Source: Candidatus Kapaibacterium sp.
GTDB taxonomy: Bacteria; Bacteroidota; Ignavibacteria; Kapaibacteriales; UBA2268
Assembly (NCBI GenBank): GCA_938031175.1
Contig: CALHGZ010000006.1
Location: 1 to 64,000 of the forward strand
Length of the DNA: 64,000 nucleotides
Direction of reading: 5' to 3'
The position numbers and the translations under genes were made by a program. The notes below the pieces were generated by a model that searched no databases, was not told the DNA's origin, and saw nothing but the letters and a program-made list of their open reading frames with translations. Below, one piece after another: positions 1 through 64,000 of this stretch. Every line of letters begins with the position of its first letter. The stretch's first letter is position 1.

Positions 1-705
1 GGCGAGAATAAAATATCACTCTTATTATTTTCTACAACGGAAAGATATCCTAACTCCTGCATTAATCGTACACCTTCCTTGGGAGCATTTTCATAATTAT
101 AATTCAAGCTAGTACAATTTTTCACTGTATTTGTAAGAGTATCGGGATTACCAATAAAACTTGCACCTGGGGATATTAAATATGCACTCCTTGAAGGCGT
201 ACTTTTAGCCAACATACTTGAACAGGGTTTTAGATAAAATATACATTGATTACCAAATTCGGTAATCTCCAAAATACCGCCGGTTTCGACAATAAAAGTT
301 TTATTTTCCACCTTATTGATTTTCAAATGACCTGTCGGAAGAATCCATATTTGTTTAGTGTCTAAAAGAGGGTCATTTTAATTTAATGTGATTTGAACGG
401 AATCAACAAATGCTGAGGAATCAATTTTTACTTCACAATCAACAATTTCAATTTTATATTCAAGTTTTATTGCTTCGACACAATTTGTGGGTTGAAGTAA
501 ATCGCAGGTAATTGTCTTAACCCCTCACGTTAATTAGCACAGTATCTCCTGGATTTGCTGTTCCTGATATTGTGAATTCTGTATTTGATACAATTTCCAA
601 CGAGTCGTATTTTTCTTGGAGTGCGTTTATGTTATATAATGGCACAGTGTAGAATAAAAATATCAATAAAATGATTGTTAACGGCATTAAATTCTTGCTT
701 TTCAT
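1..705 (-). pseudogene. Broken secreted-protein gene, 3' end outside window
   Basis: The reading frame starts at ATG 705, with GGAGAG just upstream and a clear signal peptide (MKSKNLMPL then a hydrophobic run to NINA). It stops at 517 because of a run of four G (forward cccc 521-524). Dropping one G gives AGG GTT AAG and reopens the frame, which then reads on through protein-like sequence (TCDLLQPTNCVEA, later KLEYKIEIVDCEV). An in-frame TAA at 378-380 interrupts it again, after which the same frame stays open to the window edge (WILPTGHLKI, FYLKPCSSML). So one frameshift and one nonsense codon separate three coding pieces. The product would be a Cys-containing secreted protein of unrecognised family. 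Two base errors in the assembly would give the same picture. Confidence 0.65.
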
Positions 706-1004
706 AAGACTCTCCAAAATTTTGAATAAGAAATATTTAAATCCATACTCAGCCGAAGCAATTATTTTATTATTTTTATATAAATAAGGTCTATGATTCA
801 GGTTTTGTCTTAGTGTTGGCTCAAATTTTATCTAGCAAATAAATGTTGCATTTTAATTTATTAAATAAATTAATATAAAGCTTTTTTTTATTTCAAAATT
901 TTTTGGGGTGAATTTAATCTAGTCAAAAATTTATAATGTAATTTCTGGGGATACTTATATTAAAAGCTTTTACTGATTTTTCTAGGTAACGATGCTGGTA
1001 TTTT

Positions 1005-4000
1005 TTATTTTAGAATTATCATTTTACCAGTTATATAATCTCTACCATTTGACAAAGTATAATAATAATGCCCTTGGGAAAACTCAGTAAGATTCAAAAT
1101 TATTTGATATTTACCTTTCTTAAAAAATGATTTATTAAGTATTTTGAATGATGAATATTTAGGTTCGACATTATACAAAACAATTTCAATATTATCATCT
1201 TCCAAAAGCTCATATATAATAGTAGTTGTTGATTCAAATGGATTTGGGAAATTTTGATACAATATTAAATTACCTTTTTGCATAATAACTTCATTTAATT
1301 CATTTCCACATCCAATGATTAGTTTGCCATTGTCAGATAGGACTTTGAGATTTGAATTTGTAGCTTTGGTATTTTGCAAAATCAAATCTGTTGAATCTGA
1401 AAATTTTGCAATGATAATAACTTTTATTTCTGTTAAAATATCGGCTTTTATTGGTTTACTTGGTAAACTTAAAGGTAATATTATGTTTTCTTCTTCTTTA
1501 ATTATGCCAGAATAATCTTCGGCAAATTGTAATAAATTAGAATTAATTACTAATTCGGTATAAAATCCAACCGTTAAGTTTGAGTAATAATCATTGAAAT
1601 TAAGAATTCTTATAGGTACCGTAATAACTTCATTTGGGTATCCACATATTTCAGGAATAAATATATTGATTGTGGGAATTGAGATTACTTCAGCTGATAA
1701 AAATATTGTATAAATAGTACCACAGGTATCAATCAATTCAAAATTTTCAGAAATTATTTTCCCCTCATTATCACCTTTAAACACTATATCAATAGATTTT
1801 TCTTCGCCAGGCATAATCTCGATTGGAAATTCTGAGTCAATTTCAAAATAATTCAAATTCGACCTGATTAAATTTATTTGCGAGGGAATAGTGCTTTTAC
1901 TTAAGATTTTCATTTGATTTTTAGCTTTTTCTCCAGGAAAAATCTTTTCAAATTTAATTGTGTCAGTAACTTCATAAAATATTTTTTCGGTTTGTCCAAT
2001 TAGAATAATCTCATTTTTACCATCAATCGAATTAACTGCATTTGTAATTATTTCAATAGTATCAATATGCTTTCCTAAATTATTTGGAACATATCGTACT
2101 TCAAATGAAAATGACTCATCTGGCAATAACATTAAATCTGATATAGATTCAGGTATTAAAATATAATGTTTATTACCGTTATTATTTGAATTAAGTTTAA
2201 TTTTATCAATTTTTAGAGTATCGTTTCCTGTATTTTTAATAATAATTGTAGAGTCAACCTCATTTATCGAACAAAGGTAAACACCAAAATTAATAATGTC
2301 GTATGAACTCAATTGAGCAAATTTTTCATGAACATTTGCCGTTAGCATCAATTCATAGACATTTCCACAAGAATCATCAAACATAAATATTCCATTATAC
2401 ACACCTGCTTTATCACCAGTAAATTTAAAAGTTAATAACGAGGAATCATTTGGCTGGGTTATTGATGGTTTAACACTTTCAAGAGTGAAATTATTTTTAT
2501 TTAATGGAAACTTCCAGACATAATTTAAAGTTCCAATATTTCTAACATAAATATTTAGGTATTTATTTTCGTATTCGGGTATAACTCCGAAATCAAGAAA
2601 TTCATCAATTTGTAATTTCCAATAATCTGTTCGAGATGATAAAAATATACTAAACTCTTTAGTATTTTCAGAATTTATCATTGCTTTAATTTTCAAAATT
2701 GCGGATTTTGGACCGTATGTAGATGGTACTGAAGCAATACCAAAATACTTACTCGTTAAAGGTGATATTATAGTTCCAATTATTTTATCATCGAAACTAA
2801 AATCTTCTGGGTCTTCCCCCTGCATTTCTGCTGAAATAATAGTAATAGATTCATTACCAAAATTTCTAATAATGATCGAAGTATCTTGCCTGTTTGGTTC
2901 ACATTTCAAATCATTAAAAAGCACTGTTCTTGGTACATCCATAGTGAAGTCAATTCCCTCTCCGTATAATAATATCTGTGGAATAAAATCAGTATTCATC
3001 TCTGAATAATATATTGCGATTCCAGCGGAATATCTATATGTAGATCTAGGAGTAAATTCAAGTTTTATAGTCATTTCAGAATTATTTTTGAGATAAATTG
3101 ATTTATTCCAGAAATACTCTTCATTATTAACGGAAATTATTCTAAATATATCAGGTTCAAAGGATATAATTTTAATAGAATCAATCTTCAAGCTAAGACT
3201 AGATATGTTTTTGATAATTACTTCATCAACTGTTTTGGAGGCTTGAATTAAAACCTTACCGAAATCTATCTCTTTTTGCAAAAACATAAGTTTTTGCTTT
3301 AATCCTTCGCCTAAAATATTTGCTTGTTTGACATATCTTCCATAATAAACATTAATTTGGGCTTGACGAATGCCAACAGACTTTGGATTAAAACTGATAT
3401 TTGCGCTTAATTTATTTGCAGGCTCGAGATAGATAGGAAAAGATTTAAAACTTATCGAAAATTCAGATGAGTTAATACCTGATATGCTAATGGAATCAAT
3501 CCTTATGGGAACAGTACTTATATTAGTTAATAGGGGTGAAAAAAGAACTTCCCTTGTAGTATTTACCTCAGTTTCATCGAAATAAACATCATTCAATTCA
3601 AGTACAGGGTGTACAATAGACCAGACATTATCAGATACATCTTCAAAAATCATCGGTTCATCTAATGGAATATCCTTAGGTGACCATATTTCTATCCATG
3701 TATCATAACTCCCGCTTGCTAATTTTGGAATGCTTTGGGAATTATTCCATCTAATTACCGATATATCATCAGTATGTCCGCGAAAATTATATATATTTTC
3801 CCATCCATCGCCTGATAATTTAAAAAGATTGACTGTTTTATCTGAACCCCCTGCAGCTAAATATTGATTATCAGCACTAAAACCTAATGTATTTATTCGG
3901 GTATTTTTAAGATTTATGATTGTATCAATACTTAATTCTGGATACGAAAAAATGATGATATCATAAGCACCAATTGCTATTTTTGATTTATCTTTTGACC

Positions 4001-6050
4001 AATCTAAAGTATTAATTCTGGAATTATGATCATATTCTTTCACTAATATTGGTGAATTCATTACGGCATAATTCCATATTTTTAAAAAACCATCATTGCT
4101 GATTGTTGCTAAAAATCTACCGTCATTAAAGTCGCTAATCCATTTGATAGCATTTATTTTATCATTGTGAATTTTGGTTGAGGCAACAATTGGCTTATTA
4201 GGAAATTCCCAAATTATAATATTACCTTCTTTGTCACCACCAGCAAGGAAAAAACCATCAGGACTCCAATCTAATGAGACTATTTCACGGCCTTGATTGT
4301 CTAAATCAAGAAATTTGCGCCATTCATCCGCTGTTTTTTTCCAAATTGAGACTGAATTACCATAAGATACAGCAAAATAAACCTTATCATTTGAAAACCT
4401 TATGCAATGTATATTTCCAAGAGTTCTGATTAATACATTAGGTTTTGATTTATTAATTGGCTCCCAAAGTATTAAAAATCCATCATCACCGCCACTTACT
4501 AATTCCTTATCATCAAGATTCCAATCAATTGTAGTAATAACTCCTGTATGACCTTTTAAATAGTATATATTCGAATTTTCATTTGAAATATATTTACCCC
4601 TGATAAGACATTTATCACTGACTGGCTGATCACTATCGATTTTCCAGATATATTCAAGCTTTGAAGCTTTTTTCTCAATAATGGACCATGTTTTTCCAGA
4701 ATCTTCTGATAATTCTAGCATAACGCTATCGGTTGGCAATACTCCACGCCATTTAATTGTTGTATCATAACCAGCAATTATTTTTTCATTCCCGTTTGGA
4801 AAAGTGATTTGTAAGCCTCCAAATGTGGAACCTTTTGTATAACCACCAGCCACCCAGATAACTTTTCCAAAGCAATTATCACCAGTAATTATATAATCAA
4901 AACTATTGTATGATGTATCTGTTGGCGCATACTCAAGTTCGATTGTAATCGATGAATCTTTAGGGATCAAAATCGGTGGTTTTTTCTCAAAATTCACTCT
5001 AAAAATTGAATTTGAACTTATATTGTCTATTATGATACTGTCATTTTTTGCGGTGAGTTTGATTTGGTGTTTTGCTGTGTTCCCTTTATTTATTATTCCG
5101 AAATAATGAAAATTTGTTGGATAAATCTCGAGAGTTGGTAATCTATCATGATAAATAAAGTAATTGGATTCGATAGACTGGAAATTATCAGTTTCTATTT
5201 TCAATGTTCTAAAAGGTGAACAAGTTGAACTTTTCCAGCTGATTGCACAAGGTTTTCTACCACCTGATAATTGCATAATAGCAGTAAAAATGGCTGTAGC
5301 TTGATCTTCAGTAGTTATATCACCCCAGACCATACCACCTGTACTTTTCGATAAATTATATAAAACATCAGGTGCTTTAGTTCCTAAAAAAAGGCAATAT
5401 ATTGTAATATTTAAGCTACGAGCAAGTGAAATTATTTCTTTTTCATTAGCATCACTTACTCCATCAGTAATAAATAACAGAATTTTTTTCTTGTTTGGCG
5501 CAGCTTTTTCGGCAATCTTTAAAGCTCCTGCTGGTGGATCTAAAAAAGCAGCATTGTAATCAGTTCCACCACCAGCTTTCAATAAATTTATTTTTCGATA
5601 AAGAGTTTGCTTATCCTTTGTAAAATCCTGTACAAGATAATTCTGATGATTAAAAGTAGTAATTGCACATTCAGAAATTGATGTATCGAGTAATCTGACC
5701 CATTCCCTTGCTGCAGCTTGTGCCGAGGCTAATCTTGCTCCTATCATTGAACCCGATATATCGATAGTTATTATTGATGAAATAGCGAGTAATTGGGTTG
5801 GAGGCTCGCATTGTAAATCGTATGCTGACTGTTGAATTCCATTTTCATATATTTTCAAATCCGAGAGGGTGAAATCAGATTTTATTTTCCCATGAGAATC
5901 AACAGCAAAAAAAGTTCCCTTTATATGGGGATACGCAGAGGTATTTATATCTATGAATTGAATAGTATTCTGACAGAAAATCAATGAAAAGGGGAACAAT
6001 ATATTTGTTATTGCTATATATGTTAAAAATTTGAACAAATCATTAACCAA
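1005..6050 (-). CDS. Giant T9SS cargo: VWA + seven-bladed WD40 propeller + ASH repeats
   Basis: A 1681-residue predicted cell-surface or secreted protein. A hydrophobic N-terminus (about residues 6-26) acts as signal peptide. A von Willebrand A domain (about 87-265) has MIDAS residues DISGS (97-101), Thr in GGTDY (163) and Asp in TDGVSD (196). An Ig-like segment follows (about 417-490). Residues about 497-790 form seven WD40-type repeats, five of them ending in a Trp such as LILWEP, IIIWEF and IEIWSP, enough for a full propeller. From about 800 to 1500 there are ASH/choice-of-anchor-D-like beta repeats (for example 'TNISTVPIRIDSISI'). The last ~88 residues are a T9SS type A sorting domain beginning LYQNFPNPF. 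The start is uncertain: TTG at 6050 is used because no in-frame ATG precedes the VWA domain, and no Shine-Dalgarno is visible. Ligand unknown. Confidence 0.85.
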   Translation of the reverse strand: MVNDLFKFLTYIAITNILFPFSLIFCQNTIQFIDINTSAYPHIKGTFFAVDSHGKIKSDFTLSDLKIYENGIQQSAYDLQCEPPTQLLAISSIITIDISGSMIGARLASAQAAAREWVRLLDTSISECAITTFNHQNYLVQDFTKDKQTLYRKINLLKAGGGTDYNAAFLDPPAGALKIAEKAAPNKKKILLFITDGVSDANEKEIISLARSLNITIYCLFLGTKAPDVLYNLSKSTGGMVWGDITTEDQATAIFTAIMQLSGGRKPCAISWKSSTCSPFRTLKIETDNFQSIESNYFIYHDRLPTLEIYPTNFHYFGIINKGNTAKHQIKLTAKNDSIIIDNISSNSIFRVNFEKKPPILIPKDSSITIELEYAPTDTSYNSFDYIITGDNCFGKVIWVAGGYTKGSTFGGLQITFPNGNEKIIAGYDTTIKWRGVLPTDSVMLELSEDSGKTWSIIEKKASKLEYIWKIDSDQPVSDKCLIRGKYISNENSNIYYLKGHTGVITTIDWNLDDKELVSGGDDGFLILWEPINKSKPNVLIRTLGNIHCIRFSNDKVYFAVSYGNSVSIWKKTADEWRKFLDLDNQGREIVSLDWSPDGFFLAGGDKEGNIIIWEFPNKPIVASTKIHNDKINAIKWISDFNDGRFLATISNDGFLKIWNYAVMNSPILVKEYDHNSRINTLDWSKDKSKIAIGAYDIIIFSYPELSIDTIINLKNTRINTLGFSADNQYLAAGGSDKTVNLFKLSGDGWENIYNFRGHTDDISVIRWNNSQSIPKLASGSYDTWIEIWSPKDIPLDEPMIFEDVSDNVWSIVHPVLELNDVYFDETEVNTTREVLFSPLLTNISTVPIRIDSISISGINSSEFSISFKSFPIYLEPANKLSANISFNPKSVGIRQAQINVYYGRYVKQANILGEGLKQKLMFLQKEIDFGKVLIQASKTVDEVIIKNISSLSLKIDSIKIISFEPDIFRIISVNNEEYFWNKSIYLKNNSEMTIKLEFTPRSTYRYSAGIAIYYSEMNTDFIPQILLYGEGIDFTMDVPRTVLFNDLKCEPNRQDTSIIIRNFGNESITIISAEMQGEDPEDFSFDDKIIGTIISPLTSKYFGIASVPSTYGPKSAILKIKAMINSENTKEFSIFLSSRTDYWKLQIDEFLDFGVIPEYENKYLNIYVRNIGTLNYVWKFPLNKNNFTLESVKPSITQPNDSSLLTFKFTGDKAGVYNGIFMFDDSCGNVYELMLTANVHEKFAQLSSYDIINFGVYLCSINEVDSTIIIKNTGNDTLKIDKIKLNSNNNGNKHYILIPESISDLMLLPDESFSFEVRYVPNNLGKHIDTIEIITNAVNSIDGKNEIILIGQTEKIFYEVTDTIKFEKIFPGEKAKNQMKILSKSTIPSQINLIRSNLNYFEIDSEFPIEIMPGEEKSIDIVFKGDNEGKIISENFELIDTCGTIYTIFLSAEVISIPTINIFIPEICGYPNEVITVPIRILNFNDYYSNLTVGFYTELVINSNLLQFAEDYSGIIKEEENIILPLSLPSKPIKADILTEIKVIIIAKFSDSTDLILQNTKATNSNLKVLSDNGKLIIGCGNELNEVIMQKGNLILYQNFPNPFESTTTIIYELLEDDNIEIVLYNVEPKYSSFKILNKSFFKKGKYQIILNLTEFSQGHYYYTLSNGRDYITGKMIILK

Positions 6051-6087
6051 TTTGTCAATATAATAATATTAAAACTTGTAAAATACG

Positions 6088-6118
6088 AAAAAGTTACATC
6101 AGTTCTAAATCTGATGTA
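6088..6118 (-). terminator. Probable terminator downstream of the helical protein gene
   Basis: A perfect 8-bp stem TACATCAG (6095-6102) / CTGATGTA (6111-6118) with an 8-nt loop. On the minus strand it is followed after two bases by five T. It lies about 160 nt beyond the stop of the gene ending at 6280 and upstream of the VWA gene, so it would separate the two transcripts. The stem has few GC pairs. Confidence 0.4.
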
Positions 6119-6279
6119 GCCTAAATGAATTAAATTGTATAAAATAGTAGGATTTTAAATTATAGAATTTTTAAGTTGGATTATTTTATCGTAACTTAGC
6201 ACAAATAATCTGACTTACTGTATGCTAATCTAATATCATTACAGAGATGGAATACTTATTAATAATTTATACTCTTTTA

Positions 6280-6945
6280 TTAATATTTAATACCTGCAAT
6301 TCTTTGATTTAATTCAATTAAACTAGGCTTGATAGAATTTAAGAAAAAATCTGAATCATTATTATTAATCGCAAATAAGGTTTTTTCAATATTAGATTTA
6401 ATCTCACTAAGAATGTGATAAATCATATTCAATTGATGGGATGTTATGTTTTGTATTTCCAGAGACATATAAATAGATGTAAAACCATCCGAAATTTCCT
6501 CAAAGATATTTTGCAATTCAGTAAATTTATTGATATTTTCATAATCATTGGATATCATTTTACGGATTCTTACTAACTGTTCTTCAAAATATCCAGAATA
6601 TTTAGAAAGCTCCTTATTTTTTGTTGTATCACATAACTCTTCAAGAAATTCAGCTAATTTTATTTTTTCTTTAACGTTAACATCAAAAATTTCAGTAAAT
6701 TCACAAAAAATATTGTTAATTTTCTTTGAAATGAGATCAATAGTTTTCAAAATTTCATTTGATGAATATTCATTTCTTTTTAAATCAGACCCATTTTCAC
6801 TTCTGACAAAATTTTGATTGATAATTGCAGATAAATCTGTTTCAATTCGTATCAATACCGGCACAATTTTTTCAAAATATTTGCTCAAATATTCAAAACT
6901 ATTTTCATCTAATGTTCTGTTATTTTTTACAGCTTTAGAATTCAT
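6280..6945 (-). CDS. Predicted helical-bundle protein, faintly CheZ-like, function unknown
   Basis: 221 residues, cytoplasmic (no signal or membrane segment), rich in Glu, Lys, Asn and Ile and apparently all helical. I do not recognise the family with confidence. A segment near residue 160, SLEIQNITSHQL, resembles the CheZ phosphatase active-site helix (QDFQDLTGQ). At the catalytic Asp and Gln positions of CheZ this protein has Asn and His, so phosphatase activity is doubtful even if the fold is shared. The ATG at 6945 follows GGGGTGAACAA, a usable ribosome binding site. Its neighbours are secreted giants and give no functional clue, and no chemotaxis genes occur in the window. Confidence 0.6.
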   Translation of the reverse strand: MNSKAVKNNRTLDENSFEYLSKYFEKIVPVLIRIETDLSAIINQNFVRSENGSDLKRNEYSSNEILKTIDLISKKINNIFCEFTEIFDVNVKEKIKLAEFLEELCDTTKNKELSKYSGYFEEQLVRIRKMISNDYENINKFTELQNIFEEISDGFTSIYMSLEIQNITSHQLNMIYHILSEIKSNIEKTLFAINNNDSDFFLNSIKPSLIELNQRIAGIKY

Positions 6946-7064
6946 TTGTTCACCCCGATTATTAAAATAATTTAATTATTAAATTTTTAATAATAGCAAT
7001 ATATAAAAAAATAATTATTAAAAAAAATTTATTTTTAAATTATCATTAATATACGTTCAAAAAT

Positions 7065-7106
7065 AAAAAATGGGTTTCGTAAACTTATACGAAACCCATT
7101 TTTTTT
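7065..7106 (-). terminator. Strong (bidirectional) intrinsic terminator
   Basis: Perfect 11-bp stem TGGGTTTCGTA (7071-7081) / TACGAAACCCA (7088-7098) with a 6-nt loop, flanked by an A run at 7065-7070 and a T run at 7099-7106. It can work in both directions. It lies 10 nt past the stop of the DUF11-repeat gene ending at 7117. Confidence 0.9.
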
Positions 7107-7116
7107 ACTATAAATT

Positions 7117-10100
7117 TTACTTCTGTATGATGAATGTTTGGCTTATAGAAGTATTTATAGCTCGAACCTCAAGAATATATGCGCCATTCGTTAGTTTTGA
7201 TGTATCATAATTAAATAAATGAGCACCTGACTGCAGAACTGCATTCATTGTAAGTAGATCAACTTCCTTACCGGCTATATCCCTTATCGTTATTCGGACA
7301 TTTTGTAAAGTTTTAGGTGTACTCAAGCTGACTGAGAGATTACCTTGAGCTGGATTTGGATATATATTTAAAAATACTTCTTTCTCAGGATCCAGCATTT
7401 CATCAGTTACAGAACTTACAGGATTAGTCAATATTAAACTTCCTTTGCTGATTTCATGTCCATTTTCATCTAATGTTCTAAAGTTTAAGACCGGATTATC
7501 TTCGCTAGGATAAGCAATTGTTAAATAGACAGTCTTAGCGATTTGACCATCCTTTAATATTGTCCGGTCACCTGAAGGTAAACCAATATAGAATGAGCCT
7601 TCATCATCGAAACCTGGTAAAATGAAGAATTCCTCATTAATTGTTAAAGGTGGACCAACGGCAAGTATTTCGGCTTTATTCTCGATTTTAGCTGCAACAC
7701 CATAAATTGATTGTTTATAACCGTTTGAATTATGTATGTACAACGCATAGGTTTTAACACCATTTGGCTTGGCATCTGTATCTATACCAATTTCATCAGC
7801 TTTTATTCCGGGTATACGTGCAACAAATAGAACTGGTTCAGAGTAAAATAGTTCTTCATCATCTTTAAATTTATATAGGAATCTTGCCTCTATTGAAATT
7901 ACGTTCAAATTGTGGGGCGATAATTTAATTTTAATTGGTACTTTATTGCCTGGAATTATATTAGTTTCTATAAAGGCAGTATGACCTTCAATTATTCCTA
8001 AATTTCCATTACTTGAAATTTCAGTTATACTTGGATTTTCAGAAGTAAGCTCAATACCTTTAATTATTACTTGATTTTCGGGTACATCTGGACTGACAAC
8101 CCATAAAGTTCCATTAGTTGCATTGTCCATAACGAGGCTTGTTTCTTCAGGTTCATTCTGTTGAATTGTCTCATTATTTTGACTGGCTGATTGAAGAACA
8201 AGTTTATTTATCTTTGTAACCCATGGTATAAATTGAGCTTTTCTTACAATAGTATAGTATTTGACTGTATCGCAAGTTACGCATTGACAATTTGTAAAAC
8301 TGTATCTTATTCCAATTAACAATGTATCATAACAACCTTTACCTCCAGATAATGGTGGGAAAAGCATATCAAGTTTAAGCTGAGCTAATTTGTTCCAATC
8401 AATGCATTCACCGTACCCCCAAACAGCTTCACGGCTGTATATATTTAGTAATTGAGGTCCCGGTGCTGGAGCCACAAATAAGCCACCACCCGTTATATCG
8501 CCAAATACTCTACTCCATGATGGAAATGAAGTCAAACAAACTCGCTTCAATTGTGCACTAACAATTGTGGCAGAAAATCTCTGAATTGGTATTGGACCAG
8601 CTTGTATTAAAGCTGTTAAGCCAACATAACCTGTAGCACTATTATATGTAATTTTTTCATTACTAATCTTACGTATGAATTCACGGCAGCACTCTATATC
8701 TGTTGGTTCAGTAGGACAGGGAGGTAAGTTCCATCTGATGCTATCACGGCAGATTATTCCTTTGCAACTTAGTGTGTAATAAATTGTGAGTACTGTGGAA
8801 TTAGTTGTATTTAGGAATGTTGTGTTAACATTCCAACTTGAACTTGTAATATTAAATGTTGCCGGGCTGAACGTTCCATTGGGTGAAGAAATGAGTAACA
8901 CGGCAGGTGCGCAACTACTTCCGCTTATTGCAACTGAGTACTGCTTAAATCCATTGGTTGGATCTATGCCTATACACTTAATTCCTAAGCTCAAATCTTT
9001 TATGCAATCACTTGGCTGTTGCGATAATGTATCAATTTTGACACAAACCGGATTTGATTCCAACTGTCCAGCAAGTTGGTAATTTAAAATAGAGCTTTGA
9101 ATCAAATGCTTAGTCCAACCACTAGCTGCAAATGTGTTACAAGAAACTTGTTCGGGTGTAGCATTGGCATCAATTTTTGCAGAAAATTGGACTTCTGCTC
9201 CTGTTGAACCAACTGCTGTAGAACCATAATAAGCAGCTATGTTTTTATTGCCAGCTGTAATTCCTGAAGTCCAAGTTCCGCCTGTACCACAGCCAATAGT
9301 AAACACATTCCCAGGTGCGCCTACTGGATTTAAATTGTTGACATTAGCTAAGGTTGTACTTGGATTATTATAAGGTAGAATTGTTGATGGAATTGGTGTC
9401 CCAACAAGGTTATTGTACGTTATATTGTATTGACTGCCACGTGGATTACAATTTTGAAGAATTTTGCTGTCTGCTGGGGCATTATCGAGAGGTAATAGAT
9501 CCACAAATGTAACGTGTGCAAGAGATGCTGTACCAGTTGAATTCATTTGTAACTTATAGACTACATTTGAACCGGCTGACGCATAGATATTATTTGAAAA
9601 ATTCTGTTCACTTTCTTTCCTAACTTCTTTCTTTAGGTTGAAACCGACATTTCCACTCACTAAAACAAATACTGTATTTGATGTAAATGTTTGATTACCT
9701 AGAGCTCCACCAGAAAGTGTGAATTTATTTGGGATATTACCCAAAGCAGCAGTATCTCGTACTTTAACATCAAACTCAATATAATAATACGGAACATTAG
9801 AAGTACCATACATACCACAATTTGTATAAAATAGATTCTGGCAAGTTGCCTGAATTGTTGGTAAAGTGGCTGTTACAGTGTTTGTATTTGAATTATAATT
9901 AATTGAAACACCAGTCCATTGCTGATTAGGAGTAGGATTTGGATTACAGTTAGGTATATTCCAAGTATTGGCTATGTAGTAAGATGGATTACCGATGTAT
10001 TCAAGATTTGGATCAAGTACGTCAGTCAGTGTTACACCGGATAAGGGCAAACCGCCTATATTTTGAATTCTCAATCTATACCTAAATGTTGAACCCGGCG

Positions 10101-11508
10101 TATAAGAACTTTGTGCGTTACAAATTTCCTTCCATAAGCAAGGATTTGCTGCTGGAGCTTCAACAGTAAAAGTAGCACAAGCATGTTGTTGGGCAGTAGG
10201 CAGTTGCAACCAAACGCAATTCTGTATTTGCGTGCCAACAGTAGCATTGCTAGGAATTGTGAAATTAACATATACATAAGCACACTGCCCAGCTTGCAAA
10301 CTTCCTTGAATTGTTAAAATGTTATTATTTCCTATTGTAGCATTGATTGAACCGGGCCATATTGTTCCGAGTGTAAAATTGCTCAATGAGCTAGGTAGAG
10401 TGTCTAATGCAGTAAACTGCATAGTTGTGGTGCCGGTATTACATATATAAATTAGATATTGTCCTGAACATCCAGGTTGTCTATTTGTATAAACCCACTT
10501 GCTGATTGTTGCACTTTGTATTACTACTTTTTTCACACAAGTTTGAGCACTTTCAGTGAAGGTGCCACAAGGTTGATTTGCAGAACCCAAAGTACCACTC
10601 AAAACAGCTGTATTACTTATTATTGTGTTGTTTGGAAAAGTATTGGGTGGATAGTAAATCTTTATTTGACAGCAAACAGAATTGTACTGCTGATTAGCAC
10701 TCATATTACCGACATTCCAGGTAACAATGTTACCGGTTTGTGTGGCATTGCAGGTAGAGCCAACTAATATTGCTCCACTAGGTAATGTATCAGTAACTAC
10801 TCCATTGACCAAATTCAATTGACCGGTGGTACCAACATTTTTATACACACATATTTGATATGTTACAGTGTCATTAGCTGTTGCCCAAGGACAATTTCCA
10901 CCAATCCAAGCCAAACCTACTGGATATTTATTTATATGCCATGGATTGGAAGCCTGTGCTGTGGTAGATAGAAAACCAGTACATAGACTATAATCTTTGT
11001 CATTATATACTGCATTTAGACAGGCACGATTTCTTACAGATACTCCATTACATGTTATTCCATTTTCAAATTTAACTGTAATCGTAATAGAACCAGAACA
11101 TCCATTTGGCACGCTTTGCCAAGCAATTCCAACAGTTCCACCTTGTGAATTAGGTGGAGGTGTTGTAACTGTTGGTGTACCGCAAGCATTATTCACGCTA
11201 TGATTAAGAAAAATTAAATTTGGTGGTAGCTGATCTGTTATTGAAACATTTGTAGCACCAGCTGGTATTGTATAATATATGGTATAGCTAAACGGTTGAC
11301 CAGTTGGTACAAGCGTATCGCTTACCACCTTTTTAATTATGAAACCTGATTCGCTTACTTCTGATACCCACGATTGTGAGTGAAGGTATGAGAAAGTAAA
11401 AATAAAAAATAGGAATATAAAAGTGAAATTACACAATTTGCTATTAAATCTTCTGAATGGTTTGAACTGATTTTGGCTTTTAGTTAGACATAGTAAATAA
11501 TTTAGCAT
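7117..11508 (-). CDS. Giant T9SS cargo with DUF11 'conserved repeat' domains
   Basis: 1463 residues counted from ATG 11508, which follows TTGGGTGAT. An upstream TTG at 11520 is less likely. After a basic N-terminus, a long hydrophobic stretch (NFTFIFLFFIFTFSYLHS) looks like a signal peptide. The body holds several DUF11-like beta domains (TNVSITDQLPPNLIF, SGVTLTDVLDPNLEYIG, LAHVTFVDLLPLDNAP), typical of extracellular stalks or adhesins, with many Cys-containing segments. The last ~85 residues are a T9SS type A sorting domain starting LNIYPNPAQGNLSV. Codon use is visibly less AT-rich than in neighbouring genes because of Thr/Pro/Gly/Gln-rich repeats. Cargo of the type IX system, presumably surface-anchored. 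Specific partner unknown. Confidence 0.85.
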   Translation of the reverse strand: MLNYLLCLTKSQNQFKPFRRFNSKLCNFTFIFLFFIFTFSYLHSQSWVSEVSESGFIIKKVVSDTLVPTGQPFSYTIYYTIPAGATNVSITDQLPPNLIFLNHSVNNACGTPTVTTPPPNSQGGTVGIAWQSVPNGCSGSITITVKFENGITCNGVSVRNRACLNAVYNDKDYSLCTGFLSTTAQASNPWHINKYPVGLAWIGGNCPWATANDTVTYQICVYKNVGTTGQLNLVNGVVTDTLPSGAILVGSTCNATQTGNIVTWNVGNMSANQQYNSVCCQIKIYYPPNTFPNNTIISNTAVLSGTLGSANQPCGTFTESAQTCVKKVVIQSATISKWVYTNRQPGCSGQYLIYICNTGTTTMQFTALDTLPSSLSNFTLGTIWPGSINATIGNNNILTIQGSLQAGQCAYVYVNFTIPSNATVGTQIQNCVWLQLPTAQQHACATFTVEAPAANPCLWKEICNAQSSYTPGSTFRYRLRIQNIGGLPLSGVTLTDVLDPNLEYIGNPSYYIANTWNIPNCNPNPTPNQQWTGVSINYNSNTNTVTATLPTIQATCQNLFYTNCGMYGTSNVPYYYIEFDVKVRDTAALGNIPNKFTLSGGALGNQTFTSNTVFVLVSGNVGFNLKKEVRKESEQNFSNNIYASAGSNVVYKLQMNSTGTASLAHVTFVDLLPLDNAPADSKILQNCNPRGSQYNITYNNLVGTPIPSTILPYNNPSTTLANVNNLNPVGAPGNVFTIGCGTGGTWTSGITAGNKNIAAYYGSTAVGSTGAEVQFSAKIDANATPEQVSCNTFAASGWTKHLIQSSILNYQLAGQLESNPVCVKIDTLSQQPSDCIKDLSLGIKCIGIDPTNGFKQYSVAISGSSCAPAVLLISSPNGTFSPATFNITSSSWNVNTTFLNTTNSTVLTIYYTLSCKGIICRDSIRWNLPPCPTEPTDIECCREFIRKISNEKITYNSATGYVGLTALIQAGPIPIQRFSATIVSAQLKRVCLTSFPSWSRVFGDITGGGLFVAPAPGPQLLNIYSREAVWGYGECIDWNKLAQLKLDMLFPPLSGGKGCYDTLLIGIRYSFTNCQCVTCDTVKYYTIVRKAQFIPWVTKINKLVLQSASQNNETIQQNEPEETSLVMDNATNGTLWVVSPDVPENQVIIKGIELTSENPSITEISSNGNLGIIEGHTAFIETNIIPGNKVPIKIKLSPHNLNVISIEARFLYKFKDDEELFYSEPVLFVARIPGIKADEIGIDTDAKPNGVKTYALYIHNSNGYKQSIYGVAAKIENKAEILAVGPPLTINEEFFILPGFDDEGSFYIGLPSGDRTILKDGQIAKTVYLTIAYPSEDNPVLNFRTLDENGHEISKGSLILTNPVSSVTDEMLDPEKEVFLNIYPNPAQGNLSVSLSTPKTLQNVRITIRDIAGKEVDLLTMNAVLQSGAHLFNYDTSKLTNGAYILEVRAINTSISQTFIIQK

Positions 11509-11640
11509 AATATCACCCAAAAATTTGTGTATAATAAGTTAAATTTTGATGTTGTTTAAATTAAATCTAATTTATAAAAATTTATTATAACAAACAAAAA
11601 AAATATTAACTTTTTTTAACCTCAATTTACAAATATTATC

Positions 11641-11672
11641 TTGAATTTTGCAACAAATCTTTGATAATTTTG
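11641..11672 (+). promoter_or_regulatory. Possible Bacteroidota-type promoter for the CotH gene
   Basis: TAATTTTG at 11665-11672 fits the TAnnTTTG -7 element known from Bacteroidota, with TTGA at 11641 about 20 nt upstream as a possible -33 element. The ATG at 11707 has no Shine-Dalgarno. The region is so AT-rich that a chance match is quite possible. Confidence 0.3.
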
Positions 11673-11706
11673 TATATATGTCAAGCAAAATTACAAACTA
11701 ATATTT

Positions 11707-14115
11707 ATGCTAACACTAAAAAAAATATTAATATTAATTTTAATACCACCTGTATTAATTTGCAAGACAATTCCGGACAATTTTCATTTTAGCCATGCTA
11801 ATCAATTACAAATATATTCGGGGAATTATGAAAACATTTTATATAAACTTGACACAATTAACACAATTTATCTCGATTTTGAGCAAAACAATTGGTTTCA
11901 GATTTTAACAAATAATTATCCTACTAGTACATATTTAGAAGCATCACTAACTTTTTATGGCGTAACATATAAAGGTGTTGGTGTGAGATTTCGTGGTGAA
12001 ACATCTTATTTGATGACGCAACATTCACAAAAAAAATCATTTAATATTACAATTGATTATAAGGATAGTAATCAAAGAATTGCCGGATATAAGACTCTCA
12101 ATCTTAATAATTGTTTCCAAGATCCCACATTCATGCGTGAAGTACTATATTACTTCTTGATAGGTGATTATATTCCTGTACCAAAAGCAAATTTTGTAAA
12201 ATTAATAATAAACGGCGAAAATTGGGGTTTATATAGTAATGTTCAGCAGTTAAACAAGAAATACTATAGCGAGTGGTTTTTAGATAAGACGGGTACAAGT
12301 TGGAGAGCCAAATATCCCGACACTTCTACTGCTAAACAACCTGGTAAACCAAATTTTGGTGTTGGATATTGTTCATTGAATTACCTTGGTGATGATCCCT
12401 TAACTTACACAAGATACTATACATTAAAATCAACAACAAAAGAAAATCCTTGGGAAGATTTGGTTAGAACTTGTAAAAATTTACATTTCTTACCAATAGA
12501 ATTTTTATACGATACACTTCAATATCATTTAAATGTTGACCGTTCACTATGGTATATTGCTTGCGAAAATGTATTTACAGATGAGGATGGATACATTAAT
12601 AAAGGCGGTTCTGATTATTACTTATATTATGATAATTATGAGAAAAGAATGACTCCAGTTGAATACGACGGGAATAGCACTTTTTTAGCGAATAAAATTA
12701 ACCAATCAATTTTTTTCCGAGAAAATGATAAAAATTATCCTCTTGTTAACAGACTTCTTGCAAATCCCGCACTAAGACAAAGGTATATTGCACAGGTCAA
12801 AACTATACTTGATAATACATTAAATGAAGAAAAAGTATTCCCAATTATAGATAAATTTAAAAATCTTATTGAACAGGAAGTTATAAATGATGAAAAGAAA
12901 TTATATTCCTATCAACAATTTTTAAATTCGATTAATGAATTGAAAAATTTTATCAAAAATCGCCGGACATTTATATTGAATAATCCTATGGTTTCTGCAA
13001 AAGCACCAATTATATCCGACGTCAAAATAATATCAGGAAGTGGAGTTAATATCCCCCCCAACTCTGATGAAGAAGCAACAATTCAAGCTAAAATTGAATC
13101 AGCTGATGCTATTCATTCTGTTAATTTATACTATGGTACTGGTTTGTCAGGCGTTTTTAATAGAATAATTATGTATGATGATGGTTTGCATAATGATTTA
13201 AAAGCAAACGATGAAATCTTTGCCGCTAATATACCTCAATTCCCGGCTAATACTTATGTCAGATATTATATTGAAGCAATAAGTGATAATAATTTTAAAA
13301 CAGTCAGTTACAAGCCTGAAAAAGCCGAACACAATGTGTACTTATATCTCGTTGAAAATGAAATTGAGCAAAATTCAGATGTTGTAATTAATGAACTTAT
13401 GGCAGATAATACAAAAACTATAGCCGACCCTCAAGGGCAATATGATGATTGGATTGAATTATTTAACAAAGGTTCAAAAGACATTGACTTATCTGGTTTT
13501 TATTTAACTGATAAAATTGATAATCTTAAAAAATGGAAATTTCCTAATAATACTTTTATAAAATCTGGCGAATATTTACTAATCTGGGCTGATGAAAATT
13601 CAAAAGATTCACCTGGATTACATACCAACTTCAAATTATCAGCTAACGGCGAAATTTTATTACTCATAAGTTCCGATGATAAAGGTAATAGCATATTGGA
13701 TTCCGTTAGCTTTGGATCTCAAAAAAAAGATATTTCATATGGCAGATATCCAAACGGTTATGGTGAATTTTATTTTATGTATCCTACACCTGGTGCTTAC
13801 AATGATAAATTTTTATCTATTGATTATACAATAGTTGAAAGTATTAATGATAGAATTGAAATCTATCCAAATCCAACTGATACAGAAGTCAAAATAATTA
13901 TTAATTCTACTTTTGAAGAAGTAAGCAGATTAAGAATTTATAATTTGTTGGGACAAATAATTCATTCAGAATACATAAATTTAAATCCTAAAGAAAAAAC
14001 TTTGTATATTTGGAATCGTAAAGATTTTTCTGGTATATACGTCGAATCTGGAACTTATATAGTTTCACTTGAATTCAAAGACAAAAATATTAATAAGATA
14101 TTAATTTTACATTAA
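11707..14115 (+). CDS. CotH-kinase-like protein with lamin-tail domain and T9SS sorting domain
   Basis: 802 residues. A signal peptide (about 1-20) precedes a CotH-family domain (about 55-430) with its typical motifs RFRGETSY, KKSFNI, TLNLNNCFQDPTFMRE and VEYDGNS (Asp321 a candidate metal/catalytic residue). CotH proteins are atypical kinases that phosphorylate spore-coat or secreted proteins. The activity of the many Bacteroidota homologues is mostly inferred. A beta domain (about 435-545) is followed by a lamin-tail domain (about 558-680, VVINELMADN, DDWIELFN, DLSGFYLTD). A T9SS type A tail (IEIYPNPTDTEV) closes the protein. It is transcribed alone, divergently from the DUF11 gene. Confidence 0.88.
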   Translation: MLTLKKILILILIPPVLICKTIPDNFHFSHANQLQIYSGNYENILYKLDTINTIYLDFEQNNWFQILTNNYPTSTYLEASLTFYGVTYKGVGVRFRGETSYLMTQHSQKKSFNITIDYKDSNQRIAGYKTLNLNNCFQDPTFMREVLYYFLIGDYIPVPKANFVKLIINGENWGLYSNVQQLNKKYYSEWFLDKTGTSWRAKYPDTSTAKQPGKPNFGVGYCSLNYLGDDPLTYTRYYTLKSTTKENPWEDLVRTCKNLHFLPIEFLYDTLQYHLNVDRSLWYIACENVFTDEDGYINKGGSDYYLYYDNYEKRMTPVEYDGNSTFLANKINQSIFFRENDKNYPLVNRLLANPALRQRYIAQVKTILDNTLNEEKVFPIIDKFKNLIEQEVINDEKKLYSYQQFLNSINELKNFIKNRRTFILNNPMVSAKAPIISDVKIISGSGVNIPPNSDEEATIQAKIESADAIHSVNLYYGTGLSGVFNRIIMYDDGLHNDLKANDEIFAANIPQFPANTYVRYYIEAISDNNFKTVSYKPEKAEHNVYLYLVENEIEQNSDVVINELMADNTKTIADPQGQYDDWIELFNKGSKDIDLSGFYLTDKIDNLKKWKFPNNTFIKSGEYLLIWADENSKDSPGLHTNFKLSANGEILLLISSDDKGNSILDSVSFGSQKKDISYGRYPNGYGEFYFMYPTPGAYNDKFLSIDYTIVESINDRIEIYPNPTDTEVKIIINSTFEEVSRLRIYNLLGQIIHSEYINLNPKEKTLYIWNRKDFSGIYVESGTYIVSLEFKDKNINKILILH

Positions 14116-14347
14116 GATAAAACCAATTATCTCCTGCTATATATTTTTAATTATTTGAATTTAAACATCTGTATTTAGCCTTATTTTTATCAAATAATTA
14201 CCTTTATAAATTACTAAAATTAATTTTATTTTATTTGATATAAAACTTGATTCTCATCATTTAATTTACAAAAATTTGCTATTTTTAGTAATGAAGCTCA
14301 TTCAAAATTATCTTTAATCAAATTATGATAAATAGTCAGGTAAATCA

Positions 14348-14917
14348 ATGAAAAAATTAATTTTATTAATAGGATTTGCATTTTTATCATTAGCAATAAT
14401 CAATTTTTGCGATAATCGTGAAAGGATTACTGAAAGTGATTACCTTAAATACGGTGATAGCATTGTAGCTTTGACATTTGATACATTAAGAATAGAATTA
14501 TTCAAGGCTATGGCAGAAAAAGGACTTATTGGTGCAGTTGATTATTGTAGAATCCATGCATTGGATTTAACAAAAATTTATGAATATGGGAATGTTACAG
14601 TAAGACGCGCAGCAATTAAATTCAGAAATCCGTCAAATCAAGCCGATGAACTTGAAAGCGAAATAATAAATAACTACATCAATTCCAAAGTAGTAGGTGA
14701 TAGTTTATATTCTATAATTATTGAACATAAAAAACATGTGCATTTTTTTAAACCTATTATTCTTCAATCCGCATGTCTCCCCTGTCACGGAAAACCCATT
14801 GATGAAATACCTAATGAATTAATCGAATTTTTGCAAACAAAGTACCCCAATGATCAAGCTAAAAATTTTAAAGTTGGAGATGTACGTGGTATTTGGCATA
14901 TTACATTTGATAAATAA
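14348..14917 (+). CDS. DUF3365 (Tll0287-like) heme c-binding periplasmic protein
   Basis: 189 residues with a hydrophobic export signal (about 3-20). The rest matches the DUF3365/Tll0287-like heme-binding fold: AVDYCRIHA, VRRAAIKFRNPSNQADE and a single CLPCHG c-type heme motif (Cys143, Cys146, His147) preceded by KPI. In other proteins this domain is the extracytoplasmic sensor part of histidine kinases and cyclases, where it binds heme c. Here it stands alone with no kinase fused. Cys21 after the signal (INFC) is not a convincing lipobox, so a soluble periplasmic or N-anchored form is more likely. It needs the cytochrome c maturation system, which is not in the window. Monocistronic. Confidence 0.82.
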   Translation: MKKLILLIGFAFLSLAIINFCDNRERITESDYLKYGDSIVALTFDTLRIELFKAMAEKGLIGAVDYCRIHALDLTKIYEYGNVTVRRAAIKFRNPSNQADELESEIINNYINSKVVGDSLYSIIIEHKKHVHFFKPIILQSACLPCHGKPIDEIPNELIEFLQTKYPNDQAKNFKVGDVRGIWHITFDK

Positions 14918-14998
14918 ATGTGAATTTTCTTTTATGTATTTTAGAATTTTCTCAAATTTAAAATTTGCATTTTATAAACATTAATTTTAAGCAATAAC

Positions 14999-15032
14999 AA
15001 AAATCACAGGGACTTGTAATTGTAATCCCTGT
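14999..15032 (-). terminator. Intrinsic terminator after sucC
   Basis: Stem ACAGGGA (15006-15012) / TCCCTGT (15026-15032), followed on the minus strand by GA and five T (forward aaaaa 14999-15003). It ends the long minus-strand operon 73 nt past the sucC stop. Confidence 0.75.
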
Positions 15033-15104
15033 AGTGGAACAGATTTTTTTGATCGATTTTTTGAAAATTACCTGAGGTTTTTTATTTGCATTTAAAAATT
15101 TACT

Positions 15105-16346
15105 TTATTTCTGTTTCACAACTTCAGTAACCATTCGAGCTGCTTCACTAAAAGTCGTAGCTACTTTAAATTTAATGCCTGAATTTTTTAAGGTTTTTGC
15201 TGCTTCTTCTGCATTTGTTCCATCAAGTCTGACGATTATCGGAACTTTAACTTCAACAGTTTTGAGAGCTTCAATTATACCATCAGCAACTTTATCGCAA
15301 CGGACTATGCCACCAAAAATATTAATAAGTACAGCTTCAACATTTGGATCGCTCATCATAATTCTGAAAGCATTAGCAATTCGTTGTACATTAGCACCCC
15401 CACCAACATCAAGAAAATTAGCTGGACTTCCACCGGATAATTGAATTAAATCCATTGTAGCCATTGCCAAACCGGCTCCATTAACCATACAGCCTACATT
15501 CCCATCCAATTTAATATAATTTAAATCATACTTTGAAGCTTCGACTTCAAGCGGTGATTCCTCTTCTATATCTCTTAATTCAGTATATTCTGGATGCCTA
15601 AAAAGGGCATTATCATCGAAATTCATTTTTGCATCGAGAGCCAAAATTCTACCATCTGTAGTTAAAACAAGGGGATTAATTTCAAGAAGACTGCAATCAA
15701 GCTCTTCATAGGCTTTAACTAAATTAATGATAAATCGAACAAAATGTTTATAGGGCTCACCATATAGACCTAAACCAAATGCTAATTTTCTCGCTTGATA
15801 TTCTCTAAAACCAGGAAAAGGATTGATATATTCCTTTAAAATTAAATGTGGAGTTTCTTCTGCTACCTTTTCAATTTCAACGCCACCTTCAGTAGAGGCC
15901 ATAACAACATTCTGCCCTGTTTGCCTATCTAAAACTATACCAGCGTAATATTCTTTAGCAATTGATACTCCTTCCTCAAGTAGAATTCGCCGAACAATTG
16001 TGCCAGCTTGACCAGTTTGAATTGTTACCAATTTATTCCCTAATATAGCTTTAGAATATTGATAAACTTTATCAGCGAGATTATCACCTTTAATTATATT
16101 TACACCTCTGACTTCTTTACCGAAAAGTTCGATCTTAATGTTGCTTTCCTTATCGAAAATATATCCTTTACCTCTACCACCAGCATGAACCTGTGTTTTA
16201 AGAACAATTGTATCAATACCTTTAACTACAAAATCTTCATAAGCTATCTTTCCAGCTTCTTCCGGAGTAAAAACCACACGCCCGAAAAGCGTTGGTACAT
16301 CAAAACGCTTTAACAATTCCTTTGCTTGGTATTCGTGAATTTTCAT
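15105..16346 (-). CDS. sucC: Succinate-CoA ligase (ADP-forming) subunit beta
   Basis: 413 residues, somewhat longer than the usual ~390. It is the ATP-grasp and CoA-ligase beta subunit that couples succinyl-CoA cleavage to NTP synthesis in the TCA cycle. The family start MKIHEYQAKELL, the ATP-grasp region (HAGGRGKGYIF, ALDAKMNFDDNALFRH, LEINPLVLT) and the C-terminal VNGAGLAMATMD / FLDVGGGA and INIFGGIVRCD motifs are all present. sucD is not adjacent and must lie elsewhere. The gene is last in the branched-chain acyl-CoA operon, 113 nt after the fatty acid hydroxylase, and is followed by a terminator. The ATG at 16346 has only a weak ribosome binding site. Confidence 0.96.
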   Translation of the reverse strand: MKIHEYQAKELLKRFDVPTLFGRVVFTPEEAGKIAYEDFVVKGIDTIVLKTQVHAGGRGKGYIFDKESNIKIELFGKEVRGVNIIKGDNLADKVYQYSKAILGNKLVTIQTGQAGTIVRRILLEEGVSIAKEYYAGIVLDRQTGQNVVMASTEGGVEIEKVAEETPHLILKEYINPFPGFREYQARKLAFGLGLYGEPYKHFVRFIINLVKAYEELDCSLLEINPLVLTTDGRILALDAKMNFDDNALFRHPEYTELRDIEEESPLEVEASKYDLNYIKLDGNVGCMVNGAGLAMATMDLIQLSGGSPANFLDVGGGANVQRIANAFRIMMSDPNVEAVLINIFGGIVRCDKVADGIIEALKTVEVKVPIIVRLDGTNAEEAAKTLKNSGIKFKVATTFSEAARMVTEVVKQK

Positions 16347-16459
16347 TTACAATTCCAAAAATTTAATATATACAAAATAACTAAATGACATTTTGTAAAA
16401 AATCAAATTTATCAAAATTCAAACGATTAACAAATTTTAAATTGAGAATTAAGTAAACT

Positions 16460-17089
16460 TTAGAAATTAGCTCTTTTATCTGGTATTGTACCAAAAATAT
16501 AATCCCATAAAGGTGAACTCACTCCATAGGCTTTATTTGGTTCTGAATAATGATGTCTCATATGGTGTTTTTTCAATTCAAGAAATAGTTTATTTTTAAA
16601 TGCAAAATGGTGTAAAGCATAGTGCATCATATCATAAATCAAGTATCCAAATACTAATCCCGCAAAAAAAGGTTTAGAGTAAAAATGTCCAAAAATTAAA
16701 GTGGACAAAATATAAAAGAATACAGCAAGTGGTATACTTACTGATGGGACCATAACAAGTCGTTTTGAATCACGAGGATAATCATGATGCACGCCGTGGA
16801 AGATGAAATGTATTTTTTTGCCAAATTCTGTTTTTGGCTCATAATGAAAGACAAAACGATGCAAAATATATTCAACTAATGTCCAAGAAAATATACCAAA
16901 AATGAAAAAAGCTATTAAATAGAATAAATTTGTATAAAGATTTGTGAGGCTCCAGTATAACAAATAAAGTATCAATGGTATATAGATATAGAGCGGAACT
17001 GTCCAATGTATTCGAGAAAATGCATCTATAAAATCGCTTTTAAACAATCTTACTGATTTATCTTCATTTGAAATATATAATTTTGGCAT
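16460..17089 (-). CDS. Fatty acid 2-hydroxylase-like membrane di-iron enzyme
   Basis: 209 residues with about four hydrophobic segments and the His clusters of the sterol desaturase/fatty acid hydroxylase family: HRFVFH, HGVHHDYP, HYALHHF and HHMRHHYSEPN. The order and the 'HGVHHDYPRDSKRLV' segment match the FA2H/Scs7 branch, which 2-hydroxylates long acyl chains (in sphingolipids) using O2. The N-terminal cytochrome b5 domain of eukaryotic members is absent. SD GGGAG precedes ATG 17089 by 7 nt, and the gene starts 15 nt after the biotin carrier gene, so it is in that operon. An O2-using hydroxylase implies at least microaerobic life. The exact lipid substrate is inferred. Confidence 0.87.
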   Translation of the reverse strand: MPKLYISNEDKSVRLFKSDFIDAFSRIHWTVPLYIYIPLILYLLYWSLTNLYTNLFYLIAFFIFGIFSWTLVEYILHRFVFHYEPKTEFGKKIHFIFHGVHHDYPRDSKRLVMVPSVSIPLAVFFYILSTLIFGHFYSKPFFAGLVFGYLIYDMMHYALHHFAFKNKLFLELKKHHMRHHYSEPNKAYGVSSPLWDYIFGTIPDKRANF

Positions 17090-17104
17090 ATAGTTACTCC
17101 CTAA

Positions 17105-17608
17105 TTATTCTCGATTTTTTTCTACAACAATAAGAATTTTGTCAGCAGGAACTTGCTCACCAGCTTTTACATTAACTTCGGTTACAATTCCAGAAATTGA
17201 CGAATATAGGGTAGTTTCCATTTTCATAGCTTCAACAATAATAAGAGGATCTCCTTCGCTTACTTCCTGTCCAACAGCTACTTCAACTTTAACAATACTA
17301 CCAGGCATTGGAGGTTTAAGTATTAATTTATTCAAAGAATCCTCTGATTTGTTAATTTCAAAATCTTTCTCTTTATATTTTTGTAATTCTATCTGCTGCC
17401 CATTTAGGAAGGCATAGTATTTTTCATCGTCAGAGGATAGATATAGTATCTGATTTTTATTTTGGTCTGAAACTATACGATAAATATTTTCAGTAATTGG
17501 AAAGAATTTATATTTCAAAATTTCATTATTAATTTTAGCAGCTAATGAACCGTCTTCTTTTTTTTCAGCTATAGTTTCGTAAATTAGATTCTGATATTCC
17601 AGTTTCAT
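17105..17608 (-). CDS. Biotin carboxyl carrier protein of an acyl-CoA carboxylase
   Basis: 167 residues from ATG 17608, chosen because AAGGAG lies 6 nt upstream. A longer frame to 17635 would overlap the preceding gene and lacks a site. Residues about 98-165 are a biotinyl domain with PPMPGSIVKV and EAMKME, Lys129 being the biotinylated residue. The N-terminal ~90 residues resemble the linker (BT-like) part found in alpha subunits of propionyl- and methylcrotonyl-CoA carboxylases. The gene begins 14 nt after the biotin carboxylase stop, so the two together replace one fused alpha subunit, here probably of methylcrotonyl-CoA carboxylase (see the carboxyltransferase at 21082-22689). Confidence 0.92.
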   Translation of the reverse strand: MKLEYQNLIYETIAEKKEDGSLAAKINNEILKYKFFPITENIYRIVSDQNKNQILYLSSDDEKYYAFLNGQQIELQKYKEKDFEINKSEDSLNKLILKPPMPGSIVKVEVAVGQEVSEGDPLIIVEAMKMETTLYSSISGIVTEVNVKAGEQVPADKILIVVEKNRE

Positions 17609-17622
17609 TTGTAACTCCTTGA

Positions 17623-19113
17623 CTATATTTCCCAAGAACCTATTGTTAACCAGGGAGAAGGCATTTCAGCTTCGGATGTTATAATATCAATTGTTTTCCT
17701 GTTCATTTCATAAACTGCTGTACTGGCTATAATAATCCTCATCAATTCCTCATTAATTATTTCCGTTTTCATATTTTTTTGAATAAAATCAGTGTATGTA
17801 TTACCCTTTATGAATTCGGGATGTTCCAAAACATCAATCATAAATTTAATTGGTGTTTTTACCCCAAGTATAACACAGTTTTTTAAAGCTTCAATCATTT
17901 TTTTTCTGGCTTGTTCTCTGTTTTCGGCTTTTACAATAAGTTTTGCTAATATTGGGTCGTAGAAAACAGGTACTTCAACCCCCTGATAAATTCCACTATC
18001 GAATCGTATACCCGGACCTGTCGGTTCTTTAAGATAAAGAATCTTACCTGATGATGGTAAAAAATTATTTTCAGCATCTTCTGCATAAATTCTGCACTCA
18101 ATTGAATGACCATTTTGAGATAAGTCATCTTGTTTAAACGGTAGCTCATTTCCCTCAGCTATTGATATTTGCAATTTGACCAAATCTACACCTGTTGTTT
18201 CTTCTGTAATCGGGTGCTCTACCTGTACTCTTGCATTTACTTCAAGAAAATAGAAATTTTTATCTTTATCAACTAAAAACTCTACTGTTCCGATATTATC
18301 ATAATTTGCTGTTTTAATGACTTTAACAGCTGTATTGCCCATTTTTACTCTCAATTCCGGATCCATAACAGGAGAGGGCGTTTCTTCTATTATTTTCTGA
18401 TGCCTTCGTTGGATCGAACATTCCCTCTCGAAAAGATACACTGCATTGCCATAGTGGTCCGCAGCAACTTGAAACTCAACATGACGTGGTGATTCTAAAT
18501 ATTTTTCCAAATAAACTTCATCGCTTCCGAAAGCTGATAATGATTCGCGGATTGCAGATTCCACTGCTGAGGATAGCTCATCTATTGAATGAACTATCCG
18601 CATACCTTTTCCACCTCCACCGGCTGAGGATTTTATTAATACTGGAAAGCCCATTTTTTCTGCATAAGAGATAAATTCGTCAATATTTTTGGATGAGCCT
18701 CTCATTCCTGGAATAACAGGAACATCTGCTTCGATCATAGTTACTCTCGATCTTACTTTGGAACCGAGCAAGCTCATTGATTCTGGATTAGGACCAATGA
18801 AAATCAGTCCTGAATCTCTTACTTTCTTGTTAAAAACCGAATTCTCAGCCAAGAAGCCGTAACCGGGATGTATTGCTTCACATCCTGCTTCAATTGCAAT
18901 TTGTATGATTTTATCCATATTGAGATAGGATTGTAGAGCTGGTGCAGGTCCAATAAAATATGATTCATCTGCTAATTGAGTATGCAATGCTTTCGTATCC
19001 GCTTCGGAATAAACTGCTACTGATGTAATTCCTAATTCTTTACAAGCACGTATTATTCTACAAGCTATCTCGCTACGATTAGCTACTAAAATCTTTGTTA
19101 TTTTCCTTTTCAT
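17623..19113 (-). CDS. Biotin carboxylase subunit, probably of methylcrotonyl-CoA carboxylase
   Basis: 496 residues. ATP-dependent carboxylation of carrier-bound biotin. Family motifs: KILVANRSEIACRIIRA at the N-terminus, GYGFLAEN, the glycine-rich ATP loop SSAGGGGKGMRIV, ECSIQRRHQKIIEE and FLEVNARVQVEHPITEE, then HSIECRIYAEDAENNFLPS. The length and the C-terminal extension beyond a ~450-residue AccC fit the acyl-CoA carboxylase alpha type with its biotin domain split off into the next gene. LiuC-like hydratase ends 8 nt upstream and the carrier follows 14 nt downstream. An acetyl- or propionyl-CoA carboxylase role cannot be excluded from this subunit alone. The assignment rests on the operon. 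Confidence 0.93.
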   Translation of the reverse strand: MKRKITKILVANRSEIACRIIRACKELGITSVAVYSEADTKALHTQLADESYFIGPAPALQSYLNMDKIIQIAIEAGCEAIHPGYGFLAENSVFNKKVRDSGLIFIGPNPESMSLLGSKVRSRVTMIEADVPVIPGMRGSSKNIDEFISYAEKMGFPVLIKSSAGGGGKGMRIVHSIDELSSAVESAIRESLSAFGSDEVYLEKYLESPRHVEFQVAADHYGNAVYLFERECSIQRRHQKIIEETPSPVMDPELRVKMGNTAVKVIKTANYDNIGTVEFLVDKDKNFYFLEVNARVQVEHPITEETTGVDLVKLQISIAEGNELPFKQDDLSQNGHSIECRIYAEDAENNFLPSSGKILYLKEPTGPGIRFDSGIYQGVEVPVFYDPILAKLIVKAENREQARKKMIEALKNCVILGVKTPIKFMIDVLEHPEFIKGNTYTDFIQKNMKTEIINEELMRIIIASTAVYEMNRKTIDIITSEAEMPSPWLTIGSWEI

Positions 19114-19121
19114 TTACTTAG

Positions 19122-19910
19122 CTATTTATTTTGCCAAAATGGTTTTCTTTTTTCTAAAAAAGAGTTCATTCCTTCTTGTCCCTCTTTGCTGATTCTTAAT
19201 TTTGAAATTAAATCAACAGTATATTGACGGATTTCATTGCTATCTTGAAATTGTAAATAATCAAGAAGCTCTTTTATTTGTTTTATAGCATTTGGACTAT
19301 TATTCAAAAGCATTTCGATCATTTTGTTTAATTCAGACTCGCATTTTGTGATATCTGTAACTATATTAATCAAACCTATTTCTTGAGCTTTTTTAGCACT
19401 TATTATCTCACCACTCAGGAAAAGTTCTTTCGCTTTAGCATATCCTATTCGAGCAACAACAAATGGAGAAATAACTGCAGGAGCTAAGCCTAATTTAACT
19501 TCTGTAAATCCTATTTTAGCATTTTCTTCTGCAATGATAATATCACATGCAGACATTAATCCTGCACCTCCTCCTATAGCAGCTCCCTTTACAAAGGCAA
19601 TTACTGGTTTTGGATATCTATAAATTGTATATAAAAGCTCTGCTAATTCATCTGATTCAAGCAAATTGTCCCTAAAATCATAATTTATGATTTCCTTCAT
19701 CCATTGCAAATCAGCTCCAGAGCAAAAAGATTTACCCTTACCACTAAGTACAACAACTCTAATTTGGGAATCCAATCTTGATTTAAATACACTGGTTAAT
19801 TCTCTAATTAATTTATTGTCCAATGCATTGTGTTTTTCTGGCTTGTTTAAAAATATATGTAAAACATGATTTCTTAATTCAGTTAGAACAGTATTTCCAG
19901 TCTCATTCAT
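19122..19910 (-). CDS. liuC: Methylglutaconyl-CoA hydratase-like enoyl-CoA hydratase (LiuC type)
   Basis: 262-residue crotonase-fold enzyme. It carries NKPEKHNALD, the first oxyanion segment CSGADLQWM, and the second, KGAAIGGGAGL. The LiuC/AUH-like signature GFTEVKLGLAPAVISPFV distinguishes it from general enoyl-CoA hydratases. Role: hydration of 3-methylglutaconyl-CoA to HMG-CoA in leucine breakdown, cytoplasmic. ATG 19910 is preceded by GAGGAA, which lies inside the end of the upstream kinase gene (8-nt overlap), so translation is probably coupled. It sits between the carboxyltransferase and the biotin carboxylase, exactly where a liu-type operon would place it. HMG-CoA lyase, the next enzyme, is not in the window. 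Confidence 0.85.
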   Translation of the reverse strand: MNETGNTVLTELRNHVLHIFLNKPEKHNALDNKLIRELTSVFKSRLDSQIRVVVLSGKGKSFCSGADLQWMKEIINYDFRDNLLESDELAELLYTIYRYPKPVIAFVKGAAIGGGAGLMSACDIIIAEENAKIGFTEVKLGLAPAVISPFVVARIGYAKAKELFLSGEIISAKKAQEIGLINIVTDITKCESELNKMIEMLLNNSPNAIKQIKELLDYLQFQDSNEIRQYTVDLISKLRISKEGQEGMNSFLEKRKPFWQNK

Positions 19911-21078
19911 TAAAATATTCCTCTACATTCTTGAATAAAGTCAATACAAAGTTAGCTCCATTTCCTTTAGAACTAACGAGATTTATTTTTGCATTTATGG
20001 CATCAGCCAATTTCTTTACAATTGATAATCCAAGTCCAGTTGAGTTCTCACCTGCAGTCGGTTGGGCACTTAATCGTGCAAATTTTTTGAATAGATTTTT
20101 TTTATCTTCATCTGTAAATCCAGGACCTTCATCCCTAATGCTTATTTTAAGGTAATTTTTGTAATCTGAAAGTTTAATATGGATACTCTTATTGAATGGA
20201 GAATACTTAATTGCATTTGATAATAAATTATCGAGAATTTGAATTACTGCATTTTCGTCAGACACAATCTTTATTTCTTTGTTATTTAAATCTTGTTTAA
20301 TAATAATATTTTTTTCCTTAGCTTTTTCAAGATATGTCGAAATAACAAATTTGATTGTCTCGACAATATTGAATAACCTTGGTTTTAAAACAAGTTCTCC
20401 CCTCTCAATTTTATTAAGGTCGAGTAGGTTTTTAATTAATTCAAGCATACGTTCGGCTGAAACTAGTATGTCATTAGCGAATCCTTTTATATCCTCTTTA
20501 CTCAAGTTTTCATCATTTATAAGGATTTTGGCAATCAATGCTATGTTACTAATAGGATTCTTGAGATCATGGGCAGCAATACCTAAGAATTCATCTTTTT
20601 CTTCATTTAATTTATTCAATTCTTCAATCAATATTTTCAATTGTTTGTTTGATTGCTCAAGTTCTTCTGTATATCTTTTAAGTTTGAGGTGTGTATTAAT
20701 CCTTGCTAATAATTCAGCTTCGCCGTTTTCTAAATGAATAAAATCGACTGCACCTAATTGTAATCCTTGTATAATATTTTCCGTTGCAGATTCAGTGGAA
20801 AGAAAAATCACAGGTATGTCTTTTGTTTCAGATCTATTTTTCAAGATTTCACATACTTCATAGCCATCCATATCAGACAAAATCAAATCAAGCAAGATCA
20901 AATCTGGCTTTATATTGTTGACACTTTCTAATGCAGATTTACCTTCTTGTGCTAAAACAACATCAAAATTTTTACTTTTCAGATAATTTCCAATCTTTCT
21001 CAATTTAGTGAGATTTGAATCAATAAGTAGAATTAATGACTTTTTTGCAGGTATTATTTTGCTTTCGTATTTTCTCAT
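19903..21078 (-). CDS. Receiver-histidine kinase embedded in the leucine-degradation operon
   Basis: 391 residues, soluble. Receiver domain (about 13-130) with the phosphoacceptor Asp64 in LLDLILSDMDG, a coiled linker (about 136-160), HisKA with His170 in GIAAHDLKNPIS, and HATPase_c with N-box NLLSNAIKYSP, DEGPGF and GLGLSIVKKL. The receiver is partly degenerate. The acidic pair at its start is reduced to one Asp (LLIDSN), and the invariant Lys of the usual 'TKPF' is missing (FIHLEN). So it may not switch by normal phosphorylation. It starts 3 nt after the carboxyltransferase stop and overlaps liuC by 8 nt, so it is made with the metabolic enzymes. No DNA-binding partner regulator is adjacent. 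Confidence 0.92.
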   Translation of the reverse strand: MRKYESKIIPAKKSLILLIDSNLTKLRKIGNYLKSKNFDVVLAQEGKSALESVNNIKPDLILLDLILSDMDGYEVCEILKNRSETKDIPVIFLSTESATENIIQGLQLGAVDFIHLENGEAELLARINTHLKLKRYTEELEQSNKQLKILIEELNKLNEEKDEFLGIAAHDLKNPISNIALIAKILINDENLSKEDIKGFANDILVSAERMLELIKNLLDLNKIERGELVLKPRLFNIVETIKFVISTYLEKAKEKNIIIKQDLNNKEIKIVSDENAVIQILDNLLSNAIKYSPFNKSIHIKLSDYKNYLKISIRDEGPGFTDEDKKNLFKKFARLSAQPTAGENSTGLGLSIVKKLADAINAKINLVSSKGNGANFVLTLFKNVEEYFNE

Positions 21079-21081
21079 AAA

Positions 21082-22689
21082 TTACATTCTGAAAACACCA
21101 AATCTGTGTTCTTCAATCGGTTTATTCAAGGCACAATCTATTCCTAAGGCAAGAATTGTCCTTGTATCAATAGGGTTTATTATTCCATCGTCCCACAATC
21201 TAGCTGAACTATAGTAAGGACTAGCTTCCATCTCATATTTCTCAAGTATTGGTTTTCTTATTTCTTCAATTTCCTCTTCTGTAAGTTTTTTGCCTGATTG
21301 AACTGATTGTTGTACTTTAACCTGAGTCAATACATCAGCAGCCTGTTCACCTCCCATTACTGATATTCGGCTATTAGGCCACATAAAGAGCATCCTTGGA
21401 TTATATGCCCTACCACACATTGCATAATTTCCTGCACCATTAGATGCACCAATAATTATCGTGAATTTTGGAACTTGTGCATTAGCTACTGCATGAACAA
21501 GTTTAGCGCCATCACGCGCTATTCCACCGTGTTCATATATTTTACCAACGATAAAACCGGTAATATTCTGAAGAAAAATTAAGGGTATTTTCCTTATTGC
21601 ACATAATTCTATAAAGTGAGCTCCTTTCAAACTCGATTCTGAAAATAATACTCCATTATTTGCTAATATTCCAACTGGGTAGCCCATGATACGGGCAAAA
21701 CCTGTTACAAGTGTTGTTCCATATAATTCTTTAAATTCCTGAAATCTACTTCCATCAACGATTCTGGCAATAACTTCTTTAACATCGTAGGGTGTACGGA
21801 CATTCTTTGGTACAATACCGAAAATTTCGTCAGGGTCATAGTAAGGGTCTTCCGGTGCAATTCTTCCAATATCAAACTTTCTTTGTTTTTCGAAATTTTC
21901 AACAATATTTCGAGCAATTTCAAGTGCATGTTGATCATTTTGAGCATAGTGGTCCGATACACCAGAAATTTTACAATGCACATCAGCACCACCAAGCTCC
22001 TCATCTGTTACAACTTCGCCTGTCGCAGCTTTTACAAGGGGTGGACCACCAATAAAAATTGTCGCCTGATTTCTTACCATAATCGTTTCATCACTCATTG
22101 CTGGAACGTAGGCTCCGCCAGCAGTGCAAGAACCCATAACTACTGCAATTTGAGGAATTCCTAATGCTGACATTTGAGCCTGATTATAAAATATTCTACC
22201 AAAATGCTCTTTGTCAGGAAAAGTTTCTGATTGGTATGGTAGGAAAATACCTCCTGAATCAACTAAATAAATACAAGGTAAATGGTTTTGTAACGCAATT
22301 TCTTGGGCGCGTACGTGCTTTTTAATGGTCATAGGAAAATATGTCCCACCTTTAACAGTTGCATCATTTGCTACAATCATACATTCACGTCCCTTAATAA
22401 CTCCTATACCTGTGACAATACCGGCACATGGTGCCATATTATCGTACATATCCCAAGCTGCAAATGATGAAAACTCAAGAAATGGCGTATTGGCATCGCA
22501 TAAATACTTTATACGATCTCTTACAAGCATCTTACCACGTTCGATATGACGTTTACGGTGGCTTTCAGGCCCACCTGATTTAATTTTTTCTAAACGCTCC
22601 TGAAATTCTCTTAATAATTGCTTGTTTACTTCGTAATTTTCTTTAAAGGTTGGGCTTTTAGTCGAAATTTTACTCTGAATTCTTTTCAT
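21082..22689 (-). CDS. Methylcrotonyl-CoA carboxylase carboxyltransferase (beta) subunit
   Basis: 535 residues from ATG 22689 (a TTG one codon earlier is less likely). Two crotonase-like carboxyltransferase halves. The sequences [29 protein letters not shown] and [17 protein letters not shown] are characteristic of MCC beta rather than propionyl-CoA carboxylase. The C-terminal half has [35 protein letters not shown] and [15 protein letters not shown]. It carboxylates 3-methylcrotonyl-CoA to 3-methylglutaconyl-CoA with the biotin carboxylase and carrier encoded downstream. The alpha functions are split over two genes, separated from beta by a kinase and the hydratase. Close geranyl-CoA carboxylases exist, but the LiuC neighbour favours leucine catabolism. 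Confidence 0.92.
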
Positions 22690-22719
22690 CAATATCCAAG
22701 TTTATTTTGTTTCTAAATT

Positions 22720-23274
22720 TCATTTATTTTCGATTATTTCAAATTCCCAAATGCAGTCGAAATAGTAATTAGTAATATCAGGGGGACAGGAAATTTTCCT
22801 GGTAACAAATCTATTATCTATTGTACGGGCAAAATAGCTATATTCAACAATTCCAATGGATGCACACGGGAAGTCAATCATTCCTTTACTCCTGCGGGCT
22901 GCCTGTACTCTACATCCTTTAATGTAATAGCGTAATTTTGTATCATCGATAATCTCAATTTTGCCGTCCACTAATGTTGTGTAAAGTCTGAAAGAAAGTG
23001 CCTTTTTTAATCCTTCAACACCGGAATTTTTACCTAAACCAAGAAAATCAATTATTCTTTTTGCCTCAATAACACTAAATTTGCGCCAGGCTTCCCGATC
23101 TATGTCCATTGCTAAACCAATTCCATATTGCTCTTCGAGCGATAAAAACCAGCAACCATCGTGTGCAAGCCAGTTTTTTGCATATATCCTTAATAGCTCA
23201 ATTAACTCTTCTTTTGAAAGTTCTTCAATATTTTCTGCTTTTAACATTTTTGTTTCGATTAATTTAAGTTTCAC
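22720..23274 (-). CDS. DUF6125 family protein coupled to icmF
   Basis: 184 residues, cytoplasmic. It matches a family I know as DUF6125, distantly like L-2-aminothiazoline-4-carboxylate hydrolase: LAHDGCWFLSLEEQYG, DREAWRKFSVIEAKRI, GCRVQAARRSKGMIDFPC, GIVEYSYFARTID and KISCPPD. Conserved Cys residues lie in the last three of these. The function is not established. The chosen start is GTG 23274, whose GTGA overlaps the TGA stop of icmF by 4 nt, with GAGGA just upstream. An alternative ATG lies at 23247. The tight coupling to an acyl-CoA mutase and the position before MCC beta suggest a role in branched-chain acyl-CoA metabolism, which is inference. Confidence 0.8.
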   Translation of the reverse strand: MKLKLIETKMLKAENIEELSKEELIELLRIYAKNWLAHDGCWFLSLEEQYGIGLAMDIDREAWRKFSVIEAKRIIDFLGLGKNSGVEGLKKALSFRLYTTLVDGKIEIIDDTKLRYYIKGCRVQAARRSKGMIDFPCASIGIVEYSYFARTIDNRFVTRKISCPPDITNYYFDCIWEFEIIENK

Positions 23275-26200
23275 ATTCCTCTTCTGTATTTCCCGCCGAT
23301 TTCATATAAAAGATGTGTTATTTGTCCCATAGTAGCATGTTCTACTGTGTTGAGTAATTCCTCGAAAATATTTCCTTTGGTTATAGCTACTTTTTTTAAA
23401 TTTTCAAGTGCTTGATTTACTTTGTCTTTATGTTTCTCTTTGAATTCAGCAACATCTCTGAGTCGCTGGTCTTTTTCTTCTTTGCTGGCTCTTGTTATTT
23501 TCATATTATCATAAGGATTTTCAGCATCTTCACGGACAAAAGTATTTACACCGATAATCGGATATTCTCCTGATTGTTTAAGATATTCATAGTACATTGA
23601 TTCTTCTTGAATTTTTGATCTTTGATACTGTGATTCCATTGCTCCTAAAACGCCGCCACGTCTTGACAATCTATCAAATTCCTGTAATACTGCTTCCTCG
23701 ACAAGATCTGTTAAAAATTCGATTATAAATGAACCTTGATTTGGATTTTCGTTATAAAGCATTCCAAATTCATTTGCCAAAATATATTGAATAGCCATTG
23801 AACGTCTAACAGAATCTTCTGTTGGTGTAGTAATTGCCTCGTCATAAGAATTTGTATGTAAAGAGTTACAATTATCGTAGAAGGCAAGCAAGCCCTGGAG
23901 GGTTGTACGTATGTCATTGAAATCTATTTCCTGTGCGTGAAGTGATCTTCCTGAGGTTTGGATATGATATTTTAATTTTTGGCTTCTTTCAGAAGCATTA
24001 TATTTATCCCGCATAGCTATTGCCCAAATTCGTCTTGCTACCCGACCGATAACCGAGTATTCTGGATCCATTCCATTAGAAAAGAAGAATGATAAGTTTG
24101 GTGCAAAATCATCAACATCGATTCCTCTATTAATAAAATATTCGACATAAGTAAATCCATTTGCTAAAGTGAAAGCTAATTGTGTTATCGGATTTGCACC
24201 AGCTTCAGCTATATGATAGCCACTAATACTCAATGAATAATAATTTTGAATTTTATTCTTTGATAAATACTCTTGAACATCTCCAATTAACTTCATTGCA
24301 AAATCTATTGAAAAAATGCAGGTATTTTGTCCTTGATCTTCCTTTAACATATCCGCTTGTACCGTACCACGTAACTTACGGAATGTTTTTATTTTTAAAT
24401 CTTCTTTTTCTTCGTCACTTAGTTCAATTCCTTGAGCATTTAATTTTTCCAGTTCTCGTTTATATGCTGTTAAGAAATAGAATGCAACCATAATTGGAGC
24501 AGGTGCATTAATAGTCATCGACACTGAGGTCAGGGGGTCAGTTTGATCAAATCCCTTTAACAAAACATCCATATCTTCAAGTGTACAAACAGAAACACCG
24601 CTTTCTCCGATTTTACCATAAATGTCAGGTTCGGTCGAAGGATCTTCTCCATATAATGTGATACCATCAAATGCTACAGACAGACGTTTTGCCTTGTCAT
24701 TTTTGCACAAATAATGAAATCTTTTATTTGTCCGCTCAGGACTACCTTCACCTGCGAATTGACGCTTCGGATCCTCTGTTGTTCGTTTAAATGGAAACAC
24801 ACCAGCTGTGAAAGGGAAATTACCCGGAAAATTCTCTTTATAATAGAACTTTACAAGTTCTTTCCAAGAATCATAATTTGGTGGAACAACTTTTGGAATT
24901 TTTGTTCCGCAAATTGACTTCTTGTATAGCTTAATATTAAGTTCCCTATCATGAATTTTGTAGCTGATTTCATCTTGAAAATATTGATCGACACAAGTTT
25001 TATGATTCTCTAAATATTCCCTGGTTTTAGGATGGAGTTGTTCCCATTTTTCCTGGAATTCTGAAAGCAGGATTTTACGGATATCTTCATCTTCTGTTAG
25101 TTCAGCTGATTTCTTCAATGCATAAGCAGTATCAGCAAGTTCAGCTTCTTTATTGACAAACTTGTGATATTCTCTTACTGTATCTGCTATTTCAGATAAA
25201 TAATTTACTCGGCGATTATCAAGCAATCCAAAATCTTTTACATAATCGGTCGGAAGCATTTCAATCATCGGATAATGTATCTTATAACTTCGGAATTTAT
25301 ACTCAACTAAAATCTTAAGTAAATCCTTGAACAATCTATTTATTCCGTGATTATTAAATTGATTACTGCTTGCTGCATAGATAGGTAAGCCAAGTTCTTC
25401 TAAGGGTATTTTCGGATTAGCTTTAATTTGATGAGTTCTGAGGTAATGAATTATTACCTCTCGAAGTGCATCTTCTGAGCCCAATTTTTCGAATTTATTT
25501 ATAACAATCATATCAGCAACATCAAGCATATCGATTTTTTCTAATTGAGATGGAGCTCCAAAGTCAGCAGTCATAACGTAAATTGATTTGTCGCTCACTT
25601 CAGTGATTCGACTATTAGCTTGTCCAATTCCGCTTGTTTCTACAATAATTAAATCGAAACCGCATGTCTTCAAAACTGATATTGAATCGTTTATTGATTC
25701 TGCAAGCTCTGATTCTCTTTGTCGTGTTGCAAAACTTCGGAAATATACTCTCGGATTGTAAATTTGATTATAACGGATCCTATCGCCAAGCAAGGCTCCA
25801 CCAGTTCTACTTTTGGTTGGATCAACAGCAAGAATAGCTATATTTATATCCTCAGTATAACTGATGAATCTGCCGACAATTTCATCAATGACAGAGCTTT
25901 TCCCACTACCTCCTGTTCCTGTTACACCAAGGACCAAGGATATTTTTTTGTCATATTTTTTATAAATCTGGCGAAGGAAATTAAGTTTATCCTCATTATT
26001 AATGTTTTTTTCTATATAGGTTATTTGCTTTGATATTGCTAAATGATTTTGGGTATTATTATTCTTTATGAAGTCTTCATTAATTTCAGGTAATAAAGTG
26101 CCATTTAATTTTGCCTTATGTTCCGAAATCCTTTTAATAATATCATCAGCAATACCATCAATACCTAATTTTTGACCATCAATTGCGTGATAAAGTTTCG

Positions 26201-26558
26201 TAACACCTATGTTTTCTAAATTTTTTATTTCGCTAGGTAAAATGACACCTCCACCACCACCAAAAATCTGTATGTGGCTGGCATTAAGTTGATTTAATAA
26301 GTCAACCATATAAGCAAAATACTCATTATGACCGCCCTGATATGAGCTAACAAGTATAGCATCAGCATCTTCCTGTATCGCAACCGTTACAACTTCATTT
26401 ACTGAACGATTATGCCCCAGATGGATAACTTCAGCTCCTCTTTTCTGTAAAAGACGGCGGAAAAGATTAATTGAGACATCGTGACCATCAAATAATGCTG
26501 CTGCTGTTACTACTCTTATATTATCCATTTTTATATGCTTTACATTTTCTTGTGACAT
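23271..26558 (-). CDS. icmF: Fused isobutyryl-CoA mutase (IcmF) with built-in G-protein chaperone
   Basis: 1095 residues, the length and order of IcmF. An N-terminal B12-binding domain (about 13-145) holds the cobalt-ligand His26 in FDGHDVSIN and the SYQGGH and FGGGGGVI motifs. A MeaB-like GTPase (about 205-420) has P-loop GTGGSGKSS, VDPTKSRTGGALLGDR and NKFEKLG. The mutase body (about 560-1095) follows. Substrate-pocket residues follow the IcmF pattern: Phe in AGVFPFKR (about 588-590) and Gln744 in DQGQNTCIF, where methylmalonyl-CoA mutase has Tyr and Arg. So it should interconvert isobutyryl-CoA and n-butyryl-CoA (valine catabolism), with possible side activity on isovaleryl/pivalyl-CoA. 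It is first in the operon, with its promoter in the ~100 nt before ATG 26558. Confidence 0.93.
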   Translation of the reverse strand: MSQENVKHIKMDNIRVVTAAALFDGHDVSINLFRRLLQKRGAEVIHLGHNRSVNEVVTVAIQEDADAILVSSYQGGHNEYFAYMVDLLNQLNASHIQIFGGGGGVILPSEIKNLENIGVTKLYHAIDGQKLGIDGIADDIIKRISEHKAKLNGTLLPEINEDFIKNNNTQNHLAISKQITYIEKNINNEDKLNFLRQIYKKYDKKISLVLGVTGTGGSGKSSVIDEIVGRFISYTEDINIAILAVDPTKSRTGGALLGDRIRYNQIYNPRVYFRSFATRQRESELAESINDSISVLKTCGFDLIIVETSGIGQANSRITEVSDKSIYVMTADFGAPSQLEKIDMLDVADMIVINKFEKLGSEDALREVIIHYLRTHQIKANPKIPLEELGLPIYAASSNQFNNHGINRLFKDLLKILVEYKFRSYKIHYPMIEMLPTDYVKDFGLLDNRRVNYLSEIADTVREYHKFVNKEAELADTAYALKKSAELTEDEDIRKILLSEFQEKWEQLHPKTREYLENHKTCVDQYFQDEISYKIHDRELNIKLYKKSICGTKIPKVVPPNYDSWKELVKFYYKENFPGNFPFTAGVFPFKRTTEDPKRQFAGEGSPERTNKRFHYLCKNDKAKRLSVAFDGITLYGEDPSTEPDIYGKIGESGVSVCTLEDMDVLLKGFDQTDPLTSVSMTINAPAPIMVAFYFLTAYKRELEKLNAQGIELSDEEKEDLKIKTFRKLRGTVQADMLKEDQGQNTCIFSIDFAMKLIGDVQEYLSKNKIQNYYSLSISGYHIAEAGANPITQLAFTLANGFTYVEYFINRGIDVDDFAPNLSFFFSNGMDPEYSVIGRVARRIWAIAMRDKYNASERSQKLKYHIQTSGRSLHAQEIDFNDIRTTLQGLLAFYDNCNSLHTNSYDEAITTPTEDSVRRSMAIQYILANEFGMLYNENPNQGSFIIEFLTDLVEEAVLQEFDRLSRRGGVLGAMESQYQRSKIQEESMYYEYLKQSGEYPIIGVNTFVREDAENPYDNMKITRASKEEKDQRLRDVAEFKEKHKDKVNQALENLKKVAITKGNIFEELLNTVEHATMGQITHLLYEIGGKYRRGM

Positions 26559-26599
26559 AATTTAAGTATATGTAATTTAATCAATGTTTGAATAATAAC

Positions 26600-26643
26600 A
26601 AAAACCGACGCTAAATAGTATGTATCTTAATATTTAGCATCGG
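26600..26643 (-). terminator. Intrinsic terminator between the FN3/T9SS gene and the icmF operon
   Basis: Stem of 13 bp with one mismatch, CCGACGCTAAATA (26605-26617) / TATTTAGCATCGG (26631-26643), followed on the minus strand by TTTTT (forward 26600-26604). It lies 20 nt past the stop at 26663 and 42 nt before the icmF start, marking the left boundary of the operon. Confidence 0.85.
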
Positions 26644-26662
26644 ACATTTTCATCGATTATAT

Positions 26663-28642
26663 TTATTTTATAATATTTACCGGCTGAATATGTATTTCAT
26701 TTCCTATTATTATTTTTATATAATAAATGCCGGACGATAAATATTTTGTATCAATTATACCAAATCCTTCTTTTACTTGAACTTTATCTATTGCCATTCC
26801 AATACAATTCAAAATCGTAATTGAATTATCCATTAAGCATATTTCATTTATTTGTATTACGAGATGACTTGAGGCAGGATTTGGATAAATTAAAATTTTA
26901 TCAGAATTATATTCAAAGACAGAACCAGCTTGAACTGTTGTAAAACTCCAAATCTCGCTTGGCTCACTCTCTCCATATTCATTTATAGCTAATACTTGCC
27001 AATAATATTTGGTATTATAACTTAGATTCTCTATTGTTATTGAGTTTTCATATTCTATTTCGTATATCTGCGCATCGCTCAAATCTGGATTTGTTGATAT
27101 GTATAAAATATATTTTTTTGCATCAACTTGTGACTCCCAGACAAAAGTATAATTAATTTCTAAATCTGTTGCATTATTAGGAGGTTGCAATAACTTTGGC
27201 TTTTGTGGTTTATCCCCAACTGTTTTAAAACACCAAGCATCAGACCATTCTTTTGGAGTATTCTTAATGCCTCTCACTTTCCAACAATATTGTGTATTTT
27301 TAGATAGATTTTCTTCAGGTATAAATGTTGTATCTTTAATGTTTGACGCATTTATGACTGGTTCACCAGCTAAAGCTTCATTATCATAAACTAATAATTC
27401 ATAATATTCAACTGGGAGGGAATGCCATTGAAATTTAGGTTTTAGACTGACATTTTTAGCTCCATTAACCGGTTCGATCAATTGAGGCTTATAATCAAGT
27501 GCGTCAATTGTTGTAAAAGACCATACCTCACCCCAATCACCATCAAATTTTGTATTTTCACCTCTGATTCGCCAAAAGTATTCCGTCTCAGGTTGTAAAT
27601 CAATTGTAATAGATATTATGTCAGAATGATTGATTTTACGTTCAATTAATATATCATTAAAATCTTGATCTAATGCAATTTGCAAAGTATATCTCAAACT
27701 ACCTTTTGATCTTAACCATTTAAATTCGACTCTTGTATTAATATCAAGACTTTTATCAAGAGGATATACTTTAACAACATTTTCTGGTTTTGATGGATAG
27801 TAAAAATAGCTAATTTTATTGGTTAGCATATTTGGTACAAGCAGTGAATCATTCCATTGATTAAAATACAATGAAGCCGGACCGCTCAATCCGGTTGCAA
27901 GAAGAAACTCAGGCTGTTCGAAATCGTAATCATATCTGTATAATTTACCGCCGTTTATATTTTGATTTTCCCATGCTGTAAGATAAAAATTACCCTTTCT
28001 ATCCATTGCGATACCATCTAAGAAATTCAATGGAGTATACAAAATTACCTTTGTCGTAAAATCATTAAGAGAGACTTCATATATAGGTGCTTGTTCTTTG
28101 AATGAAACAACAAGAAGTCTATTTTTAACTTCATCATACAATATTCCATTAGGACTAAGAACCGAACCTTTTAATTGAAGTGCTGATATTTGATTATTTT
28201 TAGTATCGAGGCGAAAAATTTTATTTTGAAACATTTCAGTTACATAAATATATCTAACACCATCTGTACACATACCATTTAAAAATTCAGATCCACCGAC
28301 GTTAATGGTTTCTACAATTGCTTCTTCATCAATATCAATAATCAGAATCTTAGTAACATCGGCAACATAAAGCTTCCGTCCCAAAATTACCATTCCTTTA
28401 GGATCATCTAAGCCCCAGTTAATAAAATCTTTAAGTTCAAAGGCACGAGTGAGTATAGAGATTTTCCCGTCTGGCTTGTTAAATTGTCCTACATTTGAGA
28501 CAAAATACAGTTCTTTGACTTCATCATATACTACACATTCTGGTGCTCTTAATGTAGCAGTTTGTGCAAATAAATTATTTGTCGCAAAAATTGTAACAAG
28601 CAGGGAAAATAACGATTTCCAGATAATTAATAACTTGTTCAT
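26663..28642 (-). CDS. T9SS cargo with SMP-30/NHL-like propeller and three FN3-like domains
   Basis: 659 residues. Signal peptide about 1-26 (ending NNLFAQ). Residues about 30-285 are a beta-propeller of the SMP-30/NHL type (DDPKGMVILGRKLYVADV, FLNGMCTDGVRYIYVTEM, FLDGIAMDRKGNFYLT). Such propellers sometimes have lactonase-like metal sites, but activity cannot be judged here. Three fibronectin III-like domains follow (about 285-380, 385-475, 480-570), each with 'YFWRIRG', 'YCWKVRG' or 'YYWQVLA'. The ~80-residue tail (ILIYPNPASSHLVIQ) is a T9SS type A sorting domain. GGAG precedes ATG 28642. Surface or secreted. Function unknown. Confidence 0.86.
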   Translation of the reverse strand: MNKLLIIWKSLFSLLVTIFATNNLFAQTATLRAPECVVYDEVKELYFVSNVGQFNKPDGKISILTRAFELKDFINWGLDDPKGMVILGRKLYVADVTKILIIDIDEEAIVETINVGGSEFLNGMCTDGVRYIYVTEMFQNKIFRLDTKNNQISALQLKGSVLSPNGILYDEVKNRLLVVSFKEQAPIYEVSLNDFTTKVILYTPLNFLDGIAMDRKGNFYLTAWENQNINGGKLYRYDYDFEQPEFLLATGLSGPASLYFNQWNDSLLVPNMLTNKISYFYYPSKPENVVKVYPLDKSLDINTRVEFKWLRSKGSLRYTLQIALDQDFNDILIERKINHSDIISITIDLQPETEYFWRIRGENTKFDGDWGEVWSFTTIDALDYKPQLIEPVNGAKNVSLKPKFQWHSLPVEYYELLVYDNEALAGEPVINASNIKDTTFIPEENLSKNTQYCWKVRGIKNTPKEWSDAWCFKTVGDKPQKPKLLQPPNNATDLEINYTFVWESQVDAKKYILYISTNPDLSDAQIYEIEYENSITIENLSYNTKYYWQVLAINEYGESEPSEIWSFTTVQAGSVFEYNSDKILIYPNPASSHLVIQINEICLMDNSITILNCIGMAIDKVQVKEGFGIIDTKYLSSGIYYIKIIIGNEIHIQPVNIIK

Positions 28643-28783
28643 TTTGGCTTCTCCAAAAAGTATAAATAATTAATTAAAACATTAGAAAAATTAAAAAGTC
28701 GAACTGGAATAAATAAATTGTATTCCATATGTTGGGAAACAGATTATTTATTCAGTCTAAATAGGCTGATATTGAGTAACTAA

Positions 28784-29923
28784 TTATTTGAGCATAGCTC
28801 TGGAAATAACCAACCTCTGAATTTCGCTAGTACCTTCGTAAATTTCTGTAATTTTAGCATCACGTAAGTATCTTTCGGCTCTGAAATCTTCAGTATATCC
28901 ATAACCGCCGTGAATTTGGAGGCATTTATTAGCACAAAATGAAGCAACTTCAGAAGCTTTTAACTTTGCCATAGCTGCTTCGGTACTGTAATTGAGTCCC
29001 ATATCTTTCATCTTTGAAGCTCTCCATCCCAACAGCCAGGCAGCCTGATATTCTGTTGCCATATCAGCAATCATCCATTGAATAGCTTGAAAATTTGCGA
29101 TTGGTTGATCAAATTGATGTCTTTCTTTTGAATAATTAATAGCATCTTCAATTGAAGCGCGAGCGATACCAAGAGCTTGTGCAGCAATTCCCAAACGTCC
29201 ACCATCGAGTGTTATCATTGCTATTTTGAAGCCTTTGTTTACTTCACCAAGTAAATTTTCTTGGGGTACTACGCAATTATCCAGAATTATTTCTGCAGTC
29301 GAAGAACCTCTAATACCTAGTTTCTTCTCAAGCTTACCTATTCTATAGCCAGGAGTATCGCTATCAATAATAAACGCAGAAATACCTTTAGTTTTCTGTC
29401 CTGGGTCAGTTGATGCAAGTAAAACAAAAACACTTGCCTCTTTGCCATTAGTAGCAAAAAGTTTCGAACCGTTGATAACCCATTTATCCCCTTCTAAACG
29501 AGCTGTTGTCTTGGTAGCACCAGAATCAGAACCTGCGCTTGCTTCAGTTAATGAAAAACTACCAATTTTTCTACCGCTTAATAGATCAGGCAAATATTTT
29601 CTTTTTTGTTCCTCAGTCCCAAATCTAAATATCGGGTCACAAACAAGTGATGAGTGAGCTGAAACTATTACTCCTGTAGAGGCGCACCAACGAGATATCT
29701 CCTCAACTGCAATAAAATATGACACAAAATCCATACCAGCACCACCATATTCACTCGGATATGCAATTCCCATAATACCCATCTCGCCCAATTCTTTGAC
29801 TATTTCCTCAGGAAAATAATGCTCTTTATCAATTTTATCCGCAAGTGGAGCTATACGTTCCTGAGCATATTTGGCAATAGTTTCTTTTAACATTTTTTGT
29901 TCTTCAGTCAACAAATAGTCCAT
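28784..29923 (-). CDS. Short-chain acyl-CoA dehydrogenase (butyryl-CoA type)
   Basis: 379-residue flavoprotein of the acyl-CoA dehydrogenase family. It has AYPSEYGGAGMDF, FSLTEASAGSDSGA (FAD/substrate binding), NGSKLFATNG and the C-terminal HGGYGYTEDFRAERYLRDAK. The catalytic Glu sits in IYEGTSEIQ, the position used by short- and medium-chain dehydrogenases. Isovaleryl-CoA dehydrogenase uses a different Glu and normally has Ala or Gly there. Probable substrate is butyryl-CoA, the product of IcmF, or a related short acyl-CoA. AAAGGAA precedes ATG 29923. Divergent from a second paralogue at 30070. Confidence 0.93.
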   Translation of the reverse strand: MDYLLTEEQKMLKETIAKYAQERIAPLADKIDKEHYFPEEIVKELGEMGIMGIAYPSEYGGAGMDFVSYFIAVEEISRWCASTGVIVSAHSSLVCDPIFRFGTEEQKRKYLPDLLSGRKIGSFSLTEASAGSDSGATKTTARLEGDKWVINGSKLFATNGKEASVFVLLASTDPGQKTKGISAFIIDSDTPGYRIGKLEKKLGIRGSSTAEIILDNCVVPQENLLGEVNKGFKIAMITLDGGRLGIAAQALGIARASIEDAINYSKERHQFDQPIANFQAIQWMIADMATEYQAAWLLGWRASKMKDMGLNYSTEAAMAKLKASEVASFCANKCLQIHGGYGYTEDFRAERYLRDAKITEIYEGTSEIQRLVISRAMLK

Positions 29924-29992
29924 TTGATATTCCTTTCATTAGTTTTAAAATTAAACAGTTACAAAATTTATTATAAAATTAGAAAAATTTTC

Positions 29993-30013
29993 GATAAATT
30001 CAATAAATTTATC
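29993..30013. promoter_or_regulatory. Operator-like inverted repeat between divergent acyl-CoA dehydrogenase genes
   Basis: GATAAATT (29993-30000), 5-nt spacer, AATTTATC (30006-30013): a perfect 8-bp dyad in the only intergenic space between two divergent acyl-CoA dehydrogenase genes, 57 nt before ATG 30070. Spacing and symmetry suit a dimeric repressor (for example TetR family). No such regulator is in the window, and the region is AT-rich. Confidence 0.4.
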
Positions 30014-30069
30014 AGTGGATGAATGAATTTTTAGAAAATAATTCTAAATTGATTTTAAAGGAGCCTAAA

Positions 30070-31230
30070 ATGTCACTTAATCGTAATTTGACAGAAGAAC
30101 AAATATTACTTCGAAATACTGTAAGAAAGTTTGCCGAAGAGCTTATCAAGCCAAAAGCCAAAGAATTAGATGAAAAAGAAGAATTTTCATATGAAATTAC
30201 AGCTGAAATGGCTAAAATGGGATTTTTGGGTTGTTTCCTGCCTGAAGAATATGGCGGTAGTGGATTAGACTATGTTTCATATATTATTGTAGTGGAAGAA
30301 ATAGCTCGTATCGATGGGTCCCAAGCAGCTACTATTGCAGCTCATAATTCGCTTGGTGTAGGTCCTCTATACTATTTCGGTTCCGAAAAACAGAAGAAAA
30401 AATATTTACCCAAATTGGCTGACGGTCATCTCTGGGGCTTCGGTTTAACCGAACCTGAAGCTGGTTCAGATGCTGGTAATACTCAAACAACAGCCGTCGA
30501 AGATGGAGACCACTGGGTTATTAATGGTAGCAAAATTTTTATCACAAATGCAGGAACTGATATAACTCTTGGTTCGACTGTTTTAGCTGTAACAGGCGTC
30601 AAATCCAATGGGAAAAAAGAATTAACCTGCTTTATTGTTGAAAACGGCACACCAGGATTTACAATAAAAACTATGAAGCATAAAATGATGTGGCGTGCCT
30701 CAAATACCTGTGAACTATATTTCGAAGACGTACGTGTACCAAAAGAAAATATGCTCGGTAAGCGGGGTGATGGTTTTCACCAAATGCTTGCAACTTTAGA
30801 CAATGGACGATTATCTATTGCTGCAATGGGTCTTGGGCTCGCTCAAGGTGCTTTTGACTACGCTCTTAATTATGCTAAACAACGAAAAACATTCGGCAAA
30901 CCTATTTCAACTCACCAAGCGATTTCATTCAAATTAGCCGATATTGAAATGGGATTAGAGATTGCAAGAACATATTTATACGATGTTTGCAGAATGCTCG
31001 ATAAAAACGAAAAAATAACAAAGGAAAGTGCCATTGCAAAACTCTACTGTTCTGAATTAGCACATATGGCAGCAAATCATTGCGTGCAAATTCTTGGTGG
31101 TTATGGATTGATGAAAGAATATGATGCCGAAAAATATTATAGAGACCAAAAACTATTAGAAATAGGCGAAGGTACTAGTGAAATTCAACGATTAGTTATT
31201 GCAAGAGAAATAGGATGTTACAACATTTAA
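30070..31230 (+). CDS. Acyl-CoA dehydrogenase, second paralogue
   Basis: 386 residues from ATG 30070, which has AAAGGAG 7 nt upstream. The frame extends to an ATG at 30019 without a ribosome binding site. Family motifs: FLPEEYGGSGLDY, FGLTEPEAGSDAGN, NGSKIFITNAG, LGGYGLMKEYDAEKYYRDQK. The catalytic Glu aligns within IGEGTSEIQRL, the short/medium-chain position, with Gly instead of Tyr before it. Only moderately similar to the divergent paralogue, so the two likely take different acyl chains (butyryl-, isobutyryl-, 2-methylbutyryl- or isovaleryl-CoA). Substrate not decidable from sequence. It lies just before the HMG-CoA synthase trio, but a hairpin and about 370 nt separate them. Confidence 0.93.
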   Translation: MSLNRNLTEEQILLRNTVRKFAEELIKPKAKELDEKEEFSYEITAEMAKMGFLGCFLPEEYGGSGLDYVSYIIVVEEIARIDGSQAATIAAHNSLGVGPLYYFGSEKQKKKYLPKLADGHLWGFGLTEPEAGSDAGNTQTTAVEDGDHWVINGSKIFITNAGTDITLGSTVLAVTGVKSNGKKELTCFIVENGTPGFTIKTMKHKMMWRASNTCELYFEDVRVPKENMLGKRGDGFHQMLATLDNGRLSIAAMGLGLAQGAFDYALNYAKQRKTFGKPISTHQAISFKLADIEMGLEIARTYLYDVCRMLDKNEKITKESAIAKLYCSELAHMAANHCVQILGGYGLMKEYDAEKYYRDQKLLEIGEGTSEIQRLVIAREIGCYNI

Positions 31231-31277
31231 TTTATACTTTACAAATTATACTATATTTTTTTATTTCAGAGGTAATT

Positions 31278-31299
31278 CCTGCTGTTTCTTAGCAGGTTT
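31278..31299 (+). terminator. Weak terminator-like hairpin after the acyl-CoA dehydrogenase
   Basis: CCTGCT (31278-31283) / AGCAGG (31291-31296) with a 7-nt loop, followed by only TTTG. It is 47 nt past the stop. The short stem and poor U tract make it a weak terminator. Confidence 0.4.
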
Positions 31300-31601
31300 G
31301 TCTCATTTGAAATTTTAAATGTTACAATATATCGCTATTAAGAGAATTAAAATAATTTTGACTGCATAAACAAATTTTTCTATTGCAATCAAGTAAAATA
31401 ATTATTCTATAATATTGAAAAATTTATCCATTTTATAAATGAACCTAAAAATTCTCTTTTTTTAATAAAAATTTTATTTTCTAATGTAGATAATACTCTG
31501 AACAAATTGTAGTTGTCTAAAATTATGAATTATATTATATTGCAACAATCCATAAATAAGAAAGATTTAATTTATCCAATTTTAAACAAATAGGAGAATT
31601 T
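31300..31601 (+). other. Gene-free leader upstream of the HMG-CoA synthase trio
   Basis: Together with the preceding 69 nt this is a 371-nt stretch without a gene. It is very AT-rich and shows no tRNA, ORF or riboswitch-like structure that I can recognise. AATTTATCCA occurs twice (31421-31430 and 31569-31578). Its first eight bases equal one arm of the dyad between the acyl-CoA dehydrogenases. It presumably holds the promoter. The AGGAG ribosome binding site lies just before ATG 31602. Confidence 0.5.
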
Positions 31602-32654
31602 ATGGTAGGAATTGTAGGTTATGGGGCATATATACCCAAATACAGAATTAAAACATCATCAATAGCTGAGCAATGGGGTAACGACGCAACTACAATCGAG
31701 CAAGGATTAATGCTTAAGGAAAAGAGCGTTCCCAATATTGATGAGGATACTATTACAATATCTGTACAAGCCGCTAAATATGCTTTAAAAAGATCAGGTA
31801 TTGATCCCCAAAAAATTGGTGCTGTCTATATCGGCTCGGAATCACATCCTTATGCTGTCAAACCTTCCGGAACGGTTCTCATTGATGCTTTGGGAATAGG
31901 TCCAGATGTCCACGTAGCTGATTTTGAATTTGCTTGTAAAGCCGGGACCGAAGCTATGTTTGTTGCCTATAGCCACGTAAAATCTGGAAATATGGATTAC
32001 GCCTTGGGTATAGGTGCCGACACTTCTCAAGGAGCTCCATCTGATGCATTGGAGTATTCAGCATCAGCCGGTGGTGCTGCCTTCATTTTTGGCAAAGAAA
32101 ATGTACTTGCTAACGTATTATTCACACATTCATATACAACTGATACGGCTGATTTCTGGCGACGTGAATATATGCATTATCCAAGACACGGTGGAAGATT
32201 TACAGGGGAACCAGCATACTTCAAGCATATATTGGGCTGTGGCAAAGCTTTATTAGAAAAATCAGGATTAAAACCCAGCGATTTTGCTTATGCAGTATTT
32301 CATATGCCAAATGGAAAATTCCCTTTGAAAGCTGGTACTACACTTGGATTTACAAAAAATCAGATACAAGCTGGACTTGTAGTAACAGCTATGGGCAATA
32401 CATATTCAGGTTCATCACCTACTGGTCTGACTGCTATATTAGATATTATTAAGCCGGGCGAAAAAGTATTTATGGTATCATTCGGCTCAGGTGCAGGTAG
32501 CGATGGTTTTATTTTCGAAGCAACAGAAAAAATATCCGAAGTTCAGGATTTAGCACCAAAAACCTGGGACCAGCTCAATGGTAAAAGATTCTATCTTGAT
32601 TACGGCAAATATTTGGCTTATCGCGGTAAAATCCTATTTAATGATATTGTATAA
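31602..32654 (+). CDS. Archaeal-type hydroxymethylglutaryl-CoA synthase
   Basis: 350 residues. It condenses acetyl-CoA with acetoacetyl-CoA to HMG-CoA. The protein follows the archaeal HMGS subfamily almost motif for motif: [27 protein letters not shown] (Glu80), [12 protein letters not shown] (nucleophile Cys112), [40 protein letters not shown] (His234) and [11 protein letters not shown]. That is unlike the eukaryote-type enzyme of many mevalonate-using bacteria. AGGAG precedes ATG 31602. The thiolase and DUF35 genes follow at 19 nt and with 1-nt overlap, the arrangement known from archaea, where the three proteins form one complex that channels acetoacetyl-CoA. Why a bacterium of this kind carries it is discussed in the findings. 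Confidence 0.93.
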
Positions 32655-32673
32655 CTGTGAGAATGGAGGAATC

Positions 32674-33822
32674 ATGAGAGAAGTAGCAGTAATAGGTATA
32701 GGAATTTCTAAATTCGGAGAACTCTGGGATCAAAGTATCAGAGATATATTTGCCGAAGCAGCTCTTAGTGCAATGAAGAATGCCAATATAAAAAAAATAG
32801 ATGCTTTATACGTAGGTTCGATGTCAAGTGGCCTTTATACAATGCAGGAACACCTAAGTTCATTAATGACTGACTACATAGGTCAGCGTGGAGCCGCAGG
32901 CTTCCGTATAGAATCGGCTTGCGCCTCAGGCGGTTCAGCAATGCGTCTGGCATATTTAGAAGTAGCATCTGGAATGAGTGATATTGTATTAGCTGGCGGT
33001 GTTGAAAAAATGTGGGATGTCGATGATGGCTCCGCAATTCTTGCTACTGCTTCAGATCAAGAATACGAAGCATATCATGGAGTAACATTTCCCGGTCTTT
33101 ATGCAATGATGGCAAAATTATATATGCACCGATATGGTTTGACAAGGGAAGAATTGGCTCAAATTCCAGTTATCAGTCACAAGCATGCAGTAAATAATCC
33201 GAATGCACAGTATCCATTTGAAATCACTGTCGATACAGTTCTTAAATCATCACTTGTAGCTGATCCACTAAGGCTAATGGATTGCTCACCAATAACTGAT
33301 GGAGCAGCTTGCGTTATACTGTGTCCATTGGAAATGGCTAAAGATTTTACAGATAAACCTGTTAAAGTTAAAGCCGTGGGAGCTGCAACTGGAACTATTG
33401 CATTACACGACCATAAAGATATTATTCGTCTTGATGCAGTACGATTAGCCGCGGAACGTGCTTATAAAGCAAGTGGGCTTTCACCTCAAGACATAGATTT
33501 TGTTGAAGTACACGATTGCTTCTCTATAGCTCAAATACTCGTTGCTGAAGAACTTGGATTTTTCAGCTTTGGCGAAGGTGGAAAAGCATTAGCTGAAGGC
33601 CAAGGCACTTATGGAGGCAAAATCGTCATAAATCCAAGTGGTGGACTTAAAGCAAAAGGACACCCAGTCGGTGCAACTGGTATTGCCCAAATTGTTGAAG
33701 CTGTAATACAGCTTCGGGGGGAAGCCGGTAAAAGACAGGTAAATAACGCTAAATTCGGTATGACTCAAAATATGGGTGGTTCCGGTGGTAGTTGTGTTGT
33801 ACATATTTTGGAGGCACTATAA
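32674..33822 (+). CDS. Archaeal-type acetyl-CoA acetyltransferase (thiolase)
   Basis: 382 residues from ATG 32674, chosen because GGAGGA lies 3 nt upstream. The longer open frame (from 32578) runs inside the HMGS gene. It catalyses 2 acetyl-CoA to acetoacetyl-CoA. Thiolase-fold signatures of the archaeal/SCP2-like branch: acyl-binding Cys83 in [23 protein letters not shown], and the catalytic [13 protein letters not shown] near the C-terminus. Its final TAA shares one base with the ATG of the DUF35 gene. The reaction is unfavourable alone. In archaea it is pulled by the HMGS partner in a stable complex. Confidence 0.93.
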
Positions 33823-34211
33823 TGGCAAATAGTCAAAGATACACAAGGGAAATACCCCACAGATACAGACTCGAAGCACAGAAATTTAAAAGTGGATTTG
33901 TATCCTTGTCAAGAAGATATGTTGATCCGGAAACAGGTGAACAGGAATATGAAAAAATCATCCTCAAAGGAACAGGCACGATTTTAACTTATACGGTTAT
34001 TTATGTATCTGCCGATGCTTTTTCCAAACAAACCCCTTTTGTTATTGCAATTATTGAAACTGATGAGGGTGCAAGACTAACAGCACAAGTTGTTGATTGT
34101 GAACCGGAAGAAGTAAGAATCGGTGCCCGAGTCGAGCTTGTTTTCAGGAAAATAATTAATGAGGGGCATTCAGGTATAATTAATTACGGATATAAAGCTG
34201 TACTTATCTAA
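33822..34211 (+). CDS. DUF35 (OB-fold) scaffold protein without its zinc-ribbon cysteines
   Basis: 129 residues from ATG 33822 (TAATG overlap with the thiolase stop, GGAGG 7 nt upstream). It matches the DUF35 protein that bridges thiolase and HMGS in archaea: IPHRYRLEAQKFK at the start, LKGTGTILTYTVIYV, PFVIAIIETDEG, LTAQVVDCEPEEVRIG and VELVFRKI plus GIINYGYK at the end. The rubredoxin-like zinc ribbon normally following 'RYRLE' has CxxC pairs. Here the equivalent segment KFKSGFVSLSRRYVDPETGE has no Cys at all, and the only Cys in the protein is in VVDCEPEE. The OB-fold core looks intact, so the protein is probably functional without zinc. Confidence 0.9.
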   Translation: MANSQRYTREIPHRYRLEAQKFKSGFVSLSRRYVDPETGEQEYEKIILKGTGTILTYTVIYVSADAFSKQTPFVIAIIETDEGARLTAQVVDCEPEEVRIGARVELVFRKIINEGHSGIINYGYKAVLI

Positions 34212-34231
34212 TGTTTATAATTCAAATATTA

Positions 34232-34254
34232 GGAGCCGTTTTAAAAGCGGCTCC
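34232..34254. terminator. GC-rich hairpin between convergent genes
   Basis: GGAGCCG (34232-34238) / CGGCTCC (34248-34254) around TTTTAAAAG. It lies 20 nt after DUF35 and 7 nt before the end of the convergent PAP2 gene, so it probably ends transcription from both sides, although neither side has a good U tract. Confidence 0.5.
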
Positions 34255-34261
34255 GTATATA

Positions 34262-35218
34262 TTATCTTATATTTTTAAATCCAATTTTTTCCAGCCAATT
34301 TCTTACTTTCGGCTCTAAAAATAATATAATAAAATAACAAATTGCCCCTGCAAAAACATCCACAACATAATGATATCTCAAATATACAGTTGAGAATATA
34401 AGACTGGTACCAACTATTAAAAAAATCCATCTAAAAAAAGATTTATATCTAAAAGCTAATGTCATATTAAGCAAAGTTATTAATGTATGACCACTAGGCA
34501 TACAATCTCTATTAATCGTTTCTGATGTAATTGCAGTCTCTGGGAAAATTGTTGCATGACTATCAATAAAGTAACGAATATAATCGGTAAAAAATAATCC
34601 GGGTAATTCTTGATTGATTGAATAATAATCGTGAAGTAAAAACCTTGGACCAATAGCCGGCATTATGAAATACAAAAGATAAGATATATAGTAACCAAAA
34701 AGTAAAGTTGCAGCAAATTCTTTAAAGCAATCATCACGCTTTTTATAATGTAATTCAATGCCCTGCATCAAAGGCATAAATATATACATAAGATAGGAAA
34801 TCTGGAGCCATTCTGTTAGAAGTGGAAAAGAAAATTGATGTAAAAATTCTGTCGGATTAACACCAAAAATTGCATAGTCCCATTGAGCAAGGACTTCATC
34901 ATAAAAATTTGGATTGATAATCCTGATATAATATTGAACTTGTGTATATATTATAAAAATTAAAGGCACAATATATAATTTCCGGGATAGACTGATAAAT
35001 TTACCTGAATTAAACTTAGCTTCAATTGTAGCAATAGCAAAAATACCAATCGCAATAAGAAGATTTTGCAATAATAAATCATCTGCATTTCCCATTACAG
35101 GATATAAAATAATCGCAAGTAATGAGTAAAGCCCAATTATAATTAACGTATAAATATCTGATGCCCAAAATATATCTTTAAAATTTATACTTAGCAGTGG
35201 TTTAAGTTTCTCGTTCAT
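34262..35218 (-). CDS. PAP2-family membrane phosphatase (Aur1/PAP2_3-like)
   Basis: 318 residues from ATG 35218 (GGAGAA upstream, and an in-frame TTG precedes it by one codon). About six or seven hydrophobic segments. Acid phosphatase motifs DCMPSGHT and STVYLRYHYVVDVFAG hold the catalytic His, Arg, His and Asp of the PAP2 superfamily. The WDYAIFGVNPTEFL segment is shared with the PAP2_3 group that includes inositol-phosphorylceramide synthases, so a lipid phosphatase or phosphotransferase is likely. Substrate unknown. The start overlaps the 3' end of rsmA by 17 nt, suggesting translational coupling. Confidence 0.85.
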   Translation of the reverse strand: MNEKLKPLLSINFKDIFWASDIYTLIIIGLYSLLAIILYPVMGNADDLLLQNLLIAIGIFAIATIEAKFNSGKFISLSRKLYIVPLIFIIYTQVQYYIRIINPNFYDEVLAQWDYAIFGVNPTEFLHQFSFPLLTEWLQISYLMYIFMPLMQGIELHYKKRDDCFKEFAATLLFGYYISYLLYFIMPAIGPRFLLHDYYSINQELPGLFFTDYIRYFIDSHATIFPETAITSETINRDCMPSGHTLITLLNMTLAFRYKSFFRWIFLIVGTSLIFSTVYLRYHYVVDVFAGAICYFIILFLEPKVRNWLEKIGFKNIR

Positions 35219-36047
35219 CAATTTTTCTCCGAAGCATACTAATTACATCAAACAATTTGCGATAATCATTAATGGATAATTCCTCAGCACGTTTGTCAAA
35301 TATCGAGGTATTTAATAATCTGCCGGCAAAATTATAAAATTCCTCTGGATTGACCCTTTCTAGGTTAAGGAATCTTATTATCGAATTTTTAAGTTTTTTT
35401 CTTCTTTGATTGAAACAATGTTTTGCTATCGATATTATTTGCTCATTATCGCCAGAATCTGGTACCTTCGGGAATACAAGTTTTATAGTTGACGAGTCAA
35501 CCTTAGGTACCGGGAAAAAACTTTTTGCAGAAATATGAAATTCCAACTTAGGGACTGAATAAAGTTGACAGGCAATGGATAAAATACCATAGTCTTTATT
35601 ACCAGGATTAGCAACGACACGAAGTGCTACTTCTTTTTGAACAGTAAGCACTGCTGAATTAATATATTGATGGAATTTGAAAAGCCATTGAAAAATTTCT
35701 CCTGTTATGTAATAAGGTATGTTTCCGATTATATCAAATTCTTTTACTTTTAGGTCTAATGAAATACTTCTTAGATCTACTTTTAAAATATCCTCATTGA
35801 TATATCTAACATCGTACGAAATGTCTTTACTGAATTTTGATCTTAAAAAATTGATTGATCGCTCGTCAATTTCAACTAAGATTAGTTTGTTAGTTTTCGA
35901 AATTAAAAATTCTGTTAAAATTCCTCTACCTGGTCCGATTTCAATTAGGAAACGCTCATTTGATACGTCCAGACACTGAATTATTTTTTTTGCAACGTTT
36001 CTGTCAATCAGAAAATTTTGACCAAGAGATTTTTTGGGCTTATACAT
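35202..36047 (-). CDS. rsmA: 16S rRNA dimethyladenosine transferase
   Basis: 281 residues. SAM-dependent dimethylation of the two adjacent adenines near the 3' end of 16S rRNA (KsgA). Motifs: KKSLGQNFLID, IEIGPGRGILTEFL (SAM site), LVEIDER, GNIPYYI (catalytic motif IV, here NIPY), FFPVPKVDSS and FNQRRKKLKNS. The gene starts 22 nt after the HIT gene stop and overlaps the PAP2 gene downstream, so three genes HIT-rsmA-PAP2 form a short operon. Confidence 0.96.
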   Translation of the reverse strand: MYKPKKSLGQNFLIDRNVAKKIIQCLDVSNERFLIEIGPGRGILTEFLISKTNKLILVEIDERSINFLRSKFSKDISYDVRYINEDILKVDLRSISLDLKVKEFDIIGNIPYYITGEIFQWLFKFHQYINSAVLTVQKEVALRVVANPGNKDYGILSIACQLYSVPKLEFHISAKSFFPVPKVDSSTIKLVFPKVPDSGDNEQIISIAKHCFNQRRKKLKNSIIRFLNLERVNPEEFYNFAGRLLNTSIFDKRAEELSINDYRKLFDVISMLRRKIDERET

Positions 36048-36069
36048 ATCAAAAAGGTACTTTTCCGAT

Positions 36070-36591
36070 TCATATATTTTGCTTCAAATACTCATCAAAT
36101 GCACGTTTTAGAATAGCTTGTGTTTCTTCGAGGGATTGGGAAACAATTTTTACATCAAATAAAGTTGCCATAAAACTTGTATCACCATCCCATCTTGGAA
36201 CAACGTGGAAATGCAAATGCTCGGGTAATCCTGCTCCTGCACTTCTTCCCAAATTGATACCAATATTAAAACCACTGGGGCAGTAGATTTTTTTTAAAAT
36301 TTCGACTGAATCTTTCAAGGTGAAAGTAAGCTCTATTAATTCCTCATTATTAAGATCATTCATTTCACCAATATGACGGTATGGAGCTAACAATATATGT
36401 CCGTTGTTATATGGAAATTTGTTTAATATTACGAAGCAGTGCTTTTTTCTTGCTACAATTAATCTATCCTTATCTTCACCAACACCATTTATTGCATCGC
36501 ATAAAAAACATGTTTTATGTTTCTCACCTTTCTTTTCTTCTTTAAATGTTTCAATGTATTTTGACCGCCAAGGAGTCCAAAGTATTTTCAT
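36070..36591 (-). CDS. HIT-family nucleotide hydrolase/phosphorylase
   Basis: 173 residues with the histidine triad HLHFHVVPRW (His125, 127, 129) and the N-terminal segment MKILWTPWRSKYIE typical of the Ap4A phosphorylase-like HIT branch. CFLC (about 28-31), with later His residues, may bind zinc. Such proteins split dinucleoside polyphosphates or nucleotide conjugates. The exact substrate is unknown. First gene of the HIT-rsmA-PAP2 operon. Confidence 0.93.
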   Translation of the reverse strand: MKILWTPWRSKYIETFKEEKKGEKHKTCFLCDAINGVGEDKDRLIVARKKHCFVILNKFPYNNGHILLAPYRHIGEMNDLNNEELIELTFTLKDSVEILKKIYCPSGFNIGINLGRSAGAGLPEHLHFHVVPRWDGDTSFMATLFDVKIVSQSLEETQAILKRAFDEYLKQNI

Positions 36592-36652
36592 TTTACTAAA
36601 AATTTTATTTGTAAATGATTTAAAAATATCAATTATTTGAAATATGCAAAAT

Positions 36653-36686
36653 AAAAACGTCCTTCTGTATTTCCAAAAGGACGTTT
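36653..36686 (-). terminator. Strong intrinsic terminator after the outer-membrane barrel gene
   Basis: Perfect 10-bp stem AAACGTCCTT (36655-36664) / AAGGACGTTT (36677-36686) with a 12-nt loop. On the minus strand it runs into TTTTTATTTT. It lies 21 nt past the stop at 36708. Confidence 0.88.
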
Positions 36687-36707
36687 ATGTAAAATTTCTT
36701 GATTAAT

Positions 36708-37547
36708 TTATAGTGAGAATCGAATATCCACTCCAAACTGGATTGCATGAACAAACCAGTTTTCAACTGATGAAAATTTAGTAACTGCGTAATTATAATA
36801 AAAAGCAGGTACTATATAATATCTTTTCCCGAGAATAATTTCATATTGTAAACCAGCTTTTAATCCAAGTCTGAAACCTGAAGCTTCAGGTACATCTTGG
36901 TCGTAAACGACAATTGTTCTATCATTATCTTCGTATCTAACAATTTCGCCTTTTTCAAGAGCTTCTTGATTTCTTTTGAATTGAACATAATTTGGCTCAA
37001 GTAATTGATATACCTGGGTCATTGATTTGCTCAACGGAATATCAAAGGTCGGACCGACAGTAACACCTAATCCTTCAAGAAAATTAAATTTGTAACATAC
37101 CTCAGCTGTTAATGTGCTGAAAGCCACTTCAATTGCATGTCGTGTTGTTGATTCAACTACTCTATAACCCGTCGATTGGCTCAGATCTTCAACAAGTGAG
37201 GGATGCTTATCGCCTTCTTTTTCAAAATCTGCAGGCATTGTATTGTATAGCACTCTTGCGATCAATGATGAACGCGAGTCAACAGCGCTTCCAAGTAAAT
37301 ATTCAAATGAAAATCCGACATAAAATCCATTTGCTGTACCATTTGTGAAAAATGGACACAAGGGATCATCAACAAATGATGCTATATCTGCAGTATGTAC
37401 TGATCTATTGTATCCTACAACTGGACCTAACAAAATCGGCATTCTTACCTGGACTGGTTCAAGTGGGTTTGCCAAATCCTGAGCAATCAAATTACTGAAT
37501 TGGAATGCCAAAAGTAATATTATAATGATTGTAGATTTTGGTTTCAT
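36708..37547 (-). CDS. Outer-membrane beta-barrel protein
   Basis: 279 residues with a signal peptide (about 1-22, ending NLIAQ) and alternating strands typical of small outer-membrane barrels (ILLGPVVGYNRSVH, GFYVGFSFEYLLG, GVTVGPTFDIPL, GLKAGLQYEI, AFYYNYAVTKF), ending in IRFSL. The exact family is not recognised (PorT/OMP-like). It begins 14 nt after the giant T9SS protein encoded upstream, with AGAGG before ATG 37547, so the two are co-expressed. It could help secrete or anchor that partner, but this is inference. Confidence 0.8.
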   Translation of the reverse strand: MKPKSTIIIILLLAFQFSNLIAQDLANPLEPVQVRMPILLGPVVGYNRSVHTADIASFVDDPLCPFFTNGTANGFYVGFSFEYLLGSAVDSRSSLIARVLYNTMPADFEKEGDKHPSLVEDLSQSTGYRVVESTTRHAIEVAFSTLTAEVCYKFNFLEGLGVTVGPTFDIPLSKSMTQVYQLLEPNYVQFKRNQEALEKGEIVRYEDNDRTIVVYDQDVPEASGFRLGLKAGLQYEIILGKRYYIVPAFYYNYAVTKFSSVENWFVHAIQFGVDIRFSL

Positions 37548-37561
37548 AATACAGCCTCTTA

Positions 37562-40500
37562 TTAATTTTTAATGATTATTTTACTTTCCGTCAAATTTTT
37601 TGTTGTCAATAATAAAAAATATACTGCATTTGGAAAATTATTAACTCCAAATATAATCGAATGGATACCTTTTTTCAAAAATAAATTTTCACTTTTTAAT
37701 TTTTTCCCAGTAAGATCATATAATTGAATGGCTAAATCATCGTCAGAATCCATCAAAATATCTATTTTTATTATGTCCTCAACTGGATTTGGTGATATTT
37801 CAAAAATAGGAACATTTTGTATTATTTTAATCATTCTCGAATGATGAATACAAACTTCTGCTATTTCTGATGTCATTAATTTTTGTTGTTCTTCATAACA
37901 TTTATTAAATGAGACTTTTAGCAATCCATTGTGTTTAGTTTTATCTGCTAACAATCCCTGCAAAGGTATATCAATTTTCCAAAGAACATTGTCATCTATC
38001 TTAATATAATCAACAGATTGACATATTATTTTGTTACTTTTTTGTTCAAATTTAAGCTTATAATTTTTAATTCCCTGTATGCTTTGTATTTCGATAGTAC
38101 CCTCTGTATTAGTTAATATGAAATTTTCAATTGGTAATTCAATTTCTAAAGTAATTAAATGTTCGAATAAAGAACCTTTGAGAATTTCTCCTTTAAGTTC
38201 AAGTGTAACAACTTCTCCGGGTAATGCTCGTAATATTGGTGGATCCAATAAATAATGGGGTAAATCAATGATTAATATTTTTACTTCTATTTCTTTGTAA
38301 ATTGTATCATTTAATATAACACTAAATTTGACTGTGCTAATTCCTGAAATTTCAGGTAGGATTTCTACCTCAAAGTTCAAAAATTCATCAGGATTGAAAA
38401 TGATCGGTAAATCATAATTTCTTGTTTGTATGTTTAATTTATCGGAATTTATCTCAATTTTTTGTAATTCAAGTGGTAAATTACCTGTATTCTTTAAAAT
38501 TAAACCAACTGTTGTTGAATTGCAGGAATAAATAAGTTCAGGGACAACTACAAACATTTCACAATTAAGTGTATCAGCAGGAATTGCATTTGCAATGATA
38601 ATAATAGTATCCACTCGCCTTTTAAAATTTGGCTCTGCATCATTTTGGGCAATTAATCGTATTTGATGCGAACCGGCACTTTGGGGTACATATTGAATTT
38701 TTGCAAATAATTCATTATCGACATCTATTTTGATATTTTTAAAAGGTGAAAGATCAATCTCGAAATGTTCTAATGTACCATCGTAAATTTCAATATGATC
38801 TATTGTTAATTCTTCATTGCCTATTGATTTAAGTAAAGAGACATTAGTATCTAAACGGCTACCAACTTTGTGAGTGCCAAGGTAAATCGTGTCAGTATGA
38901 ATCACTGGAATAGTGCCTTGCCCTATTAATTTAATGCTTATATATGGATGTTTGATACAATCCACAAAATAGGTTGCTACATTTTTATAGACCAAAGTAT
39001 CAATTGGAATAAAGTTAAAAGACAAATCAATCGAATCTTCTGCTGGTATCGATACATTCAAGTCTATTAATTTATCTCTATTTAAGTCAACTTCATAATG
39101 TGAACTTTGATCAAGTCTGACAAAAGTAATATCTGCAGGGGCTTCTCCTCTATTTTGTAAATAAACAATTGTATCATTATTTGTACCAATTCTTCGATTT
39201 CCCCAATCAATGACAATTGATTCTACAAATGGAGCTATACCCCTACCCTTTAGATGAATTCTATTTTTTATATTTTGAGAATTGATCGCTTCCGCTTCAG
39301 CATCATAATCAATTGTAGAATCTGGTGCAAAACAGGCTAACAATTTAAGTGTATCGCCAGATTTTAAATTATATGGCAATCTCGAAAAAGTATCTACGAC
39401 AAAGCTATTGTAAAGTTGTTGTAGTAATAATTCATTTATTAGCAATGATACATTTCCTGTATTAACAATAAGAATGGTATCGCATTTAGTTTCCCCAACT
39501 TTTACTTTGCCAAAATCAAGATTGTTTGTCCATAAATTTGCTACAATCACTTTAGCAGAAACAGGAATTTTGACAAAAATATTACATTCTAAATCAATGA
39601 GAATTGTATCCTGTAATGCGTTGGAGTCAAACTGAGGTTTAAAGCATACATTTAAACTTATTTTCCCAGTGGGCGGTATCGATACTGGCAGTCCATCTTT
39701 TGTCGTTACAATTAATCTTTTGTCTTTGTTTGCTATTGAATATATTTTTATTGTGTCAAAGCCATTATTTCGTAAAACTATATCCAAGCATTTTTCTTCA
39801 TTTATATATGTAGCTAAAAAATTCAATTGGGATGGATAATCAATTTTGATTCCATTGTAGTGATAGGTATATCGCTTACCATTGCCATTTTTATCTCTAA
39901 ACTCTATTGTAAATTGACCATTTTCAAAAGGATCAATTATATTAGCAGTAAATTTTACTACGGTTGTTGTATCGGTTATTTGACTAATTTCCCAAATATA
40001 ATTAAAAGTGCTATCTTTTATTACTTGAACAAAATCTATACCTGAACTATTGTCATTAATTTGTTCATATATTGTGCCATATATATTTCCACAATCTACA
40101 TCTGTTGTCAAAAGGGGTGGTAAAGTATCCTTTTTAAATGGATTTATTAACGAAGAACCTAATACCATTCCATAAGAATCAGCTCGCCCCCTGCCATAAA
40201 TAATACCTGAGAATGCTACTGTATCTGATATTAATTCATGTTTACCTTGCTGTACTTCAATTCTTGCCCAGTGGTAATCCGTTCCTTGAATCCTATTGAA
40301 GCCAATTTGTGAGATACTAGTTAACAATTGTCCATCTAATCTCAATGAACGTAATGAATTTTTATGTGCTATAATTGATATATAGTGTCCAATATATTGA
40401 AATGGATTATTCTGTGAGTTCCCTGGAGTTTGGAAAATTATCCTCGAAACATATTGCTCAACTGGTGGCAAAATAACCATACACGGATCATAATTATTAT

Positions 40501-41572
40501 TGTCAAAGGCTGTACCAGTATGCATCATAAATTGTGCAATCTGTATAGGTTTATTAGATTGCCAGACTGCTGGGACATCTACCCGTCTTATTTCAGCAAA
40601 ACTCCCTGGAGAGCTTAAATTTATAATCTTTTTTTCATACTGAGTTTCAAAATTGACTATTGTATTATCATAAATTGATGTAATCCTGAATAAATCACCT
40701 TCGAGATTCACTCCAAATGGTACAGAGATGAAATTTCTACCCCAAGCTTCAGTTGGAAAAAGCATTTCGACAAGATGATCTTTGCTATCATAAGGATATG
40801 GCAATCCCACCGGAACAGAAGTACGAACGTGACCACTCAAAACACCTACAGGTTTATTACTCCTAACAATCGTTCCAGTTAAATCACCTGTTCCTTTTTG
40901 TGTGTTGAGTGACTTTACAAGATAACATTCACCTTTGTTCAAAAATATTTTATAGGATTGATCAACTTGTTTTCCCTTCATTGTAATCGCTTTAGGAGTA
41001 AAAATTATTTCAGTAGAATCATAAGCCGCCATTATCATAAACTGGCTTGAGCGGGGATACAAATAAAAAATTGAATCTTCAGGTGTTAAATCTATACTTC
41101 CTTCAGGTATTTCATACTGATCGTTGGGAATACTTATAATGACGTATTCTTTGCCCCAATGAGAGATTGGAATTGCAGTATAACTATCGCTCGATAAATA
41201 TTGGCTATTAAAGGAATAGACTGTAATTGGTTCATCACTTATTATTTCTACGAGAGATTTCAGTGGCACTTCCGATTGTCTAACCTCAACCTGATCAGGT
41301 ACTGCGATTGTCAGAACAGAGTCATTTGCTATAGAGAATTGATAAGGTTGTGGACGGTTAGGTACATAAACACTAATGTTGGCATAATTACGGCTGGAAA
41401 TATAAATTCTTAATTCTAAACCGGTCCGGAGATCGATGCCTATTTCATTTTGCATAAATCCAATATAAAAATGCCGTCCTTCAAACGAAGATCTCTTGTC
41501 CCGTGGTAAATCTTCCTGAGCAAAGAGTGGGAGATTAATAAATAATATCAATAATGTAATCAAACTTTTCAT
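37562..41572 (-). CDS. Giant T9SS cargo: IgGFc-binding-like domain plus ASH repeats
   Basis: 1336 residues from ATG 41572 (an in-frame TTG three codons upstream is less likely). Signal peptide ends near LPLFAQ. Residues about 25-480 match the IgGFc-binding-type N-terminal domain (EGRHFYIGFMQNE, ISDEPITVYSFNSQYLSSD, YTAIPISHWGKEYVI, SGHVRTSVPVG, YGMVLGSSLINP). Then come many ASH/choice-of-anchor-D-like repeats (about 590-1110: NLDFGKVKVGETKCDTI, IVIDWGNRRIGTNNDTI) and a T9SS type A tail starting FEISPNPVEDIIKID. Surface adhesin or structural protein is the likely class. The host-protein-binding name of the domain need not apply. Operon with the barrel protein downstream. Confidence 0.83.
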   Translation of the reverse strand: MKSLITLLILFINLPLFAQEDLPRDKRSSFEGRHFYIGFMQNEIGIDLRTGLELRIYISSRNYANISVYVPNRPQPYQFSIANDSVLTIAVPDQVEVRQSEVPLKSLVEIISDEPITVYSFNSQYLSSDSYTAIPISHWGKEYVIISIPNDQYEIPEGSIDLTPEDSIFYLYPRSSQFMIMAAYDSTEIIFTPKAITMKGKQVDQSYKIFLNKGECYLVKSLNTQKGTGDLTGTIVRSNKPVGVLSGHVRTSVPVGLPYPYDSKDHLVEMLFPTEAWGRNFISVPFGVNLEGDLFRITSIYDNTIVNFETQYEKKIINLSSPGSFAEIRRVDVPAVWQSNKPIQIAQFMMHTGTAFDNNNYDPCMVILPPVEQYVSRIIFQTPGNSQNNPFQYIGHYISIIAHKNSLRSLRLDGQLLTSISQIGFNRIQGTDYHWARIEVQQGKHELISDTVAFSGIIYGRGRADSYGMVLGSSLINPFKKDTLPPLLTTDVDCGNIYGTIYEQINDNSSGIDFVQVIKDSTFNYIWEISQITDTTTVVKFTANIIDPFENGQFTIEFRDKNGNGKRYTYHYNGIKIDYPSQLNFLATYINEEKCLDIVLRNNGFDTIKIYSIANKDKRLIVTTKDGLPVSIPPTGKISLNVCFKPQFDSNALQDTILIDLECNIFVKIPVSAKVIVANLWTNNLDFGKVKVGETKCDTILIVNTGNVSLLINELLLQQLYNSFVVDTFSRLPYNLKSGDTLKLLACFAPDSTIDYDAEAEAINSQNIKNRIHLKGRGIAPFVESIVIDWGNRRIGTNNDTIVYLQNRGEAPADITFVRLDQSSHYEVDLNRDKLIDLNVSIPAEDSIDLSFNFIPIDTLVYKNVATYFVDCIKHPYISIKLIGQGTIPVIHTDTIYLGTHKVGSRLDTNVSLLKSIGNEELTIDHIEIYDGTLEHFEIDLSPFKNIKIDVDNELFAKIQYVPQSAGSHQIRLIAQNDAEPNFKRRVDTIIIIANAIPADTLNCEMFVVVPELIYSCNSTTVGLILKNTGNLPLELQKIEINSDKLNIQTRNYDLPIIFNPDEFLNFEVEILPEISGISTVKFSVILNDTIYKEIEVKILIIDLPHYLLDPPILRALPGEVVTLELKGEILKGSLFEHLITLEIELPIENFILTNTEGTIEIQSIQGIKNYKLKFEQKSNKIICQSVDYIKIDDNVLWKIDIPLQGLLADKTKHNGLLKVSFNKCYEEQQKLMTSEIAEVCIHHSRMIKIIQNVPIFEISPNPVEDIIKIDILMDSDDDLAIQLYDLTGKKLKSENLFLKKGIHSIIFGVNNFPNAVYFLLLTTKNLTESKIIIKN

Positions 41573-41636
41573 TAAAAGCAAGTTAAATTAAATTTTTAAT
41601 AATTACAAATTATTTTAGTTTCATCTTAAATTTTAA

Positions 41637-42974
41637 TTAATAAAAACTTTTTCTTTGCATAAGTATTCGTTTTGTAGGTTTATTATTTTCCCGGCGAAAT
41701 GAAGGCAAATAGTATTGTTCCGGATTATTAGATACCAAATGCTCAGGATAGTATTCACCATCAATAGCCTTGACCCATCTGATAAATTTTGGTTTATTTT
41801 CAATTACATCAATTATAATTGTATCTGCACTGGAACGGGATACCCCTTCAGGTCCCTGCTCACCACTTAGAAAATACAAGCTTTTGGCTTCACCATAGCT
41901 AATTATCATTCTCAATGAATCAGCATAGAATACTAATTCAATTTTATTACCCAACAATTGATTTATCCTTTTCTCATAAATTGTATCACCGAGAGTTCCG
42001 GCAAAGGCGTTTCCAAGTGCACTTATCATTTTCAGTTTCCTATTTTCAAGATATATAACAGTTGAATCTGAAAATAGTTGCGTATCTTCGTACCAAATTA
42101 TTGGATTTTGATTCAAAACTATTGAATCACCCATCTTGTCATAAAGTGCAAAGTAGGCTTTTGCGTATGTATTGCCTTTGTTTATTTCTACATTTTTTTT
42201 AAAGTAATAAACTTCAATTCCGTCACCTCGTATGGATTCCATTGTATCACAAGCGATAGTTAGTGTGTCGTACAAAACTTCAAGAGAATCTTTAAAGACT
42301 ATCTTATCATTTTCATCATTTGATCCACGAAATACTGTTCTTTCCTTTAATGTTGAATCAATATCAAAAAGAATTGTATTCCCGTAGGCAACTGTCAGAT
42401 TTTGCAAGGGATAGTATTCTATGTTTTCTGCTGTAAGTATTACATTTGTGTACTTCCCGATAACATAAACATTACCGTAAGCAAAGCTATTGCGGGTTTG
42501 ACGATTGTATTTAACTCTGTCTGCATAAATTGTTACAGAATCATCTTCAATAGTTACATCTTCAAAAAATTCTGCGTCCTTTGTTCTGAATGAATACAAA
42601 CCTTTTGGTGCTATCAATGTTGAACGGTTATCTTTAATGACCACTCCTTTATCAGAATCAGCTAAACCAATATTTCCATTATAATTGATCTCGGCTGATG
42701 TCAATGTCATATCATCCTGAATAATTAATACATTACCCTTCAACACCACTTTTTTCAAATCAATGTAGTGGCGTGCAATATCACAAAATAATCTAACATT
42801 ACCTTGCTGAAGCCTTACGTTTCCGTAATAAGTTCGTATTACACCTGATTCATCAGTTATACCAACCAGTGAATCAGCATTGTGCAAAACTATTGGTTCG
42901 GTTTTTATATTTTGAGAAAATAATAAAATTGGGATCAATAGGCACGCCCAAACAAATATAATTTTGCTTATCAT
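41637..42974 (-). CDS. LptA/OstA-like periplasmic lipopolysaccharide-transport protein
   Basis: 445 residues, signal peptide to about residue 20 (ILLFSQ). The body is the OstA-like beta-jellyroll seen in LptA: repeated 'G-N-V' strands such as YYGNVRLQQGNVRLFCD, VVLKGNVLIIQDDMTLTSAEINYNG, EFFEDVTIEDDSVTIYADRVKYNR and SFAYGNVYVIG. It is far longer than E. coli LptA (~185 residues), as is usual for this group's OstA-like proteins. It should form part of the bridge carrying LPS to the outer membrane. The rest of the Lpt machinery is not in the window. It ends upstream of the giant ASH protein with 64 nt between. Confidence 0.82.
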   Translation of the reverse strand: MISKIIFVWACLLIPILLFSQNIKTEPIVLHNADSLVGITDESGVIRTYYGNVRLQQGNVRLFCDIARHYIDLKKVVLKGNVLIIQDDMTLTSAEINYNGNIGLADSDKGVVIKDNRSTLIAPKGLYSFRTKDAEFFEDVTIEDDSVTIYADRVKYNRQTRNSFAYGNVYVIGKYTNVILTAENIEYYPLQNLTVAYGNTILFDIDSTLKERTVFRGSNDENDKIVFKDSLEVLYDTLTIACDTMESIRGDGIEVYYFKKNVEINKGNTYAKAYFALYDKMGDSIVLNQNPIIWYEDTQLFSDSTVIYLENRKLKMISALGNAFAGTLGDTIYEKRINQLLGNKIELVFYADSLRMIISYGEAKSLYFLSGEQGPEGVSRSSADTIIIDVIENKPKFIRWVKAIDGEYYPEHLVSNNPEQYYLPSFRRENNKPTKRILMQRKSFY

Positions 42975-43002
42975 TATTATTTCAATTTTTTTAATACAAT
43001 AT

Positions 43003-43034
43003 AAAAAAAACTCCCGAGTATTATATCGGGAGTT
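43003..43034 (-). terminator. Strong intrinsic terminator after serC
   Basis: Perfect 9-bp stem AACTCCCGA (43009-43017) / TCGGGAGTT (43026-43034), 8-nt loop, followed on the minus strand by T8. It is 25 nt past the serC stop and separates it from the LptA-like gene. Confidence 0.92.
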
Positions 43035-43059
43035 CTACTTACTATAATTCAAATTAAAA

Positions 43060-44142
43060 TTATGAATTTTCTTTTTTAAACTCTTCCATAAATTTGACTA
43101 ATGCCTGGACTGTCTCTATTGGACAAGCATTATAAATGGAAGCTCTGATGCCTCCAATACTTCTATGCCCCTTTAAGTTAGTCATATTATATTTTTCTCT
43201 AGCCTCTTTCACAAATTTTTGTTCAAGCTCAGGAGTAGGCAAATTCCAAGTTACATTCATAATTGAACGATCTTCCTTATTTGCTACTGTACCTCTATAA
43301 AATTCAGAATTTGCATCAATATAGTCATAAAGCAAAGAAGCTTTTTTCATATTCATTTCTTCAATAACTGCAAGCCCACCCAATTTTTTAATCCATTTAA
43401 AAACACGTCCAACAACATAAACATTTACACAAGGTGGTGTATTAAACATTGAATTTGCATCAATATGAATTTTGTAATTCAGCATGGTTGGGACATTATC
43501 CTTTTGACGCTCAAGTAACGATTTTTTTATTACAACCATAGTTACACCGGCAGGACCAATATTCTTTTGAGCACCTGCATACATCAGACTAAACTTAGAA
43601 TAATCAAGCTCTCTACTCATAAAATCTGATGACATATCCGCAAACAAAGGTATATTACCGGTATCTGGAACCACATTCCAACGAGTTCCGTAAATAGTAT
43701 TATTAGTCGTGATGTGAACATAATCAGCATCAGGTGAAAATGTAATATTTTTTGGAATATAATTAAAATTCATGTCTTCCGAACTTGCTACTACATTTGT
43801 ATTACCGACCCATTGTGCCTCTTTGATTGCTTTTTTAGACCAATAACCAGTATTAACATAATCAGCTTTGTTTTTCAGAAAATTCATTGGGATCATTAAA
43901 AATTGAAGACTTGCACCACCACCTAAAAATAATACGGCATATTCATCAGGTGATAATCCTAAAATTTCTAAGCCATCCTTTTGTGCTTCGACAAAAACTG
44001 CATCATATTCGGCAGAACGATGGCTCATCTCCATTATTGACATTCCAAGGTTATTATAATCAAGAACAGCCTGTGAGGTTTCTTGTAATACCTCAATCGG
44101 TAATACTGCTGGACCAGCGCTAAAATTATGTGCTCGATTCAT
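43060..44142 (-). CDS. serC: Phosphoserine aminotransferase
   Basis: 360 residues, PLP enzyme converting 3-phosphohydroxypyruvate and glutamate to phosphoserine (serine, and possibly pyridoxal, synthesis). Family motifs: HNFSAGPAVLP, MSIMEMSHRSAEYD, FLGGGASLQF, the PLP lysine Lys193 in YAGAQKNIGPAGV, and GHRSIGGIRASIYNA near the end. GGAG lies 5 nt before ATG 44142. Followed by a strong terminator, so monocistronic. Confidence 0.97.
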   Translation of the reverse strand: MNRAHNFSAGPAVLPIEVLQETSQAVLDYNNLGMSIMEMSHRSAEYDAVFVEAQKDGLEILGLSPDEYAVLFLGGGASLQFLMIPMNFLKNKADYVNTGYWSKKAIKEAQWVGNTNVVASSEDMNFNYIPKNITFSPDADYVHITTNNTIYGTRWNVVPDTGNIPLFADMSSDFMSRELDYSKFSLMYAGAQKNIGPAGVTMVVIKKSLLERQKDNVPTMLNYKIHIDANSMFNTPPCVNVYVVGRVFKWIKKLGGLAVIEEMNMKKASLLYDYIDANSEFYRGTVANKEDRSIMNVTWNLPTPELEQKFVKEAREKYNMTNLKGHRSIGGIRASIYNACPIETVQALVKFMEEFKKENS

Positions 44143-44248
44143 AAAATCTCCATTGTATAAAAATTAACTTTCTCAAAAATATGCATTTTTGTTCATTGAA
44201 CATAAAAAAACAAAATTTTTTGTAAAAAATTAGTTTTAATTTTGATTT

Positions 44249-44983
44249 ATGGAAATCGAAATAATTACTGGTACACTGACAATAATCTTTATCTCTTCGA
44301 CAATTAGAGCTACATTTGGTTTTGGAGATGCATTAATAGCAATGCCTTTACTTGCATTATTAATACCAATTAAAATAGCAAGCCCTATAATAGCTATGAT
44401 AGCAATGTTAATTTCAATCTCAATACTATACAAAGATTGGAAAAGTTCGCTCATTAAAGGTTATTTTATACTTATGTTTTCTATTTCCATTGGTGTTATT
44501 ATTGGTGTTATATTTTTAAAATATGCTGATGAAAAGCTAATAAAAATTATATTATCTTTATTAATTCTTAGTTTGTCAATAATCAAGTTAACTAATAAGT
44601 TCACATTGAATTTGAAAACTGATAATTTTTTAACAATTTTTGGATTTATTTCAGGATTGTTAGGCGGGGCATACAATGTAAACGGACCACCAATTATAAT
44701 TTATGGAACTCTTAAGAATTGGAATCCTTTAGAATTTAGAGCTAAACTTCAGGCAATTTTTTTACCTACAAATGCTATGATAATAGTCTCACATTTAACT
44801 GCTAATTTATGGACTTATGAAGTATTGTATTTATTCCTTTATTCATTGCCGGTTGTAATTATTTCAATTCTAATTGGCACGAAATTGAACAATAAAATTA
44901 ATAGTCATAAATTTTCAAAAGTTGTTTATTTTTTACTATTGCTTATAGGTATTATACTTCTAATCAACACAATTATTAACTAA
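44249..44983 (+). CDS. TSUP (TauE/SafE) family membrane permease
   Basis: 244 residues with about seven or eight hydrophobic segments and the duplicated TSUP signature: RATFGFGDALIAMPLL in the first half and GLLGGAYNVNGPPIIIYG in the second. The family exports sulfite, sulfoacetate or related organosulfur anions. The substrate here is unknown. The ATG at 44249 has no Shine-Dalgarno. It is 106 nt from the divergent serC and 3 nt before the M14 peptidase gene, so those two plus-strand genes are co-transcribed. Confidence 0.9.
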   Translation: MEIEIITGTLTIIFISSTIRATFGFGDALIAMPLLALLIPIKIASPIIAMIAMLISISILYKDWKSSLIKGYFILMFSISIGVIIGVIFLKYADEKLIKIILSLLILSLSIIKLTNKFTLNLKTDNFLTIFGFISGLLGGAYNVNGPPIIIYGTLKNWNPLEFRAKLQAIFLPTNAMIIVSHLTANLWTYEVLYLFLYSLPVVIISILIGTKLNNKINSHKFSKVVYFLLLLIGIILLINTIIN

Positions 44984-44986
44984 ACC

Positions 44987-46354
44987 ATGATAAAGATGGA
45001 ATTAAAAGTTTTAGTACTAATGCTTTTACTGATTGCATCCAAGTATGCATTGTCCGAAAACGAATCTATGAGTGGTGAAGTTATAAATTTAGATAAAAAC
45101 AGATGGCAGATAATCATCAAAGATGATAATAATGATACGACAATTTCTACAACTTTTCGCTCCTGGTGGTATGTCAAAATTTCAAATATTGATACATGCG
45201 ACTTCTCAATGATAACAATTAAAGGCGAAGGGTTTACAGGTGCAAGATTTGCAATGCCAGTATATTCTTATGATAGCGAGAATTGGATACCTTTACATCA
45301 TAATGAAATTACGAATATGACGAAAAGTAGTTGTAACAGGCGAGTATGCTATAATTACCAAATAACAAAAAAATTCTCCAAAAAAGAGGTCTATTTAGCC
45401 CGACATTTCCCCTACAGAATATCAGATTTATACAAATTCCTAAAAAAATATCAAAGAGATAGATGGCTAAAAATTGATACAATAGGATACAGTCCAGCTC
45501 AATTACCTATTATCGAGTTAACAATCACAAATATTAACATCTCAGATAAAAAAAAGTGCAGAATTCTTATTCATTCACGCACTCACCCATCGGAAACAAT
45601 GAGTTCATTTGTCATTGAAGGCTTAATAGAAGCGCTTTTGAATCCCAAAAATCAACAAATTTTAGATGAATTAATTTTCAATATAATACCAATAGTAAAT
45701 GTAGATGGAGTAGCATATGGACTTAGCAGAAACAATTTAAAGGGGCAAAATCTTGAAGAATCTTGGTTCAAACTTGAATTAGACAATTATTTTCTTGACG
45801 ATAAATGTCCTGACGAAATATATATTATTCATAGTAACTATATTAAATACACCCAGATAGATCCAAAAATAATAGCAGCGATAAATATACATTCGTTCAA
45901 TCCTCAGTATTATCAAAAACCTTATGCCTTCATCTTTTCAAATTTCTTTAATTGGAGTAAATACGAGGAGAAGGGTAAATCCCTCTGGATCAAACAAGCA
46001 AAATTCTTAAAATTTCTGAATGAAGAATATTGCAGTCCTGTATTAGGAAGAACAAATCCTAAAATGACTTCAACTATTGATAAGAAAGATTTTCCTGAAA
46101 GCTGGTGGTGGGTTAATTTCAAGGATGAGATTATGGCTGTTACTCTTGAAAGTTCGCCTGAACAAATATGTGCCAATGGCCCACAAAGAAGCGACATTGC
46201 TAATAAACTACTAGGTCAAGCTCTTGCTACAGCACTTTACAAATATTTTCTTTTTCTCAAATCAATTAACTTCGGTAGTGCTCTCAATATAGAATCTACA
46301 AGTGACCTATTTCAATACTGGGAACAAGTTGAATCTGAGGTTTATTTAAAATAA
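44987..46354 (+). CDS. Secreted M14-family (cytosolic carboxypeptidase-like) metallopeptidase
   Basis: 455 residues. Hydrophobic N-terminus (LVLMLLLIASKYALS) suggests export. A beta-rich N-terminal domain (about 30-145, FRSWWYVKISN, MPVYSYDSENWIPL) is the one found before the catalytic domain in AGBL/CCP-like M14 enzymes. Zinc ligands: His and Glu of THPSETMSSF and a later His in AINIHSF. NVDGVAYGLSRNN is the substrate-binding segment, and Glu in AVTLESSPEQ is the candidate catalytic base. Eukaryotic relatives remove C-terminal glutamates from proteins. The bacterial role is unknown. It converges on the CDGSH gene with a single base between stops. Confidence 0.85.
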   Translation: MIKMELKVLVLMLLLIASKYALSENESMSGEVINLDKNRWQIIIKDDNNDTTISTTFRSWWYVKISNIDTCDFSMITIKGEGFTGARFAMPVYSYDSENWIPLHHNEITNMTKSSCNRRVCYNYQITKKFSKKEVYLARHFPYRISDLYKFLKKYQRDRWLKIDTIGYSPAQLPIIELTITNINISDKKKCRILIHSRTHPSETMSSFVIEGLIEALLNPKNQQILDELIFNIIPIVNVDGVAYGLSRNNLKGQNLEESWFKLELDNYFLDDKCPDEIYIIHSNYIKYTQIDPKIIAAINIHSFNPQYYQKPYAFIFSNFFNWSKYEEKGKSLWIKQAKFLKFLNEEYCSPVLGRTNPKMTSTIDKKDFPESWWWVNFKDEIMAVTLESSPEQICANGPQRSDIANKLLGQALATALYKYFLFLKSINFGSALNIESTSDLFQYWEQVESEVYLK

Positions 46355-46355
46355 A

Positions 46356-46595
46356 TCATAAATTTTTGTGTGTGCCATCACAGAAAGGCTGATTTTTAGT
46401 CCTTTTGCAACCACAGAGCCAAACTTGCTTAGGTTCATTAATTTGAAACATTAAAGGTGTATAGGGCGTTGTTTTGTGTGAACCGTCGCAAAAGGGTTGA
46501 TTTTTTGATTCCCCACAAGAACACCACCAATACTTTTTCATTTCTAAATTTAAGCTGTAAGGGGCTTTTTGTACGATCTTGGGTTCATTACTCAT
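46356..46595 (-). CDS. Tandem CDGSH iron-sulfur protein
   Basis: 79 residues from ATG 46595 (GGAG 6 nt upstream, and the frame extends four codons to a TTG). It has two CDGSH-type [2Fe-2S] sites: CSCGESKNQPFCDGSH and CGCKRTKNQPFCDGTH, each giving three Cys and one His ligand. Such tandem 'MitoNEET-like' proteins carry two labile clusters and act in redox or Fe-S handling. The exact role in bacteria is not established. It follows argS after 21 nt on the minus strand, so the two may share a transcript. Confidence 0.95.
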   Translation of the reverse strand: MSNEPKIVQKAPYSLNLEMKKYWWCSCGESKNQPFCDGSHKTTPYTPLMFQINEPKQVWLCGCKRTKNQPFCDGTHKNL

Positions 46596-46616
46596 ATTAA
46601 ACTCCAAAATTTAAAA

Positions 46617-48263
46617 TTACATTTTTTCAGGTGCCGAAACACCCAATATACTTAATCCATTTTTTAGTATATATTTCGTCATCTCTATAAGTTTTAATCT
46701 TGCTTTTGCTAATTCTAAATTCTGACTTATTATTCTGTCATTGTGATAGAAAATATGAAATGCTTGTGCAATTGTTTTCAAATAATCACATAATATATGT
46801 GGTTCAGATTTATCAGTAGCTGATAAAATAGCATCTTCAAAGCCAAGAAGTGATTTAATCAAGTTAATTTCATATTTTGTTCCAATCAAATTTAAATCGT
46901 AATCATCATCTAAAATAATACCAAAAGATTTTGCATTTTCGAAAATTGAACATATACGAGCATGTGCATATTGTAAATAATAAATCGGGTTCTTCTCGCT
47001 TTGTTCTCTTGCTAAGTTCAAGTCAAATTCGAGATGTGTTGATATGCTTCTCATAATTAAAAAGAATCGCACAACATCCGGTCCGACCTCATCGAGTAAA
47101 TCATCTAATGTATAGCTTTTGCCGGTTCTTTTAGACATTTTGACTTGTTGACCATCTTCAAAAAGAGTAACAAACTGATGAATTAATACTTTTACTTTGC
47201 TTATGTCATAACCAAGTGCACTGACTGCTGCTAACACATCAGGTATAGTTGCTATATGATCAGCCCCAAATATGTCAATTATTAAATCATAACCACGTTC
47301 AAATTTATCTTTGTGATAAGCAATATCAGGCAACCTGTATGTTGGTTCACCTGAAGATTTAACAATTACTCGGTCATTCTCAAGCCCTAATTGTGAAAGG
47401 GCAAGCCAGATTGCACCATCTTTTTCGTAAGATAACTGACGAGATTTAAATTCATTTAGTAAAGCATCAATTTTGCCATCTGTATATAATGAATCCTCAT
47501 TGAAATATATATCCTGCCTTATTCTTAATCGTTCAAGTGTTTTCTTGATTTTATTAAAGCACCAATTCTCACCAAATTTTTTTATTAAATTTAAATTATT
47601 GTCATTATTATCTTTCAGTTTGTCTGCATAATGATCATACAAATCTTTAGCAATTTCGATTATATATTCTCCATGATATCCATCTTCCGGGAATGGATAG
47701 TCTTTCTCAAAATACAATTGCATATACCGTGCATAAATCGAATTAGCAAGCATCGTCATCTGATTGCCTGCATTATTGAAGTAGTATTCTCTCGTAACAT
47801 CGTATCCGAGCCACTCATATAAATTGGATATAGTATCACCAATACAAGCATTACGTCCATGCCCTAAGTGCAATAAACCAGTTGGATTAACACTCACATA
47901 TTCAACATTTACACGTTTTCCATAACCTAAATCAAAACGTCCAATATTAGTACCTTTTGATAGTAGCTTTTTCAATGCTTGTATATAAAATTCAGTACTA
48001 AGATAAAAATTTATAAAACCAGCTCCTTCTATTTTTGCTTTTTCGATTAAACCTAAATCAAATTCAAGGTTGTCAACTATTTTTTCTGCTATTAATTTAG
48101 GTGGATTTTTGAGTTTTTTTGATAGTTTGAATGCTATATTGGTTGAAATATCACCAAAATCTGGATTTGAGGGTATTTCAAATTTTAAATCATCATATAA
48201 TATTCCAAGCCTATCGAGTGACCGCTCTATTATCGGTTGTATGATTTCTAAATAATATTTCAT
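46617..48263 (-). CDS. argS: Arginyl-tRNA synthetase
   Basis: 548 residues from ATG 48263 (a TTG two codons upstream overlaps the rsfS stop). Class I synthetase with the N-terminal Add-1 domain (about 1-85), VNVEYVSVNPTGLLHLGHGRNA containing the HIGH motif, NNAGNQM, FGADHIATIPDV, VKMSKRTGKSYTLDDLL (KMSK motif) and a C-terminal anticodon-binding DALR domain (YLQYAHARI onward). The ATG comes 2 nt after the rsfS stop, so the genes are coupled. Confidence 0.97.
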   Translation of the reverse strand: MKYYLEIIQPIIERSLDRLGILYDDLKFEIPSNPDFGDISTNIAFKLSKKLKNPPKLIAEKIVDNLEFDLGLIEKAKIEGAGFINFYLSTEFYIQALKKLLSKGTNIGRFDLGYGKRVNVEYVSVNPTGLLHLGHGRNACIGDTISNLYEWLGYDVTREYYFNNAGNQMTMLANSIYARYMQLYFEKDYPFPEDGYHGEYIIEIAKDLYDHYADKLKDNNDNNLNLIKKFGENWCFNKIKKTLERLRIRQDIYFNEDSLYTDGKIDALLNEFKSRQLSYEKDGAIWLALSQLGLENDRVIVKSSGEPTYRLPDIAYHKDKFERGYDLIIDIFGADHIATIPDVLAAVSALGYDISKVKVLIHQFVTLFEDGQQVKMSKRTGKSYTLDDLLDEVGPDVVRFFLIMRSISTHLEFDLNLAREQSEKNPIYYLQYAHARICSIFENAKSFGIILDDDYDLNLIGTKYEINLIKSLLGFEDAILSATDKSEPHILCDYLKTIAQAFHIFYHNDRIISQNLELAKARLKLIEMTKYILKNGLSILGVSAPEKM

Positions 48264-48265
48264 TT

Positions 48266-48676
48266 TCAATAATATGCCAATTCATAAATATCAATTTTTA
48301 TAAATCTGTTATTTTCTAACTTAATAAACTTAGCATCGCTCCATAATTTCTCAAGACTGTAATAATCTCTGGCTTCTTTTAACATAATATGCACTACAAC
48401 ATAGAAGAAATCGAGGAGATACCAACTACTTTGTTCGTTCCCTTCAACTCTCGGTTTATCTAATTTATATTCGATACATTTTCCCTCGATAGCATCAGCT
48501 ATTGATTGCATTTGTTGAGAAGTATTACAACTACAAATAACAAAGTAATCAGCTGGAGCAGTTTCAATTTTTGTTAAATCAAGAATTATTATATTATCAG
48601 CTTTTTTATCATCAGCAATCTTTGCACAAAACTTAGCTAATCCTTGTATAGTTTTTGGTTTACCTACTTTTGCCAA
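48266..48676 (-). CDS. rsfS: Ribosome silencing factor
   Basis: 136 residues. RsfS binds uL14 on the 50S subunit and blocks subunit joining in slow growth. Motifs: IQGLAKFCAKIADDKKADNIIILDL, APADYFVICSCNTSQQMQSI, PRVEGNEQSSWYLLDFFYVVVHIM and YYSLEKLW. The likely start is TTG 48676 because GGGGAG lies 4 nt upstream and no ATG is available before the conserved core. Upstream of argS in the same transcript and divergent from guanine deaminase. Confidence 0.94.
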   Translation of the reverse strand: MAKVGKPKTIQGLAKFCAKIADDKKADNIIILDLTKIETAPADYFVICSCNTSQQMQSIADAIEGKCIEYKLDKPRVEGNEQSSWYLLDFFYVVVHIMLKEARDYYSLEKLWSDAKFIKLENNRFIKIDIYELAYY

Positions 48677-48786
48677 TCACTCCCCTATAATTAAATAATA
48701 CATATTCGTTGTTGACGTTTAATTAAATGCAAAATTTATTTGTAACATTTATTGATCTCTATTAAAAAATACAAAATTAAATATTT

Positions 48787-50073
48787 ATGACTAAACAACG
48801 AATCACAATAATAAGAGCTAGTATTATAAATCCCATAAATTTTTCTGAATTCAAATACTATCCAGATGGGGTTTTGATATTTGACAATGAGGGATACATT
48901 ATCTACATCGGCGAATATAAGGATATTCCTTTTGAATACAGAGAACAACAGGTAAATCATTATCCAAAGTCGTTCATTTTACCGGGTTTTATTGATTGTC
49001 ACACACATATTCCACAGTACGATGCAATGGGATTAGCTTCAGACGAACTATTATCATGGCTCGATAAATACATTTTTCCATTAGAATCTAAATTTGCTGA
49101 GCAAAATTATTATACAAAAATCATTGATAAATTCTTTGATGAAGCCAAATCCTATGGCACAACTACAATTTGTGCCTTTTCATCATCACATCTCAAAGCA
49201 ACAGATTACGCATTCGAATCAGCCAAAAACTCTGGCATCCGTGCATATATCGGTAAAACCATGATGGATATCGGTAATCAGAAAAAAATAATTTCAAATA
49301 CCAAACAAAATATAGAAGATACTATTGAACTAATAGAGAAATGGCACAATAAATCCTATGGCTTGCTAAACTATATCCTTTCGCCAAGATATGCTGGTTC
49401 TTGCTCACTCGAATTGATGAAGCACACGAATGATTTAGCTTTAAAATACAAGCTACCAATTCAAACGCACATAGCTGAGAATAAAACCGAACTTGAATTC
49501 ATAAGACAATTATTCCCTCGATACGATAATTACCTGCATATTTATAAAGAAGCTGGTTTTTTAGATTCACATACCCTTTTTGCGCACTGTATTTATCTAG
49601 ATGACAATGAAATTGAGGAACTATCAACCTCTAATTGTAGTATCGTTCACTGCCCCACCTCTAACATTTTTCTTCAAAGTGGATTTATGCAATTTTTTCG
49701 CTTGTATAGCAGAAATATCAACATTTGCCTTGGAACAGATATTGCTGGTGGTTTTAGTTTATCAATGTTAAATGAAACAAGGTCTTGCATAGAAAATTCA
49801 AAAATCCTCAAAATTCAGGGTAGTCAAAATCAAATCCTCTCATCAGCTAATGCTATTTATTTGTCTACATTAGGTGGGGCTAAAGCATTGAATATTGACA
49901 ACATCACCGGAAATTTTGATTTTGGGAAATCTGCTGATTTCATAATAATTAGTCCCGACTTCGAGATAAACGATAATCCCGAGCAGATAATCTCAAAAAT
50001 AATATACCTTTGCTCATCACAAAAGGTTGATTTAACAGTGGTTCGAGGCATAAAAGTATGGGAAAAACATTAA
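48787..50073 (+). CDS. guaD: Guanine deaminase
   Basis: 428-residue amidohydrolase converting guanine to xanthine. Guanine deaminase features: PGFIDCHTHIPQYDAMG (metal-binding HxH), LLSWLDKYIFPLE, ILSPRYAGSCS, QTHIAENKTELEF, LFAHCIYLDDNE, HCPTSNIFLQSG and LGTDIAGGFSLSMLNE (metal Asp). It is preceded by an AT-rich divergent promoter region of 110 nt shared with rsfS. Its TAA stop overlaps the stop codon of the convergent sigma-factor gene. Confidence 0.92.
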   Translation: MTKQRITIIRASIINPINFSEFKYYPDGVLIFDNEGYIIYIGEYKDIPFEYREQQVNHYPKSFILPGFIDCHTHIPQYDAMGLASDELLSWLDKYIFPLESKFAEQNYYTKIIDKFFDEAKSYGTTTICAFSSSHLKATDYAFESAKNSGIRAYIGKTMMDIGNQKKIISNTKQNIEDTIELIEKWHNKSYGLLNYILSPRYAGSCSLELMKHTNDLALKYKLPIQTHIAENKTELEFIRQLFPRYDNYLHIYKEAGFLDSHTLFAHCIYLDDNEIEELSTSNCSIVHCPTSNIFLQSGFMQFFRLYSRNINICLGTDIAGGFSLSMLNETRSCIENSKILKIQGSQNQILSSANAIYLSTLGGAKALNIDNITGNFDFGKSADFIIISPDFEINDNPEQIISKIIYLCSSQKVDLTVVRGIKVWEKH

Positions 50074-50681
50074 ATAATTCCAGTAAATAATCCTATATTC
50101 TTCTTTAGCTCAATCAATAGAAGCTTTCTGGCTCTAAATAAATGAGCTTTGACTGTTCCGAGTGGCAAGTTCAATCTTTTTGAAATTTCATTATAATCTA
50201 TTTCCTCTTCGTGGCGAAGTTTTATTATTATTCGATAATTTTCAGGTAAATTATTTATTGCACGTTCGATAATCTCTTTTCTTTCTTCTTTGAGCAATGG
50301 TTTATCAGCAGAATAGGTTGTATCCTTAATTTCGAAAATGTCTTCATCACCTTTCGAATCATCTCCTTTATAAATTGACAGAGTTTGAAATCGCTTTTTT
50401 CTCATAAAATCTATACAGGTATTCGAAGCTATACGAAATATCCAAGAGGAAAAAGGATATTGTTGATTAAATTTATTGAGAGAAGTAAAAGCTTTTATGA
50501 AAGTTTCCTGAGTTAAATCATCTACATCATCTTGATTTTTGACCATTTTTCGTATAATCGTATTTATAATTCTTTTGTATTTTTTCTGCAAAAATTCAAA
50601 TCCCCTTTGATTGCCATCAAGAGCAAGTCTAATTGCTTTTAAATCTTCTTCCTGACTTTGCAAATTATCCTTTTTAGACAT
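50070..50681 (-). CDS. ECF-type RNA polymerase sigma factor
   Basis: 203 residues from ATG 50681 (MSKKDNLQ). The frame reaches back ten codons to a TTG with no ribosome binding site. Region 2 (about 20-95: DDVDDLTQETFIKAFTSL, PFSSWIFRIASNTCIDFMRKKR) and region 4 (about 135-190: INNLPENYRIIIKLRH, DYNEISKRLNLPLGTVKAHLFRARK) are both present, with a longer linker between. No anti-sigma gene is adjacent. It may be a general ECF sigma such as those common in this phylum. Confidence 0.94.
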   Translation of the reverse strand: MSKKDNLQSQEEDLKAIRLALDGNQRGFEFLQKKYKRIINTIIRKMVKNQDDVDDLTQETFIKAFTSLNKFNQQYPFSSWIFRIASNTCIDFMRKKRFQTLSIYKGDDSKGDEDIFEIKDTTYSADKPLLKEERKEIIERAINNLPENYRIIIKLRHEEEIDYNEISKRLNLPLGTVKAHLFRARKLLLIELKKNIGLFTGII

Positions 50682-50768
50682 AAATAAAAAATATAATAGA
50701 ATAATTTGCAATTTATCAATGACGGTGGTAATAATAAAATAAAACAGAAAACTTTGCTACTGAATTTT

Positions 50769-50786
50769 TTAAGAACATATTCTTAA
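50769..50786. promoter_or_regulatory. Perfect palindrome upstream of the sigma factor gene
   Basis: TTAAGAA (50769-50775), CATA, TTCTTAA (50780-50786). It lies 88 nt upstream of the sigma factor ATG and past the end of the histidine kinase gene. No T run follows the stem on the minus strand (A-rich instead), so it does not look like a terminator and may be an operator. AT-rich, so chance is possible. Confidence 0.3.
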
Positions 50787-50857
50787 TATAGCACATAATT
50801 AATATTAACTGTAAATTAAAACAATCGAAAAGCTGTAACTATTATACCGATATTATT

Positions 50858-52609
50858 TTATTCGGCTTCGGCAGGTGTCTGATTATTTTGTGGGAGGGTA
50901 ATCGTGAATCTCGTGCCTTTATTTGGACTGCTTTTAACCATAATTTCACCGTTATGTAATTTAATTATATGTTTAACTATTGCGAGTCCTAAACCTGTTC
51001 CTCCTAATTTTCTTGAGCGTGATTTATCAACGGTGTAAAATCTTTCGAAAATCCTTTCCTGATCCTCTTTTGGTATCCCGATACCTGTATCCTTAACCTG
51101 AATAATCGTAGAATTATCCCGTGCCGATACTGTAACGACAACTTCACCTTGTTCAGTATATTTAATTGAATTGTCGATTAGATTTATCAATGCCTGTTCC
51201 AATTTGTAATAATCAGCATAAATTAGATTAGCATCATTTTCAATCTCATAACGCAAAGTGAGATTTTTTTCCTTAATCTTCTGCTCAAATAACTTAAACA
51301 AGCTATCGATCATTTCTTTAATATTGAAATTGCTCAGTTCGAGCTTTTTATTCGTCTCTTCAAATTCAGAGAGGACTAGGAGATCTTGTACTAAATTGAT
51401 TAATCTATCGGTGTGCCTTTTAATAATTGAAATATAGTACTTTATATTTTCATCAGTAATCTCTTCTTCAATAGTTTCAATGTAACCTTTAATTGCCGTA
51501 AGTGGAGTGCGTAATTCGTGCGAAACATTTGCAACGATATCCCTCTTAATGCGTTCTAAATTTTTTATTTCGGTTATATCAGAAAATATAAATATAATTT
51601 CATTTTTCAAATTTATGTAATTAGCACTGCAAAGCAGATATTTATCCCCTAAATCAATTTCTTTATTTATGCTGGCTTTTTTCTTTAATACCTTTTTAAA
51701 TAATTTTATTAATTCTTTGTCTTGAAAAACTTTATGATAGTTTTTTCCAACTTCTATATTTTTTTTAAATATTTTTTTTATAGCATCATTAACGAAAATA
51801 ATTTCCCCAATGTAATTTGTTACGATAAATCCCTCTTGAATAGATGATATAATACTATTAAGTTCATTTCTCTGCCTATTAACCTGCATAAACAGGTTAT
51901 TAATTTCACCAATCATAAAGTTAAAGCTATTAGCAAGTTCGCCGATTTCATCACGGTTATTTAGACTTACTTTTACGCTAAAATCACCATATGCAATCCT
52001 TCTGGTTGCAACTACAAGCTTTTTCAAAGGTTTAGTAATATTGCGGGAAAAGATCCATAGAATAGCAAAATTTAGCAATATAGCTGCAATTGATATGTTT
52101 AAAATTTTGAGGGTCAATTCCCTTATTAAATCGTTGATATGACTCAGAAAGAAACTAACTCTGGAAACTGCTACAACTTTACCATCAATAATAATAGGTT
52201 TTGCTAAATACAACATGTCTTCTTTGACGGTATTGCTGTATCTTTTACTTATCCCTATTCCATTATTTAGAGCATCTATTACTTCTGGACGATTTAAATG
52301 ATTGTCAATAAATTTAGGATTTCGCTGTGAATCAGCTAATACTTTACCACTTGAATCAATAATGGTAATTCGAACTTTAACCTCCTTAGCCTTTTCAGTT
52401 ATGAATTTATTTAAGGAATCTAATTCATCTTGCTGGAGTGCCTCTTTTATATCCTGCATAAATAAATTATTAATTCGCTCAAGCTCTAATGTAAGGGTTT
52501 TAAGATAATGCTCTCTTATGGTTTGAAATGAAAGTGATAATATAATTGCAACTAGTATAATTATACTTATTGTAATACCAATAAAAATTTTAGAAAAAAT
52601 ACTTTTCAT
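50858..52609 (-). CDS. PhoR-like membrane sensor histidine kinase
   Basis: 583 residues. TM1 (about 8-28), an extracytoplasmic sensor region (about 30-165), TM2 (about 168-188), HAMP (about 190-240), PAS (about 250-350), HisKA with phosphoacceptor His364 in ANVSHELRTPLTAIKG, and HATPase_c with LINLIDNSIKYTE, DTGIGIPKEDQERIFERFY and GGTGLGLAIVKHI. It begins directly after the TAA of the response-regulator gene (no gap), so the pair is translationally linked. The domain order fits PhoR-type phosphate or envelope sensors. The stimulus is not known. Confidence 0.95.
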   Translation of the reverse strand: MKSIFSKIFIGITISIIILVAIILSLSFQTIREHYLKTLTLELERINNLFMQDIKEALQQDELDSLNKFITEKAKEVKVRITIIDSSGKVLADSQRNPKFIDNHLNRPEVIDALNNGIGISKRYSNTVKEDMLYLAKPIIIDGKVVAVSRVSFFLSHINDLIRELTLKILNISIAAILLNFAILWIFSRNITKPLKKLVVATRRIAYGDFSVKVSLNNRDEIGELANSFNFMIGEINNLFMQVNRQRNELNSIISSIQEGFIVTNYIGEIIFVNDAIKKIFKKNIEVGKNYHKVFQDKELIKLFKKVLKKKASINKEIDLGDKYLLCSANYINLKNEIIFIFSDITEIKNLERIKRDIVANVSHELRTPLTAIKGYIETIEEEITDENIKYYISIIKRHTDRLINLVQDLLVLSEFEETNKKLELSNFNIKEMIDSLFKLFEQKIKEKNLTLRYEIENDANLIYADYYKLEQALINLIDNSIKYTEQGEVVVTVSARDNSTIIQVKDTGIGIPKEDQERIFERFYTVDKSRSRKLGGTGLGLAIVKHIIKLHNGEIMVKSSPNKGTRFTITLPQNNQTPAEAE

Positions 52610-53344
52610 TTATTCTTCAAGTTTATAGCCTACACCTCTTATGTTTTTAATAAATTTACCGGCTATTCCTAATTTTTCCCTTAAATTCTTAATATGTACA
52701 TCAACTGTTCTGTCGAGTACCCCTTTTTCATTTGCTCCTAAATATTCCAAAATTTGTTCACGGGAAAATACCCAACCTTTTCTACTCGAAAGTAATTTTA
52801 ATATTTTAAATTCAGATGATGTTAAATCAACTTTTATTCCTTCAACCTTTACTTCATATTTATAAATGTCTATATCTAATATATCAGCAATTCTTATAAT
52901 TTGAGACTTTTGGGCTTTGCTTTCTCGTCTTAAAACGGCTTTTACTCTTGCTACAAGCTCACGTGGAGAAAAGGGCTTTGTTATATAATCATCAGCACCG
53001 AGTTCCAAACCGATTATTTTGTCTGTCTCTTCTGACTTTGCTGTCAACATTATTATATAAATGCTAGAATATTTTTCTTCTTTTTTAAGATATTTACATA
53101 TCTCGAATCCATCTGCATCAGGTAGCATTATATCAAGAAGAACAAGAACAGGAATGTCAAATTTTAAAAATTTTATGAATGATTCAGCATCATTAAAGCT
53201 TTTAACTTTAAATCCGGCTTTTTCTAAATGCAAAGATATAAGTTCGACTATGTCGGGTTCATCATCAACTACTGCCACCAAACTGTTGTTTGCTACTTGA
53301 AGTAAATGGCTTTCGCCTGCAATTGTTTTAGAGTTGAATTCCAT
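52610..53344 (-). CDS. OmpR/PhoB-family response regulator
   Basis: 244 residues. A ~20-residue leader precedes a receiver domain (about 22-140) with VVDDEPD, phosphoacceptor Asp71 in LLDIMLPDADGF and Lys in DDYITKPFSPRELVARVK. The winged-helix output domain (about 155-240) has LTSSEFKILKLL, REQILEYLG and VDVHIKNLREKLG...IRGVGYKLE. GAGGA lies before ATG 53344. Cognate kinase follows immediately. No pho-type genes are near, so the regulon is unknown. Confidence 0.95.
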   Translation of the reverse strand: MEFNSKTIAGESHLLQVANNSLVAVVDDEPDIVELISLHLEKAGFKVKSFNDAESFIKFLKFDIPVLVLLDIMLPDADGFEICKYLKKEEKYSSIYIIMLTAKSEETDKIIGLELGADDYITKPFSPRELVARVKAVLRRESKAQKSQIIRIADILDIDIYKYEVKVEGIKVDLTSSEFKILKLLSSRKGWVFSREQILEYLGANEKGVLDRTVDVHIKNLREKLGIAGKFIKNIRGVGYKLEE

Positions 53345-53502
53345 AATGTCCTCGTTATTATTTATAGCTTAGAGTATTAATTTATTTTAAATAAAAATTT
53401 ATGCTTATGCCATATTAGAAAATACTCCAAACTAACTTTATAACCTTAAGTATAAGTTAAGATTAATTGAATTTCTCGTTAACATTTTAACAGAAAAATA
53501 AT

Positions 53503-55494
<1,992 letters not shown>

Positions 55495-55547
55495 TTATCT
55501 TTTTTTGATGGAACAATTTAATCAAACAAAATTAAATATTTTTTATA

Positions 55548-55856
55548 CTACTTTATAATGATATTCCTGATTTTATTAGATTTTAATTTATCATTAATAC
55601 TTCTGATGATTTTATCTTTCCTTAAAATAAACTCACTTCTCCAGGCTGATGAATTGCAGTTAAGAAATAATATACCATCTGAATAATAAGTTATTTTGAG
55701 ATACTTTGAGATGTTATCACCAACAATTTCTGTCCAATTTTCAGATATTTTACTCGTTATGTATTCATTTTCGTATCCTAAACTTGATGCAATCTCACTA
55801 ATTAGATCATCTAAAAGCTTAAAATCAGATTTGGAACGTTTATTAATTTGTTTCAT
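55548..55856 (-). CDS. DUF721/DciA-like replicative-helicase loader
   Basis: 102 residues. The core ISENWTEIVGDNISKYLKI, ILFLNCNSSAWRSEFIL and IIRSINDKL is the DUF721 pattern. DciA proteins of this family load or operate DnaB helicase in most bacteria lacking DnaC. ATG 55856 overlaps the end of recF by 14 nt. The place between recF and gyrB is typical of bacteria with DciA. It is short (only the KH-like core), as in many Bacteroidota. Confidence 0.85.
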   Translation of the reverse strand: MKQINKRSKSDFKLLDDLISEIASSLGYENEYITSKISENWTEIVGDNISKYLKITYYSDGILFLNCNSSAWRSEFILRKDKIIRSINDKLKSNKIRNIIIK

Positions 55857-56988
55857 TTACTTCACCATTAATAATAAATAGACGTTTTGTATTCAAATTT
55901 AATTCAGTTTTACTTAGAATTTTCTCGATATTGACAGTTGTTATGAATGATTGTGCATCTGTATTTTGCAGTATTTTCACTACTTTTGCTATACGATTAT
56001 CATCCAATTCAGAGAAAATATCATCGAATAATATTACAGGGGTTTCATTATTTAATTCCTTCAAATACATATATTCAGCAATTTTCAGACTAACAAGTAA
56101 AGTTTTATGCTGTCCTTGAGAAGCTATATCGCGTGCTAAACCATCATTAATCAAAATCTCAAATTCATCTTTTTGTGGACCAAATAATGTCAACCCTCTT
56201 TTCTTTTCAACATTTTCAATTTCCTTTGCTCTTTGCCTCAGCATATCATAGATAAAATCCAATGAAATTTTCATTTCATATTTATCCGCTGTAACACTAT
56301 CAGGTAAATATCTTAAATTTACTTTCTCTTTTTCACTGGAAATATCGCTATACATTGATTGAAAATATCTTGGAAATTCTTCTGCAAAAGTGTATCTCTT
56401 ATAAATTATCTTTGAAGATAATTGTATGAATTGTTCCGTCCAACTACTAAATAAATTTTCATCGAATTTTCTTGGAAAATTTTCTTTCGAAAGCAATGCA
56501 TTTCTTTGTTTCAATGTCTTCTTAAACTTTATTAAATCATCAAGATAAATTTTACTACATTGCGATAATATTTTATCAACAAAAATCCGTCGCTCATTTG
56601 GTGAACCAGATGTAATAATTTTGTAATCAGGTGTTAATACTACAGTTGGCAACTCACCAATAAGATTTTTTGAGCTAAGATTTTCGCCTAAACTTGACCT
56701 TATTTGCTTTTTCTTGCCATGTATAAATTCAACATTTACATCATATGGTGTTCCAAGATCAGTCTGGCATCTACAGCTTATTGAATAACTTTCATTGCCT
56801 TTCATAATCAACTGATTATCCTGTGTAGGTTGAAAAGTCTTACCAAAGCTACAAATATGAATAGCTTCAAGAATAGTAGTTTTACCAGCACCGTTCGGTC
56901 CGTAAATAAAATTAATCAGCGGGGAAAAAGTTATTTCGCTATTTGAATGATTGCGTAACTTTTTTATATTTAATCTCTTTATTATCAA
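55843..56988 (-). CDS. recF: DNA replication/repair protein RecF
   Basis: SMC-like ATPase that helps load RecA at gaps: Walker A YGPNGAGKTTILEAI, LTPDYKIITSGSPNERR, GLTLFGPQKDEFEI, ASQGQHKTLLVSLKIAE (signature) and VILFDDIFSELDD (Walker B). I prefer the TTG at 56988 as start. It gives MIIKRLNIKKLRNH, the normal RecF N-terminus, 381 residues, and AAAGAG lies about 9 nt upstream. The GTG at 57018 adds ten residues not seen in the family. The gene is separated from dnaN by a strong terminator and overlaps dciA. Confidence 0.95.
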   Translation of the reverse strand: MIIKRLNIKKLRNHSNSEITFSPLINFIYGPNGAGKTTILEAIHICSFGKTFQPTQDNQLIMKGNESYSISCRCQTDLGTPYDVNVEFIHGKKKQIRSSLGENLSSKNLIGELPTVVLTPDYKIITSGSPNERRIFVDKILSQCSKIYLDDLIKFKKTLKQRNALLSKENFPRKFDENLFSSWTEQFIQLSSKIIYKRYTFAEEFPRYFQSMYSDISSEKEKVNLRYLPDSVTADKYEMKISLDFIYDMLRQRAKEIENVEKKRGLTLFGPQKDEFEILINDGLARDIASQGQHKTLLVSLKIAEYMYLKELNNETPVILFDDIFSELDDNRIAKVVKILQNTDAQSFITTVNIEKILSKTELNLNTKRLFIINGEVNETN

Positions 56989-57042
56989 GTACAGAAACTC
57001 TTTTATTTGAAATTTCACAATTATATTGTCTTCATATAGAAC

Positions 57043-57078
57043 AAAAACGGAGAATCCATCATTTCTATGAATTCTCCG
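57043..57078 (-). terminator. Intrinsic terminator/attenuator between dnaN and recF
   Basis: Stem CGGAGAAT (57048-57055) / ATTCTCCG (57071-57078), extendable by four more pairs (with one G-T wobble) to a 7-nt loop, followed on the minus strand by TTTTTG. It lies 23 nt past the dnaN stop and about 55 nt before the likely recF start, so recF must rely on read-through or its own promoter. Confidence 0.88.
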
Positions 57079-57101
57079 AAGTAGGGAGTTACCGTATGTT
57101 G

Positions 57102-58286
57102 CTAATTAATTCTTACAGGCATTAATAGCATTACCAAATCATCACTTGCTGGGTTTGATTTGATCAACACTGGCTTTATAGGTTCAGAGAACATTATTGT
57201 AATAATATCGTCAGATTTTTCATCAATTTCAATATTTTGGACCGCTTCTAATAAAAATTTGAAGTTAAAACCCGTTTCAAAAGTATCACCATTGAATTCG
57301 CAACTGATCGTTTCATCACCTGTTGTACCCATATCTTCATCACGACCGCTGACAACAAGTTGATTTTTACTTATACTTAATTTCACATGCTTTGAAAATG
57401 TATTAGCCTGAATCGATACCCTATTTATTGCTTTAATTAGTTCTTTCTGGCTAACCTGGAGATAATATTTATTCTCCAAAGGAATAACAGTTTCATAAGG
57501 AGGAAATCTTTCATCAATGATTTTTGAAATAAAGATGGTATTGTCAACATCGAAACGTATGTGCGTTATTCTATCATTAGTTTCAAGTGTAGTAATTTCA
57601 ATTCTTTCATCAATTTTTTTCAAAAGCTCAACAGTTCTTTTCGGTAAAATAATATCTAGGTTATCGGGATATTGTGATTCGCTCTCGCCTGATTTTGCTA
57701 TAACAAGACGATAACTATCGGTTGCAACAGCTTTGACGTATTCATTTCTAAATTGAAACAGAACACCCGTCATTGCTGGTCTATATTCATCCTCTGAAAC
57801 AGCAAACACAGTCTTTGAAGATAAAAACTTAGCTTCTTCTTTTGAAAAAATAGCCTTTGCACCAGCTTTGAAATTACCTGAAATTAATTTTTCTATATCG
57901 GGTTTTTCCGCTTTAAAAAGCTCTGGAATATCGAGATATTCATCAACGTTTAAACCTTTGATTATATATTTTCCGGTACCTGTAAACAGTTTAATATCTA
58001 AATTTTCTACATCAACTGTAAATTCAAGTATAGCTGATGGGTCTTGCAATTTTATTATTTGTTCAAATCTGCGTCCTGGTACCAATACAGAGCCTTCATG
58101 TTCCGTTTCAACATTAATTGTTACAATTATCGTAATATCCTGATCAGTTGCTATAGCTCTTAACTTACCATGCTCTGCAGAGAAATGTAAATGCTCGAGA
58201 ATCGGTAAGGTTGCTTTTGGAGGTATAGCAGGCATCACTTTTTGTAAAAGTGATTGCATTTCATTCATTGGAACCTTAAATTTCAT
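57102..58286 (-). CDS. dnaN: DNA polymerase III beta subunit (sliding clamp)
   Basis: 394 residues, three clamp domains. Motifs: MKFKVPMNEMQSLLQKVMPAIPPKATLPILEHL is the usual N-terminal strand-helix region (quoted segments: MQSLLQKVMP, KATLPILEHL), then VATDSYRLVIAK, LPKRTVELLKK, DERFPPYETVIP and the C-terminal LMPVRIN, which fits the clamp end (MPMR-like). GAGGAA precedes ATG 58286. dnaA is not upstream: the neighbour is psd on the other strand, so the usual dnaA-dnaN pair is broken here. Confidence 0.97.
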   Translation of the reverse strand: MKFKVPMNEMQSLLQKVMPAIPPKATLPILEHLHFSAEHGKLRAIATDQDITIIVTINVETEHEGSVLVPGRRFEQIIKLQDPSAILEFTVDVENLDIKLFTGTGKYIIKGLNVDEYLDIPELFKAEKPDIEKLISGNFKAGAKAIFSKEEAKFLSSKTVFAVSEDEYRPAMTGVLFQFRNEYVKAVATDSYRLVIAKSGESESQYPDNLDIILPKRTVELLKKIDERIEITTLETNDRITHIRFDVDNTIFISKIIDERFPPYETVIPLENKYYLQVSQKELIKAINRVSIQANTFSKHVKLSISKNQLVVSGRDEDMGTTGDETISCEFNGDTFETGFNFKFLLEAVQNIEIDEKSDDIITIMFSEPIKPVLIKSNPASDDLVMLLMPVRIN

Positions 58287-58395
58287 AACTTATTCCTCGA
58301 ATAATTTTTTCTTTATTAATTTTGACAAATTGAATTGTTTCGGAGTATGAAATTTATGAATTTCAAATTATTAATATCAAATAAAGTTTTCCACA

Positions 58396-59076
58396 ATGTT
58401 AACAAAATATGGTGTTGATAATATAATTTTCTTTTTCCTAGTATCAATTATTTTAATAGTCCTCGGTCTGTTAAATTTTGGTAAATTTTATTCTTTATTA
58501 TCAATTGCATTCGGTGTAGTAATCATAATATTTACATTTATTTTCTTCCGAGATCCAGAAAGAAAAATTCCTACTGAAGCTCTTTTAAATGATTGCATAG
58601 TCTTATCGCCAGCAGATGGAGAAATCACAGAAATTATAAATATTTTTGAAGAAAAGTATTTAAATAGCGATGCTATTCGTATTAGCATTTTCCTTTCACC
58701 ACTCGATGCACACGTTAATAGATCACCATCTAACGGAACAGTAAAATATTTTGAATATATAAAAGGCAAGTATATTGTTGCATATAAATCAGAATCATCA
58801 AAAATTAACGAACAGACAATCATTGGTATTGAAAACTCATGTGGTAAAATTGTTTTCAAACAAATCGTAGGAGTATTAGCTCGTCGGCTCGTATGGGATA
58901 TTAAATTAAACGATAAACTTACTGCCGGACAGAAATTTGGTATGATGAAATTTGGCTCAAGAATGGATATTTTTTTGCCATTAAATAGCAAAATTTTGGT
59001 TGGCACGGGTCAAAAAGTTATTGCTGGCGAATCTATATTAGCTACAATAAACAAGCATAAAGGTAGTGAACTGTGA
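58396..59076 (+). CDS. psd: Phosphatidylserine decarboxylase proenzyme
   Basis: 226 residues, the short bacterial type. One or two N-terminal hydrophobic segments (about 10-50), then FFRDPERKIP, LSPADGEITEI, IFLSPLDAHVNRSP and the self-cleavage site KFGSRMD, where Ser188 becomes the pyruvoyl group. It makes phosphatidylethanolamine from phosphatidylserine at the inner membrane. The next gene, pssA, makes the substrate and overlaps the stop by one base. No Shine-Dalgarno before ATG 58396. Confidence 0.95.
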   Translation: MLTKYGVDNIIFFFLVSIILIVLGLLNFGKFYSLLSIAFGVVIIIFTFIFFRDPERKIPTEALLNDCIVLSPADGEITEIINIFEEKYLNSDAIRISIFLSPLDAHVNRSPSNGTVKYFEYIKGKYIVAYKSESSKINEQTIIGIENSCGKIVFKQIVGVLARRLVWDIKLNDKLTAGQKFGMMKFGSRMDIFLPLNSKILVGTGQKVIAGESILATINKHKGSEL

Positions 59077-59849
59077 TGCAAAAAAGAGTTGTACGCTCAT
59101 TTGTCCCTAATCTTCTAACGCTCGGGAATTTATTCTGTGGTTTTACAGCCATTATTCACATTTCTGCTTATGATTATTTTGCTGCAGCAATATTTATTCT
59201 TATGGCTGGTATCTTCGATATGTTAGATGGTGTAGCTGCACGGTTTATCGGTTCTACAAGTGATTTTGGTGCAGAATTAGACTCCTTATCGGATGCAGTC
59301 TCCTTTGGTATTGCACCCGGCTTCATGCTTTACAAAGTTTATTTTTATCAATTTGGTGAAACAGGAGTTTTAATTTCAGCATTACCCGCTTTAGCTGGAG
59401 TAATAAGATTAGCCCGATATAATGTAAAATTCGTTACAGATAAAGATAAAAAGTATTTCGTTGGGTTGCCGATACCATCCTCGGCAATAACTATAGTATC
59501 GTATATCCTTTTTTATCACATACCTGATGTAATACCGCCCGATTGGAAAACCACTGCTATACTTATTGTCACATTAGTTACTTCAATTGCTATGGTCTCG
59601 GAAATAAAGTATGATAATACACCTAGACCAACATTAAAATCAATCAAACAAAGACCCATAGTATCATCGCTAATGTTACTCGGACTCATTGCTGCTATTA
59701 TTAGTATGGGAAAATTAATTTTCCCTATTATGATGATTTACATAATTGCAAGTGCAATAAGGCATTTCTTTGAATGGATAAAAAGAACTTATGAACCCGA
59801 AGATGAAATTGATGAAACCAGCGAATCCGAACCAGAACCTTTCGAATAA
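59076..59849 (+). CDS. pssA: CDP-diacylglycerol-serine O-phosphatidyltransferase
   Basis: 257 residues from ATG 59076, whose A is the last base of the psd stop (TGATG). An in-frame GTG one codon upstream is less likely. It carries the CDP-alcohol phosphotransferase motif from DGVAAR to GAELDSLSD (D-G-x2-A-R-x8-G-x3-D-x3-D) at about residues 50-72, SFVPNLLTLGNLFCGF at the N-terminus, and about seven membrane segments. It makes phosphatidylserine for Psd. The acidic C-terminal tail is disordered. Confidence 0.95.
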   Translation: MQKRVVRSFVPNLLTLGNLFCGFTAIIHISAYDYFAAAIFILMAGIFDMLDGVAARFIGSTSDFGAELDSLSDAVSFGIAPGFMLYKVYFYQFGETGVLISALPALAGVIRLARYNVKFVTDKDKKYFVGLPIPSSAITIVSYILFYHIPDVIPPDWKTTAILIVTLVTSIAMVSEIKYDNTPRPTLKSIKQRPIVSSLMLLGLIAAIISMGKLIFPIMMIYIIASAIRHFFEWIKRTYEPEDEIDETSESEPEPFE

Positions 59850-59876
59850 TATTTTATCACTAACTAATTATAAATT

Positions 59877-60131
59877 ATGAAAAAGTTTGAAGCAAAAATC
59901 CGAATTACTCTTAGAAAAGGCATCCTTGATGTTCAAGGGAAAACAGTAGAAAATGCCCTGCATTCTATCGATTTTCAAATGATTAGCAATGTTAGAATTG
60001 GCAAATATGTTGTTCTTAATGTGAATGCAAATAATTTCGATGAAGCTATGCAAATTGTTGAATCTGCTTGTAAAAAATTAATAGCTAATCCTATCATAGA
60101 GGATTTTCAGATTGAATTATCTGAAATCTAA
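59877..60131 (+). CDS. purS: Phosphoribosylformylglycinamidine synthase subunit PurS
   Basis: 84 residues: FEAKIRITLRKGILDVQGKTVENAL and VRIGKYVVLNVNA match PurS, the small structural subunit of the split FGAM synthase (PurS-PurQ-PurL) of purine synthesis. It begins 27 nt after pssA and 50 nt before purQ. purL is not in the window. Confidence 0.95.
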   Translation: MKKFEAKIRITLRKGILDVQGKTVENALHSIDFQMISNVRIGKYVVLNVNANNFDEAMQIVESACKKLIANPIIEDFQIELSEI

Positions 60132-60181
60132 ACTATTTTTGTTAATTTAATGTCTATATATTAAATAAACGTGGTAAAAAT

Positions 60182-60877
60182 ATGTATTTTGGTATAGTCG
60201 TTTTTCCGGGTTCTAATTGTGACCACGATGCATATTATGCTTTATCCGTCAATGCGGGTATAAGTGTTGACCTTATTTGGCACAAAGAACATACATTTTC
60301 TCGCACTTATGATTGTATTGTTTTACCCGGTGGCTTCTCCTATGGTGACTACTTACGATGCGGTGCTATAGCACGTTTTTCTCCAATCATGGACGAAGTT
60401 ATTAGATTTGCTAAAAATGGTGGTTATGTTATTGGTATTTGCAATGGGTTTCAAATATTAACCGAATGCAATCTACTGCCTGGAGTATTGTTAAAAAATA
60501 CTTCTCTTTCTTTCATTTGCAAAGATGTATTTTTAAAGCCAACTGCTATAAGTCCTTTTACCCAAAGTCTTACTTATGATGATATATTGCGAATTCCAAT
60601 TGCTCACGGTGAAGGAAACTATTTCGCTGACGATGACACAATCAAGGAACTTGAAGATAACGAACAAATAGTTTTCAAATATTGCGATAATGCCGGTAAT
60701 GTAACTGAATTAGCTAATCCTAATGGATCGATAAAAAACATTGCCGGTATTGTCAATAAAAAAAGAAATGTTCTCGGTATGATGCCGCATCCAGAGAGAT
60801 ATTCTGATAAAATTCTCGGCTGCGATGATGGATTGAAAATATTTAACTCGTTTATAAATTATTTACGACTAATATAG
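60182..60877 (+). CDS. purQ: Phosphoribosylformylglycinamidine synthase subunit PurQ
   Basis: 231 residues, class I glutamine amidotransferase: [28 protein letters not shown], the nucleophile Cys87 in [11 protein letters not shown], and catalytic His/Glu in MMPHPERY. It supplies ammonia to PurL. Following purS, it shares the lipid/purine/tat transcript. Confidence 0.96.
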
Positions 60878-60887
60878 GAGACTAATT

Positions 60888-61073
60888 ATGCCATTCAATT
60901 TGGGTTGGCCCGAAATACTACTTATTGTCGCCATTATTGCCTTACTTTTTGGTGGCAAAAAAATCCCAGAATTAATGCGAGGCTTAGGTACAGGTATTAA
61001 GGAGTTTAAACAAGCTGCTTCAGCTGAATCGGACTCGAATAAAAAGCAAATAGAAGACTCTAAATCTGAATAA
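60888..61073 (+). CDS. tatA: Twin-arginine translocase TatA-type subunit
   Basis: 61 residues: short periplasmic N-terminus, single membrane helix (about 8-21, [12 protein letters not shown]), then the amphipathic [20 protein letters not shown] and a charged tail. Ribosome binding site GGAG 7 nt before ATG 60888, and only 10 nt after purQ. With the next gene it provides the pore components for folded-protein export. tatC is not in the window. Confidence 0.95.
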
Positions 61074-61087
61074 ATTGGAGCTTCGAT

Positions 61088-61384
61088 ATGTTTGATGTTG
61101 GTGGCGGTGAATTAATCGTTATAGTCTTAGCTATTTTAATACTTTTTGGACCTAAAAAAATTCCTGAAATTGCACAAATGATAACAAAAGGAATGTCTCA
61201 GGTTAAAAAAGCTCAACAACAATTTTCACATCAAATATCAGAACTACAAAGGGATTTAAATACTGCTGCCAATCTCGATAAAATTGATATTATAAAGGAA
61301 TCTCCCCAAAGTGTACCTACACACAAAAAGAACAATAAACATAATCCACCTACAAAAGATTTTGAAAAGGAAAGCAAGGAATGA
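61088..61384 (+). CDS. tatB: Twin-arginine translocase TatA/TatB-like subunit
   Basis: 98 residues. MFDVGGGELIVIVLAILILFGPKK: helix about 8-20 followed by FGPKKIPEIAQMITKGM and a coiled, charged extension (about 38-98). The Glu in the helix start and FGPKK are more TatB-like, and the longer tail agrees, but TatA/E cannot be excluded. It lies 14 nt after tatA and converges on the OmpA gene with 11 nt between stops. Confidence 0.82.
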   Translation: MFDVGGGELIVIVLAILILFGPKKIPEIAQMITKGMSQVKKAQQQFSHQISELQRDLNTAANLDKIDIIKESPQSVPTHKKNNKHNPPTKDFEKESKE

Positions 61385-61395
61385 AGCAACTAAAT

Positions 61396-62445
61396 CTATT
61401 CTTTGACAACCCTGATTTCTATTCTTCTGTTTTTAGCTCGACCTTCTGCAGTTTTATTACTAGCAATAGGTTGGTTCTCACCATAACCAATTGCTGTAAT
61501 TCTTTCGGCTTCAATTCCTTTCGATATTAAGTAATTGTATACTGTTTCTGCACGTTTTTGCGATAATATCAGATTATCTTCATCAGAGCCTATATCATCG
61601 GTATGACCAGCAATTTCTATTTCCATTTGTGGTTTTTGTTTTAAATCTTCTACAAGTTTATCCAAATAATTGTATGATTCTTGACTGAGTTCCCAAGATG
61701 CTGTTTCGAAATTAACATTTTCTAAAGTAAATATCCTTTGATACTTACTCGAACTTTGAGCAGGAATATCAATACTTGGAATCGTTATGGGTAAAATTAA
61801 CTTGAATGTGTATGATTTTACTCCAGAAGGTACTGCAAAATTATCTGAATATTCAAAATTATTATAATTAGTTCGTATGAAATACTTGTTTTTTTCAATT
61901 AAATCTATAGTAAAATTTCCATCTAAATCTGTTTTAAATTTTTGATCCAAAATTTTATCTTGAGAAGTTAGTGCGAATGATTGATTTGGAATTTTTTTGA
62001 AATCTTTTGATTGTATTGAGATTGTTACTGGAATAATTCTCCCATTATCTGGAATTATCTCAACGGATTCTTTAGAAGAACGTTTTGCCACTTCTATTGG
62101 TAAACGGCAAATTAATCTAAATTCTTTCAAAAGCATTTCTTTTGGCACTGTGAAATTATATATATGCTCATTCTCAAAATCAGAAAATTTAATTTTATAA
62201 TTACGATTTTTGGTGAGGCTTAGCTCATAAATACCTTCAGAATTAGTTCTACCCCTTGAATGAATAGTATTATCGGGATTTAATATCTCAAAATTTGTAT
62301 CAGCAATTATATTACCAAGTGAATCAAGTACTTGAATTATAACTCGATGTTGATCTGAAATCTGTGCATTAATAACGCTACCGGTTACCGTTAAAGTATA
62401 GAATAGCAGCAAAATAACCAAAATTTTGCTCATAAGATGACTCAT
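61396..62445 (-). CDS. OmpA-family outer-membrane/peptidoglycan-linking protein
   Basis: 349 residues. Signal peptide about 1-28. Two Ig/carboxypeptidase-regulatory-like segments (VLDSLGNIIADTNFEIL with GIYELSLTKNRNYKIKF, and ALTSQDKILDQ with GNFTIDLIEKNKYFIRT). The last ~110 residues form an OmpA C-terminal domain (IEIAGHTDDIGSDEDN, LSQKRAETVYNYL, AIGYGENQPIASN, NRRIEIRV) that binds peptidoglycan through its Asp/Arg pair. No N-terminal barrel is present, so it is probably a periplasmic or lipid-anchored cell-wall linker. Confidence 0.9.
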   Translation of the reverse strand: MSHLMSKILVILLLFYTLTVTGSVINAQISDQHRVIIQVLDSLGNIIADTNFEILNPDNTIHSRGRTNSEGIYELSLTKNRNYKIKFSDFENEHIYNFTVPKEMLLKEFRLICRLPIEVAKRSSKESVEIIPDNGRIIPVTISIQSKDFKKIPNQSFALTSQDKILDQKFKTDLDGNFTIDLIEKNKYFIRTNYNNFEYSDNFAVPSGVKSYTFKLILPITIPSIDIPAQSSSKYQRIFTLENVNFETASWELSQESYNYLDKLVEDLKQKPQMEIEIAGHTDDIGSDEDNLILSQKRAETVYNYLISKGIEAERITAIGYGENQPIASNKTAEGRAKNRRIEIRVVKE

Positions 62446-62497
62446 AAATTATACATCGAATAACGAATTAATAATAATTAACGATTCGGCGAAAACT

Positions 62498-62896
62498 CTA
62501 TTTCAAAGTTTTAATTTTCAATAAATGTATAGTTACAGCTATTGCTATTAGAATTAATAAAATTCTGAGCAATAAAATCTCAGTGGCAAATATTACGCTG
62601 AATGCAATCGTTAAATTCAAGGTGGAAATTGAGAGTATTTTTGAAAATAATCTCATTCCTCTTCTTTCTTTATAATCTTGTATGTATCTGCCAAATAATT
62701 TATTTGTCAAAAGCCAATTATGAAACCTAGGTGAACTTTTTGCAAAGCATGTGGCGGCAAGTAGTAAAAAAGGTGTTGTTGGCAACATTGGTATAAAAAT
62801 ACCTATAAAACCCATACCCACTGATAACCATCCACTGACAATTAAAAGCAATTTTAAAAGACTTTTTTTTGTTTTCTCTTTATTTTTTAAATACAT
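62498..62896 (-). CDS. DUF454 (YbaN-like) inner-membrane protein
   Basis: 132 residues with about three hydrophobic segments and the DUF454 core PMLPTTPFLLLAATCFAKSS, PRFHNWLLTNKLFG and YKERRGM. Function not established. ATG 62896 follows immediately after the stop of the TerB-like gene, so they are co-translated. Confidence 0.9.
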   Translation of the reverse strand: MYLKNKEKTKKSLLKLLLIVSGWLSVGMGFIGIFIPMLPTTPFLLLAATCFAKSSPRFHNWLLTNKLFGRYIQDYKERRGMRLFSKILSISTLNLTIAFSVIFATEILLLRILLILIAIAVTIHLLKIKTLK

Positions 62897-63385
62897 TTAT
62901 TCTTTTTCTAAAATATCAATTATTGTATCAAGAGAAGGGGTTTTAGTCAAATCAAGTGGGGATATATCAATTAAATGTGATAATTCCTTGATAGCCCTAA
63001 TTTCTTCGAATGATATGTACTTACTCTCATCCAATCCAGAAGATTTGGCAATGTAAATAGCCGATGCAATTAAGGATTTTTTAAACAATAGAGCTTCGTC
63101 CTCTGGTAATTTAGTATCAATAAACTTAGCAATTTCGTTTAAACCTATCCTTGCACGTGCTTTGTAATTGTAAATATTTTGAAAATCTTCGTCGCTAAAA
63201 GAGAGCGAATCAAGAATTTCTCTGATAAGTTTGCTATTAAATCTATTTGCCATATTTTTTAAACGCTTCATTGCATTTATCTCTTCTGGCTCAATTACTC
63301 TATCAGCATAAGCAATTGATTGAAACATCCAAAGTATTGAATTTTGCAATAGCGACCATTCATCTTCTGAAAAAATTTCCTTCAT
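62897..63385 (-). CDS. TerB-like helical protein
   Basis: 162 residues, predicted all-helical and cytoplasmic, with the TerB-type opening IAYADRVIEPEEINAMKRL and two roughly repeated halves (IAKSSGLDESKYISFEEIRAI in the second). The assignment to the TerB/DjlA-like fold is from pattern only. The acidic metal-binding residues are partly present. It lies between metH and the DUF454 gene on the same strand. Confidence 0.65.
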   Translation of the reverse strand: MKEIFSEDEWSLLQNSILWMFQSIAYADRVIEPEEINAMKRLKNMANRFNSKLIREILDSLSFSDEDFQNIYNYKARARIGLNEIAKFIDTKLPEDEALLFKKSLIASAIYIAKSSGLDESKYISFEEIRAIKELSHLIDISPLDLTKTPSLDTIIDILEKE

Positions 63386-63415
63386 TATTTTTACTCTTAA
63401 ATTAGCTTTACCAAA

Positions 63416-64000
63416 TTAAATAATAAAATTACTCAATATTTTTTGAATTTCAATGAGACTTATCCCTCTTCGACGTCTATAATTTTGAACTTGGTCCATA
63501 AGAATTTTGCCAACAGCAAAATAAATTGCTTTTGGATGCGCTATATACAGCCCACTAACTGATGCAGGAGGATACATCATATAATTTTCTGTTAAATGAA
63601 CATTGATATTCGATTCTACTTGCAATATATCAAAAATTAATCGGTTTAGCGACAAATCAGGCAGTGATGGATAGCCTATTGCAGGTCTAATTCCTCGATA
63701 CTTCTCTCTTAATAATTCTTCAATACTTAGATTTTCTTCTTTAGCATATCCCCATATCTCTTTTCTAACTTTCTGATGCATAAGTTCGGCAAATGCTTCG
63801 GCAAGTCTATCAGCCAAAATTTTCAGCATAATTTGTTTATAATCATCTTTTTCATAGAATTTCAAGGCATTTTCTATTCCAATTCCAGCACTTAAAACAA
63901 ATAAACCAATATAGTTTGTACCCAAAGATTTTGGCGCCAAGTAGTCTGATATAGCAAGATTAAATCCTGAATCAATTTTTTTCTTTTGCTGCCTAAGGGT
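63416..64000 (-). CDS. metH: B12-dependent methionine synthase, C-terminal part (runs off window)
   Basis: The last 194 codons of a gene whose 5' part lies beyond position 64000; the frame is open to the edge. It is the AdoMet-binding reactivation domain of MetH: APKSLGTNYIGLFVLSAGIGIE, MLKILADRLAEAFAELMH, RKEIWGYAKEENL, YRGIRPAIGYPSLPD, LTENYMMYPPASVSGLYIAHP and FAVGKILMDQ. This domain binds SAM for reductive re-methylation of cob(II)alamin. Together with IcmF it shows that the organism uses cobalamin. Confidence 0.95.
   Translation of the reverse strand, partial: TLRQQKKKIDSGFNLAISDYLAPKSLGTNYIGLFVLSAGIGIENALKFYEKDDYKQIMLKILADRLAEAFAELMHQKVRKEIWGYAKEENLSIEELLREKYRGIRPAIGYPSLPDLSLNRLIFDILQVESNINVHLTENYMMYPPASVSGLYIAHPKAIYFAVGKILMDQVQNYRRRRGISLIEIQKILSNFII

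Follow-up and report, generated by a model that had tools for sequence, protein, structure and literature searches.

A DUF35 protein encoded with archaeal-type HMG-CoA synthase and thiolase in Kapabacteria has lost all its zinc-ribbon cysteines: a candidate metal-free ribbon

The DNA analysed here (the window) is a stretch of 64,000 nt from Candidatus Kapaibacterium sp. (GCA_938031175.1, contig CALHGZ010000006.1, positions 1 to 64,000 of the forward strand). It carries adjacent genes, all on the same strand, for an archaeal-type HMG-CoA synthase (HMGS), an acetoacetyl-CoA thiolase and a DUF35 protein, the latter being third in the window as in its relatives (Table 1). This order is kept across 40 loci of the family and of its class relatives, two short contigs showing only part of it. 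The HMGS scored 500 bits with TIGR00748, above the cut-off, and 523 bits with NF003274, and it aligned with 6esq_I (E 2e-129) with the motifs of the catalytic Glu and Cys, residues named for the archaeal-type enzyme in PMC6392133, kept. The thiolase scored 540 bits with NF053570, slightly below the 600-bit cut-off, and aligned with 6esq_A (E 2e-117); the nucleophilic Cys85 is present, its motif ESACASGG being aligned to EAACASG of 6esq_A, and the HDCF and GHPVGATG motifs are likewise kept. For all three window proteins the best solved match is a subunit of 6ESQ (E 5e-23 for the DUF35 protein). The one-base overlap between the thiolase and DUF35 genes, which the ORF coordinates also place in the family loci L035, L036, L042, L048 and L049, suggests that the two genes may be translationally coupled. 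Two divergently transcribed acyl-CoA dehydrogenase genes (28784-31230) adjoin the block in the window, and similar acyl-CoA dehydrogenases are encoded beside it in several genomes of the family (L038, L048 and L049).

Table 1. Features of the three-gene block, in window coordinates
Feature	Position	Strand	Evidence
Archaeal-type HMG-CoA synthase, 350 aa, first gene of the block	31602..32654	+	TIGR00748, NF003274, 6esq_I
Acetoacetyl-CoA thiolase, 382 aa	32674..33822	+	NF053570, 6esq_A
TAATG, thiolase stop and DUF35 start, one-base overlap	33820..33824	+	sequence
DUF35 scaffold protein, 129 aa, without zinc-ribbon cysteines	33822..34211	+	ATG 33822, TAA 34211
Remodelled zinc-ribbon segment, residues 20-47, QKFKSGFVSLSRRYVDPETGEQEYEKII, no Cys or His	33879..33962	+	
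First knuckle FKSG, residues 22-25, in place of CxxCG	33885..33896	+	column counts, alignment
Second knuckle DPETG, residues 35-39, in place of CPxC	33924..33938	+	column counts, alignment
OB-fold domain, residues 48-129, conserved C-terminal GIINYGYKA	33963..34208	+	PF01796; AlphaFold pLDDT mostly >90
C93, sole Cys of the DUF35 protein; OB domain, not a ribbon ligand	34098..34100	+	

In the DUF35 protein, Pfam recognized the OB fold (PF01796, DUF35, ChsH2-type OB protein; residues 48-109, E 9e-23, 80.5 bits against a cut-off of 27.1), and no zinc-ribbon domain was matched even at E values up to 1. The segment where the ribbon is expected, QKFKSGFVSLSRRYVDPETGEQEYE, is devoid of cysteine. Alignment to the solved homologue 6esq_E, RCKTCGKVYFPSRTVCPDC, showed other residues at each of the four ligand positions (F22, S24, D35, T38). 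In the first knuckle, C1 became Phe22 and C2 became Ser24, Gly25 being kept and one residue deleted; in the second, C3 became Asp35 and C4 became Thr38, with Pro36 kept. An earlier note made from the sequence of this DNA had claimed that all zinc-ribbon cysteines are lost, and both the ORF and the alignment bear this out, the only cysteine being that of the OB fold. The four-cysteine site CxxC...CxxC is thus absent from the window protein, which, because its residues 20-47 hold neither Cys nor His, is a DUF35 OB-fold protein with a variant ribbon and not a zinc-ribbon protein.

The DUF35 gene is carried by 24 of the 54 genomes of this uncultured Kapabacteria family, in 12 of its 27 genera. In a first sample of these genomes, DUF35 and archaeal HMGS co-occurred in the same 16, and one further genome (G025) had an archaeal HMGS without DUF35. 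Cysteines in close relatives were sought as evidence against the loss, and an in-register CxxC...CxxC motif proved absent from all 24 copies of the family, which come from independent assemblies; most have no ribbon cysteine, a few have one, and those of genera g12 and g21 have three to four. Among 86 distinct HMGS-linked DUF35s from outside the family, four or more ribbon cysteines are present in 80, the archaeal members and all but one of the class relatives included. These frequencies are not unbiased, since the query combined both types and its 80 best matches were taken. The loss thus appears, from these alignments, to be fixed across the family and recurrent elsewhere, which adds to what the earlier note had proposed. 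A local sequencing, assembly or frameshift error in the window might be suspected as its close relatives are all metagenome-derived; its probability is nonetheless vanishingly small, the same state being present in an intact frame in 23 other family copies from independent assemblies, and the relatives coming from several separate projects. Sequence error and chance were therefore ruled out by these further copies.

The absence of the canonical ligands does not by itself dispose of the metal. It could still be bound through non-Cys ligands (Asp35, Glu37, Glu40 or others), through ligands of a partner subunit or, in g21 and g12, through shifted cysteines (C24, C35, C39/C40). A precedent is the DUF35 of CtShy (Comamonas testosteroni, 9MYR), described as an outlier, in which a one-residue deletion in the same first knuckle loop accompanies a rebuilt Cys3His1 site and the zinc loop packs against a helix of the thiolase-fold partner (PMC12329534). 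Within the family, the g21 genomes (L012, L013, L021, L022) have four cysteines, partly shifted (KFECG...CPDNCC), and g12 (L007) has three, also partly shifted (CPDSDC after KFECG); in both genera only C2 and C3 have an in-register cysteine. By contrast with CtShy, which rebuilds its site with a His, keeps zinc and has an aldolase as partner, the window protein offers no replacement ligand, its residues 20-47 being free of Cys and His, and its partners are thiolase and HMGS. In addition, position 35 is D, S or C among family members and positions 37 and 40 vary widely, a behaviour unlike that of ligands. Continued metal binding of this kind is accordingly improbable as an account of the window protein. 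It should be noted that the g21/g12 sub-clade may still bind metal, its ribbon being possibly, to judge from the residues present, a re-engineered or intermediate metal site; since three to four cysteines are kept near the site in these genera, part of the family may not have lost the metal.

We then considered whether the segment is constrained or decaying. Were the zinc site a dead remnant, the segment would be a disordered or dispensable linker and only the OB fold would be used. The ribbon is indeed the fastest part of the DUF35 protein (pN 0.30, compared to 0.20 in the OB domain), and the ligand positions carry differing residues among family members. However, in identity-matched pairs the ribbon/OB pN ratio was 1.46 in the Cys-less family and 1.40 in relatives retaining four cysteines (C4), so that the ribbon is no more relaxed than in these C4 relatives. 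No absolute dN/dS is given for the ribbon because synonymous sites are saturated in all but the closest pairs; in those, dN/dS was 0.054 in the ribbon and in the OB domain alike, six of the seven pairs being g21 genomes with four cysteines. Length is nearly constant, and among 21 family sequences Phe22, Gly25, Arg32 and Pro36 are each found in 21 and Tyr33 in 20, Ile46 being invariant as well; Phe22, Leu29 and Tyr33 are ribbon replacements specific to the family. Finally, the model of this segment has high confidence and can be superposed on 6esq. Decay is for these reasons very unlikely.

The fold prediction itself was made with AlphaFold2, no metal being supplied. The mean pLDDT of the window protein was 90, and 92-94 in the ribbon blocks, and its best PDB match was 6esq (TM 0.87, rmsd 1.7 A, 126 columns). 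A C4 relative modelled likewise also had a 6ESQ chain as its best match (TM 0.91), with nearly the same secondary structure as the window protein. An N-terminal rubredoxin-like ribbon fold is thus predicted to be present (strands 18-22 and 43-47, pLDDT >90). A ribbon is often predicted by AlphaFold whether its metal is there or not, and since the alignment consisted mostly of C4 sequences, the model speaks for compatibility with the ribbon fold and not for stability without metal. The earlier note had regarded the locus as a working complex from which zinc was lost and not as a case of decay; this view is supported by the three-gene block, the catalytic residues, the pN ratios, the near-invariant residues and the predicted fold, so that what the note observed is correct, and its interpretation most likely is too. 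In the thiolase, 12 fixed differences are specific to the family, five of them inside a span of 22 residues (permutation p 0.022). Coevolution of the thiolase surface with DUF35 was not relied on, several of the differing residues being common to archaeal thiolases.

Six DUF35s outside the family have also lost ligands. No ligand is left in L069, a member of the same class (family f26) with the sequence RFTKSG...MVDPETG, nor in L152; ligand positions are lost in L156 and L161, from Calditrichota and a relative, only C1 is left in L144 (KSB1), and the loss is partial in L172 (Zixiibacteriota). On a tree of HMGS and thiolase from which DUF35 was excluded, at least five state changes are needed to account for these six and the window family, and the direction of change is taken as loss because C4 is found in archaea and most bacteria. 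The best tree would therefore place losses in Kapabacteria, in Calditrichota and relatives, in KSB1, in Zixiibacteria and in another family of the Ignavibacteria class. In AU tests, forcing the window family together with L069 lowered lnL by 85 (p 0.062) and forcing it with the Calditrichota group lowered lnL by 45 (p 0.194); as both p values are above 0.05, the independence of the losses is the reading of the best tree and is not proven. L069 closely resembles the window family at the site (F, S, D, T), a likeness which suggests convergence. The route is often similar, C2 being changed to Ser or Thr with the next Gly kept, and C3-Pro to Asp-, Asn- or Glu-Pro. In a three-gene tree with the ribbon columns removed, the family forms a single clade (100/100) with a long stem, but its backbone is not resolved, for which reason no order is stated for the individual cysteine losses inside the family. 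We are slightly inclined to the broader view that the zinc of HMGS-linked DUF35 is dispensable and was shed repeatedly, often by a similar route, the g21/g12 clade then representing an intermediate or re-engineered metal site.

That a protein can lose a structural zinc ribbon and still function is known from the C-plus and C-minus forms of ribosomal proteins (L31, L33 and others). These proteins are unrelated to DUF35 and often occur as paralogues in one genome under zinc control, whereas the single DUF35 copy found for the window's genome lacks the ribbon cysteines. They nevertheless raise the question of whether a lineage-wide move to zinc-free ribbon proteins, not specific to this complex, was the cause of the loss, an explanation that is compatible with a metal-free ribbon. 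In the family copies read (loci L177-L236), L31 and L33 occur only as zinc-free C-minus forms; most class relatives with a C4 DUF35 have a C-plus L31, and C-plus L33 is found in 13 of the 18 class genomes read. Against this, the genome of L069 (G152) has both L31 and L33 in the C-plus form although its DUF35 is Cys-less, several relatives combine a C-minus L33 or L31 with a C4 DUF35, and one family genome (G005) keeps a C4 ribbon in another DUF35 domain (L017). Moreover, one clade carries both traits, so that the association counts as a single event. Zinc economy is on balance a doubtful cause and was not retained as the driver, the C-minus L31 and L33 coinciding with the loss within the same clade and G152 being a counterexample. 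The L017 protein of G005 is HMGS-like with a fused C-terminal DUF35 domain in which C4 is intact, the stand-alone DUF35 of that genome being Cys-less.

Regarding the metabolic context, HMG-CoA reductase was found in six of the sampled family genomes (G000, G009, G013, G016, G030 and G031), among them that of the window, and DXP reductoisomerase is missing in exactly these six. The window's complex thus most likely feeds the mevalonate pathway, and the gene contents point to a probable switch from the MEP to the mevalonate pathway within one family. By score the HMG-CoA reductases form two sets, one at about 278 bits and the other at 349-358 bits, which suggests two origins. Other family genomes (e.g. 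G004, G007, G008, G018 and G020) have the complex together with DXP reductoisomerase and no HMG-CoA reductase, so that HMG-CoA is probably used elsewhere there; many of them also have HMG-CoA lyase. As the ribbon is Cys-less in both metabolic settings, its loss does not track the pathway.

Zinc binding is reported for the DUF35s of known structure (PMC6996347, PMC12329534), through a four-cysteine site in every solved member but CtShy, and in one solved DUF35 the zinc loop is said to shape the substrate pocket of the partner. No zinc-free DUF35 was found among the PDB matches or in the literature searched, which covered a minority of subscription papers; as all solved DUF35s are reported as zinc-binding, a zinc-less one would be a new form of a known scaffold. 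The closest known system is that of Methanothermococcus thermolithotrophicus (6ESQ/6ET9), which has the same three-gene set and subunits and whose chain E has nearly the same length as the window protein but carries CxxC...CxxC, compared to none of the four cysteines and a first knuckle shorter by one residue here. In this system CoA lies at the interface of all three proteins (6ESQ; PMC6392133), and the cleft between ribbon and OB domain contacts the thiolase (6et9; PMC6996347). In the homologous PhlACB acyltransferase (5M3K), the DUF35 subunit PhlB also bridges HMGS-like and thiolase-like subunits (PMC6392133); it differs from the window protein in that its Cys4 site is conserved and its chemistry is another.

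Taken together, the sequence, synteny, conservation, phylogeny and predicted fold make it likely that the window protein has a metal-free ribbon within a working three-protein complex, the zinc core being replaced by aromatic packing and tight turns; from the same evidence we infer the absence of bound zinc, the formation of the complex, channelling and the aromatic-core mechanism. The ribbon fold would be kept by the two strands and by the remaining G, R and P turn residues. The zinc site would have given way to a small hydrophobic and aromatic core, with Phe22 for Cys1, Tyr33 for a Leu and Leu29 for a Phe, and the CxxC knuckles to the tight turns xSG and [DS]PxxG. Thiolase and synthase would still be joined by the scaffold, whose ribbon/OB cleft would lie against the thiolase, and acetoacetyl-CoA could thereby be handed between the active sites without release. 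The metal may be dispensable because the ribbon is held between its partners, and low zinc may have favoured its loss.

For engineered mevalonate or HMG-CoA pathways, metal-free versions of the scaffold may be the easier ones to work with. The DUF35 proteins form a natural series that runs from four cysteines to none by way of shifted and partial sets, while the order of the partner genes and the catalytic residues of their products stay the same, and this series makes the role of zinc testable, whether it lies in fold stability, in assembly or in tuning of the thiolase pocket.
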